A DNA stretch of 64,000 bases from contig AP019005.1 in assembly GCA_003945285.1 (NCBI GenBank), positions 248,001 through 312,000 of the forward strand, read 5' to 3'. Made by a program: the position numbers and the translations under genes. Shown here piece by piece: positions 1-64,000 of this stretch (positions are counted from its first letter, which is position 1; every line of letters begins with the position of its first letter). The notes beneath the pieces are model-generated. The model had not been told where the DNA came from. It saw nothing but the letters and a program-made list of their open reading frames with translations, and searched no databases. This DNA comes from Hydrogenimonas sp. GTDB taxonomy: Bacteria; Campylobacterota; Campylobacteria; Campylobacterales; Hydrogenimonadaceae.

Positions 1-143
1 ACTATCAGCATTTTAAGAAGCATAAGGAAAAGATCGCCCATCCATTTGAGCGACAGCATCGCTTCGGGCAGCCAGACTCCGCCGGCGATTCCGGCAAAGA
101 TGGCCGCAAGCGTAAGAGTCTCGGTAGACAGATACTTTTTCAT
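1..143 (-). CDS. Dicarboxylate/amino acid:cation symporter, N-terminus only (DAACS family)
   Basis: Only the first 47 codons lie in the window; the rest runs off the left edge. The peptide begins MKKYLSTETLTLAAIFAG and continues with a WMGDLFLMLLKMLI stretch. That matches the first helix and the conserved GDLFLxLLKMLxxPLV motif at the start of GltP/DctA-type sodium- or proton-coupled dicarboxylate and glutamate symporters of the inner membrane. The ATG overlaps the TGA of the upstream TRIC-family gene (ATGA), so the two are probably translationally coupled. The family call rests on this one motif; substrate cannot be judged. Confidence 0.6.
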   Translation of the reverse strand, partial: MKKYLSTETLTLAAIFAGIAGGVWLPEAMLSLKWMGDLFLMLLKMLI

Positions 144-757
144 TTCTCTCCCCCTATTTTCGGCAACTGCCACTTTTTTCTGTAGGCTATCAGCCTCAGC
201 GCCAGAGCCGCCGAGGCAATGATACCCAGTGTAAAACTGTTGAGGCACCCTAACCGGTCGCAAAGATATACGGATGCGGCTATAAGCAGTGCGATTGTAC
301 CGTAAAAATCGCTTGTGAGCACCATTGGTACTTCGTTCACCATAATGTCGCGCAGCATTCCGCCGCCGACCGCGGTAATGAACGCCAGAAGCATGACACC
401 GAATATGTTGAAGCCGGACTCTATGCCCACGAGTGCACCCGTTACCGCAAACGCCACGAGACCTATGCTGTCCATCAGGATGAAGATGGCGAACCTCTCG
501 GGCTGCTTTTTGGAGTGGAGTTTCAGTATGTAGGCTGCGGCTACCGCAAGTGTGACGATTATGAGTACCGAACTTTCGGTAAACGCTACCGGCATACGGC
601 CTACGATCACGTCACGTATCACACCGCCGCCCAGTGCCGTAAGAAAAGCGGCGATAAGTATGCCCAGTAGATCGAGCCCCTTCCGTACCCCCATAAGGTA
701 TCCGCTTATCGCGAAGCTGGCCAGACCAAGTGCGTCGGCGACCGAAAATAGTATCAT
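140..757 (-). CDS. Trimeric intracellular cation channel (TRIC/UPF0126) family membrane protein
   Basis: 205 residues, almost entirely hydrophobic, with about six or seven membrane helices arranged as two similar halves. Each half carries a glycine-rich motif (LTALGGGVIRD near residue 40 and ITAVGGGMLRD near 130), the hallmark of the YadS/YicG (UPF0126) family. Bacterial members are inner-membrane proteins related to TRIC cation channels; some are reported to affect glycine uptake. The start ATG overlaps the stop of the carbonic-anhydrase gene and the stop overlaps the start of the symporter, forming a three-gene ATGA-coupled unit. Transported substrate is unknown. Confidence 0.85.
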   Translation of the reverse strand: MILFSVADALGLASFAISGYLMGVRKGLDLLGILIAAFLTALGGGVIRDVIVGRMPVAFTESSVLIIVTLAVAAAYILKLHSKKQPERFAIFILMDSIGLVAFAVTGALVGIESGFNIFGVMLLAFITAVGGGMLRDIMVNEVPMVLTSDFYGTIALLIAASVYLCDRLGCLNSFTLGIIASAALALRLIAYRKKWQLPKIGGEK

Positions 758-1290
758 GCCAGATGGTCTATATAGTCGTCTTTGAAACCTACATAGCGGC
801 GTGCGGATGCGTAGAGCTCATCCACCTCCAGATCGCTCAGCTCCCTTACCGCTTTGGCCGGAGAGCCTATTATGAGGCTTCTTGGAGGAAACTCTTTGCC
901 CCCGGTAACGAGCGCCCCCGCGCCCACGATGGACTCCCTGCCTATAACGGCTCCGTCGAGTATCGTCGCGTTCATTCCGATAAGGCAGGCGTCGCCTATG
1001 GTGCATCCGTGCAGCATAACCCTGTGCCCTACCGTCACATCGCTGCCGATGATCGTAGGATATCCGTCGCTCATATCCGGGTTTTTGTAGTGGGTAACGT
1101 GGATCATGCTCAAGTCCTGGATGTTGGTCCTGTCGCCTATGCGTATCTTGTGGACGTCGGCGCGTATGACGCAGCCGAACCAGATGGAGCACTCCTCCCC
1201 CGTTTCTAGATCTCCTATCAGGGTGGCGTCGGGAGCCACCCAGCTCTTCTTCCCGATTTTCGGAAACCACTCCTTGTAGCGTAAAAGCAT
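754..1290 (-). CDS. Gamma-class carbonic anhydrase family protein
   Basis: 178 residues forming a left-handed beta-helix of hexapeptide repeats. The three histidines expected to bind the metal are visible in IHVTHYKN and in VGHRVMLHGC. The C-terminus has the helical tail typical of YrdA/PaaY-type members. Reversible CO2 hydration is the family activity, but many relatives have no proven activity. An open frame extends upstream to 1473, but similarity begins at MLLRYKEWF and an AAGGAG ribosome site lies just before that ATG, so the shorter start was chosen. It is the first gene of a coupled trio with the TRIC protein and symporter. Confidence 0.85.
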   Translation of the reverse strand: MLLRYKEWFPKIGKKSWVAPDATLIGDLETGEECSIWFGCVIRADVHKIRIGDRTNIQDLSMIHVTHYKNPDMSDGYPTIIGSDVTVGHRVMLHGCTIGDACLIGMNATILDGAVIGRESIVGAGALVTGGKEFPPRSLIIGSPAKAVRELSDLEVDELYASARRYVGFKDDYIDHLA

Positions 1291-1390
1291 CTGCACTCCT
1301 TTTTGGTTTGTAGCCGCTCTTCGGCGGGGATTGACTCTCCCTGCCCTCCGTTTCCGCAATAATTCAAAACTAAAGATAGATGAAGAGACG

Positions 1391-1495
1391 GGCCGGCAAA
1401 ATCTGCCGGTATTGCGATTTGAGCGGCAACGGGGCGTTATGAAAACCGCTTTTGCCAGAAGGGTAAACCGCACCTGTGTACAGGTTTTGCCGGCC
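1391..1495. repeat. 105-bp intergenic hairpin element with 11-bp perfect inverted ends
   Basis: The segment starts GGCCGGCAAAA and ends with its exact complement TTTTGCCGGCC. An inner GCGG...CCGC pair lies around the centre, so the whole unit could fold as a long imperfect hairpin. It sits between the carbonic-anhydrase start and the uvrB stop, in otherwise gene-free DNA. Its architecture resembles the longer hairpin at 47341-47508, but the end sequences differ. It may be a terminator, a small mobile repeat or both. Confidence 0.5.
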
Positions 1496-1530
1496 AGTCC
1501 GGGTTTGTTTGTTTGCGCTTGACTTAACTC

Positions 1531-3501
1531 TTACAGCTTTTTTATCTTCTCTATCTCGTCTCTCAGCCGTGCAGCCTCCTCGAACTCCAATCTTTTGGCA
1601 GCCTCTTTCATCTTTTTTGTCAACTCTTTTACTATCTTCTGGCGCTCTTTCGCCGGCATCTTCTCTATTTTGCTACTCTTTTGATACAGAATGCCGTGGT
1701 CTTCGAGCCTTAGGTTCTCATCTAGCCGTCTTCCAACCGATTTGGGTGTTATGCCGTGCTCCTCGTTGTAGAGCTTCTGCCTTTTTCTTCTGTGCAGGGT
1801 TATATCTATGGCATTTTTCATCGAGTCGGTCATCTTTTGTGCATACATTATCACCCTGCCGTTGAGGTTTCTGGCTGCACGCCCCATCGTCTGTATAAGC
1901 GCAGTTTCCGAGCGTAGAAAGCCCTCTTTGTCGGCATCCAGGATCGCCACGAGGCTGACTTCCGGAAGATCGAGCCCCTCTCTGAGCAGGTTTATCCCTA
2001 CGAGGACGTCGAATTCGCCCGTTCTGAGGCTTCTGATGATCTGGTTCCGCTCTATGGCGTCGATATCCGAGTGCATATACTTCACCCGAAGTCCCAGGTC
2101 GTTGTAGTAGGTGGTCAGCTCTTCGGCCATCTTCTTCGTGAGTACCGTGACAAGCACCCTCTCTCCGCGTTCGACGACCTTTTTGATTTCGTCGTAGAGG
2201 TGCTCTACCTGGTATCTGCTGTCTACAACCTCCACCTCCGGGTCGAGCAGACCCGTGGGGCGGATGATCTGCTCCGCGACAACCGCGCTCAGCCCTATCT
2301 CCAGCTCCGCCGGTGTCGCGGAGACGAAGAGGTAGTGGGGTGCCTTCTCTATGAACTCTTCGAACCTCAAAGGGCGGTTGTCCAGAGCGCTCGGAAGCCT
2401 GAAGCCGTACTCCACGAGAACCTCTTTTCTGCTTCTGTCCCCTGCGTACATTCCCCGAAACTGCGGCAGACTCACATGCGATTCGTCTACGATTATCAGG
2501 TATGGTCTGCCTTTCAGCTCGAAGTAGTCGAGCAGGGAGTACGGTGTCTCTCCCGGCTTTTTGTCCGTAAGGTGGCGGGCATAGTTCTCGATACCCTTGC
2601 ACATACCCGTAGTCTCCAGCATCTCCAGGTCGAATTCCGTCCGCTGTTTGAGGCGCTGATACTCCAGAAGCTTACCCTCCTTCTTGAACCAGGCGAGTCT
2701 TTCGGCGAGCTCCTCCTCTATGCTCTTGATGGCCTGCTGAAGCTTGTCGCCTCCCACTATGAAGTTGCTGGCGGCATAGATCGTGGTCGTTTTGAGGTCG
2801 GAGATTTTTCTATTGGTGAGCGGGTCGAAGGTGTAGATCGCCTCGATCTCGTCGCCGAAGAACTCGATGCGCAACGCCTCCTCTTCGCTGTAGGCGGGGT
2901 AGATATCCACCACGTCGCCGCTGAGGCGGAAATCACCGCGGTCGAAGAAGTTGTCGTTTCTCTTGTAGCCCATCTCCACGAGTCTCAAAAGGAGGGTGCG
3001 CTGGTCGATCTCGTCGCCGATTTCCAGCTTCTGGACCATCTTTTTGTACTCGATCGGGTTTCCGAGTCCGTAGTTGGCCGAGACCGATGCGACCACGATT
3101 ACGTCGTCGTAGCTCAGCAGGGAGGCGGTGGCGCTTAGCCTTAGGCGCTCCAACTCGTCGTTTATGGAGCTGTCCTTCTCTATGAAGAGGTCCTGCCTCG
3201 GTATGTAGGCTTCGGGCTGGTAGTAGTCGTAGTAGCTTATGAAATACTCCACATGGTTGTCAGGAAAGAAGCCTTTGAATTCACTGTAGAGCTGTGCCGC
3301 CAGGGTTTTGTTGTGCGTCATTATCAGTGTCGGTATCTGCAGGTTCTGAATGATCTGCGCCATAGTGAAGGTCTTTCCGCTGCCCGTCACCCCCAGCAGT
3401 GTCTGGTAGCGGTTGCCGGCCTCTATGGAGTTGGTTAAAAGTTTTATCGCCTGCGGCTGATCTCCCGCCGGCTTGAAATCGCTCTTTAGTTCGAAAAGCA
3501 A
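1531..3501 (-). CDS. uvrB: Excinuclease ABC subunit B (UvrB)
   Basis: About 656 residues. UvrB is the damage-verifying helicase of nucleotide excision repair, loading with UvrA and recruiting UvrC. Visible landmarks are Walker A ([10 protein letters not shown] near residue 40), the beta-hairpin region with [10 protein letters not shown], the DESHVSLPQ motif, helicase motifs including QTMGRAARN, and the C-terminal UVR motif that contacts UvrC. The start is a TTG giving (M)[10 protein letters not shown], in register with family starts, with AGGAG four bases upstream. An upstream TTG at 3528 in the same frame would add nine non-conserved residues. Divergent from the small coiled-coil gene. Confidence 0.95.
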
Positions 3502-3555
3502 GATGCTCCTTTTCTGTTTGCGGCTCAAAAGTGGTTGGATTTATAGGAATTAGTC

Positions 3556-3565
3556 TATAATTATA
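3556..3565. promoter_or_regulatory. Shared palindromic -10 element for divergent promoters (uvrB and coiled-coil gene)
   Basis: The 10-bp palindrome TATAATTATA gives a perfect TATAAT on each strand. On the minus strand a TTGGCT lies 16 bases upstream of the TATAAT facing uvrB. On the plus strand TTGGAT lies 15 bases upstream. RNA polymerase binding toward one gene would exclude the other. Confidence 0.55.
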
Positions 3566-3598
3566 CCAGCCATACACAAATAGCCAAGGATTTTTAAT

Positions 3599-3829
3599 AT
3601 GGAGAATATACCGGTCATCGAACAGCTTTCCCGGAGAGTGGATGAGGTTGTCGCCAGGCTCAAGCGTCTGGAGGAGGAGAATATCCGTCTGCGCAACGAG
3701 CTTGTGGCGGCAAAGGGGCAGAGTGAAGCCAAAGATGCACAGATAGCAAAACTGACTGAAGAGCTTGCCATGAAAGATCTCGAGATCGAAGAGGTCATCG
3801 GCAAGATAGAAGCGATGTTGGGCGAATAG
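3599..3829 (+). CDS. Small coiled-coil protein, ZapB-like
   Basis: 76 residues, nearly all a heptad-patterned coiled coil (IEQLSRRVDEVVARLKRLEEE onward) with high Glu/Lys/Leu content and no membrane segment. Size and composition resemble ZapB-type cell-division coiled coils, but coiled coils match many families, so the assignment is tentative. An AAGGA ribosome site precedes the ATG. The stop is eight bases before the next small gene, so the two are probably co-expressed and may interact. Confidence 0.6.
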   Translation: MENIPVIEQLSRRVDEVVARLKRLEEENIRLRNELVAAKGQSEAKDAQIAKLTEELAMKDLEIEEVIGKIEAMLGE

Positions 3830-3837
3830 GCGAAACG

Positions 3838-4053
3838 ATGAAAAAGATCTCTCTCGTCATCGGCGGGAAACGTTATACGATAACACTCGAAGAGCCTTTC
3901 GCGGATGAGGTGGAGAAGGAGCTGACGGAGCTGTTCGACCCTGCAAACGACAACGAGACAAAGAGACTTCTACAGGCGTTTCTCACCAAGCAGATAGAGT
4001 TCCTGGAGCTCGAAAAGAGACTCGAAGAGCTGCTCGAAAAACTTCCGAAATGA
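3838..4053 (+). CDS. Small ZapA-like protein
   Basis: 71 residues. The N-terminus MKKISLVIGGKRYTITLEE matches the beta-strand start typical of ZapA (xVxIxGKxYxI), and the rest is a charged helix ending in EKRLEELLEKLPK. ZapA binds FtsZ at the division ring and works with ZapB. The protein is shorter than usual ZapA (about 90-110 residues), so it may be a lineage-specific short form or an unrelated small protein. Its pairing with a ZapB-like coiled coil supports a division role by context only. Confidence 0.5.
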   Translation: MKKISLVIGGKRYTITLEEPFADEVEKELTELFDPANDNETKRLLQAFLTKQIEFLELEKRLEELLEKLPK

Positions 4054-4152
4054 CTTTTTCCAAAATTAAGTAAACATTTACGCAAATTGGCCGATAATAG
4101 CATCGAGCCTTTGTAGCGACAAAGGACAGACACCACATTTAAAGGAGTTGCT

Positions 4153-4614
4153 ATGCGACGAGGTTTTACAATGATCGAGTTGATCTTCGTGATCGTTATT
4201 CTGGGAATTCTGGCGGCGGTCGCCATTCCGAAACTGGCTGCTACAAGAGATGATGCGAAAATTTCGAAACTCTCAGCCAATCTAAGTACGCTTCTAAGCG
4301 ATGCGGCGGCATACTACACATCGCAGGGGCAGGCCAACTGGAAAAATGCAAATTGGGGAGATGTTACGAATGTCGAGCTTTATACAGATACAACCGGCTC
4401 TACCTCCGCAAAAGGCAGTGCTGTTACGACGGCAGTCTATATTGTGGATGAGCCAGGAAACGGAACTGACTGTTTTGACATCACTGCGACTTCAGACGGA
4501 AACTTGACCATCGCCAATGGAGCCGGTACGTCGGAAGTCTGCAAAGGAGCACAGGCGTTGGCAAAAGATCTTATCAAGACTCACTCCTTCGGGGGTCAAA
4601 GAATAGCCCGCTGA
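4153..4614 (+). CDS. Type IV prepilin-like / pseudopilin protein
   Basis: 153 residues. A very short leader MRRG is followed by FTMIELIFVIVILGILAAVA: the prepilin-peptidase site (G|F) and Glu at mature position +5, then one hydrophobic helix. The C-terminal globular part contains two cysteines (TDCFD and SEVCKG) that could form the pilin disulfide loop. A strong AAAGGAG site precedes the ATG. Mature protein would be an inner-membrane pilus or type II secretion/competence subunit. A second prepilin gene lies downstream, separated by a repeat element. Exact system not identifiable. Confidence 0.85.
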   Translation: MRRGFTMIELIFVIVILGILAAVAIPKLAATRDDAKISKLSANLSTLLSDAAAYYTSQGQANWKNANWGDVTNVELYTDTTGSTSAKGSAVTTAVYIVDEPGNGTDCFDITATSDGNLTIANGAGTSEVCKGAQALAKDLIKTHSFGGQRIAR

Positions 4615-4734
4615 TTCTGAACCGCCGAGGGCTCTCTATTCGGTAAATCAGTTTCCGCCCCCCTTGGGGGCTATATTAAAGTGTAATATAAAGGGTCCGA
4701 AGGGTATGGCTCTTTATATTGGACTTAAACGTAA

Positions 4735-4853
4735 AGCTTGAGCGAAGTCCAAGCCTTGGCGGGGAGTGACTCTTCCCCCTGCGCCCCCCTTAAGCTGCGA
4801 AATAGTAGATTTCGAGATGATGTCACGCTTTTTGCGTAACATCGGTTAACAAT
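4735..4853 (-). repeat. Dispersed intergenic repeat, copy 1 (about 120 bp)
   Basis: Read on the minus strand, this segment aligns along its length with 41853-41975: a GATGTTACGC-A5-GCGTGACATC hairpin, two ATTTCG-like blocks, a GGGGG...TCACTCCCCGCC section, then AAGGCTTGGACTTCGCTCAAGCTTTACG. Similarity is roughly three in four bases by eye, with one single-base gap. It sits between the two prepilin genes. The adjoining 4615-4734 stretch holds a further AATATAAAG/CTTTATATT inverted repeat and no gene. Confidence 0.7.
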
Positions 4854-4876
4854 TGAAATTCGGGAAAAAGATAGCT

Positions 4877-5323
4877 ATGGAAAGTTTAGGAAACAGAGGC
4901 GGCTTTACCTTGTTGGAGCTCGTTTTCGTCATTGTCGTTATAGGCATACTGGCTTCCGTAGCCATGCCGAGGCTCTGGGTGACCAGAGACGACGCGATAA
5001 TAACGAAGGGGAGATCGGACGTAGCGACGATCAGAAGCGCGATAGCCACTCTGAAGCAGAAGAACCTTCTGGAACAGGCCTCGACCCTGCTGCCGGCGAC
5101 TCTCGACACCGCCGCCAGCAATACTGAGAATGAGCAGCTGTTTACAAATCTGCTCGACTATCCCATATACTCGAAAGATGCCGACGGGCATTGGATGAAA
5201 ACCGGCAATACCGAATATTCCTACAAAGTGATGAATAACAGTGTAGTCTTCGATTATAACCCTGCCACAGGAAGATTTGATTGTGATCACACTAACGAAT
5301 ACTGCAGAAAGCTGACCCACTGA
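4877..5323 (+). CDS. Type IV prepilin-like / pseudopilin protein
   Basis: 148 residues from the chosen ATG (MESLGNRGG|FTLLELVF). The prepilin-peptidase cleavage site, Glu+5 and hydrophobic helix (LLELVFVIVVIGILASVA) are clear. Two cysteines near the C-terminus (RFDCDHTNEYCRK) could form a disulfide. An upstream in-frame TTG at 4853 would lengthen the leader by eight residues; neither start has a strong ribosome site. Similar to the prepilin at 4153 through the N-terminal half (RDDA motif shared), so they are probably paralogues. Ten bases separate it from priA. Confidence 0.85.
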   Translation: MESLGNRGGFTLLELVFVIVVIGILASVAMPRLWVTRDDAIITKGRSDVATIRSAIATLKQKNLLEQASTLLPATLDTAASNTENEQLFTNLLDYPIYSKDADGHWMKTGNTEYSYKVMNNSVVFDYNPATGRFDCDHTNEYCRKLTH

Positions 5324-5333
5324 TCAGAGATAT

Positions 5334-7169
5334 ATGTACTACTACGATGTTTGTCTTCTAGGCAGACGAGCCCCCACTTTTACCTTTCATTATGATGAAA
5401 AGATAGAGCCGTATACCGTTGTAGACGTAGAGGTGCGCGGAAAAAGTGTGAAAGGTGCGGTCGTGTCCGGGGTCGAACCCCCCTCTTTCGATACGAGCCC
5501 GATATGTGAAGCCGGACCTTTCAGGTTTGCCGATTATCAGGTTCAGACCGCTCTTTTCATAAGGGACTACTACTCATGTACGCTCGGTGAGGCGCTGGCG
5601 CTTTTCGAACCTTTCTCCAAAGAGACGGGTGCAGGTTCGGCTATGCCCGAAGATGTGAATATCTCTCTCTCGGCCGCTCAGGACGAAGCGCTGAAGAGTC
5701 TGTCGGCAAAGGAGTCGGCTCTTCTTTTTGCGCCCACCGGCAGCGGAAAGACCGAAATATATATGAAGCTCTTCGAGCGTGCGCTGAAGAGTGGAAAGAG
5801 TTCTGTTTTTCTGATGCCGGAGATAAGTCTTACGCCGCAGATGGAGAAGAGGCTCAGGGCCCACTTCGGAGATATCGTGGCCATCTGGCACTCCAGGCTT
5901 ACAAAGAAGAGGCGCGAAGAGACGCTGGGGCGTATACGAAGCGGGGAAGTGCGCATAGTGGCGGGACCGAGGTCGGCTCTCTTTCTGCCGTTGAGGGATA
6001 TCGGCCTGATAGTGGTCGACGAAGAGCACGACGACAGCTACAAGGCGCACAACCGTCCGCGCTACCATGCGAGAGATCTCGCTCTTTTCATGGGTAGAAA
6101 GCTTGGGGCCCGGGTGGTGCTGGGAAGTGCGACACCGAGCGTGGCCACCTACTCCAGACAGCCGGTTGCAAGAATCAAAGAGCCCTATATCAAAACTAAA
6201 AAGAGGTTCATCTTTGAAAAAGGAGGGTGTGCACTGACGCCTGCCATGATCGAGGCTATAGAGAGCCATACGGCTGCCGGTGGCCAGGCCCTGGTTTTCC
6301 TTCCTACCAGGGGAAATTTCAAATATCTATACTGCGACAACTGCGGCTATACGGTCGAGTGCCCCTTCTGTTCGGTCGGTATGACTCTTCACAGGAACCA
6401 GAGAGTCGTCCGCTGCCACTATTGCGGTTATGCCGAGAAGATTCCCCCGTTCTGTCCTAAATGCAGGTCGATCATACAGAGTGACAGAATGGGTACTGCA
6501 GAGGTGGTGGAGCAGCTCGGTGAGCGTTTTTGCGATCTGAAGATTCAGCAGTTCGACAAAGATACCATCACGACGGCCGGCAAACTGCAGAAGGCGCTCG
6601 ACAGGTTCGCCCGAAAAGAGACCGACATTATCGTAGGTACCCAGATGCTCGCTAAAGGGCACGACTACCCGGACATAACCCTTGCGATCATACTGGGGCT
6701 CGACTATATGCTGGCGCTTCCGGACTACAGGGCCAGGGAGAGGGCGCTCTCACTCTTCTTCCAGATCTCCGGCCGTGCGGGGCGCACGAAAGAGGCCACT
6801 GTGATCGTGCAGACGAACCAGCCGGAATTTTTTACCGAATATATCGGAGATTACGAAAAGTTTCTGAAGGAGGAGTTGGAGTTCAGAGAGGGGCTCTACC
6901 CGCCCTCCATGCACCTGTGCCGACTCCTTTTCGCCTCGAAAGATGAGAAGAGCGGTGCGGCGAAGGTAGCCGACGTAAAAAGGGCCATCGAGCGGTTCGG
7001 TATTGTGGAGATAGTGGGTGCCGGCAAAGCCCCGATCGAAAAGATTGCGGGCAGGTTCCGCTTCAACATTCTTCTAAGGAGTCCCGGACGCGGTGAACTT
7101 CTGCGAGTCGTCAAGGCGGTCGACGACGGCAGCTTCGAGGTCGATATGGACCCCGTAGATTTTGCCTGA
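5334..7169 (+). CDS. priA: Primosomal protein N' (PriA helicase)
   Basis: 611 residues. PriA is the 3'-5' helicase that restarts stalled replication forks and reloads DnaB. Walker A is [11 protein letters not shown] near residue 135 and Walker B is [11 protein letters not shown]. The zinc module has eight cysteines (CDNC, CPFC, CHYC, CPKC) between about residues 335 and 380. Helicase motif VI-like QISGRAGR is near 480. The length is shorter than the roughly 730 residues of E. coli PriA, as is common in Campylobacterota. dnaB lies three genes away in the same direction. Confidence 0.95.
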
Positions 7170-7177
7170 ATATTCGA

Positions 7178-7183
7178 TATAAT
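7178..7183 (+). promoter_or_regulatory. -10 box six bases before ispG start (predicted leaderless)
   Basis: A perfect TATAAT occurs in TTCGATATAATCCTTTTATG, with only six bases before the ispG ATG and no Shine-Dalgarno sequence. A transcript started at the usual distance would begin at or next to the ATG. No convincing -35 is seen. Confidence 0.5.
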
Positions 7184-7189
7184 CCTTTT

Positions 7190-8251
7190 ATGATTAAACG
7201 CTACCCGACAAAACAGATATATGTCGGCGATGTCGCCGTTGGCGGCGATGCGCCGATATCGGTCCAGTCCATGACATACTCCCGTACCGCCGATGTGGAT
7301 GCCACGGTGGAGCAGATAAACCGCCTCCATTTCGCCGGGGCGGATATAGTGCGCGTCGCCGTGCCCGACTATGAGGATGCCGACGCGCTAAAAGAGATAA
7401 GGTCCAGAACCTCCCTGCCGCTCGTTGCAGATATCCATTTCAACTACCGTCTGGCGCTCATAGCCGCCGAGTCGGTCGACTGTATAAGAATCAACCCCGG
7501 TAACATAGGAGATAAAGAGAGGGTGAGGGAGGTCGTGAAAGCGTGCAGGGAGCACGATATTCCCATTCGGATAGGTGTCAACTGCGGTTCGCTGGAGAAG
7601 AGGTTCGAAGAGCGCTACGGCCAGACGGCCAGAGGCATGGTGGAGTCCGCGCTCTACAACATAAAGTTTCTTGAGGACCTCGATTTCACGAACATAAAAA
7701 TATCGATGAAAGCGAGCGATGTGGAGCGTACCGTCGAGGCGTACAGAACTCTGCGTCCGATGGTGGAGTACCCGTTTCACCTCGGAGTGACCGAAGCGGG
7801 AACGGTCTTTCATGCCACGATAAAGAGTGCTATCGGGCTGGGGACCCTGCTGCTCGAAGGTATCGGAGACACGATGCGTGTCTCGATAACCGGCGAACTC
7901 GAAAAAGAGATAGAGGTCGCACGCGCAATTTTGAAAGACAGCGGTGTGGCCAAAGAGGGGTTGAATATCATCTCCTGCCCGACATGCGGGCGTATAGAGG
8001 CCGACCTGGTGAAAGCCGTGGCAGAGGTGGAAGAGAGGACCAAACATATAAAAGAGCCCTTGAATGTCTCGGTCATGGGGTGTGTCGTAAATGCCATAGG
8101 AGAGGCCAAAAGCGCCGATGTCGCCATAGCCTACGGCAAAGGGAGCGGCCTTGTTATGGTAAAGGGCGAAGTGGTGGCGAAACTGCCGGAGAGAGAGCTT
8201 GTGGAGAGATTTCTGCAGGAGGTCGAAAAGATGGCGAAAGGGATGGAGTAG
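7190..8251 (+). CDS. ispG: 4-hydroxy-3-methylbut-2-enyl-diphosphate synthase (IspG/GcpE)
   Basis: 353 residues. IspG performs the reductive step from MEcPP to HMBPP in the MEP isoprenoid pathway, using a [4Fe-4S] cluster. The cluster ligands are visible in ISCPTCGR and in [11 protein letters not shown], the latter also giving the conserved Glu. The TIM-barrel N-terminus contains [16 protein letters not shown] and the barrel motif RINPGNIG. The ATG lacks a ribosome site but lies directly after a TATAAT. The stop is three bases before dnaB. Confidence 0.96.
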
Positions 8252-8254
8252 AGA

Positions 8255-9688
8255 GTGGAAGAGCATCTGTATAATCTGAATATAGAGCGTGCGGTTTTAA
8301 GTACGATCATCTTCGATCCGGCCGAGTATGAAGAGATTGCTTCGCAGTTGAGGCCCGAAGATTTCTACCATCCGTTTCATCAGAAGCTCTTCGCGGCGAT
8401 GGAGGAGCTCTTCAGGGCCGATATGCCGATAGACGAAGAGTTTCTGAGAGAGAAGCTCAGCGCCAAAAAGCAGTTCGACGAGGTGGCGTTTCTGGATATT
8501 CTGGGAGCCAACCCGCTCTCAAATACCGGCGCATACATAAAAGAGATCAAGGCGAAGTCGCAGAAGAGGGCGCTTGTAGGACTTGCCACCGAGATAAAGA
8601 AGCTCACCATCGAGGAGGATATGCCGGTAGCCGATGTTATGGATGCGGTGGAGTCGAAACTCTATGCCATCACATCCGAGGGGTCGACACAGGATTTCCG
8701 CGAGAGCGAAGAGATGGCACTGAGCACCGTCGAGTATATCAAAAAGATGAAAGAGCGCGGCAACTCGATGCTTATCGGCGTCGATACCGGCTTCAAAGAG
8801 CTGAACAGAATGACATCCGGATTCGGAGAGGGAGATCTTGTCATAGTTGCGGCAAGACCGTCGATGGGGAAAACGGCATTTACGCTGAATATGGCGCTGA
8901 AAGCACTCGAAAACGGTGACGGGGTCGCCTTCTTCTCGCTTGAGATGCCGGCCGAACAGCTAGTTTTGCGGCTCCTAAGCGCAAAGACCTCCATAGCGCT
9001 GCAGGATCTGCGTGTAGGCAACCTGACCGACGAAGAGTGGACCAGGCTTTCAGAAGCGGTTGACTGGCTCAGCTCCCGTAAGCTTTTCGTCGACGATGAA
9101 GGCTCGATCAACATTCACCAGGTGAGGGCCAAGCTGCGAAAACTCAAAGCGCACCATCCCGAGATAAAGGTGGCGATGATCGACTACCTCCAGCTTATGA
9201 ACAGCGGGAGCAACAAAGACCGCCACCAGGAGGTGAGTGAAATATCCAGGGGGCTCAAGATGCTGGCGCGTGAACTGGAGATCCCGATAATCGCCCTTTC
9301 GCAGCTCAACCGTTCACTCGAATCGAGAGCCGACAAACGCCCCATGCTCTCAGACCTCCGTGAGTCTGGCGCCATAGAGCAGGATGCCGACATAATCCTG
9401 TTCGTATACCGTGACGACGTATACCGCATTCGCGAAGAGAAAGAGAAGGAGATGAAAGCCCGGGCGGAGGGCAGGGAGTACAAATCCAACTTCCACGAAA
9501 GGGAGGAGGAGGATGCGGAGATTATCATAGGCAAGCAGCGTAACGGCCCCACCGGAATCATAGAGCTGAAGTTCCAGAAACGGTTCACCAGGTTCGTAGA
9601 CGCTGGTCATGTTCCGGTTGAAATAGTATATGAACAGAGCAATATAGATACCGGCAGCGAAACGAAAATTGAGCTTCCACCTATCTAA
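8255..9688 (+). CDS. dnaB: Replicative DNA helicase (DnaB)
   Basis: 477 residues starting at GTG. The N-terminal domain binds primase (IERAVLSTIIFDPAEYEEI). The RecA-like C-terminal domain has Walker A AARPSMGKTAFT near residue 210, Walker B VAMIDYLQLM and the SQLNRSLESR arginine-finger region. DnaB is the hexameric helicase at the replication fork. Its 3' end overlaps the comEC start by 20 bases, so comEC is probably translated by coupling. Grouping with priA is a replication-restart theme. Confidence 0.96.
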   Translation: MEEHLYNLNIERAVLSTIIFDPAEYEEIASQLRPEDFYHPFHQKLFAAMEELFRADMPIDEEFLREKLSAKKQFDEVAFLDILGANPLSNTGAYIKEIKAKSQKRALVGLATEIKKLTIEEDMPVADVMDAVESKLYAITSEGSTQDFRESEEMALSTVEYIKKMKERGNSMLIGVDTGFKELNRMTSGFGEGDLVIVAARPSMGKTAFTLNMALKALENGDGVAFFSLEMPAEQLVLRLLSAKTSIALQDLRVGNLTDEEWTRLSEAVDWLSSRKLFVDDEGSINIHQVRAKLRKLKAHHPEIKVAMIDYLQLMNSGSNKDRHQEVSEISRGLKMLARELEIPIIALSQLNRSLESRADKRPMLSDLRESGAIEQDADIILFVYRDDVYRIREEKEKEMKARAEGREYKSNFHEREEEDAEIIIGKQRNGPTGIIELKFQKRFTRFVDAGHVPVEIVYEQSNIDTGSETKIELPPI

Positions 9689-10946
9689 ACCGACTCTGAT
9701 AGAGGGCCGGCGTGAGTGGGCCCTGTTCCTTCTGTTCTCGGCGGCGGTTTTCGCCCTCTCTCTGGGTGTAAGATACTACCTCTTCAAAGATTTTACTTCG
9801 AGAGATAAAGTTTTTGCCGCAGCCGAAGTGCTTTTGCAGTATACAAAGAGTAAAAACGGCCGTTCATATGAAGTTCTGAAGCTCAAAACAGACGACGGAG
9901 TAACCTTCTATACAACCTCCAAAGAGCCTATAAAAAACCTCTCCGGGCGCAGGGTGACGCTCCTGATCTTTCCGAAAAGGGTCTCTTTCAAAGAGTACCT
10001 CTCCACACCGTACATACCCTCTGTTCTAACGGGCGTGGAGCATGAACGTTCGGTGAGGATGGAGCTATTCGGGAAGATCAGAAAAGAGCACAGCCATCCG
10101 TGGTTGCAGGAGCTTTTCGGCGCGCTTTTTCTGGCGATTCCGATATCGAAAGAGCTGAGAGAGCGGGTGAACCTGCTCGGTATAAACCATCTACTGGCAC
10201 TCAGCGGATTTCATATGGGGCTCTTGTGGCTGATCCTGTACGGCGGTCTCGGTATGCTCTACAAGCCGCTTCAGCAGCGCTTCTTTCCGTGGCGCCACCG
10301 GTTGCTGGATGTCGGGGCGGTCACTCTTTTGCTGCTCGGAGCCTATCTTATCTTTACCGGAATGCCGCCCTCTCTAATGAGGGCATATGCCATGGTGGTC
10401 GTAGGCTGGATTGCGCTTCTTTTCGGCTTCGAGCTTCTCTCGTTTTCGTTTCTGGCTTTTTGTGTCGTTCTGCTTCTGGCGCTCTTTCCGCCGCTGCTCT
10501 TTTCTGTAGGCTTCTGGTTCTCAGTCAGCGGCCTCTTCTTCATCTACCAGTTTCTGAACCTGAGCGAGGGGTGGAGCAGGTGGGTTCTTGTTCCGCTGCT
10601 GAATATCTGGGTCTATCTGGCGATGCTCCCCGTCGTACATTCGATATTCGGGACCTTCTCGCTCTATCAGCTTCTCTCTATCCCGCTGACGCTTCTTTTT
10701 TCACTCTTTTACCCGCTTGCCATTGCTCTACACACTGTAGGCCTGGGCAGCCTTGCTGACGGATGGATAGTTGAGCTTCTTCAGCTGCCCGAAAATTCCA
10801 GCAGTGTCGAAGTGTTCACCCCTTTATGGATTTTGGCCCTTTTTGTCTCTCTCTCCATTCTTGCCCTCTTCAGGCGTGTCGCACTCTATCTTCAGGCTGG
10901 ATTTATACTCCTTTTCTTTCTCTTCCTTGTTAAGCAGATAGCATAG
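9669..10946 (+). CDS. comEC: ComEC/Rec2-family DNA uptake channel, short form
   Basis: 425 residues with many membrane helices. The Competence domain signature is LLGINHLLALSGFHMG near residue 170. ComEC is the inner-membrane channel that carries single-stranded DNA during natural transformation. The metallo-beta-lactamase-like domain that ends full-length ComEC (about 750 residues) is absent, as in other Campylobacterota. The likely start is the TTG inside dnaB (MSFHLSKPT). The last 123 bases overlap the convergent YihY gene. Confidence 0.85.
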   Translation: MSFHLSKPTLIEGRREWALFLLFSAAVFALSLGVRYYLFKDFTSRDKVFAAAEVLLQYTKSKNGRSYEVLKLKTDDGVTFYTTSKEPIKNLSGRRVTLLIFPKRVSFKEYLSTPYIPSVLTGVEHERSVRMELFGKIRKEHSHPWLQELFGALFLAIPISKELRERVNLLGINHLLALSGFHMGLLWLILYGGLGMLYKPLQQRFFPWRHRLLDVGAVTLLLLGAYLIFTGMPPSLMRAYAMVVVGWIALLFGFELLSFSFLAFCVVLLLALFPPLLFSVGFWFSVSGLFFIYQFLNLSEGWSRWVLVPLLNIWVYLAMLPVVHSIFGTFSLYQLLSIPLTLLFSLFYPLAIALHTVGLGSLADGWIVELLQLPENSSSVEVFTPLWILALFVSLSILALFRRVALYLQAGFILLFFLFLVKQIA

Positions 10947-11717
10947 CTTCTGGCCGTAGAGGAATATGATCCACGAAAGGTATATCCAGAGGAAGAAGAA
11001 GAGCAGGGTGCTGAAAGAGCCGTATACGGTCGTGTAGGTTTTGTTGTGTACAGTGTAGTAGATGAAGATGTTTTTTCCCATGTACCAGATCAAAGATGCG
11101 AAAAAAGATGATATCAGTGCCGCTTTGAAACGTATGATTACAGTGGTCGAAATTTTGTAGGTGACGAAAAAGAGCATCCAGATTATCAGATATGGAAATA
11201 TCGACAGGAAATCTATACCGCTCGTATAGCTAGACTGGTTGAGTATGTATTGGATTTTTACAGAGAGATAGATGGATGCCGCCAGCGCCATAGGACCGAG
11301 GGTGATAAGCGTCCAGTATGTAGTCAGTGCACTCCAGAACCCTTTCTGCTTCGTCTTGAATATCTTTCCGACAATATATTCGTAGTTCTGGAAGAACATT
11401 ATGGAAGCGATGATTATGAATATAAAACCTATAACCCCCAGTTTCGATGTATTGGCCAAAAATGTGTCGATATAGCCGGAGACAGTCTCCTGCGAAGCGG
11501 GCATCAGGTTCGAGAATATGAAGCTCTTGATCTTTTCGTACTGTTCGCTGAAGTTCGGCAGCCGGACTATGATGGAGAAGCTGACCAGCAGCAGCGGTAT
11601 AAGCGTGAATATAGTATAGAAACTCAGGCTCGCCGCATAGAATGTAATATCCGGGTCATAGAAGCGTTTAAAAGAACAGTAGACTCTCTTAAAAAGCTCT
11701 AACAGTTTATATCGCAT
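10824..11717 (-). CDS. YihY/BrkB-family inner-membrane protein
   Basis: 297 residues with about six membrane helices and the family opening (FYDPDITFYAASLSFYTIFTLIP). YihY/BrkB (UPF0761) proteins were once called RNase BN; molecular function is not established. The hydrophilic tail, rich in Glu and Lys, is encoded by the stretch that overlaps the 3' end of comEC on the other strand, so it is probably under dual coding constraint. A TAGAAT box six bases before the ATG suggests leaderless transcription. Confidence 0.85.
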   Translation of the reverse strand: MRYKLLELFKRVYCSFKRFYDPDITFYAASLSFYTIFTLIPLLLVSFSIIVRLPNFSEQYEKIKSFIFSNLMPASQETVSGYIDTFLANTSKLGVIGFIFIIIASIMFFQNYEYIVGKIFKTKQKGFWSALTTYWTLITLGPMALAASIYLSVKIQYILNQSSYTSGIDFLSIFPYLIIWMLFFVTYKISTTVIIRFKAALISSFFASLIWYMGKNIFIYYTVHNKTYTTVYGSFSTLLFFFLWIYLSWIIFLYGQKLCYLLNKEEKEKEYKSSLKIECDTPEEGKNGERDKKGQNP

Positions 11718-11723
11718 ATACGG

Positions 11724-11752
11724 ATTCTATCATAGATACCGATATTGCGCAA
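11724..11752 (-). promoter_or_regulatory. Promoter of the YihY gene, predicted leaderless
   Basis: On the minus strand TTGCGC, a 17-base spacer and TAGAAT are followed by six bases and the ATG at 11717. No ribosome site fits between. A 12-bp palindrome, TATTGGCCAATA (11760-11771), lies just upstream and could be an operator. Confidence 0.45.
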
Positions 11753-11836
11753 AGTACTGTATTGGCCAATAACATACGTCACCAGGGAGTGATTTTCGGA
11801 TAGAATTGAAAAATCTGATATTTTCAACGGTAGCCG

Positions 11837-11865
11837 TTTAGACTTTTTTCGTATTTGGGTATAAT
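11837..11865 (+). promoter_or_regulatory. Sigma70-type promoter upstream of the small ORF and wzz
   Basis: TTTAGA, 17 bases and a perfect TATAAT within ATTTGGGTATAATTC. The same TTTGGGTATAATTC string recurs on the minus strand near 20750 and 49808, so it looks like the host's preferred -10 context. Confidence 0.6.
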
Positions 11866-11887
11866 TCACCTGAAAAATGGTTAACCT

Positions 11888-12061
11888 ATGTTGCGAAAAT
11901 TGAAAGACGGTCGATCTTTTCCGCGCAGGTATCGAGATATACCGGAAACTGTCGGTACATTAGAGAGTGGAGTTGTGTATATGCACTATTCCGCCGGAGA
12001 AGGCAGCCGGATGTATTGCAAAGCATCGGATGGCAACTATAGAGTGTCGCATAAAAGATGA
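11888..12061 (+). CDS. Small ORF of 57 residues, unknown
   Basis: Begins MLRKLKDGRSFPRR and ends DGNYRVSHKR; basic N-terminus, no membrane segment. It is the first ORF after a good promoter (TATAAT at 11860) and precedes the Wzz-like gene in the same direction. No obvious ribosome site precedes the ATG. It could be a real small protein, a leader peptide or chance; I do not recognise it. Confidence 0.3.
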   Translation: MLRKLKDGRSFPRRYRDIPETVGTLESGVVYMHYSAGEGSRMYCKASDGNYRVSHKR

Positions 12062-12124
12062 TATCATAAGCTTTTCGCAATGACGGTCATAACGATAACA
12101 TTGTAAGCGGAAGAGGAAACAGTT

Positions 12125-13036
12125 TTGAAAAAGAGTGAGAAACTTTCGGAAAACGAACCTCAGGTACTCATTCCTTACGGTTATATGCCGTACCATTCGC
12201 CGGAAGAGGATGAGATAGATTTGAGGCGGTTGTGGCAGACGGTAGTGCGCAGAAAGGCGGTACTTTTTGGTGTTACCGCTTTTGTGATGATAGCTGCGGT
12301 TGTGTATCTGCTGGTTACGAAACCGGTCTACGAAGCGAAGGCGCTGATACAGATCGGGAGTATCAACTCGAAACTTTTCGAGACCCCGGCAAGCCTGAAG
12401 TCGAAGCTGGAGATGATCTATCACGTCAATGATAAAAACATTGAGCAGGAGTATCCACGCATCTATTCTGTATCGACTCCGAAAAAGAGTGAAGATCTGA
12501 TCGGCTTGAGTCTTTACGGGTTGAATAATGAAGAGGCCATAAGAATGGCCCGGGAGGTATACAATTCGATCGTATCGAAGCACAGGAAGATTATAGATAG
12601 CTTTACAGAGCTTCAAAAACGCCATCTGGCGCAGGTAGAGGCTGAGGCGAAGCGTCTGAAGAGTGAAATAGGCAGGCAGACGGAGCTCATAGAGAGCCAG
12701 AAGGAGCTTATGAAGCAGGCTTTGCAAAGCGGTAACAGAGAGGAGGCCGGTTTGATATCGGCCGAATACTCCAAAAACCTGGAAAAGCTTTTTGCGCTAC
12801 AGGGCCTTCTGTCCAAAACTTTGGAGCGTATAAATACCATAGAGCTCTCACTCTCGCCACTTAACGTAAAAGAGACCCGACTGGTCGGAGATATCGTCAC
12901 ATATGACCATCCGGTAAAACCGAAAGTGAAACTTGTTTTGGCGGTAGCATTCATAAGCGGACTTATGCTGGGGCTCTTTATACTCTTTTTCATGGAGTTC
13001 ATCACGAAAGAGAGAGGCGAAGCCGCCCCTGATTAA
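12125..13036 (+). CDS. Wzz/chain-length determinant family protein
   Basis: 303 residues starting at TTG, preceded by AAGAGGAAAC. Topology is typical of polysaccharide copolymerases: a cytoplasmic N-terminus, a helix around 42-62 (AVLFGVTAFVMIAAVVYLLV), a periplasmic domain with a coiled coil (about 165-235) and a second helix near 270-290, preceded by a proline-containing DHPVKPKVKL. Wzz proteins set polymer length of O-antigen or capsule. It is about 5 kb from the glycan island and lies alone between unrelated genes, so partnership with that island is inferred. Confidence 0.85.
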   Translation: MKKSEKLSENEPQVLIPYGYMPYHSPEEDEIDLRRLWQTVVRRKAVLFGVTAFVMIAAVVYLLVTKPVYEAKALIQIGSINSKLFETPASLKSKLEMIYHVNDKNIEQEYPRIYSVSTPKKSEDLIGLSLYGLNNEEAIRMAREVYNSIVSKHRKIIDSFTELQKRHLAQVEAEAKRLKSEIGRQTELIESQKELMKQALQSGNREEAGLISAEYSKNLEKLFALQGLLSKTLERINTIELSLSPLNVKETRLVGDIVTYDHPVKPKVKLVLAVAFISGLMLGLFILFFMEFITKERGEAAPD

Positions 13037-13063
13037 AGGCAGATGTATACTGCGTAATATCAG

Positions 13064-14446
13064 TTAAAGAGCCATCTTCCCCGGATTCAGAATGTTGTTC
13101 GGGTCGAAGGCTCTCTTGATATCCCTGAAAAGGTTCATCTCCTCCTCCGTGAAAGCCAGATGCATGAATGGCGCTTTCGAAAGGCCTATGCCGTGCTCCC
13201 CGCTCAGAGTCCCGCCGAGATCGACGGTTATCTTGAATATCTCCTCTATCGCCCTGTGGCCGATTTCAAGCTGTTCTGGGTCTGAGCCGTCCACCATGAC
13301 GTTCGTATGGACATTGCCGTCACCGGTATGGCCGAAACATGGGATTTTCACCTTGTACCTGTTTGCAACGTCGTTGATATGCCTGAGCAGTTCGGGCAGA
13401 ACCGATCTTGGAACCGTGATATCTTCGTTGATCTTCTTGCTTCCGTAGACCGTTATGGACTGGCTCGCGTTTCGGCGTGCAAACCATAGATCGGCAGCTT
13501 CGGCGTCGTCGCGCGCCTTCTTGAACTCCATGCAGCCGTTCTCCATGAAGACCCGCTCTATCACATCCATCTGGTAGCCTATCTCCTCCGGAAGGTTCCC
13601 GTCGACGTCGGTTATGAGTATGGCGCCGGCCTCCGTCGGCAGCCCTTTGCTGTACTTCTGCTCAACCGCGCGTATCGTAAGGTTGTCCAGAAACTCCATG
13701 GCCACCGGCGTCACCCCGCTCGCCATCGTCTTGTAGACGGCCTCCATCGCACTGTCTACGCTCGGGAAGATGCCCATCGCCGTCTTTTTCAGTTTCGGTT
13801 TGGCTATCAGTTTGAGGGTTATTTCCGTTATTACGGCGAGTGTTCCTTCGCTGGCTATAAGGATACCGGCGATATTGTAGCCGGCGACATCTTTTATCGT
13901 CTTTTTCCCGGCCCGTATTATGTCACCGTTCGGCCTTACGGCGCGTATAGCCATGACATAGTCTTTGGTGATGCCGTATTTTGCCGCTCTCATGCCGCCG
14001 GCGTTTTCACTTACATTGCCCCCTATGGTGGAGTACTCCTGGCTCGCGGGGTCGGGCGGATAGAAGAGCCCTTTGGCCTCCACTGCTTTTTGCAGATCCA
14101 TGTTTATGACCCCCGGCTGCACAACGGCTACCATATTGTCCATATCGATCTCGAGGATCTTGTTCATATGCTTCTCCATCGCAAGAACGATGCCGCCGCT
14201 GGAGGGGAGTGCGCCGCCGGTGAACCCGCTTCCGGCACCGCGGGGTACGATGACTATACGGTTTTCGTTACAGTATCTGAGTATTTCGCTCACATCGTTC
14301 TCGTCGCGGGGGAAAACCACCGCATCCGGTTCGAAGCGCTCCCTGGTGGCGTCGTAGGAGTATGCGATGAGGTGCGCCTTGTCGCTGTATATGTTCTCTT
14401 CGCCGACAATCTGCGTGAGACTCTCTATATGCTTTGCCTCTATCAT
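13064..14446 (-). CDS. FAD-binding oxidoreductase, GlcD/D-lactate dehydrogenase type
   Basis: About 460 residues. The N-terminal PCMH FAD domain includes VPRGAGSGFTGGALPSSGG and the C-terminal FAD-oxidase domain includes CFGHTGDGNVHTNV and GTLSGEHGIGLSK. Relatives oxidise glycolate, D-lactate or other 2-hydroxy acids, often with GlcE/GlcF or an Fe-S partner; no partner gene is adjacent. The ATG chosen overlaps the stop of the PgbA-like gene (TGATG) behind a GAGGAG site; an in-frame GTG lies one codon upstream. Substrate cannot be decided. Confidence 0.85.
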   Translation of the reverse strand: MIEAKHIESLTQIVGEENIYSDKAHLIAYSYDATRERFEPDAVVFPRDENDVSEILRYCNENRIVIVPRGAGSGFTGGALPSSGGIVLAMEKHMNKILEIDMDNMVAVVQPGVINMDLQKAVEAKGLFYPPDPASQEYSTIGGNVSENAGGMRAAKYGITKDYVMAIRAVRPNGDIIRAGKKTIKDVAGYNIAGILIASEGTLAVITEITLKLIAKPKLKKTAMGIFPSVDSAMEAVYKTMASGVTPVAMEFLDNLTIRAVEQKYSKGLPTEAGAILITDVDGNLPEEIGYQMDVIERVFMENGCMEFKKARDDAEAADLWFARRNASQSITVYGSKKINEDITVPRSVLPELLRHINDVANRYKVKIPCFGHTGDGNVHTNVMVDGSDPEQLEIGHRAIEEIFKITVDLGGTLSGEHGIGLSKAPFMHLAFTEEEMNLFRDIKRAFDPNNILNPGKMAL

Positions 14447-15162
14447 CACTCCTCCTCAACCTTTTTGTAGTATTTGTCGAAATCTTTCAGTTCGTAGTTG
14501 CTGAAGTCGTAAAAGGGTGCCTCTATCTCCCCGAAACGGTTGTAGAACGGAGCGGTGAGCTCTCCTTCGTTTGCAGACAGCTCGGTTTTGGCCACCTTTT
14601 TCCAGCTCAAACAGTCAATGAAGTCGGTACCGTCTTTGAACATGAACATGACCAGCCCTATATGCTGCTTTCTGCACATTTTCATAAAGCTGTTTTTGTG
14701 CGGCAGTGCGTCCCTCTCGCTTGCAAGCTCGACGGCGAAAAGATCGGGATGCACAAGCGTCAGTTCAGGGAGCGCCTCTCTCGCTTTCTCCAGTGAAGCC
14801 GGGTTCGGAACTATGGGAAGTACACGGTCGTATAGGTAGCCCAGAATGACTTTGTCCCCGCTTTTTGGTTCCGCTTTTATGGAAGGAAGCCTATGCTGGG
14901 GAAGTGCGTCAAACGGCAGCAGCTCTATTTCCGAGCGAGCCTCTCCACTGTTTTTCACTACGGCCGCTGCTATTATGGCTTCATGCTCTTTGTCGAAACG
15001 GCGTATAACTATGCCGCTGACTCCCTCGGTCAGGCCGCCGACCGGGATCACTCCTACACTGCCCGATACCTCCTGCAGTACGGCTGCAGTTCGTGAAGGC
15101 AGCACCGCAGCGAGGAGTGTGGACGCCGAAAGGAGAAAAAGGTAAAAAAGAGTGCGAAGCAT
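14446..15162 (-). CDS. PgbA-like protein with plasminogen-binding N-terminal domain
   Basis: 238 residues with a cleavable signal peptide (MLRTLFYLFLLSASTLLAA). The mature part resembles the N-terminal domain of Helicobacter PgbA (VSGIVIRRFDKEHEAIIAAAVV, DKVILGYLYDR, PHKNSFMKMCRKQHIGLVMF). The name comes from H. pylori, where the protein binds plasminogen; in a free-living relative the domain is more likely a general envelope protein. It lacks the long charged C-terminus of Helicobacter PgbA. Its stop overlaps the start of the GlcD-type gene. Confidence 0.75.
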   Translation of the reverse strand: MLRTLFYLFLLSASTLLAAVLPSRTAAVLQEVSGSVGVIPVGGLTEGVSGIVIRRFDKEHEAIIAAAVVKNSGEARSEIELLPFDALPQHRLPSIKAEPKSGDKVILGYLYDRVLPIVPNPASLEKAREALPELTLVHPDLFAVELASERDALPHKNSFMKMCRKQHIGLVMFMFKDGTDFIDCLSWKKVAKTELSANEGELTAPFYNRFGEIEAPFYDFSNYELKDFDKYYKKVEEE

Positions 15163-15194
15163 AACGGCAATTCCTTCTGTTTCGATATTGGTGG

Positions 15195-15200
15195 ATTATA
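15195..15200 (-). promoter_or_regulatory. -10 box for the PgbA-like gene
   Basis: TATAAT on the minus strand in GAGTATAATCCACC, about 33 bases before the ATG, with AAGGA between as ribosome site. The -35 is weak. Confidence 0.5.
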
Positions 15201-15261
15201 CTCAAACCTACTTTTAAAGCGACTTTAACGCCTCTTTGAGTAGAATATGGGCTATTTTGAA

Positions 15262-16467
15262 ATGAAGCGATACAACCTGATGCCCAGACTTCTCATTATT
15301 ATCACTCTTTTTGCCGCTTTCGCGGCCGCATCCGTCGTAGAAAGGGCGCCGTGGCCGCAGGGGGAGAGCTTTCTCCATTTTCTGGAGCGGCACGGCATAC
15401 CGCAGTCTATCTACTGGGACCTGGACAAAGAGGATAAAGAGCTTTGCGAAGAGATCCGTGCCGGCGTGCCCTACTATACGATGTACGACGACAACAGGAG
15501 CGTCATAGAGCAGGTGTTGATACCCCTGAACGAAGAGCTTCAGATACACCTCAAAAAGAGCGGCAGCGGCTACACCTTCGAGATGATCCCTGTCGCCTAC
15601 AGGCAGATAACGGAGAGTTTCGCCATCCCCATAGAGCGCTCACCCTACCAGGATATCATAAAGGCGACGAACAACAGGGCTCTTGCATATGCGTTCGTGG
15701 ACGCTTTCAAAAACAGTTTCGATTTTACTAGGCTTAGAAAAGGCGATATGCTGGCCATAGTATATACAGAAAAGATCCGATTGGGACGTACGTACGGCAT
15801 TCCGGTTATCGAAGCGGCCATGATAGAGAGGCGTAAAAAGCCCTACTATCTCTTCAGGTTCAACGACCGGTACTACGACGAGAAGGGGAGAGAGGTAGAG
15901 GGGTTCATATTCAGAAAACCGGTAAACCGTGTCCGGATTACATCCCGCTTCACACTGAGACGTTACCACCCCGTGCTGAAGCGCTACAGGGCCCATCTGG
16001 GTGTAGATTTCGGCGGGCGTACCGGGACTCCGGTCATGGCAGCCGCTGACGGACGTGTGAAGTTCGCCGGACGCCTCGGAGGATACGGTAACGTCATCAA
16101 GATCAGGCACAGAGACGGTTTTATGACGCTCTATGCACACCTTCACAAGTTCAGAAGGGGCATAAGAAGCGGCAAATATGTCAAGAAGGGGCAGGTCATA
16201 GGCTATATAGGCTCGACGGGAATGAGCACCGGCCCCCACCTTCACTTCGGACTCTACAAAAACGGGCGGCCCGTAAACCCGCTCGGGGTTATCAGGATCG
16301 CGAAAAAGACCATCTACGGCAAGACGCGCAAAAAGTTCCTCCGCTACGCTTCACAGATGAAAGAGCAGATAAAAGAGGCGATAGATACAAACGCCACTCC
16401 TACGAAAATGGATGATCTTTCCGAGGCGATGATGCCGTTTGTACGCAACACGAGGATAGGCGGTTGA
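15262..16467 (+). CDS. M23-family cell-wall endopeptidase, Csd3/HdpA-like
   Basis: About 401 residues: signal peptide (LLIIITLFAAFAAAS), an inhibitory/OapA-like central region and a C-terminal LytM domain. Metal ligands are seen in HLGVDFGGRTGTP, LYAHLHKF and HLHFGLYKNG. H. pylori Csd3 (HdpA, about 403 residues) trims peptidoglycan crosslinks and stem peptides and sets helical cell shape; length and order agree. An in-frame ATG five codons upstream (15247) is an alternative start. The stop overlaps the NUDIX start. Confidence 0.85.
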   Translation: MKRYNLMPRLLIIITLFAAFAAASVVERAPWPQGESFLHFLERHGIPQSIYWDLDKEDKELCEEIRAGVPYYTMYDDNRSVIEQVLIPLNEELQIHLKKSGSGYTFEMIPVAYRQITESFAIPIERSPYQDIIKATNNRALAYAFVDAFKNSFDFTRLRKGDMLAIVYTEKIRLGRTYGIPVIEAAMIERRKKPYYLFRFNDRYYDEKGREVEGFIFRKPVNRVRITSRFTLRRYHPVLKRYRAHLGVDFGGRTGTPVMAAADGRVKFAGRLGGYGNVIKIRHRDGFMTLYAHLHKFRRGIRSGKYVKKGQVIGYIGSTGMSTGPHLHFGLYKNGRPVNPLGVIRIAKKTIYGKTRKKFLRYASQMKEQIKEAIDTNATPTKMDDLSEAMMPFVRNTRIGG

Positions 16468-17024
16468 TAGAGAATTTCCGCATAGAGCCGCTTACCGATT
16501 CGCACTTCATAAAGCCCGCGCTGGCCAGGTATGAACAAGACGGTGTCCAAAAGAGCTGGGAGATAGTGCAGGCGCACGACAGCGTTGCGGTACTTCTTTA
16601 TGAAAGAGAGCGGGACATTTTTATACTGGTAAGGCAGTTCAGACCTGCCGTCTATATGCGCGACGGCAGCGGCTACACCTACGAGCTGTGCGCAGGTATA
16701 GTGGACAAAGAGGTCTCCCTGGAACAGATAGCGAAAGAGGAGATCGAAGAGGAGTGCGGTTACGACGTTCCGTTGAGCCGGATAGAGAGAATCACCTCGT
16801 TCTATACCTCTGTAGGCTTTGCAGGCTCGAAGCAGACACTCTATTTTGCGGAAGTGGATGAAAAGATGCGGGTGCATAACGGGGGCGGTATAGATATGGA
16901 GCAGATCGAAGTGGTGGAGCTGCCTGCAGCCGAGGCCCGCTCTTTCATTTACGACGAATCGAAGCCCAAGACACCTGGGCTGATGTTTGCGTTTATGTGG
17001 TTTTTCGACAGAACTAGTCTATAA
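16464..17024 (+). CDS. NUDIX hydrolase, ADP-ribose/ADP-sugar pyrophosphatase type
   Basis: 186 residues. The Nudix box is recognisable as GIVDKEVSLEQIAKEEIEEE followed by CGYDV, giving the metal-binding EExxEE helix. The upstream ELCAG context is typical of ADP-ribose pyrophosphatases (NudF-like). The TTG start overlaps the stop of the peptidase gene (TTGA), so translation is probably coupled. The 3' end overlaps the convergent amidase by 11 bases. Substrate within the class is not fixed by sequence. Confidence 0.85.
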   Translation: MIENFRIEPLTDSHFIKPALARYEQDGVQKSWEIVQAHDSVAVLLYERERDIFILVRQFRPAVYMRDGSGYTYELCAGIVDKEVSLEQIAKEEIEEECGYDVPLSRIERITSFYTSVGFAGSKQTLYFAEVDEKMRVHNGGGIDMEQIEVVELPAAEARSFIYDESKPKTPGLMFAFMWFFDRTSL

Positions 17025-17886
17025 ACCTTTTCAGAAGCCCTTCGTATGCGTCTATACGGCGGTCTCTCAGAAATGGCCACCAGCGTCGAACCTCTTCGCC
17101 TCTTTCAAGGTCTATATCGCAGTATAAAATCTCATCTCTATCTTCCGAAGCTTCGGCAAGCATCTCGCCCTGGGGCCCGCAGACGAAGCTGCCTCCCCAA
17201 AATCTTATACCCTCCAAAGCCCCGCTCTCATCCTTTTCGAAACCTACGCGGTTTACGGCTACAAGAGGGAGTCCGTTGGCTATGGCATGGCCCCGCTGAA
17301 CGGTTCTCCAGGCATCTTTCTGGCGCCTCTTTTCAGCTTCGCTGTCGGAGTCGAACCACCCTATGGCCGTGGGGTAGATCAGAATCTCCGCCCCGCGGAG
17401 CGCCATGAGTCTGGCGGCCTCCGGGTACCACTGGTCCCAGCAGACCAGCACTCCCAGCCTGCCTACGGATGTATCTATTGGCTCGAAGCCCAGGTCGCCC
17501 GGTGTGAAGTAGAACTTTTCATAAAAGCCGGGATCATCCGGAATGTGCATTTTGCGGTACTTTCCGGCAACGGAGCCATCCTTTTCGAATACTACGGAGG
17601 TGTTGTGGTAGAGACCGGGAGCACGCTTTTCAAAGAGCGATGTAACAAGAACCGTGCCGCAGCTTTTTGCGATACCGGACCAGTATGCGACATCGGCTTC
17701 GTAGGATTCGGCCAGATCGAAAAGGCCGGTATCTTCGTGTTTGCAGAAGTAGGGGGTCTGGTGAAGCTCCTGCAGCACCACCAGCTCAGCCCCCTTTGCG
17801 GCGGCTTGCTCAACCATATCGGCGGTCGCTTTCAGAGTACTTTTTTTATCCTCTTTCACAGAGTGCTGCAAGAGTGCAGTTTTCAT
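17014..17886 (-). CDS. aguB: N-carbamoylputrescine amidase (AguB), nitrilase superfamily
   Basis: 290 residues. The catalytic Glu-Lys-Cys triad is visible in VVLQELHQTPYFC, KYRKMHIPDDPG and LVCWDQWYPEAARL. The HQTPYFC and DDPGFYEKFYFTPGD strings are characteristic of AguB, which releases putrescine, CO2 and ammonia from N-carbamoylputrescine. The partner agmatine deiminase is at 43160-44173, some 25 kb away. AAGGAAG precedes the ATG. Confidence 0.9.
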   Translation of the reverse strand: MKTALLQHSVKEDKKSTLKATADMVEQAAAKGAELVVLQELHQTPYFCKHEDTGLFDLAESYEADVAYWSGIAKSCGTVLVTSLFEKRAPGLYHNTSVVFEKDGSVAGKYRKMHIPDDPGFYEKFYFTPGDLGFEPIDTSVGRLGVLVCWDQWYPEAARLMALRGAEILIYPTAIGWFDSDSEAEKRRQKDAWRTVQRGHAIANGLPLVAVNRVGFEKDESGALEGIRFWGGSFVCGPQGEMLAEASEDRDEILYCDIDLERGEEVRRWWPFLRDRRIDAYEGLLKRFID

Positions 17887-18179
17887 GTTTGAACTTCCTT
17901 TTCATCCACGGGTTTGGAAAAAGTAGATATACAGATAGTGCCGCAACGATTAAGGCGTATGTTGCAAAGAAGGATCAATCTCTTCTTTTTTCATACTCCA
18001 AATTTACGCATACCTTTCAGATACCTGACACAAAGTCTGTTTACCGAGCAGGAAAACCTTGTTAGATGTTGCAAAATACAAAAAACGCCAATACATCAGG
18101 TGTCTTGGTAGGCAAGTACCTTTTCCCAACAAGATTTTCCCATTCAAATCCCGAGGGAACAGATTTTACGTAAGGTTGG
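17887..18179. other. Intergenic gap between aguB and the glycan island
   Basis: About 290 bases with no convincing ORF, RNA gene or repeat; the aguB ribosome site is at its left edge. It marks the downstream boundary of the glycan island and a drop in GC content. Confidence 0.5.
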
Positions 18180-19505
18180 TCAGTAAGCTCCTTCTCTTTT
18201 AAGCACTACTTTTACAGTTTTAAAAAGGATTATTATGTCCAGCCAAATAGACCAGTTTATTACATACCATTTATCAATTTTCACTCTGAAATCATAATCT
18301 GTATCGCTTCGTCCGCTAACCTGCCAAAGTCCGGTTATTCCCGGTTTGACCATATAATAGTAGACTGCATTCTCTTTATAGTACTGTTCGATCTCTTTTT
18401 GAATTACAGGTCTTGGACCTACAAAATACATATCTCCCCGAAGAATGTTGAATATTTGAGGAAGCTCATCAAGTGAGGTTTTTCTCAAAAAAGCTCCTAT
18501 TTTCGTTACTCTCGGGTCATTTTTTAGTTTAAAGTTTTTTTCCCACTCATCTTTTATTTCAGGATTCTCTTTTAAAAGTTTTTCCAGCCTTTTATCGGCA
18601 TCTACATACATACTTCTGAACTTCAAGGTAGGTATAGACTTGCTGTTTTTCCCTACTCTGGTATGAACAAAAAAAACAGGACCTGGAGACTCTTTTTTTA
18701 CAAGAATTGCTATTATCCCGATAATTGGAAGTAAAATCGGCAGTAATATAATTGCCAAAGTATAATTAAACAAACATTGAAGTAGTTGTCTGTACTTCGA
18801 TTTCAGTCTATTCTGAAAAACGATAAGGTTGGTCCTTGTATTGAAGAGAGAATATATATGAGACTGGGTCAAATCATAGTCATTCATAAGGGGAATGAAG
18901 TTGACTTCATGTCTGTTTTGCAGTTCACTATCAATCAAGTGGCTCAATTTATTTATGGTGCCGTTGGAAGAGTTGATAAAAACGGTCTTCGGCTCTTTTT
19001 TATTTGCAGGTACATATCCAAGATATGGATTGCTGAAAAGCTCCTTTTTCAAAAATTCGTCATTTGCATAAACTTTGACAGGTTTTTGCCATATACGTAT
19101 CCTGTAAAGGAGAGTTTTTGTTATTATTTTTAGAAAAGGGATCAAGAATGCCATCAATATGAACGATAGAACAATGACAATGCGGGAATAGTTTTGTACA
19201 CTTTTTGTCAATGCCAGATATGCCAAAACGATAATCAGGCTGAAAAAAAGCCCTTTGAAAATCAGCCGGCTTTCATGCCAGAAGTCGTAGCGGTGAGTGT
19301 ATATTCCTTCATAAGCCAATATGGCAATTGTTATTGTGTAGATCGGCCAGAAGTTCAGGTAGTTCAAAACATCGATTGTGTGAGTGATGTCCAAAATATC
19401 AAAAAAATCAATAAGATTCCGCAGTTGATAAGCTAGAATCAATGATAAAACAATAGCAGCGATATCGACAAAAATGAAAATAACTTTGGATAGTATCTCT
19501 TTCAT
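18180..19505 (-). CDS. Undecaprenyl-phosphate sugar-1-phosphate transferase (initiating enzyme)
   Basis: 441 residues: about five membrane helices in the N-terminal half, then a bacterial sugar transferase domain with KKESPGPVFFVHTRVGK, LKFRSMYVDAD, TSLDELPQIFNILRGDM and GPRPV, ending in PGITGLWQVSGRS. Enzymes of this class (WbaP/WcaJ-like) attach the first sugar phosphate to undecaprenyl phosphate at the inner membrane. It is the last gene of the island in transcription order. An IS3 element now lies 26 bases before its ATG, between it and a TATAAT box. Confidence 0.9.
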   Translation of the reverse strand: MKEILSKVIFIFVDIAAIVLSLILAYQLRNLIDFFDILDITHTIDVLNYLNFWPIYTITIAILAYEGIYTHRYDFWHESRLIFKGLFFSLIIVLAYLALTKSVQNYSRIVIVLSFILMAFLIPFLKIITKTLLYRIRIWQKPVKVYANDEFLKKELFSNPYLGYVPANKKEPKTVFINSSNGTINKLSHLIDSELQNRHEVNFIPLMNDYDLTQSHIYSLFNTRTNLIVFQNRLKSKYRQLLQCLFNYTLAIILLPILLPIIGIIAILVKKESPGPVFFVHTRVGKNSKSIPTLKFRSMYVDADKRLEKLLKENPEIKDEWEKNFKLKNDPRVTKIGAFLRKTSLDELPQIFNILRGDMYFVGPRPVIQKEIEQYYKENAVYYYMVKPGITGLWQVSGRSDTDYDFRVKIDKWYVINWSIWLDIIILFKTVKVVLKREGAY

Positions 19506-19583
19506 CGGTTCCGAATCTTTATTTTTAGCGATGACCTGCCCCCAAATTTAGGTCCAATCCCAGAGTTAGATTTTGATTGTATA

Positions 19584-20671
19584 TCAGGCGACATATTTTC
19601 TGCCTGAAACCTTGGCCGGTGGCTGTTTGTCCAGTGAGCTGTGCGGTCGTTCGTGATTGTAATGATTTCGCCATTTTTCGATGATGACAGCGGCCTCTTT
19701 CCGATTGTAAAACCACTCCCTGTTCAGACACTCGTCCCTGAATTTTCCATTGAAGCTTTCCACATAGGCGTTCTGCCAGGGAGAGCCTGGCTTGATGAAA
19801 GCCGGACCGATATCATTGTCTGTCAGCCATTGAATAACCGCCTTAGCCGTGAACTCCGGCCCATTGTCACTGCGGATGAATTTGGGCCTGCCGTACAGTG
19901 TCATCAGGCGAGAGAGCGTATCGATGAGATGGTGCGTCCTGATGGAAGCCGCTACCTCCAGTGCCAGGCATTCTCTTGTGTATTCGTCTACGACCACCAG
20001 AATCTTGAGCTTCTGCCCATTGGCGGCACGGTCGCTGACGAAATCGTAGCTCCAGACATGATTGATATGCCCGGATTGCAGTTTGATCGGGTCGGTTCCC
20101 GGACGTCTGCGCCTGGGACGCTTCTTCGGCAGCTGCAGGTTCAGCATTGTCCATAGGCGATAGATCCGCTTAGCGTTGATCGTCTCGTTCATTTCCCAAC
20201 CCAGCATCACACCGATGCGGCGATAGCCGAAACGGGGATATTTCTCGCTGAGCGCTTTGACCGATTCGGCCAGCACCTCGTCCTTGAAGGGCTGTCTCGG
20301 TTTGTAGACCATACTCGACCGGCTCACGCCGATCTCCTGGCAGGCCCGCCGTTGCGAGACGTTGTGCGCTTGCATCATCCGCACCGCTGCACGCTTCTGG
20401 TCGGGCCTTACCACTTTTTTTCGACAACATCCTTCAGCGCATCGTTGACGAGTATCTGCTCCGCCAGCAGCTTTTTCAGCCTGGCGTTCTCCCTTTCGAG
20501 CTCTTTGAGCCGCTTGACCTCGGAAACCCCCATGCCTCCATAGAGCTTTTTCCACCGGTAGAACGTCGTATCGGATATATTGTGCTTTCGGATGACCTCC
20601 TGGTCTGTCGCGGCCCGCTCCGCCTCCTGCAAAATTTTGACGATCTGCTCTTCACTAAATCGTTTCTTCAT
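19584..20671 (-). CDS. IS3-family transposase OrfAB, produced by -1 frameshift
   Basis: The OrfB frame carries the HTH_21 region and an rve integrase domain with the DDE triad: D in WSYDFVSD, D in IRSDNGPEF and E in NAYVESFNG, with 35 residues between the last two (D-X35-E). OrfA and OrfB overlap; a slippery A AAA AAG (20414-20420, minus strand) would join them by -1 slippage into one protein of about 360 residues. OrfB alone has no well-placed start. It catalyses excision and insertion of the element. Confidence 0.9.
20408..20671 (-). CDS. IS3-family transposase OrfA (HTH protein)
   Basis: 87 residues, starting MKKRFSEEQIVKILQEAERA. The N-terminal helix-turn-helix (HNISDTTFYRWKKLYGG) is followed by a leucine-zipper helix (LKELERENARLKKLLAEQ), the standard OrfA layout for binding the IS ends and dimerising. 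The frame ends just after the A7 slippage run. Without frameshifting OrfA acts in this family as a regulator of transposition. Confidence 0.9.
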   Translation of the reverse strand: MKKRFSEEQIVKILQEAERAATDQEVIRKHNISDTTFYRWKKLYGGMGVSEVKRLKELERENARLKKLLAEQILVNDALKDVVEKKW

Positions 20672-20743
20672 GTTTGGCTTCCTTTGTTAGAAATTATATT
20701 CTAACTCTGGATATGGCTTGAATTTCGGGGAGCAGGTCAGCGA

Positions 20744-20749
20744 ATTATA
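20744..20749 (-). promoter_or_regulatory. -10 box cut off from the initiating transferase gene by the IS element
   Basis: The minus strand reads ATTTTGGGTATAATTCGC immediately before the IS right end, a perfect TATAAT in the same TTTGGGTATAATTC context seen upstream of wzz and of the TrpD2-like gene. Without the IS this box would lie about 30 bases from the transferase ATG. Transcripts from it now start at or inside the element. Confidence 0.55.
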
Positions 20750-20756
20750 CCCAAAA

Positions 20757-22160
20757 TCAGTTACGGCTGAAGTCGTCATCCAGGCGTACTATGTCATCTT
20801 CTCCGGTATACTCGCCCACCTGCGCTTCTATAAGAACTACCGGAATCTTTCCTTCATTCGCCAGGCGGTGGACTTCACCCATCTTTATGTATGTCGATTC
20901 GTTCGGGCGTATGAGTTTCGTTTCGTCTCCGACCGTGACTGTAGCGGTGCCGCTGACCACTATCCAGTGCTCGCTGCGATGAAAATGTTTCTGCAGGCTG
21001 AGCCGTTTTCCGGGTTTTACCACGATTCTTTTTATCTTGTAGCCAGGTGTATTTTCAAGTACAGTATAGGTTCCCCACGGGCGGTGGGCCGTAAGGTGAA
21101 CCGTAGGAAGATCCGACCCGCTTTGTTTAAGAGTGTTGACAACCTGCTTCACCTTTTGTGAACTGCCTTTGCGGCTTATAAGCAGAGCATCGGCGGTATC
21201 GACGATTATGAGATCTTCTACATCTATTGTGGCTATGGTTCTTTCAGAACCGAGAACGAGGTTGTTTTTTGAGTTTAGAGGCACATGGGCCGGGTTGTGC
21301 GTATTTCCGTTTTCATCTTTCGGCAGTTCGTCGTACAGAGCGTCGAAGCTGCCGAGATCACTCCAGCCTATGTCGCACGGTACTACCTTAACCTTCCCGC
21401 TTTTCTCCATTACCGCATAGTCTATGCTCTCTTCGGGGATCGCGGCCATATCTTCATGTTTTATGCGAATAAGTCCCTTTTCGGTACTTTTGGAGTTTTC
21501 ATAGGCCATTTTCGAGGCTTCATATATTTCAGGTGCATTGGCTTTCAGCTCTTCAAGAAATGTTTCAACCTTGAAGCAGAACATTCCGCTGTTCCAGTAA
21601 AATCTAGACTCATCTTTTCCGTTTTGCGACCCGTTTCTCTTCAGGTAGCGCTCCGCGGTTTCAATATCCGGCTTCTCTTTGAAACTTTTTACATCTTCCC
21701 TATCTGCCTCGATATAGCCGAATCCCGTCTCGGGGTAGGACGGTTCTATGCCAAAAGTTACAAGAAAACCCTCTTTCGCAAGCTGTTCGGCTCTTTTTAC
21801 AGCTGCCGTATAAGCCTTTTCATCTTTTATGAGATGATCGGATGGAGTTACCAAAACCAGATCCTCTCCGCCAAGCGCGAAACAGGCCAGGGCAATGGCC
21901 GGGGCGGTATTTCGGCCGATCGGCTCAAGAAGAAATCTGTTGTCTGCCACCCCAAGCTCTTCGAGCTGGTCCAGTGCAGGAAAGTACTGCTCGGAGTTTG
22001 AGACAATAAGCTGCTCTTCACACAGCTTCCGGTTCCGTCTGAGCGTGAGTTGGAAAAGAGAGCTGTCATCGAAAAGCTTTACAAACTGCTTGGGCATCAA
22101 AGTTCTGCTGATAGGCCATAGCCTGGTACCGCTACCACCGCAGAGGATTATGTTGGTCAT
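20757..22160 (-). CDS. manC: Mannose-1-phosphate guanylyltransferase / mannose-6-phosphate isomerase
   Basis: 467 residues. The N-terminal nucleotidyltransferase begins with CGGSGTRLWPISR and has the FVTFGIEPSYPETGFGYIE block. The C-terminal cupin isomerase domain contains RPWGTYTVLE, QKHFHRSEHW and GEYTGEDDIVR. The enzyme converts fructose-6-P-derived mannose-6-P and makes GDP-mannose for surface glycans. It overlaps the upstream glycosyltransferase by four bases. No phosphomannomutase is in the window. Confidence 0.93.
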   Translation of the reverse strand: MTNIILCGGSGTRLWPISRTLMPKQFVKLFDDSSLFQLTLRRNRKLCEEQLIVSNSEQYFPALDQLEELGVADNRFLLEPIGRNTAPAIALACFALGGEDLVLVTPSDHLIKDEKAYTAAVKRAEQLAKEGFLVTFGIEPSYPETGFGYIEADREDVKSFKEKPDIETAERYLKRNGSQNGKDESRFYWNSGMFCFKVETFLEELKANAPEIYEASKMAYENSKSTEKGLIRIKHEDMAAIPEESIDYAVMEKSGKVKVVPCDIGWSDLGSFDALYDELPKDENGNTHNPAHVPLNSKNNLVLGSERTIATIDVEDLIIVDTADALLISRKGSSQKVKQVVNTLKQSGSDLPTVHLTAHRPWGTYTVLENTPGYKIKRIVVKPGKRLSLQKHFHRSEHWIVVSGTATVTVGDETKLIRPNESTYIKMGEVHRLANEGKIPVVLIEAQVGEYTGEDDIVRLDDDFSRN

Positions 22161-23284
22161 TTCTGGTCCGCTCCTGCCTTGAATTGTTTATATTTTTCGT
22201 CTACAAATAATTTTATCTCATTTTCAAAACGTTCTCGTCCAAATTTTAGAGCATGTTCTCTGATTTTAATCGGTTCAAACAGTTTTTCGTTTGCTTCGAA
22301 ATAATTGACGGCATCCAATAGATCCCGGATATCTTGGTTTTCGAAATGTACACCCGTAACTCTATTTATTACAGTCTCTTTTGTCCCTCCTTTTCCTAGG
22401 CATATTACCGGTGTTCCGCAGGCCTGTGCTTCAACCGGTGTAATGCCAAAGTCCTCTTCTGCAGCAAAGACAAAAGCTTTGGCCTTTTGCATCATATCAA
22501 CCATTGTTTCATCACTCTGGTATCCAAGAAGCTCTACGTTCTTCCCGGCTTTGGCTTTTATCTTCTCCATATCCGGTCCGGTGCCTATAACTACCAGTTT
22601 TCTGTCCGTTTGGCTGAACGCTTCAACGATCAGATCAATTTTTTTGTATGGAACCATTCTGGAAGCGGTTAAATAGTAATCCTCTTTTTGCTTACAGAGC
22701 TGAAATTTTTCCACATCTACCGGCGGATATATTACAGTGGCCTCTTTTGCGTAGATCTTTTTGATGCGCTTTGCTATGTAGTTCGAGTTTGCTATGTAGT
22801 AATCGACCCGGTTAGCCGTACCTACATCCCAGTTTCTGATTTTGTGCAAAAAATATTTCGCCAAAATACCTTTAACTCCGTGATCAAGTCCGCTCTCTTT
22901 TAGATATTGATGGTATAGGTCCCATGCATAACGTATGGGGGTGTGAACATAGCTTATATGTAGTTGGTTCGAGTCGGTAAGCACACCTTTCGCTACAGCA
23001 TGAGATGATGAAAGAATCACGTCATATTCGGTTAGATCAAACTGCTCTATGGCAAACGGAAACAGCGGAAGATAGTTTCGGTATTTCTCTTTTGCCTTCG
23101 GCAGCCTCTGTATAAAAGATGTTTTTGCCTTTTTGCCTTTTAAAATAGTGCTCCTGTCATCTTCATTTAGAAAGTCTATCAGGCTGTATATGTCGAAGTC
23201 ATCCCAAATGTTTGTGAAACTCTCAACGCATTTTTCCGCTCCGGCATATATGCTGAACCAGTCGTGAATGAGTGCTTTTTTCAT
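22157..23284 (-). CDS. Glycosyltransferase family 4, probable mannosyltransferase
   Basis: 375 residues with GT-B architecture. The N-terminus (KKALIHDWFSIYAGAEKCVE) and SYVHTPIRYAWDLYHQYL are typical of WbaZ/WbdB-type enzymes. The C-terminal donor domain carries the EEDFGITPVEAQACGTPVI motif with the conserved E-x7-E pattern. Adjacent manC makes GDP-mannose a likely donor, by context. It overlaps the sulfotransferase stop by one base. Confidence 0.88.
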   Translation of the reverse strand: MKKALIHDWFSIYAGAEKCVESFTNIWDDFDIYSLIDFLNEDDRSTILKGKKAKTSFIQRLPKAKEKYRNYLPLFPFAIEQFDLTEYDVILSSSHAVAKGVLTDSNQLHISYVHTPIRYAWDLYHQYLKESGLDHGVKGILAKYFLHKIRNWDVGTANRVDYYIANSNYIAKRIKKIYAKEATVIYPPVDVEKFQLCKQKEDYYLTASRMVPYKKIDLIVEAFSQTDRKLVVIGTGPDMEKIKAKAGKNVELLGYQSDETMVDMMQKAKAFVFAAEEDFGITPVEAQACGTPVICLGKGGTKETVINRVTGVHFENQDIRDLLDAVNYFEANEKLFEPIKIREHALKFGRERFENEIKLFVDEKYKQFKAGADQK

Positions 23285-24114
23285 TAACTTCCTCTTTTCC
23301 AGTGTGAAAGATCAATTTTTAGAGTTTGCTCCAAAAGCGCAATGTCTTCTTCGAATAGATCTCTGACAAGAGCATAATCACTTGGTTGCATTTTTGGTTT
23401 ATCGTGGTTTTTGTATGGCTGATACAAAAGATTTTGAACAATTTTGTTTGATTTAACCAGCCCAAGCAAATTAATCAGTCCCATTTCACGGAGAAGGATA
23501 GCGCTTTTTTTTGCAAGTTTAGCCAGATAAAAGTTTCTGGGACGACTGGCCGGAAGAGTTTTTTCATAATAGTTAAGGTCAATATCCTGTTTTATTTCCA
23601 AGAAATTAAAAATCTCGTGAGCAAATTTTTTTGGATCTTTTTTCAAATTGTCGAAGAAAAGAATTTTTATTTTTTTTGGGTCGAACTCTTTCAGATACTT
23701 TGAGAGATATTTTCCATAAAGACATTTTTCGGTTAGTTCATCTATTTCTTCTATTGCAGATGCAAAAGGTTTATTTGTAATTCCACTTCTAATAAGGAAA
23801 AGATATTGTGACCATACTTTTTCATACGGGTTTCTAAGAATAGTTAACAATTTTGCATCAGGATAGTTTTGGTGAATTCTCCTTATAGCTTCTGGATCGA
23901 ACATGTAGTCGTGGGAAATTTCACCTACAACACACTGTTCTGGTGCAGATTTAAAAAACTTTTCATACCAGGAAAGCCCCCGATGGTAATAGCGATCGAA
24001 AAAATAAATATCTTTGGCTATCGGTACAAAAACATCAGGATGTTCTGCCAAGATATTATAAAGCCAGGTGGAACCGGATTTATCCGGTCCAATATATACA
24101 AAATCCAGTTTCAT
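23284..24114 (-). CDS. PAPS-dependent sulfotransferase domain protein
   Basis: 276 residues. The 5'-phosphosulfate loop is seen as IGPDKSGSTWLYNILAEHP and the 3'-phosphate motif as LLTILRNPYEKVWSQYLF, both characteristic of Sulfotransfer_1/3 enzymes. It would move sulfate from PAPS to a sugar hydroxyl. Its position between a glycosyltransferase and the Wzy-like gene suggests the surface glycan is sulfated. The gene is AT-rich compared with manC. Confidence 0.8.
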   Translation of the reverse strand: MKLDFVYIGPDKSGSTWLYNILAEHPDVFVPIAKDIYFFDRYYHRGLSWYEKFFKSAPEQCVVGEISHDYMFDPEAIRRIHQNYPDAKLLTILRNPYEKVWSQYLFLIRSGITNKPFASAIEEIDELTEKCLYGKYLSKYLKEFDPKKIKILFFDNLKKDPKKFAHEIFNFLEIKQDIDLNYYEKTLPASRPRNFYLAKLAKKSAILLREMGLINLLGLVKSNKIVQNLLYQPYKNHDKPKMQPSDYALVRDLFEEDIALLEQTLKIDLSHWKRGS

Positions 24115-25443
24115 TTATGGAATCCTTTTATCTGTTATGGTTATAAGAACCGGTGTTTTTACTGCATAGATGGCAGCAATAATGGTCAATGCCGTAAAAC
24201 CTAGAGCGGGAGCGGCAAATGCGTGACCGAACAGCCCGTTGATGCAGATAAATATTATGAGATATCTTGCTGTTTTAAAATAGAGTGTCAAAGAGGGAGA
24301 AAGTTTCTCCATTTTTTTGAAGTGATAGTAGAGATACCACCAAAACAGAATTATCAACACCAGTCCCAATAAGCCGCTTTCGGAAAGAATATGTAGATAG
24401 GAATTGTGCGCAGAGGTGACATCCGAAATATTCTGTTTGGATGATGTAGCAAAATAAAAGATTCCAGGCATTCCGAAATAGTCGTTTTCAATATCATTAT
24501 ATTTTCCGAAACCAATACCGACTATAGGACTTCTGGAAAAGTCTTCTGATGCTTTGGCCCACAAGACAATTCTATTGAGTGCATTGACAATGGATTCGTT
24601 TTCGGAAAGACCACGAGCAAGCTTCTCTTCTTTGACATTTTCTGCTTGAGTTGCTTGTTCTACAGCCATAGGAAGTGTTTCGAAAAACTCATTTGAGAAA
24701 ATGGACTGGAACCTTTCAATGCTTCTGATATTCATATTCAAAAGCAGAAGAGTGGCCAAGAAAAATATACCAGCTGTTTTAATAAGTAGAAGGTATTTTT
24801 TTTCGGATAACATATAAAAAACCATAACACCGGCTACCGCAACAAGGGCTTGTCTTGAAGAAGAGAAAATTAGAGGAAATAAAGAAATAATGAAAAATAA
24901 TAGATTTATTTTATTCTTATGGTAAAGATATTGAAAAGTAATAAAAATCACAATGGTTCCAAAATAGGTACCTGCACCAGTGTGAGAAGATATAAAAGCA
25001 GAAAAATCTTTCCCGATACTGAGTAGCTCAGCAGATGGGTTGAAAATCCAAATTAAAAACAGGATGAAGTTGATAAAAGCAATACTATAGATAACTCTTT
25101 TGAGAAAGATCAGATCATAAATACGTGTAGAAAGTAGTGAAAAAATAATTATTGGCAAGTAGTAGAGAAAAATACGCCCCTCACCACGAAAATATTCGGG
25201 AGTTAAGCTGTCTAATGTTATACCTGAAGATGCTATACCGGTAAGAATCCAGAGGAGCATATTTATCAAAATCAGTAGGGCCGCTTTTTTTATGGAGGTA
25301 CTTTTAAAGAGAAGATATACTGTTATCAGGCCTAAAATCATTAAAGAAATTATAGTAATGAGCGGAAATTTCAAAAAGAAAATACTACTCCAGAAAAGCA
25401 GTATGGCAACAGAAGCTATTGGAAGTCTAATATCTTTATGCAT
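24115..25443 (-). CDS. O-antigen ligase/polymerase family protein (Wzy/WaaL-like)
   Basis: 442 residues with roughly eleven membrane helices and a large periplasmic loop. The Wzy_C hallmark TSAHNSYLHILSESGLLGLV lies near residue 345. Proteins of this type either polymerise repeat units (Wzy) or ligate them to lipid A core (WaaL); sequence alone does not separate the two. Position next to Wzx in the island favours Wzy. Strongly AT-rich. It overlaps the flippase stop by eight bases. Confidence 0.8.
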   Translation of the reverse strand: MHKDIRLPIASVAILLFWSSIFFLKFPLITIISLMILGLITVYLLFKSTSIKKAALLILINMLLWILTGIASSGITLDSLTPEYFRGEGRIFLYYLPIIIFSLLSTRIYDLIFLKRVIYSIAFINFILFLIWIFNPSAELLSIGKDFSAFISSHTGAGTYFGTIVIFITFQYLYHKNKINLLFFIISLFPLIFSSSRQALVAVAGVMVFYMLSEKKYLLLIKTAGIFFLATLLLLNMNIRSIERFQSIFSNEFFETLPMAVEQATQAENVKEEKLARGLSENESIVNALNRIVLWAKASEDFSRSPIVGIGFGKYNDIENDYFGMPGIFYFATSSKQNISDVTSAHNSYLHILSESGLLGLVLIILFWWYLYYHFKKMEKLSPSLTLYFKTARYLIIFICINGLFGHAFAAPALGFTALTIIAAIYAVKTPVLITITDKRIP

Positions 25444-26719
25444 GATATAGGCGGAACCTTTTTATATAAATATACAATGATGAAAAAAATAGAAAGACAA
25501 AACTGCAAAAACTAGCTATGGACGCACCTAGAATTTCGAATAAAGGAATGAGAAGGAGATTTAAAAGTATATTGATAATTGAAGCCAAAAGCATGATAAA
25601 AGCAAATTTTTTTTCATAATGAGCTACTAGAAAAAGTGCTGCGACAACTCCAACAAAAGAATTCAATAATTGACCGCCGGATAGAAAAAGAAGGCTGGAA
25701 TAGCCTTCTTTGAAATCATTGCCGTAGAATTCGAGCATCCATTCTCCAAATAAAACGAAAGCCAAAAAAATAAGCAAGCTGGTCATGGCAACCTTTCCGA
25801 ATGCCCATCTTATCAGATCATTTATTTTTGAAAAGAACTTTTCATTGAAGGCTGCTGAAAATTTTGGAGCCAAGATATTGCAAAGTGCAACAGAGGGCAA
25901 GGTTACAATCATAGAGAATTTAGCAACAATATAATAAACACCTACTGCTTCGCTTGAGACAAGAGAGGCTATCATTATGGTATCAATCCAGTTCATGATT
26001 AACATCAGAGCCGAGGTCAACAAGAAAGGGACTGACAATTTAAAAATTTTTTTTATCCTTTTATGAGTGATAAAAATTTTTTTGACCGAAGGAGAGAGTC
26101 CTTTTTCGCTTTTTGCATAGATGGCAACTAGACTGAATAGGAAGCTCATAGCTATCGCTACAAAAATTATTTTCACAATCGCATCTGCTTCGTAGGAACT
26201 TTTGTGCAGAACAAGCATGAGTAACATAAAAAGAAATAGGCTCATATAGTTAAAAAATGACTGGAGAGCAATTTCTCTTATGGCTTTCAAAAAAGTAAAG
26301 TTGAGAGTCAAAAGAGTATATAAAATGTATGAAAATATTATAAAAATAAATGTGTCCTTATTTAGGTTGCCATGAAAAAGTTTTTGAAGAATTTGACTGT
26401 TCAACACAAAAAGAACTATTGAGACTATAAGTGAAAATACCAGGACTATAAGAGAGATTTCTCTAAAAAGATCTGCAGTACCTTGTTGCAGTTGCCGGCT
26501 TTTTGATATCTCTCTAAGAAGATATCCGTCAGTACCGAATTTTGTGAAAATACTTAGTACCTGTAAAAAAGTCATAGTGGTTGCGAATATGCCTGTTCCA
26601 AGCGGTCCAAATTTCTTAGCCAGATAGAAGGTGAGGACAAAACCAAGAGCAAGTCCAGCCACCTTTATAGCAAATGAAACCAAACCTTTGTTTAGAACCT
26701 CTTTTTTGTCATGGTGCAT
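25436..26719 (-). CDS. Polysaccharide flippase, Wzx-like (MATE/MVF superfamily)
   Basis: 427 residues with about 12-14 membrane helices, opening with GLVSFAIKVAGLALGFVLTFYLAKKFGPLG, the usual first two helices of oligosaccharide flippases. It would move lipid-linked repeat units across the inner membrane. Located between the Wzy-like gene and a GT2 gene, which is the standard Wzx/Wzy arrangement. The coding sequence is rich in A and T. Confidence 0.85.
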   Translation of the reverse strand: MHHDKKEVLNKGLVSFAIKVAGLALGFVLTFYLAKKFGPLGTGIFATTMTFLQVLSIFTKFGTDGYLLREISKSRQLQQGTADLFREISLIVLVFSLIVSIVLFVLNSQILQKLFHGNLNKDTFIFIIFSYILYTLLTLNFTFLKAIREIALQSFFNYMSLFLFMLLMLVLHKSSYEADAIVKIIFVAIAMSFLFSLVAIYAKSEKGLSPSVKKIFITHKRIKKIFKLSVPFLLTSALMLIMNWIDTIMIASLVSSEAVGVYYIVAKFSMIVTLPSVALCNILAPKFSAAFNEKFFSKINDLIRWAFGKVAMTSLLIFLAFVLFGEWMLEFYGNDFKEGYSSLLFLSGGQLLNSFVGVVAALFLVAHYEKKFAFIMLLASIINILLNLLLIPLFEILGASIASFCSFVFLFFSSLYIYIKRFRLYHA

Positions 26720-26722
26720 GTT

Positions 26723-27703
26723 TTATTTCACCATTTGGTAAAAGTAGAGTAAAGACTTTATGACAAAGTTAGGGGTAAGTTTACAGATAAGTTCTTTTCT
26801 TTTGAATTTTTGGTTTATAAATTCGTTATATAAAACTTGATCTTCTTCTGCCAAAAACAGCTTGGCACGTAACAGTTTTGGGAGAGTGTTTTTGCGATAC
26901 AAAAGTGATTCTATGGCCTCTTTGGTAGTGGTTCCGAATGTTGCTTCAGCAATATCCAGATAGGCATAGTCAAGAAGAATTCGCCGAAAGTGGTTCTTCC
27001 CGCTTAAAAAAGTGCTGTTTCCGATTCTATTGAGTACGATAGGCTTGTGGGCATAGTACATATCGGCTCCATTGGATATCATTCTAAAAAGGATATAAGT
27101 GTGAATATATTGTGTTCCTATAAACCTGTTAAGCTGTTTGTCGATTTGCACCACATTGTCCCATAAAGATTTTTTAAAAACTATAGATGAAATATATGAA
27201 AATATTCCTCCCAGTCTGTCAAGTTGTTCTATATAGTCGTTTATATTTTGGCTAGTCACATGAAAAGGGTATCGTGTCCAGCTTTCTAGCTCTTTCTTTT
27301 TTGAAGAGAAATTGATTCTGTCATAAACAAAAATATCGGCTTTGTTTGATCTATATGTATCGAAGATTTGTTCAAGAGATGATTTAATGGCCAAGTCGTC
27401 ACTTCCCAAGAACCAACATAGTTCTGCTGATGCAAGTTCAACAGCTTTTAAAAAGTTTTTGTCTGCACCAAGGTTCTCTTTATTTTTATGGTATTTTATT
27501 TGTATAGATGATTCGTTAATTGTCTTTTGAAACTTTTTTACGACTTCAGCTGTATTGTCTTCAGATGCATTGTCACTGATACAGATCTCAATTTTATATT
27601 TTATATTTTCTGCAGCCTTTTTGATACTCACGAGAGTTTCTGCCAAGTATGATGCCCTGTTGTAGGTAGGAATACATATTGAAATGGCGGGAACATCAAA
27701 CAT
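26723..27703 (-). CDS. Glycosyltransferase family 2
   Basis: About 326 residues. GT-A fold with ISICIPTYNRASYLAETLVS at the N-terminus, ISDNASEDNT, and a DXD-like WFLGSDDLA near residue 100. It resembles the abequosyl- and tyvelosyltransferase branch of GT2 (WbaV/WbaR-like), which would suit the neighbouring dideoxysugar genes, but this is context inference. An upstream in-frame TTG (27706) is an alternative start. It overlaps the epimerase stop. Confidence 0.85.
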   Translation of the reverse strand: MFDVPAISICIPTYNRASYLAETLVSIKKAAENIKYKIEICISDNASEDNTAEVVKKFQKTINESSIQIKYHKNKENLGADKNFLKAVELASAELCWFLGSDDLAIKSSLEQIFDTYRSNKADIFVYDRINFSSKKKELESWTRYPFHVTSQNINDYIEQLDRLGGIFSYISSIVFKKSLWDNVVQIDKQLNRFIGTQYIHTYILFRMISNGADMYYAHKPIVLNRIGNSTFLSGKNHFRRILLDYAYLDIAEATFGTTTKEAIESLLYRKNTLPKLLRAKLFLAEEDQVLYNEFINQKFKRKELICKLTPNFVIKSLLYFYQMVK

Positions 27704-28724
27704 CAATCCGGCTCTCCACCCATAAAATCATATCTCTTATACCATCAGCCTTACTAACAGCCGGTTCCCAGCCTATCATGTTTTTTGCTTTGGAAATATC
27801 TGCAACAAAAACTTTCTGATCACTCTCCCTCGGTGGAAGCTTTATGTATTCTATCTTTATATCAAGCTCGCTTTCCAGAAAGCTGAAAAGTTCTAGTAGA
27901 GAAGAAGAGTTTTCTACTCCCCCACCGATATTGAAAGCCTCTCCTTTTATTGATTCAATTTTTCTTGAGGCTTTCAGGTATAAATCGACGCAATCACTTG
28001 CGTAAAGCAAATCTCTGACCTGTTTACCGTTGCCAGATATGGTAAAAGGCTCTTTTAGCTTCCCATGCTTGATTTCTACTGCTTTTTGAGTGAACCATCC
28101 GATCCATCCCTGGTCATATGTTGCAAACTGTCTTCCTCCGAACATGGATGAGTGTCTGAATACTACAGTATTTAAACCATATATCCTTGCAAAGTCAAGC
28201 ATATACTGGTCGGCGCTGCCTTTGGATGTACCGTATGGAGAGTGAAATTCCAGTGGAGTAGCTTCATCAAAACCATTAGGCTTCTCCAGGCATTTGTATC
28301 TGCTTTCAGTCTCTTCATACGTAAATTGCTCAAGATCGCCATAGACCTTGTTCGTAGATGAATAGATAACGGCTGCGTCCGGGCTGTAGAGGCGTACCGC
28401 GTTTAAAAGATTGAAACTTCCCAAGACATTGATCTCCATATCCATTCTTGGATTTTCTATAGATGATGTCATTGCAACTTGACCTGCCAGATGATATATC
28501 ACATCCGGTTTTGTATCTTTTATCATATTTTCGACATCATTTGTGTTTCTTATATCACCATGTATGAAACGAAAATCACCTTGAGACTTTAACCAGTCTA
28601 GGTTCTGATAGCTTCCAAATCTGTAAAGATTGTCAAACAGAATCAGCTCATTGCCTTCTTGCAGAATTTTACTTGCAATATTTGACCCCAAAAAACCGCA
28701 ACCGCCTGTTATTAAGTACTTCAT
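27696..28724 (-). CDS. NAD-dependent epimerase, CDP-paratose 2-epimerase (RfbE/Tyv)-like
   Basis: 342 residues, extended SDR. Dinucleotide motif TGGCGFLGSNIA, catalytic YGTSK (residues near 165) and the conserved HSSMFGGRQFATYDQGWIGWF block shared with CDP-paratose/tyvelose 2-epimerases. It would interconvert CDP-paratose and CDP-tyvelose, which fits the neighbouring rfbF/G/H genes. Directly follows rfbH (its ATG adjoins the rfbH stop). A related SDR function cannot be excluded. Confidence 0.8.
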   Translation of the reverse strand: MKYLITGGCGFLGSNIASKILQEGNELILFDNLYRFGSYQNLDWLKSQGDFRFIHGDIRNTNDVENMIKDTKPDVIYHLAGQVAMTSSIENPRMDMEINVLGSFNLLNAVRLYSPDAAVIYSSTNKVYGDLEQFTYEETESRYKCLEKPNGFDEATPLEFHSPYGTSKGSADQYMLDFARIYGLNTVVFRHSSMFGGRQFATYDQGWIGWFTQKAVEIKHGKLKEPFTISGNGKQVRDLLYASDCVDLYLKASRKIESIKGEAFNIGGGVENSSSLLELFSFLESELDIKIEYIKLPPRESDQKVFVADISKAKNMIGWEPAVSKADGIRDMILWVESRIDV

Positions 28725-30059
28725 TTATTTATCCTTGGCAAACTCTTTGATTTTTTCAATCATGTAACCTATTGCCTCCTTGCCCATTCCGGGATATAGC
28801 CCTACCCAGAAGCTATCGTTCATGATTTTGTCTGTTGCCTGCAACTCTCCGATAACTCTGTAATCTTTACCTTCAACCAACGAGTTGAAGAGAGGATGGC
28901 GTAAAATATTTCCAGCAAAAAGATTTCTTGTTTGAATATTGTTTTTTTCAAGGTATTCTGCTAAATCATTTCTAGAGAATCTTGTATTATCTTTTACCGT
29001 CATCAAAAAACCAAACCAGCTCGGATCTGAGTTTGGTGTTGCCTCCGGGAGAATTAGATAGTCGGAGAGGCACTCCAGCCCTTTTTTCAATATCTCGAAA
29101 TTCTCTTTACGCTTTTCTATGAACAAGGGAAGTTTTTCCAGTTGCGCCACGCCTACAGCAGCTTGCATATCGGAAACCTTGAGGTTGAATCCGAAGTGAC
29201 TGTAGACATACTTATGATCATACCCTTTAGGCAGACTTCCAAACTGCTTGGAAAAACGTGCGCCACATGTATTATCTACACCGCTTTCGCACCAGCAGTC
29301 TCTTCCCCAGTCTCTCATTGACAGGAGTATCTTTTTAAGCATCGGATTATCGGTGTAAACTGCTCCTCCTTCTCCCATGGTCATATGATGCGGAGGATAG
29401 AAACTGCTGGTTCCAATATCGCCCCATGTGCCTGTTGGTTTTCCTTCATATGTTGAGCCAAGCGCATCACAGTTATCTTCAATAAGCCACAAGCCATACT
29501 TGTCACAAAACTCTTTTACCGCTTTTATATTGAATGGGTTGCCAAGTGTATGTGCTATCATGACAGCTTTGGTTTTTGGACTTACAGCTTTTTCCAATTG
29601 TGTAACATCAATATTGAAATACTCCAATTCCATATCCACAAATACAGGAACCGCCCCATATTGTACTATGGGGGCAACTGTGGTTGGAAAGCCTGCAGCC
29701 ACGGTGATTACTTCATCCCCACGTTTTATCTGTCGGTCTTTCAGTAGCGGAGAAGTTAAAGCAAAAAAGGCAAGCAGGTTGGCTGATGATCCAGAGTTTA
29801 CCAAAAGAGCCCATTTGATATTTAGATAGTCTGCAAGTTTTTTTTCAAAAACTTTGGAGTATTCACCATATGTTAGCCAGAAGTCTAGTGAGCTGTCGAC
29901 AAGATATTGCATCTCCGTCGCATCGAAAACACGTCCTGCATAGTTTATACGGCTCTCTCCTTCTATGAACGGCCTCTTTTGAGCCGGTTTAAATACTACT
30001 TCATAGTATTCTTTAACCTTTTCTAAAATTTCCTGCTTAAGTCTATCTTTTTCATTCAT
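28725..30059 (-). CDS. rfbH: CDP-4-dehydro-6-deoxyglucose 3-dehydrase (RfbH/DdhC, E1)
   Basis: About 444 residues, DegT/DnrJ/EryC1 fold. The residue that normally binds PLP covalently is replaced by His in YPPHHMTMGEGG, the signature of E1 dehydrases that use PMP. The [2Fe-2S] ligands appear as CWCESGVDNTC with an upstream Cys in IEDNCDALG. The enzyme removes the C3 hydroxyl on the way to 3,6-dideoxyhexoses and needs a reductase (E3, DdhD/RfbI), not seen here. ATG chosen with AAGGG upstream; overlaps the preceding SDR stop. Confidence 0.93.
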   Translation of the reverse strand: MNEKDRLKQEILEKVKEYYEVVFKPAQKRPFIEGESRINYAGRVFDATEMQYLVDSSLDFWLTYGEYSKVFEKKLADYLNIKWALLVNSGSSANLLAFFALTSPLLKDRQIKRGDEVITVAAGFPTTVAPIVQYGAVPVFVDMELEYFNIDVTQLEKAVSPKTKAVMIAHTLGNPFNIKAVKEFCDKYGLWLIEDNCDALGSTYEGKPTGTWGDIGTSSFYPPHHMTMGEGGAVYTDNPMLKKILLSMRDWGRDCWCESGVDNTCGARFSKQFGSLPKGYDHKYVYSHFGFNLKVSDMQAAVGVAQLEKLPLFIEKRKENFEILKKGLECLSDYLILPEATPNSDPSWFGFLMTVKDNTRFSRNDLAEYLEKNNIQTRNLFAGNILRHPLFNSLVEGKDYRVIGELQATDKIMNDSFWVGLYPGMGKEAIGYMIEKIKEFAKDK

Positions 30060-30930
30060 GTTCAAGCCCTTCTATAGTTTTAGCTATTCCCTCTTCTATC
30101 GAGAAACGTGGCTTCCATCCAAGATTGAACAGAGGCTCTATATCTTCATTAATTTCCATAAACTCACCTTTTCTATACGGGATTGCTCCGAAGTTCAATT
30201 CGGAAGTTACTTCATACCTGTCTCGTAACTTGTTGTACAGGGTGGTTATAAACTCTTTTAATTCAACCTGTTTCCCGGTACCCACATCGAACTCTTTGAA
30301 AGATTCTTGAAAAGAACCCGATTTTTCCAAAACCGTCATATAAGCGTTCACGACATCATCGATATAGATGAAATCTCTTTTCTGCTTTCCTTCTGTAAGG
30401 CCAATTTTCCCTTTATTATTTAAAATCTGCTCCATCAGCCAAGTTACAAATTTTGTTTTATCATCTTTCGGTCCATACATATGCTCAATTTTAAAATTTA
30501 TAACTTTGATTTTGTCACTAAAAAACTTCAACCACTCTACAAACTGTTTTTTTGATAATGCATAATGATTTAAATATTTGTATGACAACGTATCTGTATT
30601 AAAAAAAGTATCTGTATTAAAAAATACTGCTGTCTCCAAAAGCTTCAATGAAAACATTAGATTTGTGTCAATTACTTCATAGATAGTCTCACCGCTTCTA
30701 CCATAGCTTGCAACAGTGTGAATGACACAATCTATTTTTTGCTCTTTAAAAGGGAGACTTATGTCTTCTAGGTCGATATTATAGGTTTTTACTTTGCCCA
30801 GAAGGTGCTCAATGCGCCAAGTGTCTGAAAAACTTCTTTTTAAAACTATAACATTATAGTTCTCTTCTACCAGTTTTTCCAAAAGGTGACTTCCCAAAAA
30901 GCCTGTTGCTCCGGTTAAAAGTATTGTCAT
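30052..30930 (-). CDS. SDR-family CDP-sugar reductase (abequose/paratose synthase-like)
   Basis: 292 residues. Rossmann motif TGATGFLGSHLLEKL, and catalytic YALSK near residue 130. The family (RfbJ/RfbS-like) reduces C4 of CDP-3,6-dideoxy-4-keto sugars. An 18-bp tandem duplication repeats FFNTDT just before the catalytic Tyr, next to where the active-site Ser/Thr sits. The ATG overlaps the rfbG stop (ATGA); a longer start at 30942 is less likely. Confidence 0.75.
   Translation of the reverse strand: MTILLTGATGFLGSHLLEKLVEENYNVIVLKRSFSDTWRIEHLLGKVKTYNIDLEDISLPFKEQKIDCVIHTVASYGRSGETIYEVIDTNLMFSLKLLETAVFFNTDTFFNTDTLSYKYLNHYALSKKQFVEWLKFFSDKIKVINFKIEHMYGPKDDKTKFVTWLMEQILNNKGKIGLTEGKQKRDFIYIDDVVNAYMTVLEKSGSFQESFKEFDVGTGKQVELKEFITTLYNKLRDRYEVTSELNFGAIPYRKGEFMEINEDIEPLFNLGWKPRFSIEEGIAKTIEGLEHE
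30591..30626. repeat. Tandem 18-bp in-frame duplication inside the SDR gene
   Basis: Two adjacent copies of TATCTGTATTAAAAAAAG, the second differing in its last bases. On the coding strand they encode FFNTDT twice. Length is a multiple of three, so the frame is kept. Confidence 0.85.
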
Positions 30931-32024
30931 GCAAGTGTCCATTCAATCTTTTTCGCTTTGGCGTCTGAAATAAATGCTTCCAAATCGAGTTGGGTAAGTA
31001 GAATGCCTTTTTCATAAAACTCTTTATACCAAGTGGTAGTCGTCTCAAATATCCTTTGGTTATCCCATACATTTTGCCATTTTAGTTTGGTATAAGCCTT
31101 CGAACAGTCCAACTTTAGAAGATTTGCTTCATGTGGATGATTGAAATCTGTATCAATAACATATTCAACTTTATCCCAATAAGTTTTTATATTTTTCACA
31201 ACCTCTTCAACTGTTATGGATCCAGCGTCTGCAGGACCGAAGTTCCAGCCTTCAGCAAACTCTTTTTGTCCTTCCAATAGCTTTTGTCCAATATGCAGGT
31301 ATCCGCTTAACGGTTCCAGAACATGCTGCCATGGCCTTGTTGCATTCGGATTTCGCAGTATCGTTTTTTCCCCTTTGCTTGCTGCCGTCATTATATCTGT
31401 GACAAGTCTATCCTGTGCCCAGTCTCCTCCGCCTATTACATTACCTGCTCTACATGAGGCAAGTAATGTATTGTGACTTTTTCCATAATCATCCAGATTG
31501 AAATAGGAGTTTCTATAGCTTGAAGTTAATATTTCGGCACACCCTTTGGAGGAGCTGTAGGGGTCATGTCCGCCCATGGGGTCATTTTCTCTATAGCCCC
31601 ATACCCATTCTCTATTGTCATATGCTTTATCGCTTGTAATATTTACGATGGCTTTAACTTGAGCCTTTCTGCACGCTTCGAATACTTTTAGTGTGCCAAT
31701 CACATTGGTTTCATATGTTTCAACAGGCTTTTCATATGATAATCTAACAAGAGGTTGGGCAGCCAAATGAAAAACTATTTCCGGCCTGTATTCTTGAAAT
31801 ACATCATCAAGCCTTCGTTGGTCTCTAATGTCACCAATTACAGAAATCATATTTAAGTCAAGGAGTGTAAAGTGGTTTGGATTCGAAGATGGTTCCAGAG
31901 AGTATCCGATAACATTGGCCCCCATTTGCTTCAGCCAGTAGACAAGCCAAGAACCTTTGAAACCGGTATGTCCTGTTACAAGTACTGTTCGGTTCCTGTA
32001 AACGCTGTTAAACAGGCTTGTCAT
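30927..32024 (-). CDS. rfbG: CDP-glucose 4,6-dehydratase (RfbG/DdhB)
   Basis: About 365 residues. Extended SDR with VTGHTGFKGSWLVYWLKQMG (the GHTGFKGxW form is specific to CDP-glucose dehydratases), catalytic YSSSKGCAEILTSSY and RPWQHVLEPLSGYL. It forms CDP-4-dehydro-6-deoxyglucose from the RfbF product. The start chosen is the ATG that overlaps the rfbF stop, seven bases after GGAAGG; another ATG two codons upstream is too near that site. Followed by the SDR reductase with ATGA overlap. Confidence 0.93.
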   Translation of the reverse strand: MTSLFNSVYRNRTVLVTGHTGFKGSWLVYWLKQMGANVIGYSLEPSSNPNHFTLLDLNMISVIGDIRDQRRLDDVFQEYRPEIVFHLAAQPLVRLSYEKPVETYETNVIGTLKVFEACRKAQVKAIVNITSDKAYDNREWVWGYRENDPMGGHDPYSSSKGCAEILTSSYRNSYFNLDDYGKSHNTLLASCRAGNVIGGGDWAQDRLVTDIMTAASKGEKTILRNPNATRPWQHVLEPLSGYLHIGQKLLEGQKEFAEGWNFGPADAGSITVEEVVKNIKTYWDKVEYVIDTDFNHPHEANLLKLDCSKAYTKLKWQNVWDNQRIFETTTTWYKEFYEKGILLTQLDLEAFISDAKAKKIEWTLA

Positions 32025-32797
32025 TGCCATACCTTCCAAGGTGCGTTGTTGTCCTCCCACATTTTTTGTAATTGCTGTTTGTCTCTTAGGGTATCCATAG
32101 GCTTCCAAAAGCCTTCATGTTTAAATGTGAATATCTCTCCATCTTTTGCGAGATTTTGCAGTGGCTCCTGTTCAAAGACTGTGGAGTCTCCATCTGTTAT
32201 ATAGTCAAATACTATTGGTTCGCAAACAAAAAAACCGGCATTGATCCAGCCTCCGTCCCCTTTTGGCTTTTCTAGAAAATTCACAACTTGACCTTTTTCT
32301 GTAATATCTAGTGCCCCAAAGCGACCTTCCGGTTGAACTGATGTCATTGTCATGGCTTTTTTATGAGACTTGTGAAAATCTACCAGTTTTTTTATGTTTA
32401 TGTCTGATACGCCATCACCATACGTTAGCATAAAAGTTTCATTTCCAATGAAGTTTTGGGCACGCTTTATGCGACCGCCGGTCATGGTATTTATACCTGT
32501 ATCCAAAAGAGTGATTTTCCACGGTTCACTTGAGCTGTTTAAAATCTCCATCTGACCTGTTGTTATATCTATGGTCACATCGCTTTGATGTAAAAAATAG
32601 TTTGCAAAATATTCTTTAATAAAGTACCCTTTATAACCCAGTAAAATTACAAAATCATTAAAGCCATAGTGTGAGTATATTTTCATAATGTGCCAGAGTA
32701 TTGGTTTGCTGCCAATTTCAACCATTGGCTTAGGACGAACATCGGTTTCTTCGCTAAGCCTTGTACCGTACCCACCGGCTAATAATAAAACCTTCAT
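32021..32797 (-). CDS. rfbF: Glucose-1-phosphate cytidylyltransferase (RfbF/DdhA)
   Basis: 258 residues. Nucleotidyltransferase signature LAGGYGTRLSEETDVRPKPM, then the family-specific DTGINTMTGGRIKRA and TYGDGVSDINI. It makes CDP-glucose, the entry to CDP-3,6-dideoxyhexoses. First gene of the rfbF-rfbG-SDR-rfbH-epimerase run. AAAGGAG precedes the ATG. The gene order matches the ddhA-ddhB-ddhC order of Salmonella and Yersinia, with the SDR inserted before rfbH. Confidence 0.95.
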   Translation of the reverse strand: MKVLLLAGGYGTRLSEETDVRPKPMVEIGSKPILWHIMKIYSHYGFNDFVILLGYKGYFIKEYFANYFLHQSDVTIDITTGQMEILNSSSEPWKITLLDTGINTMTGGRIKRAQNFIGNETFMLTYGDGVSDINIKKLVDFHKSHKKAMTMTSVQPEGRFGALDITEKGQVVNFLEKPKGDGGWINAGFFVCEPIVFDYITDGDSTVFEQEPLQNLAKDGEIFTFKHEGFWKPMDTLRDKQQLQKMWEDNNAPWKVWQ

Positions 32798-33153
32798 TAA
32801 TTTTACTCTCCTTTTTCAAGAATTTTTCGTAGGTCAAGGCTAGTTCAGGAGTTATTTCATAGAAAATTTCAACAACTTTTTTAATAATCTTCAATACTGT
32901 AATTGAGCCTAAACTCACACTCTACAAGAGGTAAGTCATGAACTCCTCCGAACTTTACCAATCGCATTTTAACATAGCTATATAAAGATTCTATTCAGAT
33001 AAAACCTGCCTCAATAGACTGAAAATAGTTTCATAATAACTCTATGAACTTCTTCTCTGAAATAAAGAAGCTGTAGACATACTTGTTTTTCATCGGCATA
33101 ATGGTACTTTCTTGATACTTTATACCTTGTTAAGCTGTCTTGAGGTAGAACCT
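32798..33153. other. 356-bp gap between pseI and rfbF with decayed-looking ORF fragments
   Basis: AT-rich. On the minus strand three short peptide-like stretches can be read, none with a full gene structure: one starting within the pseI end (VLPQDSLTRYKVSRKYHYAD onward, ending in a stop near 33025), a 28-codon one starting MRLVKFGGVHDLP (ATG near 32965) and, shifted one frame, VVEIFYEITPELALTYEKFL running into rfbF. They may be the remains of a lost island gene. Possible -10 boxes (TAAAAT at 32966-32971) could serve rfbF. Confidence 0.35.
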
Positions 33154-34194
33154 TTATTGTATGATGTCACTCCATTTTAATGCCGTTCCTAACTTTAGAT
33201 GCCTTTTAGCGCGTCGTTTTAGGACCAAGTTTAGATATTTCGGATGCAAACCATACCCTGGCCTTACCGAACGCACATTTTTTTCAGTTATGATATCTCC
33301 TGCTTTTATATCTTCCGCCACGTATAGACTTCTGGCGAACTGCCTGCTTTTTCTTTTTTTCTCGGTCATGGAGTAGTCCACTCTCCCGAGCATCTTTTCC
33401 GTGTCTCTGACCGCTTTGACCATCTGTGCGAACTCATCCTTGTCCAGCGAAAACTCCGCATCGGGGCCGCCGATGCTTTTGTCTAGAATGAAATGCTTCT
33501 CTATGACTTTGGCGCCCAGTGTAACCGCCGCTACCGGGGCGGTAATGCCCAGCGTATGGTCTGAAAAGCCTGCGATAACCCCAAAGGTTTCCGCTAAGTT
33601 CGGAATCGTCTTCAGGTTTGCCTCTTCAAGCGGCGCCGGGTAGGCGCTGGTGCATTTGAGCAGAACGATATCGTTGTTTCCTTCGCTTCGGCAGATATCG
33701 ACCGCATCCTGGATCTCTCCTATGGTCGCTATACCTGTGGAGATGATCATCGGCCGTCCTTTGGATGCGGCATAGCGGATCAGCTCGTAGTCGGTGATCT
33801 CGAACGAAGCGATCTTGTATGCGCTTGGGTTGAACCGCTCCAAAAAATCTACTGCACTTTTGTCGAATGGCGAAGAGAAAATGTCTATGCCGATCTCTCT
33901 GGCATAGGTGAAGAGCTCTTCGTGCCACTCCCACGGAAGATATGCCTCTTTGTAGAGATCGTAGAGTTTTTTACCGTCCCAAAGAGTTCCGCCTTCGATG
34001 ATGAAATCTTCTTTGTCGCTGTCAAGAGTCAGGGTGTCTGCAGTGTAGGTCTGCAGTTTGACAGCATCTGCTCCAGCCTCTTTTGCGGCTTTTATACTCT
34101 CTTTGGCAATCTCTATTTTACCTCCATGGTTGGCACTTAGCTCCGCTATGATGAATGTTCTATCGCTTTTTAGGGCGAAGTTACCTATTTTCAT
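33154..34194 (-). CDS. pseI: Pseudaminic acid synthase (PseI, NeuB family)
   Basis: 346 residues. TIM-barrel NeuB domain with FIIAELSANHGG, DAVKLQTYTADTLTLD and IFSSPFDKSAVDFLE, and a C-terminal SAF (antifreeze-like) domain near 285-346 (ARSLYVAEDIKAGDII). It condenses 6-deoxy-AltdiNAc with PEP to give pseudaminic acid. The ELSANHGG form is typical of PseI rather than sialic acid synthases. Overlaps the pseGH stop by four bases. Confidence 0.93.
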   Translation of the reverse strand: MKIGNFALKSDRTFIIAELSANHGGKIEIAKESIKAAKEAGADAVKLQTYTADTLTLDSDKEDFIIEGGTLWDGKKLYDLYKEAYLPWEWHEELFTYAREIGIDIFSSPFDKSAVDFLERFNPSAYKIASFEITDYELIRYAASKGRPMIISTGIATIGEIQDAVDICRSEGNNDIVLLKCTSAYPAPLEEANLKTIPNLAETFGVIAGFSDHTLGITAPVAAVTLGAKVIEKHFILDKSIGGPDAEFSLDKDEFAQMVKAVRDTEKMLGRVDYSMTEKKRKSRQFARSLYVAEDIKAGDIITEKNVRSVRPGYGLHPKYLNLVLKRRAKRHLKLGTALKWSDIIQ

Positions 34195-35582
34195 TTTTTC
34201 CGCTCCATTGTCAGCAGTCCCCGGTTGTCTGCTTTTATGGTTTCTGTTGGTTTGAAACCAAACCGCTTATAAAGGTTTATGGCTTTTTCATTCTTCTTGT
34301 AAACTTCGGCAAATAGAGTTTCCAATCCTAAAAAACCGTACCCGAACTCTAAAATTTTTTGCATCAGCAATCTTCCCATGCCATACGTGGAAGGGTTTGC
34401 ATAGAGGCCGATGTGGGCACTTCTTTCACTTTTGTCTATCTGTGTAAAATCGATTACGCCGATGGGTCTTTCATCTAGGTTTACAAGAAAATATACTCTA
34501 TCCTCTCGTTTTTGAAGGGAGTCTATGAATGCGAGGTGGTCGGCAGGGGCAATCGGCTCTTTGTTGAGCATCCATTGTCGGACTTTGGGGTTGTTTCTCC
34601 ATTCCAGTAAATCCAGTTTCTGTTTTTTTGTAAGTTGCGTAAAATTCACTAGTTCAGTCTGTAGAAAATCTACCATGTTTTTAAGTTCGATTTTAAGACC
34701 TTCCTCATCGAATTTTTCCAGCAGAGCTTCTCCTCTCTCTTTGAGATATGAACACATTTCATTCTGGTTGTCAGCGGTTTTTATCGCTATGAAAGGCAGT
34801 TGCATAAATATAACTTCGTTAACTGTCACGCTTGGTGAGACAACCGCAAAATCCGATTCAGACATAAGAGTTGCAATCTCGCTCGTTTCAATATGCAAAG
34901 TAACGTGCTCATGGGCTCTTGCATAAGATTTCAACTCTTCCAGGTTTTTATTTGCTCTTGTTGTTACGATGTGGGCATGAATATCTGTCTGCTCTTTGAC
35001 GGCATCCAGTATAGGTATATTCAGATTCGAAGTATCCGCTCCCCCCATCGCTATGAAAACCTTCAGTTTTGGATGGCGGAGTGGATGGGTTGCACGACAG
35101 GTTTTTTTCTTTTTTGCTTCGATAAACTCCTCTCTCAAAAGTGTAAACTTCGATCCGCAGCGTAGTTCGCAGGTAGCTGGTACCAGTTCTTTGTATCGGG
35201 ATGGGTCGGCATAGACGTTGTGGTTTAGCAAAATATCGCAATGGTGTTTTTCATAGGTATCGTCAAGCACAAAGATTGTTGCTCCCGTAGCCTCCTTGAC
35301 CCGCTGCTCGTCCCTGTGGCCTATGCCGTAATGGTCGAAGACTACCGTCTCCGGGTTCAGCGGGCGGATGGTTTCGATGAATTCTTCGATGCCGTCGCTA
35401 TGCAGTAGAATCTTTTCATAACCGGCCTCATCTATCTTGTGGTTGATGTTTCCCGGCAGGTTGCGCACGGCAAAAATTACTTCGGAGTCGCAGAAGTCAC
35501 GTTTTGCCAGTACAAGGTCGCGCATGATGTGACCTGTTCCTATGGTCGATGAGCTGTCGGCACGGACAACCACACGCTTCAC
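34191..35582 (-). CDS. PseG-PseH fusion: UDP-sugar hydrolase plus N-acetyltransferase
   Basis: 463 residues combining two pathway enzymes. Residues 1 to about 305 match PseG (RADSSSTIGTGHIMRDLVLA, VVFDHYGIGHRDEQ, FIAMGGADTSN, VSPSVTVNE), which removes UDP from UDP-6-deoxy-AltdiNAc. From about residue 315 a GNAT domain of PseH type follows (LTKKQKLDLLEWRNNPKVRQ, GVIDFTQIDKSERSAHIGLY, NLYKRFGFKPTE), which N-acetylates the C4 amine. In Campylobacter and Helicobacter these are usually separate genes. It overlaps pseF by four bases. Confidence 0.92.
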   Translation of the reverse strand: MKRVVVRADSSSTIGTGHIMRDLVLAKRDFCDSEVIFAVRNLPGNINHKIDEAGYEKILLHSDGIEEFIETIRPLNPETVVFDHYGIGHRDEQRVKEATGATIFVLDDTYEKHHCDILLNHNVYADPSRYKELVPATCELRCGSKFTLLREEFIEAKKKKTCRATHPLRHPKLKVFIAMGGADTSNLNIPILDAVKEQTDIHAHIVTTRANKNLEELKSYARAHEHVTLHIETSEIATLMSESDFAVVSPSVTVNEVIFMQLPFIAIKTADNQNEMCSYLKERGEALLEKFDEEGLKIELKNMVDFLQTELVNFTQLTKKQKLDLLEWRNNPKVRQWMLNKEPIAPADHLAFIDSLQKREDRVYFLVNLDERPIGVIDFTQIDKSERSAHIGLYANPSTYGMGRLLMQKILEFGYGFLGLETLFAEVYKKNEKAINLYKRFGFKPTETIKADNRGLLTMERKK

Positions 35583-36280
35583 TTTTTAGACCCTTTGATC
35601 ACTTCATACATCAACTCCGCCCGCTCCCAGTCTTCGAGCGTATCTATATCCTGCACCATGTAGCGCGGCAGGATGACGGGGATGGCGTAATGTGCGAAAC
35701 GAAAGGGCGGTTTCCCCTCTTTTCGTATCTCCCAGTAGAACTGTCCTGCATCCTGATATGCCTCCTCGAGGTCCTGGCTTCTGGTATCGAAGTGTTCAGG
35801 CCAGAACATTTCGCATTTTCCATCTTTGGTCAGCCTGAAAGTACGTTGAATCGGGAAGGGCATGGAGGTTGCCGAAAAGGCATACCATGCATCTTCAGAG
35901 TTTTTCAAAGCTTCCAGCCCTTCGATCAAATACTCTGGTCGAAGCAAAGGGGCTGTGGCATAGATCGTACAGGCGAAGGAGATCTTCTCGCCTGTCTCTT
36001 CGAGTTTACGGTAGGAGTACTCCACGGCCTCTGCCGCCGTGGTATGGTCGTCGGCATAGTCCGGGTCGCGGAGAAAGGGGACTTCCGCCCCGTAGTCTCT
36101 TGCGATCTCGGCGATCTCTTTGTCATCGGTGCTGACGATTATCCGGTCGAAAAGCCCTGTCTGCCTGGCTGTTTCGATCGAATAGGCGATCAGCGGTTTA
36201 CCGTGAAATAGTTTTATGTTCTTGCCTGGAATACGCTTACTTCCGCCCCGTGCAGGAATCAGTGCAATTGTTTTACCCAC
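35579..36280 (-). CDS. pseF: Pseudaminic acid cytidylyltransferase (PseF)
   Basis: 233 residues from a GTG seven bases after AGGAG. Nucleotidyltransferase motif ALIPARGGSKRIPGKNIK, followed by ETARQTGLFDRIIVSTDD and CTIYATAPLLRPEYL. It activates pseudaminic acid to CMP-Pse. The open frame extends upstream into pseC, but similarity to CMP-sugar synthetases starts at this GTG, which overlaps the pseC end by eight bases. Confidence 0.93.
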   Translation of the reverse strand: MGKTIALIPARGGSKRIPGKNIKLFHGKPLIAYSIETARQTGLFDRIIVSTDDKEIAEIARDYGAEVPFLRDPDYADDHTTAAEAVEYSYRKLEETGEKISFACTIYATAPLLRPEYLIEGLEALKNSEDAWYAFSATSMPFPIQRTFRLTKDGKCEMFWPEHFDTRSQDLEEAYQDAGQFYWEIRKEGKPPFRFAHYAIPVILPRYMVQDIDTLEDWERAELMYEVIKGSKK

Positions 36281-37403
36281 CGATAAGCTCCTGAAGGGTT
36301 TCGATGACATAATCCTGCTCCCCGTTTTCAAGTGTCGGGTAGAGTGGAAGCGAAAGGCATCGATCGTAATAACTCTCCATTATAGGCATCGACTCATCGC
36401 CGTACCCAAGTTTTCTATAGTATGGCTGCCTGTTGATGGGCATATAGTGCAGCTGCAGGCCGATTCCCCTATCTCTCATTCGGATAAAGAGCTCCTCTTT
36501 GGTGACGGCTGTCTTATCGAAATCGATCAGTACGACATAGAGATGGTATGAGGATCTGCTCGTGTAGCTGTACAGTGGTTCAATATTGGGATGATCGGCA
36601 AACACCTCGTCGTAACGCCGTGCCAACTCTCTTCGCCTTTGAATGAAACCATCCAGTTTTTTCAGCTGCGATAACCCAAGTGCGCACTGGATGTCTGTGA
36701 TGCGGTAGTTGAAACCGAGTTCCCTCATTTCGTACTCCCAGGGCAGCATATCGGGTGTTTTGACCATACCGTGGTTACGCAGAATCTTCAGCCGCTCATA
36801 GAGCTCTTCGTTGTTGGTTGTCACCGCTCCACCTTCGCCGGTCGTCATGTGCTTGACCGGATGAAAAGAGAAGACCGAAGCATCACTGTTGGTACAGCTT
36901 CCTGCTTTAATTCCCTTATATACGGCACCGATGCTGTGGGCACAGTCTTCAAGAATCGTGACGCCGTATTTCTCCTTCAGGCTTGCAAGCTTCTCCTGTT
37001 CTACGGGATTACCGGAGAAGTGGACGGCATAGAGCGCTTTAATGGTGGAGTCTTTTCGCAAGGATTCCTCGCAGAGATCGAGGTCAATATTTCCGTTTGG
37101 CTGAATGTCGACGAAAACCGGTTTAGCGCCTGCATATATGATGGCGTTGGATGTGGCAAGAAAGGAGTTGGGAGTGGTCAGTACCTTCTCTCCCGGCTTT
37201 AAAAGGGCGAGGGACGCTATATGCAGCGCGGCTGTACCGTTGCAAACGGCGACGGCGTATTTGGCGCCGCAATAGTCCGCTACCGCTTTCTCGAACTCGG
37301 CTACCTTGGGTCCCGTCGTGAGAAAATCGGACTTCAGCGTTTCGGCGACCGCTTCGATGTCATCGGTGCCTATACTCTGTTTGCCATAGGGGATGAAGTG
37401 CAT
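36273..37403 (-). CDS. pseC: UDP-4-amino-4,6-dideoxy-L-AltNAc transaminase (PseC)
   Basis: 376 residues, DegT-type aminotransferase. The PLP lysine lies in SFHPVKHMTTGEGG; contrast with RfbH, where that residue is His. N-terminus PYGKQSIGTDDIEAVAETLK and ILEDCAHSIGA are typical of PseC. It aminates C4 of the PseB product using glutamate. Its ATG adjoins the pseB stop, and its end overlaps pseF. Confidence 0.93.
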   Translation of the reverse strand: MHFIPYGKQSIGTDDIEAVAETLKSDFLTTGPKVAEFEKAVADYCGAKYAVAVCNGTAALHIASLALLKPGEKVLTTPNSFLATSNAIIYAGAKPVFVDIQPNGNIDLDLCEESLRKDSTIKALYAVHFSGNPVEQEKLASLKEKYGVTILEDCAHSIGAVYKGIKAGSCTNSDASVFSFHPVKHMTTGEGGAVTTNNEELYERLKILRNHGMVKTPDMLPWEYEMRELGFNYRITDIQCALGLSQLKKLDGFIQRRRELARRYDEVFADHPNIEPLYSYTSRSSYHLYVVLIDFDKTAVTKEELFIRMRDRGIGLQLHYMPINRQPYYRKLGYGDESMPIMESYYDRCLSLPLYPTLENGEQDYVIETLQELIGG

Positions 37404-38591
<1,188 letters not shown>

Positions 38592-38597
38592 TCAGAA

Positions 38598-38849
38598 CTA
38601 CTTTTTCCTGCAGGGGCCTACTTCAAGCTGCGGAGTGAGCTTCTTGAGAGTTTTCTCGCCGATCCCTTTTATTTTCGTCAGATCCCGGAGGCTTTGAAAA
38701 CAGTTTTTTTCTCTGAAAGCGACAATCTGCTTCGCCTTTTTCTCCCCGATTCCTTTGACGCTCTGCAGCTCTTTGGCTGTAGCGCTGTTGATGTCTACGG
38801 CCGCAAAAAGTGTAGCTGCCGAAACTGCCGTAATCAGAAAAAGTTTCAT
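38598..38849 (-). CDS. ComEA-like helix-hairpin-helix DNA-binding protein
   Basis: 83 residues: signal peptide (MKLFLITAVSAATLFAA), then a tandem HhH domain with DINSATAKELQSVKGIGEKK and LTKIKGIGEKTLKKL. Secreted or anchored proteins of this size act as periplasmic DNA receptors in natural transformation and feed ComEC (gene at 9669). Two cysteines (NCFQ and PCRK) could form a disulfide. It stands alone between the pse operon and the DUF234 ATPase gene. Confidence 0.85.
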   Translation of the reverse strand: MKLFLITAVSAATLFAAVDINSATAKELQSVKGIGEKKAKQIVAFREKNCFQSLRDLTKIKGIGEKTLKKLTPQLEVGPCRKK

Positions 38850-38974
38850 ACAGGTATCCTTTGTTTGGTTTTAAGACGGTAAATTATAATAACAAATGGT
38901 GTAAAATGCAATAAATATTACCTACTTTAACCGAAAATGTGCAGTTTTTGATCTGGATAAAGCTTTTATCTGCC

Positions 38975-40309
38975 TCAATCATCAAAATCTTTTAACGGCG
39001 CCCCAAGGTCATTGAGAGAAAAGCCTTTGAAATCTATGCGGTATCCTTGATGCATTTGTAAAAGCTTTTCCGCTTTGACTTTCAACTTTTTCAGATCGAT
39101 TCGCCCTGAGTTGATTTTAACTTCGGCGATCAGCATATACCTCTTTTCCCTGTTTACTGCGACTATGTCGATTTCGTTCTGATTTCCCTTTTCCCACCAG
39201 CTTCCGATTTCGGAAAACTCTCCTGTCTCTTTAAGCTTTTCTATGAACCATCTCTCCAGAAATCTGCCTCTGAATGTAGAGAAGTCTCTTTTTGTGATAT
39301 CTTTGACATATTTGTAGTTTTCAATCTCTATGGCGGAACGGTTTTTGTAGATGAACCTAAACCAAAAATTGAAGAAGTTGTCAATAATCTCATATTTGAC
39401 ACTTCGGCTTCCCTCTTTCGCAAAAATAGGGCGAATCTTTTTGATAATCGAGTACTCATGTTCGAGCCTGTCCAGGTAGCCTCCTACATTCTTTTCCAAG
39501 ATGCTCTCTATTTCGCTTCTGGAGGTTTTTGACGAAGCTATAAGAGAGAGAATAGAAAAATATGTAGTGTACTCTTTACCGAACTCTTCAATGAGAAGAT
39601 TTTTCCCCTCGTCGATAAAAAGGGAGTTTTCGTCGAATATCAAATCTAGTTGTTCGTCGAATGTCAAAGCATGGCTGTCGATGAAAAGCTCTACATATTT
39701 GGCGACGCCGCCGGTAAAAATATAGAATGAAAGCAGATCTCTTGGATGGTAGTCGGGATTGAGTTCCTCAATTATATTCTGTTGTGTCGTAACAGAAAAA
39801 GGTTTGAGTTGGATTTTGTGGTTTGCTCGTCCGAAAAGCGGCTCTTTACGGTCTTCGAAGATCTTTTTCATCAGGGAGTAAATGGAGCCGCAGAGAATCA
39901 GGTTCATGCGAGTTTTGTCTTTATAGCTGTCCCAGATGTTTTGCATCTCGGAGTAAACGGTACTGTTGATCTGAAGAAACTCCTGGAATTCATCCAGTAT
40001 CAGGGTAAAAGGCGTGGTTTGAGCCAGTGTCATCAAATACTCGAAGAGATCTTTGAATCTCCTGATCTCTCCAAAGATTTTAACTCCAAGCTCTTTTTGG
40101 ATGATCGTTGTAAACTCTTCGCAAAGTAGTGCTTCATTCTTCTTGGATACGAACAGATAGAGTTGTTTTGTGCCGAAAGCCTCTTTTATAAGGGTGGTTT
40201 TGCCTACTCTTCTTCGCCCTATGATAATTGTCATTTGAGACGATTTTTTCGATTGCAGTTCAATTTTTTTCAGATAGGCCAGCTCTTTTTCGCGATTGTA
40301 AAATTTCAT
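38975..40309 (-). CDS. Archaeal-type STAND ATPase with DUF234 nuclease-like C-terminus
   Basis: 444 residues. Walker A in IIIGRRRVGKTTLI (near residue 30), Walker B in FTLILDEFQEF, then a winged-helix segment and a C-terminal DUF234 region ending with the restriction-nuclease-like WWEKGNQNEIDIVAVN...EVK arrangement (D and ExK visible). Families of this type are common in archaea and patchy in bacteria; function is unknown, but the fold suggests nucleic-acid processing or defence. Standing alone, with an operator-like repeat cluster upstream, it may have been acquired by transfer. Confidence 0.8.
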   Translation of the reverse strand: MKFYNREKELAYLKKIELQSKKSSQMTIIIGRRRVGKTTLIKEAFGTKQLYLFVSKKNEALLCEEFTTIIQKELGVKIFGEIRRFKDLFEYLMTLAQTTPFTLILDEFQEFLQINSTVYSEMQNIWDSYKDKTRMNLILCGSIYSLMKKIFEDRKEPLFGRANHKIQLKPFSVTTQQNIIEELNPDYHPRDLLSFYIFTGGVAKYVELFIDSHALTFDEQLDLIFDENSLFIDEGKNLLIEEFGKEYTTYFSILSLIASSKTSRSEIESILEKNVGGYLDRLEHEYSIIKKIRPIFAKEGSRSVKYEIIDNFFNFWFRFIYKNRSAIEIENYKYVKDITKRDFSTFRGRFLERWFIEKLKETGEFSEIGSWWEKGNQNEIDIVAVNREKRYMLIAEVKINSGRIDLKKLKVKAEKLLQMHQGYRIDFKGFSLNDLGAPLKDFDD

Positions 40310-40321
40310 TCCGACTCTCCA

Positions 40322-40365
40322 TTACTGTAATCCGGGTTACTGTAACTTATATTACAATAATTGTA
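40322..40365. promoter_or_regulatory. Operator-like cluster upstream of the DUF234 ATPase
   Basis: Two copies of the interrupted palindrome TTACTGTAA start 15 bases apart (40322-40330, 40337-40345) and are followed by a 13-bp palindrome TACAATAATTGTA (40353-40365). All lie within about 55 bases of the ATG at 40309. This layout is typical of binding sites for a dimeric repressor. Confidence 0.45.
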
Positions 40366-40385
40366 TTGAGTCCTTTATTAGGGTA

Positions 40386-40778
40386 TCACCGTATAAGTGC
40401 CAAAGCGACTATGGCCGGGTAGATAACTACATTGAGCCAGGGCATCCAGTGGGGTATGGGCATCGAAAGCATGACGCGGAATTCCGGGGATAGCGTGCCT
40501 TTTTCGAGGCTCTTTACCATCCACAGTTTTGTAGCAATGTCGGCGCCCTTCATGACTATGACTATGCTGAGTGCTATCGAGTTGGCGCCGTAGTATAGAA
40601 AGATGAAGAGCACGAGGTAGAAAGAGGGGTGCATCAAAAACAGTATGAAGATGTTGTTGTGGTAGTGGTATGCAATCTTTTCCAGAATGCCGCCCATCGT
40701 CGGGGCGTACTGCCAGCGGCTCTCGAAGAGCTCACATAGTATGAGTGCCGTAAGAAAATAGATATGTATCGTCTCCAT
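40386..40778 (-). CDS. Hypothetical inner-membrane protein
   Basis: 130 residues with about four hydrophobic helices (IYFLTALILCELFE, FILFLMHPSFYLVLFIFLYY, SIALSIVIVM, WLNVVIYPAIVALALI). I do not recognise the family. The ATG lies seven bases after a TAAAAT box with no ribosome site, so the message may be leaderless. Divergent from the AbiE-like pair; the 112 bases between hold both promoters. Confidence 0.6.
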   Translation of the reverse strand: METIHIYFLTALILCELFESRWQYAPTMGGILEKIAYHYHNNIFILFLMHPSFYLVLFIFLYYGANSIALSIVIVMKGADIATKLWMVKSLEKGTLSPEFRVMLSMPIPHWMPWLNVVIYPAIVALALIR

Positions 40779-40785
40779 GGGCGGA

Positions 40786-40791
40786 ATTTTA
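40786..40791 (-). promoter_or_regulatory. -10 box seven bases before the membrane-protein start
   Basis: Minus strand reads GATGTAAAATTCCGCCCATGG: TAAAAT, seven bases, ATG. No Shine-Dalgarno is possible in this space. A plus-strand TAAAAT (40804-40809) nearby faces the AbiE-like pair. Confidence 0.4.
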
Positions 40792-40890
40792 CATCTTTTT
40801 GGCTAAAATAAAGCAACGGATGTTGTGCAAACCGTATTGCGCATTTTGAAATCTACGATTTCTGCACTGTTTCCGGAAAGGTGGATATGT

Positions 40891-41196
40891 ATGGCATATG
40901 AACGTCTGCTGCGTGACTGTTTCTGGGAGTACGACTTTTCTGCCGAAGATATCGGGAGAATCGTCGAAAGCGGGAGCTTCAAGGAGAAACTCTTTCTCTT
41001 CGAGAAGATCCTCTCCAACAGTACCGATCTGCTGCTCGATCTTCAGATATTCGACAAAGAGGAGCTGCGTAGGCTTCTCGATTCATACAGCGTCCCCTCT
41101 TTCAATCATGATTATCTGAAGCGGCGTAAAAATATTGTCGAATACTTTTTCTTTGATGAGCCGCTCGATATAGAAGAGCTGAAATGGATAGCTTAG
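40891..41196 (+). CDS. Small partner protein of AbiEii-type nucleotidyltransferase
   Basis: 101 residues from an ATG six bases after AAGGTGG; an open frame reaches further up but without a ribosome site. Acidic, alpha-helical, no membrane segment, ending in EPLDIEELKWIA. It overlaps the next gene by 13 bases. Position and coupling suggest it is the antitoxin-like or accessory partner of the nucleotidyltransferase, but it lacks the winged-helix layout of classical AbiEi. Family not recognised. Confidence 0.65.
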   Translation: MAYERLLRDCFWEYDFSAEDIGRIVESGSFKEKLFLFEKILSNSTDLLLDLQIFDKEELRRLLDSYSVPSFNHDYLKRRKNIVEYFFFDEPLDIEELKWIA

Positions 41197-41852
41197 ATTA
41201 CAGCAGTCTGTATAAGCTGCAGGATGCGGTTATGGATATCGTCTTCGGTGTAGAGAATGAGTTCTATCTTACGGGAGGTACATGTCTTAGCCGTTTCTAT
41301 CATGAAAAGCGTTACTCGGATGATCTCGACTTTTTTACCAACGATTCACTTCGATTCAGTTTTGCCGTAAAGAATATCAAGAGGGAACTGCTTAAAAGAT
41401 TCGTTGTTACACCGGAGATCGAGGCGAAAGACTTCATTCGCTTCAGGGTGGAGCACCATCTTCAGGTAGATTTTGTAAACGATAGAACACCCCGCTTCAA
41501 AGATGTTGTAATCAGAAAAAACGGCTATATAATCGACAATGTGGAGAATATTCTTGCCAACAAGCTTACGGCCGTTATCGGCAGGGATAATCCCAAAGAT
41601 GTTTTCGATATCTATCTGATATGCAGATTCTACTCTTTCGACTGGGGCGAGATAGTAGATGCGGCATCGAATAAGGCTGTTTTCGCCCTTGAAGACCTTG
41701 TCGTGAAGCTCAAAAGTTTTCCCGTATCGCTGTTTGATAAAATCGAGATTACAGATCCGCATTTTCTCGATGGTTTCAATGCGGCTCTTGAAAAGATCAT
41801 AGATGAGATAGTAAAAAAAGAGTATCACCGACCGATCTATTTAAATCGGTAG
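41184..41852 (+). CDS. AbiEii/AbiGii-type nucleotidyltransferase
   Basis: 222 residues. The nucleotidyltransferase core is visible as YLTGGTCLSRFYHEKRYSDD followed by LDFF, giving the GG-T and DLD metal-binding motifs, and KDVFDIYLICRFYSF with the later conserved D. AbiEii toxins of type IV toxin-antitoxin systems transfer nucleotides to RNA. Its start lies inside the upstream small gene. The stop is directly followed by a repeat element that begins with a 10-bp perfect hairpin. Confidence 0.82.
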   Translation: MDSLDYSSLYKLQDAVMDIVFGVENEFYLTGGTCLSRFYHEKRYSDDLDFFTNDSLRFSFAVKNIKRELLKRFVVTPEIEAKDFIRFRVEHHLQVDFVNDRTPRFKDVVIRKNGYIIDNVENILANKLTAVIGRDNPKDVFDIYLICRFYSFDWGEIVDAASNKAVFALEDLVVKLKSFPVSLFDKIEITDPHFLDGFNAALEKIIDEIVKKEYHRPIYLNR

Positions 41853-41975
41853 ATGACGTTACGTAAAAAGCGTAACGTCAATTCGAAGTCTATGATTTCG
41901 TAGCTTTATGGGGGTGCAGAGGACGATCAGTCCCCGCCAAAGCTTGGGCTTTGCTCAAGCTTTGCGTAACATCAG
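41853..41975 (+). repeat. Dispersed intergenic repeat, copy 2 (about 123 bp)
   Basis: Starts with a perfect hairpin TGACGTTACG-7-CGTAACGTCA (41854-41880), continues with ATTTCGTAGC, GGGGGTGCAGAGG, TCAGTCCCCGCC and a second hairpin AAGCTTGGGCTTTGCTCAAGCTT (7-bp stem), and ends TGCGTAACATCAG. It aligns end to end with the minus strand of 4735-4853. The outer ends are themselves inverted (GACGTTACG.../...GCGTAACATC). It fills most of the AbiEii-galE gap. Confidence 0.7.
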
Positions 41976-41997
41976 TAATTAAAAAGGAATACCCAAC

Positions 41998-43038
41998 ATG
42001 CAACCAGAATCGATTTTAGTCACAGGCGGTGCCGGATATATCGGCAGTCATGTCGCGAAAGAGCTGCTCGAAAGGAGCGATGCTAAGATCACGATTATCG
42101 ACAACCTCTCCACCGGTACGCGTGGCAGGGTGGAGGCGCTAGAGGCGATCGCGGGAACTCCCGGACGTGTGGAGTTCATAGAGGCCGACCTTGCCGACTT
42201 TCGGATGATAGAGGGGGTCTTCAAGGCCAAAAGGTTCGATTCGCTCATCCACTTCGCGGCGAGTATCGTTGTGCCGGAGAGCGTGGAAAAGCCGTTGAAG
42301 TACTACATGAACAATACCGTAAACACCACCAACCTGGTCCACCTAGCGAACGACTACGGGGTAGGGCGGATGATCTTCTCGTCCACCGCCGCCGTCTACG
42401 GCGAGCCGGAGGAGATTCCTGTGAAGGAGAGTACCGAAACCGCCCCTATAAACCCCTACGGAATGAGCAAACTGATGAGCGAGTCGGTCATAAAAGATGC
42501 CGCCGCCGCGAACGAGGGGTTCAAATACGCCATTTTGCGCTACTTCAACGTTGCGGGTGCCGATATGAACGGCGCGGAATCGCTGGTCGACATAAACCCG
42601 CGCATAGGGCAGAGCTTTCCCGATGCAACACATCTTATAAAGATCGCGGCGGAGACGGCGCTGGGCAAAAGAGATAGAATGTACATCTTCGGTGAAGATT
42701 TCGACACCCCGGACGGTACGGGAGTGCGCGACTACATTCATGTGGACGATCTTTCGGACGCGCACCTTGCCGCCCTGGAGTATCTGCAAAACAGCCCCAG
42801 CGATATTTTCAACGTAGGCTACGGCCACGGCTACAGCGTAAAAGAGGTCATAGATGTTATGAAGAGGGTCAGCGGCGTGGATTTTGAAGTGGAAGTGGGG
42901 CCGAGACGCGCCGGTGACCCCGCCGTTTTGGTCTCCGATAATACGAAAATACGTGAAAAGATGGGCTGGAAGCCCCGGTTCGACGACCTGGAGAAGATCT
43001 GCAAAAGCGCACTTGAGTGGGAGAGAAAACTCTCCTGA
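41998..43038 (+). CDS. galE: UDP-glucose 4-epimerase (GalE)
   Basis: 346 residues. SDR with VTGGAGYIGSHVAKELLE at the N-terminus, catalytic YGMSK near residue 158 and RYFNVAGAD. It interconverts UDP-glucose and UDP-galactose (or GlcNAc/GalNAc forms) for envelope glycans. AAAAAGGA precedes the ATG. The gene is GC-rich like the chromosomal backbone and unlike the glycan island, so it is probably a housekeeping copy. Confidence 0.93.
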   Translation: MQPESILVTGGAGYIGSHVAKELLERSDAKITIIDNLSTGTRGRVEALEAIAGTPGRVEFIEADLADFRMIEGVFKAKRFDSLIHFAASIVVPESVEKPLKYYMNNTVNTTNLVHLANDYGVGRMIFSSTAAVYGEPEEIPVKESTETAPINPYGMSKLMSESVIKDAAAANEGFKYAILRYFNVAGADMNGAESLVDINPRIGQSFPDATHLIKIAAETALGKRDRMYIFGEDFDTPDGTGVRDYIHVDDLSDAHLAALEYLQNSPSDIFNVGYGHGYSVKEVIDVMKRVSGVDFEVEVGPRRAGDPAVLVSDNTKIREKMGWKPRFDDLEKICKSALEWERKLS

Positions 43039-43110
43039 CCCATAATTTCGAAATAGAATAGATTGAAATCGTTGTGATGCTTCTGCTCAGGCGGTTTCGG
43101 GAAAATTTGA

Positions 43111-43131
43111 GGCGCACCCGTCAGGTGCGTC
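43111..43131. terminator. Stem-loop between convergent galE and agmatine deiminase genes
   Basis: GGCGCACC-CGTCA-GGTGCGTC, an 8-bp stem with one mismatch. On the minus strand it is followed by TCAAATTTTCC, giving a modest T-run. It could end transcripts from both sides. Confidence 0.45.
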
Positions 43132-43159
43132 GGGAGTGTATGGCCGCGATTGGGGTGAA

Positions 43160-44173
43160 CTATCCGCAGGCCGGAATCTGCATGGTCACGCAGTGCAGGC
43201 TTCCCCCCTGTTCTATCAGCTTCAGGCAGTTTATCGGGACAATCTCCCTCTCGGGAAAGAGCGACCTCATGATCTCTTTCGCCTCTTCATCTTTTCTGTC
43301 GCCATACACCGGCAGCAGCAGGGAGCGGTTGGTTATGAGGAAGTTGGCGTAGGTTGCCGGCAATCTTTTTCCATCTTTGAATTTCACCGAAGGCATGGGC
43401 AGCGGTACGAGTCGGTAGGGTTTTCCCCCGGCGGTGCGAAAGTTGCGCAGCTGCTGTTCCATCTTTTTCAGCTCTTCGTAGTGGCTGTCGCTTTCGTCGT
43501 CGCATGAGACGTAGGCTATGGTCTCTTCATCCACAAAGCGGGCAAGGGTGTCTATGTGCGCGTCTGTATCGTCCCCTTCGAGCTCCCCGTAATCGAGCCA
43601 CAAAATACGCTCCAGGCAGAGCTTCTCTTTCAGAAACTCCTCGATTCGCTCTTTTGTCATACCGGGGTTTCTGTTCGGGTTCAGGAGACATTTGGAGGTT
43701 GTGAGCAGGGTTCCTTTTCCGTCGCTCTCTACGGAGCCCCCTTCGAGGACAAAATCGACCTTCTCATATTCTCCTTCGAGTATTCCGGCTTCGACCAGTT
43801 TGGCGGTTACCCCGTTGTCGAGAGAGCTTTCAAATTTGCCTCCCCAGGCGTTGAAGGTGAAGTCCAGGAACCTCCTCTTCCCGTTTTCGCATACCGTTAT
43901 CGGGCCGAAGTCCCTGGCCCATGTATCGTCGGTGGGGATCTCCGCGAAGGTTATGTTTCGAATGTCGCAGAAGAGCTCTTTCGTACTCTTCGCATCGTCG
44001 CATACGATGATGAGACGCTCGGAGTAGGCGATGGTGCTCGCTATGCGCACGAAGGGGGTCAGGGCCCTTTTCAGATCGTCCGCCCAGTCGGTCCCGGCGT
44101 GGGGAAAAGCCATCAAAACGGCCTCCTGCCGGCTCCACTCAGTCGGGAAGGTGCACTTTGTCGTCTTCTTCAT
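43160..44173 (-). CDS. aguA: Agmatine deiminase (AguA)
   Basis: 337 residues, PAD-type amidinotransferase fold. Landmarks are FPTEWSRQEAVLMAFPHAGTD, DDTWARDFGP, FVLEGGSVESDGKGTLLTT and the GELEGDDTDAHIDTLARF segment with the catalytic His, and a Cys near the C-terminus (SLHCVTMQIPA). It converts agmatine to N-carbamoylputrescine, the substrate of AguB at 17014. The family also holds peptidyl-arginine deiminases. Its start lies inside the small membrane-protein gene. Confidence 0.9.
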   Translation of the reverse strand: MKKTTKCTFPTEWSRQEAVLMAFPHAGTDWADDLKRALTPFVRIASTIAYSERLIIVCDDAKSTKELFCDIRNITFAEIPTDDTWARDFGPITVCENGKRRFLDFTFNAWGGKFESSLDNGVTAKLVEAGILEGEYEKVDFVLEGGSVESDGKGTLLTTSKCLLNPNRNPGMTKERIEEFLKEKLCLERILWLDYGELEGDDTDAHIDTLARFVDEETIAYVSCDDESDSHYEELKKMEQQLRNFRTAGGKPYRLVPLPMPSVKFKDGKRLPATYANFLITNRSLLLPVYGDRKDEEAKEIMRSLFPEREIVPINCLKLIEQGGSLHCVTMQIPACG

Positions 44174-44267
44174 CTTTCACGACCCTTACGCTTCTGTATA
44201 TCATCACGCCCACGAACAGGGCGGTCAGGAGCATCCCTACCACCTTTACCCACTCTACCCAGTTCAA
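44139..44267 (-). CDS. 42-residue membrane protein overlapping the aguA start
   Basis: Starts at TTG four bases after GGGAGG: MNWVEWVKVVGMLLTALFVG, then VMIYRSVRVVKDEEDDKVHL. One membrane helix with a charged cytoplasmic-type tail. It overlaps the first 35 bases of aguA in another frame, so translation may be coupled. Strong ribosome site and helix argue that it is real; function unknown. Confidence 0.6.
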   Translation of the reverse strand: MNWVEWVKVVGMLLTALFVGVMIYRSVRVVKDEEDDKVHLPD

Positions 44268-44294
44268 TTTACCTCCCTTTTACGCATCTTTGAC

Positions 44295-44300
44295 TAAAAT
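44295..44300 (+). promoter_or_regulatory. -10 box six bases before alr start (predicted leaderless)
   Basis: Plus strand TTTGACTAAAATGTAAAAATG: TAAAAT, six bases, ATG of alr. No ribosome site. Faces away from the aguA transcript. Confidence 0.45.
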
Positions 44301-44306
44301 GTAAAA

Positions 44307-45305
44307 ATGTCACAGATACGTATTTCACGCGAAAATTTTTTTCACAATATTAGCCAAATAGCCGCTAAAACTCAATCGGTCGGAAAGATCGCACTGGTAC
44401 TCAAGGACAATGCCTACGGCCACGGTCTCTCGCTCATGGCGAAACTGGCGCACGAAGCCGGCATACGCCATGCGGTCGTAAGAAGGCTGAAGGAGGCCGA
44501 GAGCATTGAACCCCTTTTTGATACGGTTCTGGTGTTGTGCGACAGACCGGCCGAAGCTCTCTCCGAAAAGATCAGCTTCGTCATAAACGACATCTCCGAC
44601 ATCTCCTCGATTCCGGCCGGCACCTCCGTGGAGCTGAAGGTCGATACCGGAATGCACAGAAACGGCATAGAGCCGCACAGGTTCGCCGAAGCGTTGGAGC
44701 GGATCGGGTCGGCCGGACTCGATCTGGCCGGTATCATGACCCACTACAGGAGTGCCGATGAGATGGGAAGCGATCTCTTCTGGCAGAGAAAGAGGTTCGA
44801 GAAGATAAAGGAGGAGGCCCTCAGGCTCGGTGTAAAAGGTGTGCGCTGGCACAGCTGCAACTCTGCGGCGCTCTTTCGGACGAAAGATTTCGACGAAGAT
44901 TTGGCGCGGATTGGAATAGCCGCATACGGCTGTCTCAGAATGCCCGAGCCTTTCGATGCTCCTGTGCTCAAGCCGGTTATGTCTCTCTGGGCGGATCGGA
45001 TTTCGCGAAGAAGGGTAGATGCGTCGCAGAGGGTCGGTTACGGAGCCGAAGGGCGTGTGGAGTGTGACACTATAGTCTCCAGTTACGACATCGGTTACGG
45101 CGACGGCTGGCCCAGGCGCCCCTACACGCTTCCTTGCGGCAGGAAGATAGTCGGCAGGGTCTCCATGGATGCGGTCAGCGTAGAGTCCGACGAAGAGTCG
45201 ATCTGCATATTCGAAGATGCAGCCGAGGCCGCCGAAGAGCTTGGAACCATAAGTTACGAAGTTACGACGCAGCTGAGCCCATATATCGAGCGTGTAACGG
45301 TATGA
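44307..45305 (+). CDS. alr: Alanine racemase
   Basis: 332 residues. The PLP lysine is in ALVLKDNAYGHG near residue 33 and the catalytic tyrosine in QRVGYGAEG near 245, with GRVSMDAVSV in the C-terminal beta domain. It makes D-alanine for peptidoglycan. Slightly shorter than the usual 350-370 residues, as in other Campylobacterota. Its stop overlaps the hydrolase ATG (ATGA). Confidence 0.93.
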   Translation: MSQIRISRENFFHNISQIAAKTQSVGKIALVLKDNAYGHGLSLMAKLAHEAGIRHAVVRRLKEAESIEPLFDTVLVLCDRPAEALSEKISFVINDISDISSIPAGTSVELKVDTGMHRNGIEPHRFAEALERIGSAGLDLAGIMTHYRSADEMGSDLFWQRKRFEKIKEEALRLGVKGVRWHSCNSAALFRTKDFDEDLARIGIAAYGCLRMPEPFDAPVLKPVMSLWADRISRRRVDASQRVGYGAEGRVECDTIVSSYDIGYGDGWPRRPYTLPCGRKIVGRVSMDAVSVESDEESICIFEDAAEAAEELGTISYEVTTQLSPYIERVTV

Positions 45306-46162
45306 TCTATATTCTAATTTCGGCGATTGCCGCGATTCTGCTCTATCCGGTCTGGGTCGTTCACAGGCAGACGCTGGGATCGCACGAAAAGGTCGAGAGA
45401 TCTCCCGCGGAGTGGGGGGTTGAGTTTGAAAACATAAGTTACGTAACAGACGACGGGCTGACGCTGCGCGGATGGTTCATCCCCGCCGAGGGAAGAGAGG
45501 CGGTTCTGCTGATGCACGGCAACGGGGGGAACCGCAACGGCTACACCAGCGGTATCTTCGATCTGGGCAGATGGTACCGCGGGCAGGGCTACAGCGTAAT
45601 GATGGTCGATCTAAGGGCCCACGGGGAGAGCGAAGGGGAGAGAATATATTTCGGAGTCAAAGAGAGTGCCGATATGCTGGGCTGGCTGAGCCGGGTCGAC
45701 GGATCCGGCCGCTTTACCTGGAGTCTTCACGGCTTCTCGATGGGTGCCGTTACGGCTTTGATGATGAAGGAGAGGGAGCCGAAACGTTTTGAAAAGGTTG
45801 TAGCCGACGCTCCCTGGATAGATTTCGAACTGCTCTCCAAACAGGAGCTGTGGCGCAGGGCCGACCTTCCCCCGCTCTTTTACGGCTATACGAAGCTGGT
45901 TGCCAAACTCTTCTTCGACATAGAGTTCAAAGAGGCTGACAACAGGCTAAGATGCAAAAAGCTGTGCAAAGAGCCTATACTCTATATATTCGAGTCTGAA
46001 GATACCCTTGTGACGAAAGAGCATATCGGGAGGCTTCGGGAAGCCTGTCCCGATGCGGAGATAGCGATATTCGAAAAGGCGGGGCATGTAGAGGCCTTCA
46101 AGGAGATGCCTGAACGGTACACCGAAACGGTTTCCCGGTTTTTGAAGTCGGTCAAAAGGTGA
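45302..46162 (+). CDS. Alpha/beta hydrolase with N-terminal membrane anchor
   Basis: 286 residues from the ATG that overlaps alr. An N-terminal helix (MIYILISAIAAILLYPVWVV) is followed by the hydrolase fold: oxyanion region LLMHGNGGNRNGY, nucleophile elbow LHGFSMGAVTA (Ser), an acid in FESEDTLVTKEH and the catalytic His in KAGHVEAFKEMP. Resembles BAAT/abhydrolase_1-type serine esterases of unknown substrate. The 3' end overlaps the cytochrome gene by 11 bases, convergently. Confidence 0.85.
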   Translation: MIYILISAIAAILLYPVWVVHRQTLGSHEKVERSPAEWGVEFENISYVTDDGLTLRGWFIPAEGREAVLLMHGNGGNRNGYTSGIFDLGRWYRGQGYSVMMVDLRAHGESEGERIYFGVKESADMLGWLSRVDGSGRFTWSLHGFSMGAVTALMMKEREPKRFEKVVADAPWIDFELLSKQELWRRADLPPLFYGYTKLVAKLFFDIEFKEADNRLRCKKLCKEPILYIFESEDTLVTKEHIGRLREACPDAEIAIFEKAGHVEAFKEMPERYTETVSRFLKSVKR

Positions 46163-47315
46163 ACCGCTCCGTTTTCAGGGTGTGGAACTCTGTGAGGCGG
46201 CCCTTTTCTATTCCGAGCTTCTTCGCGGCTTTCGGGTTCACGATGTAGTAGCCCAGAACCGCTTTCACCCTGTCCCCCCTCTCTAAATTGAAGTCGAAGT
46301 CGATTTTGAGTGATTCGTGAGCCTCTATGCGGTTTTGCTTCAGAACCGTCTCCGCCGCCCACGGCATGGCCGGCCTGCCATCTTTCCCCAGCACGGTGAA
46401 GAATTCTACAGGCGGCAATTTGAACTCTTCGGCTCCTCTTTTTACCGTTACCCTGAGCTGTGCGAGTCTTAGAGGATGGGCGAAGAGGGTGTGGTCCGCC
46501 TCGTTTTTCAAAACTACCATTAATTTGCCGGCACTGTCGGATTTCACCTTCAGTTTGACCCAGTCAGCAAGCAGCTCCGGGCGGTTGTGGAGTCCGCTGA
46601 AACCGTGGTAGGCGTGGCTCTTCTCGCCGCTCAGGGTAGATATGGGACCCTCTACCTGCGGCATATGGCACGTTATGCAGTTTCTCTTTCCGTTTTTGGA
46701 GCGCTCGAGATCCATAGAGCAGACCGGGAAACCTTTCGAGTTCTTCTTGAACTCATGACATCCTAGGCACATCCTACCGTTGGAGAAGTTGACGTTACCG
46801 TAGTCTATGGTGTGAAACGGCGAGCCTTCGCTGCTCTTTCCCAGGCCCATCATATCACTGGTTTTATGGTACTTTACGACGCTCTTTTCCGTGCGGCCGT
46901 TCTTTGCGGCGTAGTAGAGCCTGCTCTTTTCGCTCACTATGTTTATGTTCGCCTTTTTGCCGTGCTCTATTCTCTCTATGCGGTGGCAGTAGGTACACCC
47001 GATCGGCTCGTATTTCTGGATCTCTCCCTTCTCTGGCAGTGCGGGCCGTCCATCTTTCAGCGCCTCAATAAGCTTTCTGTCCGACGGGGAGTGGCAGGTA
47101 GCGCAGTTGTACTTTCTCTTCTTTTTCAGCGGGTGCATGTTCCATACGGCCCTGTGCACTTTGTCGTTGTATATGGAAGATTTTCTGTGCATCGAGTCGC
47201 TGTATTCTCTGTATATGAGGGGGTGGCAGGTTTTGCAGATTTTCGAGCTTTCGAACTTCTGCACAGCGAATAGGGCGGTGAAAGATATAACCAAAAGAGT
47301 GATGTGGCGGTTCAT
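46152..47315 (-). CDS. Pentaheme c-type cytochrome
   Basis: 387 residues with a signal peptide (MNRHITLLVISFTALFA). Five CXXCH haem sites are visible: CKTCH, CATCH, CTYCH, CLGCH and CITCH, all in the first 230 residues; the last part is a beta-rich domain without haem sites. Layout resembles the cytochrome c554/NrfA-like multiheme group used in periplasmic electron transfer. No oxidoreductase partner is adjacent. Electron donor and acceptor are unknown. Confidence 0.88.
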   Translation of the reverse strand: MNRHITLLVISFTALFAVQKFESSKICKTCHPLIYREYSDSMHRKSSIYNDKVHRAVWNMHPLKKKRKYNCATCHSPSDRKLIEALKDGRPALPEKGEIQKYEPIGCTYCHRIERIEHGKKANINIVSEKSRLYYAAKNGRTEKSVVKYHKTSDMMGLGKSSEGSPFHTIDYGNVNFSNGRMCLGCHEFKKNSKGFPVCSMDLERSKNGKRNCITCHMPQVEGPISTLSGEKSHAYHGFSGLHNRPELLADWVKLKVKSDSAGKLMVVLKNEADHTLFAHPLRLAQLRVTVKRGAEEFKLPPVEFFTVLGKDGRPAMPWAAETVLKQNRIEAHESLKIDFDFNLERGDRVKAVLGYYIVNPKAAKKLGIEKGRLTEFHTLKTERFTF

Positions 47316-47340
47316 TGTATATCCTCGATATATGGCTGTA

Positions 47341-47508
47341 AGCCGGTGTTACGCAAAATTTGTCAGCCCCGGGATTTGAGTGGAAAAATATCGTTCAAAA
47401 ACCGCGCTTGCCCGTTAGGGCGCCGAAGGCGTCAGCGGTTTTTAGATATTTTGCAGCGTCCCGCAGGGCAAATCCCGCTCGGCGTGCAGGTTTTGCGTAA
47501 CACCGGCT
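47341..47508. repeat. 168-bp hairpin element with 18-bp perfect inverted ends
   Basis: Left end AGCCGGTGTTACGCAAAA and right end TTTTGCGTAACACCGGCT are exact complements. Nested inside are GGGATTTG/CAAATCCC, AAAATATC/GATATTTT and AAAAACCGC/GCGGTTTTT, in the right order, so nearly the whole unit pairs with itself. The core holds two small hairpins (GCCCGTTAGGGC, CGCCGAAGGCG). The ends share GTTACGCAAA with the repeats at 4735 and 41853. Upstream of the cytochrome gene. Confidence 0.75.
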
Positions 47509-47564
47509 ATAAATTTTCACGGATTATACTTATTATAATATTTGGTTCAGTTTAAGCCTCTTTT

Positions 47565-48776
47565 CTAAACCGAGTCGCGCAGTCTGAACGAGTTCAGCAG
47601 CGCGAACAGCAGTGCGGAAGCGGTGATAATATAGAGCAGGCTGTAGCCGCCGTAGTGGAGAATGAAACCGCCCAGAATCGAGAAGAACATACCGAGCGAG
47701 ACTATATTCATCTGAAGGGCCACGTACAGCGGGCGCTTGGCCTCCGGCGCAAGTATGAGAATGAGGTTTCCGGAAGCTATGCGGTTCCCGTCCGCCGCCG
47801 CTCCGAATAGGAAAAATATGATCATATAGAGGGGGAGAGAGTCTGCGAAAAAGGCGAGAAGTATGGCCGTAAGCTGCATAGATATGGCGATATTTGCCGT
47901 CAGCCTGTTGAGGCCGGCGCCGCTGAGTCTACCCCAAAGAACGTTGCTGAGCATCGCACCGACCATCTGGGTGGTGATGAGGATACCGACGGCCGTTCCC
48001 GTGAGGTCGATTTTGGTTTTCGCATCGAGGATGATGAAGGGCAGGGCGATGAGGTAGCTGTAGCCGAAGAGGAAAGTGGTTACCTGTATCTGCAGTTGCC
48101 TGTCGGCCTTGAGAGTCCGCAGGGCGTGTTTGAGAAACTCCCTGAACGATTCGATCTTTACGTCGAAATGCTCTTTTACGGGCTCATCCACCGTGGCGAA
48201 CGCGGCCAGACCGACTCCCATCAAAACGGCACTGAGCATGAAGAGGTAGCCGAAGTCGTACGGGGGCTCGAAGCTCTCGAGCACCCATGCCGCCACCGCA
48301 CCGCTTATGACCGCGCCCAGCCCGGCGAAAAACTGCCTCCACGCCATCGTCTTTCCGCGGAAACGGTGGGTGAAGATCTTCGCTATGATCTCCCTGAAGT
48401 AGATGGCTCCGAAGCCTGCGCTGAAGGAGAAGAGAAAGAGTCCGACGCCTATGCACCAGAGCGTCAGGGTCGGGTGCTCTTTGCCGAAGAGCATTATGCT
48501 TACGCCGATCATGAACCACGAAAAGAAGCGGAAGAGAAAGACGCGCCTGAGGTATGGGAGCATCAGCCTGTAGTGCTGGGCCTTGAAGGCGGCGAAGAGC
48601 TGCATGATAACCGCGCCGCCGCGCAGAAGCCCGCTGAAGAAACCCACAAGTACCGGGCTCCCTCCGAAGTAGCTCACCATAAGAGGTAGAATCGTGGCCG
48701 GTTCGGCGACAGTGGTCCCTACGGCGAGAAAGAAACCGTGGAGTATGTTTTTGACATGGTTGGAGAACTTATCCAT
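47565..48776 (-). CDS. MFS transporter
   Basis: 403 residues with about 12 membrane helices. Opening helix FLAVGTTVAEPATILPLMVSYF and a loop motif HRFRGKTMAWRQFFAG between helices, of MFS_1 type. The substrate is not evident. Genes on either side (cytochrome, TrpD2-like) give no functional clue. The ATG lies about 60 bases after the TrpD2-like stop. Confidence 0.82.
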   Translation of the reverse strand: MDKFSNHVKNILHGFFLAVGTTVAEPATILPLMVSYFGGSPVLVGFFSGLLRGGAVIMQLFAAFKAQHYRLMLPYLRRVFLFRFFSWFMIGVSIMLFGKEHPTLTLWCIGVGLFLFSFSAGFGAIYFREIIAKIFTHRFRGKTMAWRQFFAGLGAVISGAVAAWVLESFEPPYDFGYLFMLSAVLMGVGLAAFATVDEPVKEHFDVKIESFREFLKHALRTLKADRQLQIQVTTFLFGYSYLIALPFIILDAKTKIDLTGTAVGILITTQMVGAMLSNVLWGRLSGAGLNRLTANIAISMQLTAILLAFFADSLPLYMIIFFLFGAAADGNRIASGNLILILAPEAKRPLYVALQMNIVSLGMFFSILGGFILHYGGYSLLYIITASALLFALLNSFRLRDSV

Positions 48777-48833
48777 TTGCGGGAGCCTCTGAAAACCGCC
48801 GCTCTTCCCGCTGAAGCGTCGAAGCCGCAGATA

Positions 48834-49739
48834 TCAATAGTCCGTCACCATCTTCATCGCCGCCTCGACCGACTCGGCTTCACCTTTCGCGAAGAGCCAG
48901 AACGCAGCGTTCAGCACCGCTACCTCCATAAGCTCTTTGGAGGGGTTTTTGAGCATCTCCATCCCCTCCTCCTTTTCGATCGGCCTGAAGGATTTTCTAT
49001 ACTCGACACCGAATCGGGCCGAATCTACGAGAAGCTCTTCCGTCTCGCCGTTTTCATGTATCCAGACACGGCATTTGCCGAAGATTTCGGGGGTGCCCTC
49101 GTTCCCTTTGACTATGACCAGCCGTCTGTAGCGCTCCCCGAAAATCTCCACATACTTTTTTACGTAGGGCTTGTGGAATACACCTATCAGGGCGGTGTCG
49201 CAGCCGGCAACACCCGGCAGGCGCTCTATGGTGTTTATCCCGGTTCTTATGCCGAGCCTGGTGCGGATGCCGGTAAGGGCGGCCAGTTTCGGGTTGTAGT
49301 CGCTCCTGTCGAAGTAGCGGACATTTTCGGGAAGATCTACGGCCTTTACTACCTCTTTGACGGTGGCTCCCCCTTTCGCGGGCTGTAGCGCCCCGCCGCT
49401 GACGACTACGTTGATCCCGAACGGTTCTACTATCCTTGCCGCCAGCGGGAAGATGTAGGGATTGTCCACCTTCCCGTCGAACGGGTAGCCCAGTTCTATG
49501 CCGTTTTCAACTTCGCTCTTTATGCTTGTCTCGTCTATCGCCTGGAGTGCGGCGCGGAACTCCTCCGTACTTTCGGGCTTCAGTCTCCAACCCAGCAGAA
49601 AAGCGGCCGTCTGCTCCGGTGAAGCTGAGCCGTCGAGCATCATGTGCATCGCATCCAGCATCTCCTGGTATGTAAGGTCACGATTGTGCTTCGCACCTGT
49701 TCCTACGCACTTTATGTAGTCTATGAATGATCGGCCCAT
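48834..49739 (-). CDS. TrpD2-like (anthranilate phosphoribosyltransferase-fold) protein
   Basis: 301 residues. N-terminal helical domain with VGTGAKHNRDLTYQEMLDAM and GSASPEQTAAFLLGWRLK, then the glycine-rich loop VVSGGALQPAKGGATVKEV. This is the glycosyltransferase-3/TrpD2 (YbiB) family, whose members bind nucleic acid and are linked to DNA damage rather than tryptophan synthesis. The KPESTEEF block is typical. Other trp genes are absent nearby. Confidence 0.8.
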   Translation of the reverse strand: MGRSFIDYIKCVGTGAKHNRDLTYQEMLDAMHMMLDGSASPEQTAAFLLGWRLKPESTEEFRAALQAIDETSIKSEVENGIELGYPFDGKVDNPYIFPLAARIVEPFGINVVVSGGALQPAKGGATVKEVVKAVDLPENVRYFDRSDYNPKLAALTGIRTRLGIRTGINTIERLPGVAGCDTALIGVFHKPYVKKYVEIFGERYRRLVIVKGNEGTPEIFGKCRVWIHENGETEELLVDSARFGVEYRKSFRPIEKEEGMEMLKNPSKELMEVAVLNAAFWLFAKGEAESVEAAMKMVTDY

Positions 49740-49802
49740 ATTGTCAAGTCGCCTGTGATGGTATTGTAGGCCCCGGCCGAAAGGGGCGGGGATTTTTGCA
49801 GA

Positions 49803-49834
49803 ATTATACCCAAATCTCTATTTCGAGATTTGGG
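49803..49834 (-). promoter_or_regulatory. -10 box abutting a perfect 10-bp stem-loop
   Basis: On the minus strand CCCAAATCTC-6-GAGATTTGGG (49809-49834) runs directly into TATAATTC (49803-49808), the TTTGGGTATAATTC promoter context. The hairpin lies 18 bases past the htpX stop, so one sequence may be both the htpX terminator and the promoter of the TrpD2-like gene. A GC-rich stem (CCCCGCCCC...CCGGGGC near 49770-49790) follows in the leader. Confidence 0.5.
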
Positions 49835-49851
49835 TTTATACTACAAGGTGG

Positions 49852-50712
49852 TTAAAAGCTTCCCATTTGTCGGCGAAGCTCTTCGAGTCGCTCTATGCGC
49901 TGCTCGGTCGTGGGGTGTGTGCGGAAGAGGTTGGCGAAGCTGAAATCCTTGCCGGTGAACGGGTTTATTATGAACATATGTGCCGTCTCCGGTGTAGCTT
50001 CGGGCAGCATTCCGCGGCGGTTGTAGTTTTCGAGTTTCATCAGCGCGCTTGCCAGCCACTCGGGATGGCCTGTAAGGCGCGCCGCTCCGGCATCGGCTTC
50101 AAATTCGCGGCTCCTGCTGACCGCCATCTGTATTATTCCGGCCGCAAGCGGCAGAATGATCGACATGATGAGCATCAGGATCGGGTTCGGAGAGTTCTCG
50201 TTTCTCCCTCCGCCGAATATAGCGCCGAACTGCATTATGTTGGCTATCCACGCTATCGCACCGGCTATCGTAGCCGCTATGGTTCCTATGAGGATGTCGT
50301 AGTGGCGGACGTGGCTAAGCTCGTGTGCGAGTACCGCCTCGACCTCCTCTTCGTTCAGAAGTTCCAGAAGACCTTCCGTCACCGCCACAGCCGCGTGGCT
50401 GGGGTTTCTGCCGGTTGCGAAGGCGTTGGGCACCTGCTCCGGTATTATGTAGACTTTCGGCATCGGGATGCCGGCTTTTTCCGAGAGCCGTCTGACTATC
50501 GCCAAAAGTCCCGGAGCGCTCCTCTCGTCGACTTCGACCGCATGGTAGTGTCTAAGCACCAGCTTGTCGGAGTAGAAGTATGAGAAGAAGTTCATGACTC
50601 CCGCGATGGCAAGGGCGATGAGCATTCCGCTCTGGCCGCCGAAAATGCCGCCTACCCAGACCATCAGAAGCGTCATGAGCGTTAAAAGTATTACTGTTTT
50701 TACCGCTTCCAT
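49852..50712 (-). CDS. htpX: Zinc metalloprotease HtpX
   Basis: 286 residues. Two N-terminal membrane helices, then the HExxH site in [16 protein letters not shown] near residue 135, and the third zinc ligand Glu in [13 protein letters not shown]. HtpX is a heat-inducible inner-membrane protease that works with FtsH to clear misfolded membrane proteins. AAAGGAC precedes the ATG, and a strong promoter lies at 50769-50797. Confidence 0.93.
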
Positions 50713-50768
50713 TTTTTGTCCTTTATGCTTGTATATTTATGGATCATTGGTTTAGTGCAACTGACTAA

Positions 50769-50797
50769 AGTATACTAACAAATCAAGCTAAAGTCAA
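50769..50797 (-). promoter_or_regulatory. Near-consensus sigma70 promoter of htpX
   Basis: Minus strand TTGACT, a 17-base spacer and TATACT. It is the best -35/-10 pair seen in the window. The start codon is about 57 bases downstream. Confidence 0.7.
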
Positions 50798-50864
50798 GAG
50801 GGTGTTCGGAGTATTAAAACAGAGAAGTAAGCGATGGCAAAGGCGAAAGGGAGAAGGGGCTCTC

Positions 50865-51254
50865 CTAGTGGTCGGAAACTACCCCGGAAGGAAACAGAAC
50901 TCCGTCGATTCCGGCTTTTGCGGCAGCCTCTATTTCGCTCTCTTCCGTGATCGGAAGAAGTATTTTTGCATCGAAAAGATAGGTCTCCGCGATACTCTGG
51001 ATCTCTTCGGCAAGCTCCGCCGGCACCACTATATACCGTGCATGGAGGGCGTTGGCTTTAACCGCATCCGTTACGCTTTCGGCCATTACGGCATACTCAA
51101 GGGAGTTTTCATAGCAGTGTCTCGCCAGCTTTTTAGCACCGGCGAGGGGGCCGAGCCATAAAACTGACCCCGCCGGTGTAGTCTCTATCTCTTCCGGAGT
51201 TTCGACATAGTGAAGAGGTCTGTAGGGAATATCTTCATGGCCTATTATTATCAT
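50865..51254 (-). CDS. Conserved hypothetical protein, about 129 residues
   Basis: Soluble alpha/beta protein without signal or membrane segment (MIIIGHEDIPYRPLHYVETP onward). The pattern of alternating strands and helices (GSVLWLG, EYAVMAES, ARYIVVPAE, AKILLPITEESEIEAAAKAG) suggests a Rossmann-like or response-receiver-like fold. I do not recognise a family. Its ATG overlaps the stop of the PP0621-like gene (TGATG), placing it last in the ribA-rsmG run. A GTG one codon upstream is an alternative start. Confidence 0.7.
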   Translation of the reverse strand: MIIIGHEDIPYRPLHYVETPEEIETTPAGSVLWLGPLAGAKKLARHCYENSLEYAVMAESVTDAVKANALHARYIVVPAELAEEIQSIAETYLFDAKILLPITEESEIEAAAKAGIDGVLFPSGVVSDH

Positions 51255-51490
51255 CACCTAACCCCCGCGCAGCTTTTTGAGCAGTAGAATTTTCCGTCGA
51301 CTATTATCGCCTCTTTCGAGCTTACGAATGTTCCGCACTTTTCGCACTCCACCATTATCTCTTCATCCGGTCCCGGTTTTTTCGCTTCTGTTTCGGCGCG
51401 ATCTTTCCGCCTCTTTTCGATCGCGGGTTTTTTTATGAGAAAGAAGTAAACTGCGGCTATCACCGCGATCGTCAGAACTATTTTCAGCAT
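51254..51490 (-). CDS. PP0621-family zinc-ribbon-like small protein
   Basis: 78 residues: an N-terminal membrane helix (MLKIVLTIAVIAAVYFFLI), a charged linker, then a metal-binding ribbon VECEKCGTFVSSKEA and GKFYCSKSC with a CxxC...CxxxC pattern. It matches the PP0621 family of small membrane-anchored proteins of unknown role. The start overlaps the rsmG stop by seven bases; a longer frame upstream has no support. Confidence 0.75.
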   Translation of the reverse strand: MLKIVLTIAVIAAVYFFLIKKPAIEKRRKDRAETEAKKPGPDEEIMVECEKCGTFVSSKEAIIVDGKFYCSKSCAGVR

Positions 51491-52095
51491 TTTGAAGCTT
51501 CCTTTATCCATAGGTAGTTGCGTTTTTTGCGCCCTACGATTTCGATACCGCAACGCTCAAGCCCCGCAACCTCTTCGTGTACATGCTCCCCTTTGTAGAA
51601 GAGCAGCTGCGTCGAGCCCCCTATGAAGGGTCTGCACCACCCTATAAGCTCATGTGTACCGGTTACCGCACGAGATGTTATCAGGGAGAAGGGGCGAGCC
51701 TCCAACTCCTCGATTCGTTTGGCCTCCACGCGGACATTCGCCAGCTCCAGTTCGCCGGCTATGAACCGCAGAAACGAAGCTCTTTTTTGAAGCGGCTCGC
51801 AAAGAGTGCACTCCGTATCGGGCAGCAGTATGGCGAGAACCATTCCGGGAAACCCGGCTCCTGTCCCTATATCGAGCAGCGAATCTTCGGAGGGCAGGAA
51901 GCCCAGGGGCCATGCCGAATCTATAATCTGCTCCTCTATCGCCTCTTCGGTTCTTGCGCCGGTGAGGTTGTGCACCCTGTTCCACTCCATGAGGCGGTTG
52001 CGGAAAAGATCGAGCTTTTCAAAAGGGTTTCGATCCGTACCTGCCGCCGACTTTCGCAATATGCCGGAGAGCAGCTCTTCGTTACTCTTTTTCAC
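51484..52095 (-). CDS. rsmG: 16S rRNA (guanine(527)-N7)-methyltransferase (RsmG/GidB)
   Basis: 203 residues from GTG. The Rossmann SAM site is LLDIGTGAGFPGMVLAILLP near residue 75, followed by EPLQKRASFLRFI; the N-terminus has NRVHNLTGARTEEAI. RsmG methylates G527 of 16S rRNA; its loss gives low-level streptomycin resistance. The start is directly after the ribA stop, and the end overlaps the PP0621-like gene. Confidence 0.93.
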   Translation of the reverse strand: MKKSNEELLSGILRKSAAGTDRNPFEKLDLFRNRLMEWNRVHNLTGARTEEAIEEQIIDSAWPLGFLPSEDSLLDIGTGAGFPGMVLAILLPDTECTLCEPLQKRASFLRFIAGELELANVRVEAKRIEELEARPFSLITSRAVTGTHELIGWCRPFIGGSTQLLFYKGEHVHEEVAGLERCGIEIVGRKKRNYLWIKEASKC

Positions 52096-52674
52096 TTAAA
52101 GCAGATGTCCCATTTTACTTTTTTTGGTTTGAAGGTAGGCTTCGTTGTGAGGGTTCGCCTCCACTATTATCGGCAGCCGTTCGAGAATCTCCACCCCCTC
52201 GAGGCTCTCTATCTTTTTCGGATTGTTGGTAAGCAGGCGGATCTTTTTTATCCCGAAGTGGCCGAGTACTCTCTCCACCATCTCGTAGGTGCGCTCGTCC
52301 GCGCTGAAACCTAGCTGGTGGTTGGCCGCAACCGTATCCAGCCCCCTCTCCTGCAGCGCATATGCGTTGACCTTGTTCAAAAGCCCGATGTTGCGCCCCT
52401 CCTGCCGCAGATAGATCACCATGCCGCCCTGGCTCTGGATCATATGCAGGGCGAACTCCAGCTGCTCTCCGCAGTCGCACTTTCTGCTTCCGAACGCATC
52501 TCCGGTAAGACATTCGGAGTGTACCCGGACTATCGGAGTTTCGGGAAGCGGATCGGTAAAAATCGCCAGGTGCTCTTTGAAGCAGCCGCTCTCCGTTCTC
52601 TCTTTGAATGCCTGGATCTTAAAGGTTCCGAACCTGGTCGGAAGATTGGCGACTTCGGAGATTTCAACGTTCAT
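52096..52674 (-). CDS. ribA: GTP cyclohydrolase II (RibA)
   Basis: 192 residues. Zinc ligands in SECLTGDAFGSRKCDCG, the GTP site in IYLRQEGRNIGL and the C-terminal LLTNNPKKIESLEG motif. It opens GTP to start riboflavin synthesis. Here it is a stand-alone enzyme, without the RibB domain often fused in other bacteria. First gene of the ribA-rsmG-PP0621-hypothetical run; divergent from hemB. Confidence 0.94.
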   Translation of the reverse strand: MNVEISEVANLPTRFGTFKIQAFKERTESGCFKEHLAIFTDPLPETPIVRVHSECLTGDAFGSRKCDCGEQLEFALHMIQSQGGMVIYLRQEGRNIGLLNKVNAYALQERGLDTVAANHQLGFSADERTYEMVERVLGHFGIKKIRLLTNNPKKIESLEGVEILERLPIIVEANPHNEAYLQTKKSKMGHLL

Positions 52675-52698
52675 TCGATACTTTTCCTCAACTTTTGG

Positions 52699-52704
52699 TA
52701 AAAT
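52699..52704 (+). promoter_or_regulatory. -10 box upstream of hemB
   Basis: TAAAAT in CTTTTGGTAAAATACTGG, about 100 bases before hemB, similar to the pse promoter context. No clear -35, as is usual for Campylobacterota. Confidence 0.4.
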
Positions 52705-52803
52705 ACTGGCTTTCCGTAAACGGGAACCCTGCTCGGAATCTTTTATAACGATTTTTGAGGCGGTTCTTAGGTTGCGATTATATCATACTGCGAAGGGGCG
52801 GCC

Positions 52804-53769
52804 ATGTTCACACGATTTCGGCGCAAAAGACTCAACCCGGTACTTAGAGATCTCGTCCGCGAGACAGTCGTTACACCCGACGACTTCATCTACCCTCTCT
52901 TTATCAGAAGCGGGGAGGGGATAAGAAACGAAGTGGCCTCGATGCCGGGCGTCTTTCAGATGAGTATAGACGAGGCCGTAAAGGAGTGTGAAACTCTTAA
53001 GGCTATGGGGCTGAGGTCGGTTATCCTTTTCGGGATTCCGGATGTCAAGGACTCTGTCGGAAGCGACGCCATGTGCGAGCACGGAATTATCGCGACGGCA
53101 CTCCGTGCGCTCAAATCGGCGCATCCGGATATGTTCGTCACGACAGATCTCTGCTTTTGCGAATATACGGACCACGGCCACTGCGGGGTGCTCAACCCGA
53201 AGCTCCAGACGGTCGATAATGATATAACTCTTCAAAACCTGGCGAAACAGGCGATAGTGCACGCCAAGGCGGGAGCCGACATGATCGCTCCGAGCGGTAT
53301 GATGGACGGTATGATTACGGCCATAAGAGAGGGGCTCGATTCTGCGGGCTTCAGCCATATTCCGATAATGAGCTACTCGACCAAGTTCGCAAGCGCCTAT
53401 TACGGGCCGTTCCGTGATGTGGCGGAGTCGTCGCCCAGTTTCGGGGACAGGAGAAGCTACCAGATGGACCCTGCCAACCGACGCGAAGCGGTGCTTGAGA
53501 GCCTTGCGGACGAAGAGGAGGGTGCCGATATTCTCATGGTCAAACCGGCTCTTGCCTATATGGATATTATCAGGGATATCAGGGAGTCGAGCAATCTGCC
53601 GCTCGCCGTCTACAATGTAAGCGGAGAGTACAGTATGCTTAAGATGGCGGCCAAAGCGGGTGTGATAGACTACGAAAAGGTGATGATGGAGACGCTTCTG
53701 GGCTTCAAGCGGGCCGGTGCCGATATCATCATCACATACCACGCCAAAGAGGCGGCCAAGCTGCTTTAG
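52804..53769 (+). CDS. hemB: Delta-aminolevulinic acid dehydratase (porphobilinogen synthase)
   Basis: 321 residues, TIM barrel. The zinc-type cysteine cluster is seen in [15 protein letters not shown], and the two active-site lysines in [16 protein letters not shown] and [11 protein letters not shown]. It joins two ALA molecules in haem synthesis. AAGGGG lies ten bases before the ATG. About 80 bases separate it from argF, with a small inverted repeat between. Confidence 0.96.
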
Positions 53770-53850
53770 CGGCATTTTGAAGCGGAAGGGGAGTGACCCG
53801 CGATACCGCAGGCGGAGCCGTTACGGTTTACCGCTTTTGAAGGATAAAAG

Positions 53851-54780
53851 ATGAGACATTTTCTGACACTGAAAGATTTTACCAAAGAGGAGATTCTGCA
53901 GATGATAGAGCTCGGCCTCAGGATAAAGGCCGAGGTGAAGGCGGGACGCTTTACGCCCTATCTGGAGAAGCAGGTACTCGCCATGATCTTCGAAAAGAGC
54001 AGTACCAGGACCAGGGTCAGTTTCGAAACCGGAATATTCCAGCTCGGAGGTACCGGACTCTTTCTCTCCTCCAGAGATATACAGCTCGGGCGCGGTGAGC
54101 CGATGAGAGATACCGCACGGGTGATTTCGCGCATGTGCGACATGGTTATGATACGTACATACAGCCAGAGCAAACTGGAGGAGTTCGCCGATTTTTCGGA
54201 TGTTCCAGTCATAAACGGGCTTACCGACGAGTACCATCCGGTCCAGCTGATGGCCGACTATATGACGATGATAGAGCACGGGAAAGATAAAGATCCGGTC
54301 GTCGCCTACGTGGGTGACGGCAACAACATGGCCCACAGCTGGCTCATGCTGGCATCGAAGCTCGGATTCGAACTGCGTGTAGCGACACCGAAGGGGTACG
54401 AGTGCGACGCCTCCGTGGTTGCCGATGCCGCGGAGTTCGCAAAAGAGAGCGGTGCCGTCATAGAGTTTACGAACGACCCGAAAGATGCCGTTGCCGGTGC
54501 CGATGTCGTCACCACCGATACCTGGGTTTCGATGGGCGACGAGGAGGAGAAAGAGAAGCGTTTGAAAGATTTTTCCGGCTATACTGTAGATACGGAGATG
54601 ATGAAACTGGCGCGGGCCGACGCCATCTTCCTGCACTGCCTGCCCGCATACCGCGGACTGGAGGTGAGCGAAGATGTCTTCGAGAGCGAACAGAGTGTGG
54701 TCTTCGATGAGGCCGAGAACAGACTCCATGCCCAGAAAGGGGTTATGGTCTGGCTCGACTCGAAACGAAAAGAGGTATAG
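53851..54780 (+). CDS. argF: Ornithine carbamoyltransferase (ArgF)
   Basis: 309 residues. Carbamoyl-phosphate site [15 protein letters not shown] near residue 50, the [11 protein letters not shown] ornithine-region motif and [17 protein letters not shown] near 260, which marks ornithine rather than aspartate transcarbamoylases. It makes citrulline in arginine synthesis. AAGGA precedes the ATG. The DUF2603 gene follows closely in the same direction. Confidence 0.95.
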
Positions 54781-54801
54781 AGAGATATGGAGATCGTCAT
54801 G

Positions 54802-55293
54802 AAAAATCTTAAAAACCTCCCGGCGGAGCAGCAGCTCAGGGAGATAGATGCAGTCGCAAAAAGACTCGGTATGCCGAAACCTTCGGAACGGCCTGTCATG
54901 CAGATAGTTCCGGGCGAGAGCGAAGACAGAAAAGTTCTGGAGCTCAGGCGCGGAAAGTGGAGCGACGAGCAGCCGTGGTTCATCATAGACGAGGAGGGAA
55001 AACTTCTGGTCCTCTCCACGGCTGAGGCGATGACCGCTATAATGAACTCTCTTCAGCATATGGGCGAAGAGGTGTTCAAAGCTAGGCTGGAACGCGCCAT
55101 AGCCAAAGAGCTTCCGATAGATTTCCACGACGTATGGGTCGTAGCGATGCACGAGCTCCAGCAGAAGCTGAAAGAGGGCGCCGCAGCCCAGAGCGTAGAC
55201 CTGGAGAACCTGGTAAAGAGCATAAAACGAAAACACCCCAATCTCTTCTACTCCCTAAAAGATCTTCAATTGGACACTTCTGACGAAGTATAG
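54802..55293 (+). CDS. DUF2603 (UPF0763) family protein
   Basis: 163 residues from the ATG preceded by GGAG at good spacing (MKNLKNLPAEQQLREIDAVA); another ATG five codons upstream is possible. Soluble, with conserved WSDEQPWFIIDEEGKLLVLS and DFHDVWVVAMHELQQKL. The family is restricted to Campylobacterota and its function is unknown. Followed by a strong stem-loop. Confidence 0.85.
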   Translation, partial: KNLKNLPAEQQLREIDAVAKRLGMPKPSERPVMQIVPGESEDRKVLELRRGKWSDEQPWFIIDEEGKLLVLSTAEAMTAIMNSLQHMGEEVFKARLERAIAKELPIDFHDVWVVAMHELQQKLKEGAAAQSVDLENLVKSIKRKHPNLFYSLKDLQLDTSDEV

Positions 55294-55303
55294 AGTAGCA
55301 TCT

Positions 55304-55332
55304 CCGGTTTCCGGGCAAACCCCGGAAAGCCG
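55304..55332 (+). terminator. Terminator-like stem-loop after the DUF2603 gene
   Basis: TTTCCGGG-CAAAC-CCCGGAAA, extended by CGG/GCCG with a bulge, followed by AAAAACAGATTTTGC. Strong stem, poor T-run. The TGCATAAGACAGGTTA that follows echoes the end of the dispersed repeat family. Confidence 0.5.
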
Positions 55333-55403
55333 AAAAACAGATTTTGCATAAGACAGGTTATTATATAAATATTTAAAGCTTTTTATTAGATCTGCAGCCG
55401 TCG

Positions 55404-55435
55404 TTAACAGGTGCTTAACAGACCTTGACTACAAT
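55404..55435 (+). promoter_or_regulatory. Direct-repeat operator and -10 box of the response-regulator gene
   Basis: TTAACAG occurs twice with an 11-base period (55404-55410, 55415-55421), the usual spacing for OmpR/PhoB-type dimers, and TACAAT follows at 55430. The TACAAT ends seven bases before the gene's ATG, so the transcript is probably leaderless. The layout suggests autoregulation. Confidence 0.5.
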
Positions 55436-55442
55436 AGCGTCT

Positions 55443-56108
55443 ATGAATTCAATCCTTCTTCTTGAAGATGACCTTCTGTTGGCCGAAACAATAGAGGACT
55501 ATCTATCAGAGTACAATTTTGAAATTGAGATATGTCGTTCATCTGCAGAAGTTTTAAAAAGGTGCTATGAACAGAATTTCGATCTCTATCTTTTCGATAT
55601 CAATGTGCCCGGAATCGACGGGCTGGATCTTTTGAAACTTCTACGTGAATCGGAAGACGAGACACCGGCTATTTTTATAACCTCCCACAAGGAGGTTTCT
55701 GCTTTGGAGCGTGGATTCGCATACGGATGCCAGGACTATATCAAAAAGCCTTTCGATCTGGATGAGATGAGAATACGGATCGACGCAGCTATCGCTCATA
55801 GCAGGAAGAGCGGTGAAAACATCGTGAAGTTTTCGCCCAATACCTGGTTTGACTTGGATTCCAGGGCTTTTTATGAAAGAAATGTTCCTCTGAAGGTACC
55901 GATCAAGGTGATCTACCTGATGGAGCTCTTTCTCGAGAATCCGAATCAAATCGTAACACGCGAAATGATTGTGCAAAAACTTTGGAGTCCCATGGAGAGT
56001 CCAAGCTTCGGCTCTATCCGGGTCTATATAACCAAGCTTAAAAAGATTATCGGGAAAGATAGAATTGTCAATATGAAAGGCCTCGGTTACCGTTTCATAA
56101 TTAAGTGA
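55443..56108 (+). CDS. OmpR/PhoB-family response regulator (orphan)
   Basis: 221 residues. Receiver domain with acidic pocket LLEDD, phospho-acceptor D in LYLFDINVPGIDG, Thr/Ser in ITSHKE and Lys in YIKKPFD; C-terminal winged-helix DNA-binding domain (SPMESPSFGSIRVYITKLKK and GLGYRFIIK). No histidine kinase gene is adjacent. Position before the efflux operon suggests it regulates that operon. An in-frame TTG at 55425 would place the start within the promoter. Confidence 0.9.
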   Translation: MNSILLLEDDLLLAETIEDYLSEYNFEIEICRSSAEVLKRCYEQNFDLYLFDINVPGIDGLDLLKLLRESEDETPAIFITSHKEVSALERGFAYGCQDYIKKPFDLDEMRIRIDAAIAHSRKSGENIVKFSPNTWFDLDSRAFYERNVPLKVPIKVIYLMELFLENPNQIVTREMIVQKLWSPMESPSFGSIRVYITKLKKIIGKDRIVNMKGLGYRFIIK

Positions 56109-56242
56109 CGCTTTTCCGGGCCTGTTGTGTACTGAGTTGTTTGGGCGGCTGTGATATTCCGGTTGAGGGACCGTAGGAGTTTTGTTTTCCGGTCTGTTTT
56201 ATCCGGCAGCGGTCAGACAAAATCAAACAGAGAGGAGGCAAA

Positions 56243-57622
56243 TTGTCCTGTCCTGTACGCAGTCTGCCGGTTTTCATACTCCTTGCAGTGCTCCTCTCCG
56301 GGTGTATCCCATATCGGCAGATAGGGCCGGACGCTTTTCCCTCCGACGGCAACTTTTCGCTTCAAAACGGGCCAGTTGCCTGGTGGCAAATCTTTGACGA
56401 CCCGGCACTGGATCGGCTTATGGAGCGGCTTTTTGAAAACAATCTCGATCTTATGGCGGCCAAAAGCCGTATCGTTCAGGCGGAGATTGCACGGCAAAAA
56501 GCCGGTGCGCCGCTCAGCCCTTCACTTGATTTCGGTGCCGATGCCAAGCACTACGTCGGCAGTTTCGAAAATTACAACACCGTTTCCGCATCGTTTCGAG
56601 CCGGTTACGAAATCGATCTATGGGGTAGGCTTGATGATCTGAGCGAAGCTGCGATCTATGATGAGCGACAGCGCAGTTTCGATTATCAGGCCATGGCTGT
56701 CACTCTCTCGGCGACGCTTGTGAATGAGTGGTATGGATTTGTCTACACTGTAAATTACAGCACTTTTCTTAAAAGGAAAATAGCACTGGCGAAAAAGGGG
56801 GTAGAGCTTCTGCGTCGGCGATATTTTGCCAGGCAGGCCAAACTTTCGGATCTTCTTTTGCAAGAAAGCGTATTGAAGCAGATGGAGTCGGAGTTGACGA
56901 CACTGCGATACCTTGAACACGGGCACAGAAACGCAATAGCGGCCCTACTGGGTGAAGACGGTGGAAAGCTATCCATGGAACGGTCCGCTGTTCTACCGTA
57001 TATCGAGACGGGCAGAACACCTGTCGTTGACTCGAAATGTATATTGAAGCGTCCCGATATAGCGGCGGCAATCGCATCTTTAAAAGCTCTTGACCGGCGT
57101 GCGGCGGCAGCCGTTTCGGCTCAGTATCCGAGGTTTTCCCTGGCCGCTTCCGCCGGTCAGGATAATATCCTTTTCAATAATCTTTTCGAGCTATGGTACT
57201 CATCGATTACCGCCTCCCTGGCTGCTCCGCTGTTCGATGGAGAGAGTCGGGCCGCAGATGCGAGAATGGCACTAGAAAAACGTAAAGAGCAGCTGTTGAG
57301 ACTGAAAAAGCTGCTGATCGATGCATCCGTCGAAACAAGTAACGCACTAAAAGCGCTGGAAACCGGTCGTATCAACTATCTGAATCTTGTGGAACAGCTC
57401 CGAATCGACGAGAAAAAAGCTGCCTGTTATCGCAGCGGTTATCTGCACGGTACCGAAGATTTCAAGCGCTATCTGGATGCGGAAACCGCTCTAATTTCGA
57501 CAAGGCAGAAGGTATTGCGCGCAAAACTGGATCTGATTACATACAGTGTGGCACTATACCGTTCGACGGCATCAGGATGGAGACCTGTCCGGAGTATCGT
57601 ACCGGCCGGGAGGAAGGAGTAG
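56243..57622 (+). CDS. TolC-family outer-membrane efflux lipoprotein
   Basis: 459 residues starting at TTG four bases after GAGGAGG. Lipoprotein signal with lipobox LLSGC at about residue 21, then two outer-membrane efflux repeats (NodT/OprM type) with long coiled-coil helices (MAAKSRIVQAEIARQKAGAP). It would form the outer-membrane exit duct of the RND pump encoded downstream. Two bases separate it from the adaptor gene. Confidence 0.9.
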   Translation: MSCPVRSLPVFILLAVLLSGCIPYRQIGPDAFPSDGNFSLQNGPVAWWQIFDDPALDRLMERLFENNLDLMAAKSRIVQAEIARQKAGAPLSPSLDFGADAKHYVGSFENYNTVSASFRAGYEIDLWGRLDDLSEAAIYDERQRSFDYQAMAVTLSATLVNEWYGFVYTVNYSTFLKRKIALAKKGVELLRRRYFARQAKLSDLLLQESVLKQMESELTTLRYLEHGHRNAIAALLGEDGGKLSMERSAVLPYIETGRTPVVDSKCILKRPDIAAAIASLKALDRRAAAAVSAQYPRFSLAASAGQDNILFNNLFELWYSSITASLAAPLFDGESRAADARMALEKRKEQLLRLKKLLIDASVETSNALKALETGRINYLNLVEQLRIDEKKAACYRSGYLHGTEDFKRYLDAETALISTRQKVLRAKLDLITYSVALYRSTASGWRPVRSIVPAGRKE

Positions 57623-57624
57623 AG

Positions 57625-58926
57625 GTGGAAGAGAAAAACAGAGGGCAAGCGGGCGGATTGTCAAGGCACCTGCTCTCATCTTTTGTAGGTATAGTTATAC
57701 TTGCCGTCGGAGTCTATTACTCTTATGACTGGCTTAACAACAAGCCGAAAGCGCACAAGTGGCGCTCGAAAGGTGCCGTTAAAGCGCCGCTGGTGGAAGT
57801 GGTCCGCCCCAATCCGGCAGATATCTCGGTACTCGTCAGAAGCTACGGCAAAGTGATTCCTTACAGAAGCCATACGCTTTCGCCACGGGTATCGTCGCAA
57901 GTCGTATCCATTTCACCGTCTCTAATCCCCGGAGAGGTCGTCAAAAAAGGGGATCTGCTGGTCGCTCTCGATGAGACAGACTACCGGTTGGCGCTTCAAG
58001 AGAGGGCTTCGGCGGTGGCGAATGCAAAGCTTGCGCTGAAAACGGAGCTGGAAAACAGTAAAAGTGCGGCTTTTGAGCTCTCTTTGGCAGATGAGAATCT
58101 ATCAGAAGATCAGAAGAGATATCTGTTGAGGTATCCGCACATCGCTGCCGCAAAAGCTGCGTTGGGTGCCGCGGAAGCAGCATACAGAAAAGCTGAAAAA
58201 GATCTGGAAAGATGTTTTGTCAAAGCTCCTTTCGATGCCGTAGTTCTGGATGTGGCCGTTGCGACAGGAGATACCGTAGGCAGTTCCGGGGAGCTGGCAA
58301 CCCTTGCAAGGGTGGATCGTTTCTGGGTACGTATAGCCCTCTCACCCAATGAGCTGAAAGGTGTAGATATCCCCGGTTATAATGCCTCCGCAGGATCTTC
58401 GGTAAAGATTCGACACGACTTCTGGCCCTCTTCGGCCGCCTATGTCCAAGGTGTAGTCGAAACCGTCGAAAAGATGGTAGACGATGAAAGCAAAATGGCT
58501 TATATACTCGTTCGTGTGGACGACCCGCTCGGGTTGCGCAGCAGCCATATGCCGCTTCTGCTCAATGGATTTGTCGATGTCGAGATTGTAGGCAGAAGAC
58601 TGAAAAATGTCCTTCTCCTTCCGTCAACGGCTCTTCGGGGAGACGGTGTTATATGGATAATGCGTTCCGACAAAACCCTTCATATGCAGCGGGTTCCGAT
58701 ACTTTGGCGGGAGGAGGGGCGTTTTATTATCGATGCCGAGTGGCTTGCACCGGGTGAGTCGGTGGTTACCACGGTCATCGAAGCGCCGTTCGAGGGGATG
58801 AAGCTGCGTACCGAAGATAGAAGGGCTCCAGGGGTTCCCGGGTATCAATCGGAAAACGTTCTCGGCGGAAGCGGGCATGATACCGCGCATCCGAAAGAGC
58901 AGCGTCCGGACCGGGGTTCCAGGTGA
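57625..58926 (+). CDS. RND efflux periplasmic adaptor (membrane fusion protein)
   Basis: 433 residues from a GTG five bases after AAGGAG. N-terminal anchor helix (LSSFVGIVILAVGVYYSYDW), biotinyl-lipoyl-like half motifs (SYGKVIPYRSHTLSPRVSSQ and KAPFDAVVLDVAVATGDTVG), a helical hairpin between, and a beta-barrel domain. It links the inner-membrane permease to the TolC-like duct. The stop overlaps the permease start (GTGA). Confidence 0.92.
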   Translation: MEEKNRGQAGGLSRHLLSSFVGIVILAVGVYYSYDWLNNKPKAHKWRSKGAVKAPLVEVVRPNPADISVLVRSYGKVIPYRSHTLSPRVSSQVVSISPSLIPGEVVKKGDLLVALDETDYRLALQERASAVANAKLALKTELENSKSAAFELSLADENLSEDQKRYLLRYPHIAAAKAALGAAEAAYRKAEKDLERCFVKAPFDAVVLDVAVATGDTVGSSGELATLARVDRFWVRIALSPNELKGVDIPGYNASAGSSVKIRHDFWPSSAAYVQGVVETVEKMVDDESKMAYILVRVDDPLGLRSSHMPLLLNGFVDVEIVGRRLKNVLLLPSTALRGDGVIWIMRSDKTLHMQRVPILWREEGRFIIDAEWLAPGESVVTTVIEAPFEGMKLRTEDRRAPGVPGYQSENVLGGSGHDTAHPKEQRPDRGSR

Positions 58927-61900
58927 AACGTTTCAGGCGCTTCGAAGGCGGGCCGATCGCCTGGATGGCGGCGCACCCGGTTGCCTCCAATCTTCTGATG
59001 GTCGTAGCTATCATAGGCGGACTCCTCATGATGAGTCACCTTCGGCAGGAGGTTTATCCCGATTTCGAACACGATGAAGTACGTATCAGTGTCGCCTACC
59101 CGGGAGCGAGCCCGGAAGAGATCGAAGAGGGGATCATACTGCCGATCGAAGAGGCGGTCGGCAGTGTCGACGGTATCAAGAAGGTAACGGCTGTCGCAGG
59201 GGAGGGGAGCGGCAGCGTAACTGTAGAAGCCCGCAAAGGTTATGATTTGCAGCTGCTTCAAAACGATGTCCAGAACGCCATCAACCGTATCCGTACCTTC
59301 CCTGCGGATATCGAGCGTCCGAAAGTTTCGATGCGCAGTTACGAACGTCAGACGATGTCTCTTGTAATTTTCGGTGAGACGGACCGCATGACGCTCTATT
59401 CATCGGCTCAGCGATTCAAAGAGCGCCTACTCGGTTCGCCGGAGATATCCAAGGTAGACCTCTACGGTGTATCTACGGTTCAATACAGTATAGAGGTAGA
59501 TGAGTCTGTACTTAGAAAGTATGCTGTTTCACTGGAAGAGATCTCCCGTCGAATAGCGGCTGACAGCCTAGACCTTCCCGCAGGCAGTATAAAGACGAGC
59601 AACCGGGAGATTCTTATAAGGCTTCACCAGCGGCGTGAGACGATTGAAGCATTCAAAAAGGTGGTCATTTTCACGGCGCCTACGGGAGGTGTCGTCCGTC
59701 TCGGCGATATTGCGACAATTCGCAAAAATTTCGAAAATGAAAACTATTTTGCACTCTACGACGGCAAGCCGGCTCTACGAATAGCAATCCGAAATCCGCA
59801 GGATATCTCACCCATTACCATATCTCGTATCGTTACCGGTGCGGTGGAGGCCTACAGCAGAGAGCTTCCCCCGTCGATCCATATTAAAATTCTGACGAAT
59901 CAGGCTGCCGTTTTTGAGGAGCGGGTGAAACTGCTTCTGAAAAACAGTGCGTTGGGGCTTGTCATTGTACTGGTTTCGCTCTCTCTTTTTCTGGAGATTC
60001 GCCTTGCATTCTGGGTAATGATGGGTATACCCATCTCTTTTATGGGGGCTTTTTTTCTTTTCCCTTTTCTTGATGTTTCAATCAGTATGGTCTCTCTTTT
60101 CGCCTTTATTATCGCATTGGGAATCGTTGTGGATGACGCCATCGTAGTAGGGGAGAATATCTATCGCTATCGGGAGCGGGGCTATACACCGCTGGCGGCG
60201 GCAGTCAAGGGGGCCAGAGAGATGGCAGTGCCGGTATCGTTCGCGATACTGACGAACATCGTAGCCTTTATGCCGATCTATTTCATACCGGGTACAACCG
60301 GAAAGATTTTCCAGGTTATACCGGTTGTGGTAATAACTATCTTCGTTGTTTCGTGGATAGAGTCGCTCTTTATTCTACCTGCCCACCTGGCAGAGGTAAA
60401 AGAGGATGTGCGAAATCCGCTGTTACGTTTCATCCACAGATACCAGCAGCGTTTCAGCCGAGGTTTCAGGGCATGGGTACGCTTTCGCTTCGCCCCTTTT
60501 TTGATGCTGGCTCTACGGTACCGCTACCTGCTTATTTTTGTCGCGCTTACTCTTCTGGTAGTTACGATCGCCTATGCCGTGAGCGGAAGGATGGGGATGC
60601 AGATCTTCCCCAGAACACCCTCTTCCTATGCGCAGGCTGTAGTCAAGATGCCTTTCGGTACCCCGGCGGAAGTGACCCGGAATATGGTCAAAAAGATTGT
60701 AGCCGCAGCCTACGAGGCGCAAAAAGAGATCGGTGTTGACGGCTATATCAGGGGTATATATGCCCGTATAGGGCGTGAAGGTGCACATGAGGGCCTTGTC
60801 CGTATCTATCTGCCGCCGGCATCGGTTCGCGACAAAACTGTTTCAAATGCCGAGTTTGTCACACTCTGGCGGAAAAAGGCCGGAGATATACCTGGTGCCG
60901 CTTTGCTGCAGTTTTCCGCCTATGCCGGAGGTCCCGGCCACGGCAGTGCGATCGCTCTGGAGATCAGCCATTCCGATCTGAATGTTCTGAAAAGGGCCAG
61001 TACCCTCATCGCCGATGAGTTGAGGCGCTACCCCGGACTTTACGATATCTCAGACGGCTTCGAGGAGGGGAAAACCCAGATCAACTTCCGCCTAAAGCCC
61101 GTGGCGTACGCATTGGGGTTCGACGCCCGCACAGTTGCCAGGGAGGTTCGGGCCGCCTTTTACGGTTCGGAAGCGCAAAGGATTCTGGTCGGCAAAGATG
61201 AGACGAAGATTATGGTCAAACTTCCGAAGAGAAGGCGCGAATCGCTGGAGTCACTCTATCGTCTCAGGCTCTTTACGAAAGATGGCAGAGAAGTGGCGTT
61301 GATGGATCTCGTAACTCTAGAGTGGGGGCATGCCTATACACAGATCATGCGGGTCAACGGAAGACGGGTGATTACCGTAGAAGCCAACATACGTCCGCGC
61401 AGCAAGGCTCTGGAGATCATGAATGACCTGCAGGCGGATTTTCTGCCGAAACTTCAGAATAGATTTCCCGGGCTTGTCTACAGTTTCGAGGGGGATCAGA
61501 CAGAAATAAGGGATAGTTTTGCGACTCTGAAAACAACCTTCGTTATGGCGATATTTGCCATTTACGCCCTGCTTGCCATACCGTTTAGAAGCTATCTCCA
61601 GCCGCTTATCGTCATGGCAGGTATTCCATTCGGCATCATCGGAGCGCTGATAGGACATATGATTACAGGGTACAGCCTCAGTGTAGTGAGCATGTTTGGT
61701 ATCGTGGCGTTAAGCGGTATAGTGGTCAATGATGCGCTGATACTTGTCGATTTTGCCAACAGATATCGCCGCAGATACAGGGTATCGGTCCTGAAAACGG
61801 TTCGGGAAGCCGCTGTACAGCGCTTCCGTCCTGTCCTTCTGACGACAGTCACGACATTCGGCGGTCTTATGCCGATGATTTTTGAAACTTCAAAGCAGGC

Positions 61901-62090
61901 CAAATTCCTGATTCCGATGGCGGTCTCCCTGGGATTCGGGGTGCTTTTCGCCACCTTCGTCACACTGCTGATCGTTCCGGCACTCTATATGGTGATCGAA
62001 GATATCAAGAGAGTTTTTGGGGGCCGGAGCATCAACTCTCGAAATAGTGCCCCTCTTTTGCAAGAATCGCAGCCCCCAGGGCAGTCGTAA
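58923..62090 (+). CDS. RND-family efflux permease
   Basis: 1055 residues, starting at GTG. Twelve membrane helices with two large periplasmic loops. The proton-relay aspartates appear in LGIVVDDAIVVGENIY near residue 400, and helix 11 has LSGIVVNDALILVDFANRYR. Of AcrB/MdtF superfamily but nearer the branch of uncharacterised HAE-like pumps; substrate unknown. Its last 59 bases overlap the convergent activase gene. Confidence 0.94.
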   Translation: MKRFRRFEGGPIAWMAAHPVASNLLMVVAIIGGLLMMSHLRQEVYPDFEHDEVRISVAYPGASPEEIEEGIILPIEEAVGSVDGIKKVTAVAGEGSGSVTVEARKGYDLQLLQNDVQNAINRIRTFPADIERPKVSMRSYERQTMSLVIFGETDRMTLYSSAQRFKERLLGSPEISKVDLYGVSTVQYSIEVDESVLRKYAVSLEEISRRIAADSLDLPAGSIKTSNREILIRLHQRRETIEAFKKVVIFTAPTGGVVRLGDIATIRKNFENENYFALYDGKPALRIAIRNPQDISPITISRIVTGAVEAYSRELPPSIHIKILTNQAAVFEERVKLLLKNSALGLVIVLVSLSLFLEIRLAFWVMMGIPISFMGAFFLFPFLDVSISMVSLFAFIIALGIVVDDAIVVGENIYRYRERGYTPLAAAVKGAREMAVPVSFAILTNIVAFMPIYFIPGTTGKIFQVIPVVVITIFVVSWIESLFILPAHLAEVKEDVRNPLLRFIHRYQQRFSRGFRAWVRFRFAPFLMLALRYRYLLIFVALTLLVVTIAYAVSGRMGMQIFPRTPSSYAQAVVKMPFGTPAEVTRNMVKKIVAAAYEAQKEIGVDGYIRGIYARIGREGAHEGLVRIYLPPASVRDKTVSNAEFVTLWRKKAGDIPGAALLQFSAYAGGPGHGSAIALEISHSDLNVLKRASTLIADELRRYPGLYDISDGFEEGKTQINFRLKPVAYALGFDARTVAREVRAAFYGSEAQRILVGKDETKIMVKLPKRRRESLESLYRLRLFTKDGREVALMDLVTLEWGHAYTQIMRVNGRRVITVEANIRPRSKALEIMNDLQADFLPKLQNRFPGLVYSFEGDQTEIRDSFATLKTTFVMAIFAIYALLAIPFRSYLQPLIVMAGIPFGIIGALIGHMITGYSLSVVSMFGIVALSGIVVNDALILVDFANRYRRRYRVSVLKTVREAAVQRFRPVLLTTVTTFGGLMPMIFETSKQAKFLIPMAVSLGFGVLFATFVTLLIVPALYMVIEDIKRVFGGRSINSRNSAPLLQESQPPGQS

Positions 62091-62832
62091 TCTGCGGGTA
62101 GTCCGGGATGGCAATTTCGCGCCCCAGCTCATCTTCTATAGCTGCGACCAGTCCGGCATTGAGTGCCGGTCCGCCGTCGAAGTAGATTATGTCATTCAAG
62201 CCGACTCTCTTTGCAAGGCGAATGATCCGTTTCGCGATAGAGAAATGGATTCCGGCGACTATATCCTCTCTGGAGTGTTCATTGCCGAGCAGGCCTATTA
62301 TCTCCGACTCGGCGAAAACCGCACATGTGCTATTGATAGCTAGCGGTGTGCCGTCGGCCCTGAAGTGGAGTTCTCCAAGCTCTTCGACATCTATCTCCAG
62401 CTTGGCTGCGGCAACATCCAGAAATTTACCCGTTCCTGCTGCGCATCGGTCGTTCATAGCGAAGTTGACGACATTACCCTCATCATCCAGGCCAATCGCC
62501 TTGGAGTCCTGGCCGCCTATGTTGATAATGGTACGGATAGTGCCGAACTTTTCACCCGCCTTGCGAGCTCCGACGGCATTGGCGGTAATTTCGCTGATGG
62601 TTTCGTCTGCCTCTTTGAAAAGTTTGCGCCCATATCCCGTAGATACGATATAGGCTATATCGTCCATTGAAATTCCGATATCTTTGACCAGCTGCCCAAG
62701 GCTCTCTTTCGCATATTTGTAGAACATACTGCCGCTGCCGGAGACCTTTTGACCGACAATATCCCCGCTCTCATCTATGATAACTATTTTTATAGCGGTT
62801 GAACCTATATCGATACCTGCAAAATATTGCAT
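62032..62832 (-). CDS. ATP-dependent acyl-CoA dehydratase activase (BcrA/HgdC/YjiL type)
   Basis: 266 residues, ASKHA-fold ATPase. Phosphate loop FAGIDIGSTAIKIVIID, IINIGGQDSKAI, and the cysteines that bind the shared [4Fe-4S] cluster in DRCAAGTGKFLDVAA and NSTCAVFAESE. Such activases use ATP to push low-potential electrons onto a partner Fe-S protein. The ATG shares its A with the stop of the partner gene (TGATG). A longer frame upstream lies inside that gene and is rejected. Confidence 0.9.
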   Translation of the reverse strand: MQYFAGIDIGSTAIKIVIIDESGDIVGQKVSGSGSMFYKYAKESLGQLVKDIGISMDDIAYIVSTGYGRKLFKEADETISEITANAVGARKAGEKFGTIRTIINIGGQDSKAIGLDDEGNVVNFAMNDRCAAGTGKFLDVAAAKLEIDVEELGELHFRADGTPLAINSTCAVFAESEIIGLLGNEHSREDIVAGIHFSIAKRIIRLAKRVGLNDIIYFDGGPALNAGLVAAIEDELGREIAIPDYPQITTALGAAILAKEGHYFES

Positions 62833-64000
62833 CAACTCACTTCCCCTCTTTGATGGTTTTTTCGCCGTTTGCGAACTTTTAGCGACTCTACAAAGGCTTC
62901 TATGCGCGTAGAGAGCTGCCCACCCTGCCCGGGGCTGTAGTCGGTCTCTACATAGAGCATAGGTATACCGAGTTTTTCCATCGCCTGCTGGATGCTTCTC
63001 TGCTCCATCTCGTAGACCTGGCACCCGGCGAAAGACTGGTAGATTACACCGTCAACCGCATACTGTTCGCACAGCTCTTTGAGACGACGTTTCCTGTCGT
63101 CGTTTTTGGTAAATATAGGGCAGGTGCACCCTTTGAGATAGCGGTCCGCCACGGCATCTACCATATCGTACATGAACCACTCGTCTACCGAAACCATATC
63201 GTTGAAGAGGCGGTTGGCCGAGCAGCTTTCGTCAGCCACTATAACGGCATCGGCCTGCTCTATCATATACGGCAGTTTCAGGTTCGGAAAAATAGGAGGA
63301 GAACCGGTATAGAGAATCCTCGGTGAGCGTCTGCCTGCGGCATTGAACCCCTCTTTTGCACGCTTCTCGACCTCTTCGCAGACTTTGAGCGTCATCTCTG
63401 TCCAGCGCTCGATATCGTCGAAAAAGAAGGCGTTGGTGATAAGGAAGATATCTTTTCCGAGTATCGGAACGGGATCGGATTTTCGAAGTTCATTGAGGCG
63501 ATGGTAGGCGAGCTGTGCACGTCCTACTTTGGTTATAGCCTCTTTGAGCCTGCCTCTGGTAATTTTCCGTCCGAGCCCCCTCGAGAGATCTTTGGTGAAT
63601 TTCCGTACGGTTCTGCGCCAGTACTCCCGGCTCTCTTCACTCTCTTTGACGCGCGGGAACTCCATGTGGTAGACGTCGTAATCCATCTCTTCGATAAGAG
63701 TGATAGCTTTTGTTTTCTGGTCGCATGTTGTCGGGTGGACCATGAAGTCAAGCTTCCCGACCGCGGGGATATCTTTTTGCTTCAGCATTCCCAGCGTAGC
63801 TTTGACCAGTGAGCACGATTTCGCGGGCATGAACTCTCCGCCGCTCTGCTCGTCCGTGTGGAAACCGTTACATAGCCTCACCGGTACGGCATCGATCGCA
63901 TAGATGATTTCATACGGGATCTGTATGCAGAGAGTTCCCACCGTCGGTTTTCCGCTGTGCAGAACCTCCCCGTTACAGTATACCCTCTCGAAGAGATCGT
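62832..64000 (-). CDS. 2-hydroxyacyl-CoA dehydratase D-subunit / double-cubane cluster protein-like, 5'-partial
   Basis: At least 389 residues; the frame stays open to the right edge (DLFERVYCNGEVLHSGKPTV precedes the internal GTG at 63941), so the true start is outside. HGD-D family, with VGTLCIQIPYEIIYAIDAVP, PAKSCSLVKATLG, HPTTCDQK, CTCPIFTKND and FAGCQVYEMEQ. One D-type subunit with one activase is the layout of YjiM/YjiL and of double-cubane cluster proteins, rather than two-subunit dehydratases. Substrate unknown. Confidence 0.85.
   Translation of the reverse strand, partial: DLFERVYCNGEVLHSGKPTVGTLCIQIPYEIIYAIDAVPVRLCNGFHTDEQSGGEFMPAKSCSLVKATLGMLKQKDIPAVGKLDFMVHPTTCDQKTKAITLIEEMDYDVYHMEFPRVKESEESREYWRRTVRKFTKDLSRGLGRKITRGRLKEAITKVGRAQLAYHRLNELRKSDPVPILGKDIFLITNAFFFDDIERWTEMTLKVCEEVEKRAKEGFNAAGRRSPRILYTGSPPIFPNLKLPYMIEQADAVIVADESCSANRLFNDMVSVDEWFMYDMVDAVADRYLKGCTCPIFTKNDDRKRRLKELCEQYAVDGVIYQSFAGCQVYEMEQRSIQQAMEKLGIPMLYVETDYSPGQGGQLSTRIEAFVESLKVRKRRKNHQRGEVS

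Follow-up and report, generated by a model that had tools for sequence, protein, structure and literature searches.

The hairpin at positions 47343-47506 of the window, by which we mean the whole 64,000-nt stretch of Hydrogenimonas sp. DNA that was analysed, is almost certainly a copy of a MITE. Its interior holds a structured core of about 118 nt, which is very probably a module common to MITEs of different chassis. We propose that the MITE was moved in trans and that the core is a separate part, swapping between chassis, whose fold is kept for an RNA-level role. For this proposal as a whole we estimate a probability of about three in four. A previous reading, made from the sequence only, had called the hairpin MITE-like, and this was borne out by many copies, inverted ends with target duplications, a nested insertion, empty sites and a related insertion sequence (IS).

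Anatomy of the element

The element and its surroundings comprise the following features:

46152..47315, minus strand: multiheme cytochrome c gene with cytochrome c domains; start codon 27 bp from the element
47336..47342, no strand: left copy of a probable decayed 7-bp target duplication, CTGTAAG; 5 of 7 bases equal the right copy
47343..47506, plus strand: MITE copy, full length, 164 bp, 'chassis A' variant
47343..47358, plus strand: left terminal inverted repeat CCGGTGTTACGCAAAA; other copies most often have CTGACCTTACGCAAAA
47367..47485, plus strand: conserved structured core (covariance model R2, 105.3 bits)
47371..47378, plus strand: outer core arm GGGATTTG, pairs with 47469-47476
47385..47392, plus strand: P1 arm AAAATATC, pairs with 47445-47452; sequence varies by family, pairing is kept
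47397..47405, plus strand: P2 arm AAAAACCGC; 3 A-U pairs invariant in 51 distinct sequences, inner pairs covary
47410..47421, plus strand: P3 mini-hairpin GCCC-GTTA-GGGC; CCC/GGG nearly invariant
47422..47430, plus strand: P4 mini-hairpin GCC-GAA-GGC; covarying helix, loop often GNA
47435..47443, plus strand: P2 arm GCGGTTTTT
47445..47452, plus strand: P1 arm GATATTTT
47469..47476, plus strand: outer core arm CAAATCCC
47491..47506, minus strand: right terminal inverted repeat, complementary to the left one at every base and departing from the common form by the same four changes
47507..47513, no strand: right copy of the probable decayed 7-bp target duplication, CTATAAA
47521..47538, minus strand: GGATTATACTTATTATAA, conserved in the empty sites of two sister species; TATAAT on the minus strand
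47565-48776, minus strand: MFS gene, the other neighbour of the element

RNA folding of 47341-47508 gave a single long hairpin on either strand with two mini-hairpins at the apex. The plus strand folds with -85.5 kcal/mol (z -7.42) and the minus strand with -81.0 kcal/mol (z -6.89), and in both cases none of 200 shuffles equalled the native sequence. The sequence-only reading had described a near-complete hairpin of 168 bp with two central mini-hairpins and nested pairs, and the fold agrees with it on all of these, including the order of the pairs: the ends, then GGGATTTG/CAAATCCC, AAAATATC/GATATTTT and AAAAACCGC/GCGGTTTTT. Its perfect ends of 18 bp need a correction. The arms 47341-47358 and 47491-47508 are indeed 100% complementary, with a spacer of 132 nt, but the element itself ends two bases further inward. 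Because other copies place the element ends at 47343 and 47506, the outer AG/CT belongs to the flank, and the window copy has a perfect terminal inverted repeat of 16 bp, as is characteristic of a MITE. The ends had also been said to share a sequence with other repeats. GTTACGCAAA does occur exactly four times in the window, twice in this element and twice elsewhere, at 4831 and 41961, both in another repeat family. That second MITE-like family, at about 4735-4850 and 41845-41975, has GTTACGCAAA(G) ends and a different interior, which reads GCTTGAGC... / ...CCCCGCCAAAGC.

Copies in the genome and target duplications

The 168-bp query was compared by BLAST with the own genome, a single contig of 2,193,435 bp, and gave 46 aligned pieces in at least about 41 separate places. 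Some of these places are partial, and the remaining pieces are fragments or arm-to-arm cross-matches. Genome copy counts are lower bounds: 40 of the 91 first-look candidates were scored, and only some candidates were scored per genome. With up to 3 mismatches, the terminal 16-mer was found 111 + 113 times in the own genome, compared to 7 + 6 for a reversed control pattern. The element is thus short, lacks a transposase gene and is present in many copies. Uniqueness in the genome had been named previously as a finding that would speak against the MITE-like reading; it is contradicted by the places found. A unique local structure is likewise ruled out, by the BLAST copies and by the core matches of covariance model R2 in the own genome.

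The 30 best copies of the own genome were taken into an alignment. Most of them span from CTGACCTTACGCAAAA to its complement in 162-165 bp, typically 164-165 bp; the shortest, at 154 bp, has a deletion, and the longest, at 189 bp, carries short inserts. Target duplications were counted over 29 copies (L002-L030); the window copy was omitted because its end differs. Exact direct repeats of 6-8 bp flank 14 of the 29 copies (ten of 7 bp, three of 8 bp and one of 6 bp), repeats with one mismatch flank eight, and seven have no repeat. When flanks were mispaired as a control, exact repeats of at least 6 bp occurred in 2 of 812 pairings and one-mismatch repeats in 41 of 812. The consensus of the duplications in the own genome is TTAGTAA. 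The window copy itself agrees at 5 of 7 positions, and it is therefore an older copy or its site has changed since.

A nested insertion was also found by eye (L011/L142). Here, a copy lies inside the extreme end of a second-family MITE, with the 7 bp TTACTGA duplicated exactly, and the second-family MITE has a 7-bp duplication of its own, TAACTTA. Separately, a short insert resembling GAGGTGCCCTATA, or the complement of it, is found repeatedly near the P2/P1 junction at about one core position in L017, L021, L022, L023, L026, L027, L029, L030 and L204-L206. The word GGGCACCTC of this insert also abuts the ends of two copies (L195, L202) in G007, another genome of the genus.

A related transposase and the spread of the ends

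Among 18 genomes of the genus, the NCBIfam model NF049921 (IS701 family transposase) has one match place, in the own genome. This is a remnant at 1600119-1600427, which scores 56.7 bits, under the cut-off of the model, and ends at a CTGACGTTACGC repeat. Used as a protein query, the remnant found matches in 11 of 398 genomes of the order, the own genome included. The best of the others, G191, carries an intact IS of 1102 bp with CTGACCTTACGCA ends and a 351-aa transposase with DDE domains (Pfam). This transposase reaches 329.8 bits against NF049921 (cut-off 250), so that a member of the family lies within the same ends, and the terminal 13 bp of the G191 IS and the MITE are identical, as expected if the ends of a MITE match those of an autonomous element. 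In Bacteroidetes and Flavobacteriaceae assemblies the same end runs into the start of a similar transposase. The element resembles the IS701-type IS (NF049921) in its terminal CTGACCTTACGCA and differs from it in lacking a transposase gene and in its duplication of about 7 bp.

The IS701 group of ISfinder duplicates 4 bp. Duplications of 7 bp were seen in the MITE copies and in a truncated IS copy of G232 (L297), in which a piece of the transposase and similar ends remain and TTAATAA is duplicated exactly. No clean duplication of their own was seen for the two intact IS copies, those of G191 and G020. Taken together, the same ends and the 7-bp duplication point strongly to an IS701-type transposase as the mover. 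Such a DDE transposase would act in trans on CTGA(C/T)nTTACGC ends and would duplicate a target stretch of about 7 bp that is AT-rich and resembles TTAnTAA. The own genome retains its donor transposase in decayed form, as a remnant, so that its MITE copies are probably fossils, or are waiting for a new transposase. The decayed transposase (L171, G000:C1 at about 1600100-1602000) lies close to a gene for a type II Cas9 (TIGR01865, with 141.7 bits for the covered part).

In a genome collection of 257 Gb, searched on both strands, the 16-mer end matched 106 stretches, compared to an estimated 120 or so by chance. Matches were used where an assembly had several or where one was paired with an inverted end, and single matches were dropped. 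MITEs with the CTGACCTTACGCAAAA end and another interior were seen in the Desulfobacterales assembly JAMOPX01 (L061, L078, L083 and others) and in the Leptospiraceae assembly JAGOHK01 (L073, L076, L086, L109), with sizes of about 383 bp and 157 bp, respectively. R2 was run on 24 genomes reached through the 16-mer loci and matched one of them, weakly (29-32 bits) and in what appears to be an unrelated repeat; this control set contains the Desulfobacterales assembly, in which same-end MITEs are present and the core is absent. Judged from these sequences, the terminal end is shared across phyla and the core is not.

A phage or plasmid origin was rejected, as no match was found among 50,697 phage and 72,556 plasmid records. 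The core pattern was not found in viral contigs either; it was modelled on relatives rich in AT, so that the window copy would escape it.

Structure, covariation and spread of the core

In a DNA search of 60 relatives, five genomes matched, including the own genome. The other four belong to the same genus and match the middle of the element only. From these five genomes, 34 of 59 distinct cores were taken into alignment A1; 12 broken or inserted core copies had been set aside beforehand, and copies with inserts and near-duplicates were omitted. The consensus shows P1, P2 and two apical hairpins, with changes on both sides at 9 of 23 pairs. Covariance model R1, built from the A1 cores and thus trained on the genus, was run on 398 genomes of the order and at E 0.01 matched 40 of them, which belong to 12 of 87 genera; 30 of the 40 lie outside the training genus. 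Many of the positive genomes carry several core copies. All 55 loci chosen from the R1 matches matched at E 0.001. With R2, a second covariance model of the core, 397 genomes sampled from the phylum were searched and 22 had matches at E 0.001; the own genome gave 62 matches at E 0.01, the weakest of which are doubtful.

In an alignment of the 55 loci chosen with R1 (51 distinct rows), 95.0% of cells pair, compared to 76.0% after shuffling and at most 54.7% when the alignment is slid. Cells changed on both sides number 213 versus 71.7 in shuffles, and the covariation score is 0.499 versus 0.163 shuffled and at most 0.136 slid; such shuffles do not amount to a probability, because the alignment was fitted to the model and the sequences are related. 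RNAalifold predicted 26 pairs on the same alignment, with compensatory change in 21. Across families, P1, the inner part of P2 and P4 vary freely yet jointly. The CCC/GGG of P3 hardly varies, and the three A-U pairs of P2 never become another pair in the 51 rows. The alternative offered by the sequence-only reading, a large structured RNA, gains weight from this covariation across families. Correction within a palindrome could also be the sole source of the covariation, with no selection involved.

A known Rfam RNA is ruled out. Against 4227 families, no match was obtained at the window copy up to E 1, and 10 related loci gave one match, which is unrelated, below threshold and away from the core.

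Different chassis, hybrids and concerted changes of the ends

The core is found within clearly different ends. In G007, the ends read TACCAATCC and a 3-bp TNA duplication was seen by eye in 9 of 10 paired copies (4 of the 14 copies were left unpaired by the script). In G245, the ends read CAGGGCTGTTTCA, with exact 10-bp duplications in 3 of 4 copies. The ends in G083, CTGATGTTACGCACTTT, resemble those of the window element, and by eye G111 and G077 have CTGACTAAAT and G053 has ACCTAAATTATGCAA. The own genome also contains a second chassis with CGGTAATTCAAAAC ends, for which 22 + 22 end matches were found versus 4 + 1 for the reversed control. Several strong R2 core matches of the own genome sit in it. 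Nine of its copies were read and seven were paired by the script; 7-10 bp direct repeats lie near the ends in four of these seven, compared to 1 of 42 mispairings reaching 7 bp. One second-chassis core copy (L310, G000:C1:246723-246841) lies about 1.2 kb before the first base of the window. In one G007 copy (L202), the core is interrupted by a sequence starting CTGATGTTACGCA, that is, an IS701-type end inside a TACCAATCC-type element.

The own genome therefore harbours at least two core-bearing chassis, plus hybrids between them. L213 combines a first-chassis left end with a second-chassis right end. In L319, both outer ends are of the second chassis and the first-chassis right end lies within, and in L327 the left ends of both chassis stand in tandem. 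Duplications of 3, 7 and 10 bp imply different transposases. The hybrids of the own genome suggest that the core has probably swapped chassis by recombination, and it would have passed from one to another through the shared core sequence.

The ends themselves change in concert. Among the 30 copies, 10 end positions carry the same change on either side, and another 20 are changed at a single end. When the right ends were shuffled among copies, the mean was 0.91 concerted positions, and none of 10,000 trials reached 10. Four of the concerted positions are in the window copy, which explains why its two ends agree with one another but not with the remaining copies; without this copy the count is 6 versus a mean of 0.55, again reached by no shuffle. 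Shared subfamily ancestry may explain part of these changes, and template-switch correction between the palindrome arms would explain the remaining ones. Such correction would keep both ends matched when one of them changes, and could let a new end be copied onto the other side. Outside the own genome, L260 of G083 is a second case of concerted end change, as both of its ends differ jointly from the other G083 copies (CTAATATTCCA.ACTTT versus CTGATGTTACGC.ACTTT).

That one core is common to unrelated ends could also be expected if the core were a folded-DNA recombination site, attC-like or REP-like, that is mobile itself and has acquired inverted-end chassis secondarily. An asymmetric internal loop and GNA loops recur, as seen by eye, which would fit such a site. 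However, duplications, where found, flank the chassis and not the core, no naked core was established, and the alignment shows, by eye, no RYYYAAC to pair with the conserved GTTAAAA. We regard this explanation as very unlikely.

Genomic site and empty sites

The element was previously placed upstream of a pentaheme cytochrome gene. This is right: the gene at 46152-47315 lies on the minus strand, and five CXXCH motifs were counted by eye in its translation. Of 18 genomes of the genus, 16 have the MFS gene that lies on the other side. Fifteen orthologous loci were compared; the cytochrome gene is kept beside the MFS gene at nine besides that of the window. The core model matches one of the 15, the locus of the window, and none of the 14 in other genomes. 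The flanking sequences of the window copy, when joined, can be aligned with those of the sister species G005 and G017 across the point of insertion. Empty sites, as expected for a MITE, are thus present in relatives, and they contradict the absence of an empty-site allele, the other outcome that had been listed against the MITE-like reading.

The element separates GGATTATACTTATTATAA from the cytochrome gene. GGATTATACTTATTATAA is possibly the promoter of this gene, judging from its sequence; if so, the hairpin now lies within the 5′ leader of the gene. This position, between a conserved TATAAT-like sequence and the start codon of the cytochrome gene, together with the covariation of the core, is what would be expected of a structured regulatory RNA of the host, a small RNA or a UTR element, that was spread by transposition. 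Against such a host RNA stand the 62 places in one genome (R2 at E 0.01), the lack of the window copy at the orthologous loci of sister species, and the gene arrangement around the 30 copies, which fall into four orientation classes with 11, 9, 6 and 4 members and show no strong preference. On this evidence, we consider a host RNA unlikely. No ORF of at least 70 aa overlaps 20 of the 30 copies; the other 10 overlap mechanical ORFs from a simple ORF caller.

Possible function of the fold

Under our proposal, the fold would act in transcripts as a compact insulator, as a terminator-like element or as an mRNA-protecting UTR element, and in any of these forms would lower the cost of insertion beside genes. 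Over the core families, G-U cells outnumber A-C cells by 40 to 8. This excess favours a function at the RNA level, although single-stranded DNA could give the same. Among recent copies, the ratio is 1 versus 3 in each of G007 and G013 and 16 versus 6 in the own genome. A-tracts and T-tracts flank the P2 stem on both strands, resembling a two-way terminator. A terminator scan gave one plus-strand site in the core, and 2 sites in the region compared to a shuffled mean of 1.2. On balance, the fold probably has a selected function of some kind. The putative insulator or UTR role in particular, although our best guess, is rather doubtful, given the weak terminator scan, the four gene arrangements and the lack of a recent G-U excess in G007 and G013.

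The same data can be read as plain descent of a single old MITE lineage that dispersed through the order. Its ends would have drifted towards whatever transposases were resident, and its core would have been kept only by descent and palindrome self-correction, with no function. The 10 concerted end positions versus 0.91 in shuffles indicate that non-selective arm correction may exist, and the recent copies of G007 and G013 are free of a G-U excess, in agreement with this explanation. It accounts poorly for A-U pairs that are invariant and a CCC/GGG that is nearly so while neighbouring pairs vary, for the excess of G-U over A-C across families, and for duplications of 3, 7 and 10 bp that imply different transposases. 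We hold plain descent to be possible rather than probable. Stated in its most specific form, our own reading is that the core represents a new class of structured module outside Rfam that persists across the order by riding in non-autonomous elements of at least three transposition systems, swaps chassis by recombination through its own palindrome and is selected for an activity of its folded strand, probably as RNA; in this form it is put forward tentatively.

Comparison with known elements

Like the IS-derived MITEs, such as Correia elements, QMITE2 and TIMEs, the element is short, non-coding and intergenic and has inverted ends and duplications. QMITE2 of Coxiella is described with 7-9-bp duplications and a 113-145-bp core in a section of PMC10969869, and TIMEs are treated in a section of PMC4133298. 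Stem-loop transcripts are another trait of IS-derived MITEs, and the present element would also yield them if transcribed. Unlike Correia elements, QMITE2 and TIMEs, the core described here is common to MITEs of different ends and duplication lengths and covaries across families.

BOX, RUP and SPRITE of pneumococcus are presented in part of PMC10969869 as small repeats with mutual insertion that may act as terminators; compared by description, they differ from the present module, which crosses transposon types over an order. A resemblance by description links the element to ERIC, as both are multi-copy intergenic repeats of similar size, and ERIC and intergenic repeat units of enterobacteria are given as 127 and 168 bp in an excerpt of PMC2759123.

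ERIC is likewise palindromic and differs in its TA target and single set of ends. Integron attC sites have paired GTTRRRY / RYYYAAC boxes, and attC was rejected, since by eye the paired boxes are missing in core alignment A2. REP/BIME sequences are not known to have a target duplication and were ruled out by the size of the element and by its target duplications. REP is defined as a 20-40-bp palindrome with a GTAG/CGTC tag in a portion of PMC3733652.

Among the open-licence papers searched, we found neither an account of this element nor a covarying core common to differently ended MITEs, and such absence is weak evidence.

Implications

MITEs of this kind are already known, and it is the covarying core across differently ended MITEs for which no prior account was found. 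The interior of a MITE is usually taken as what remains after deletion of a transposase gene. In the present case, conservation is stronger in the interior, and it is the ends that can be exchanged. Should the fold be functional, it would represent a structured element that is widespread yet unlisted and has dozens of natural copies per genome. If it is not, the element would be a clear case of palindrome self-correction mimicking RNA-like covariation, and would serve as a warning for RNA-motif discovery.
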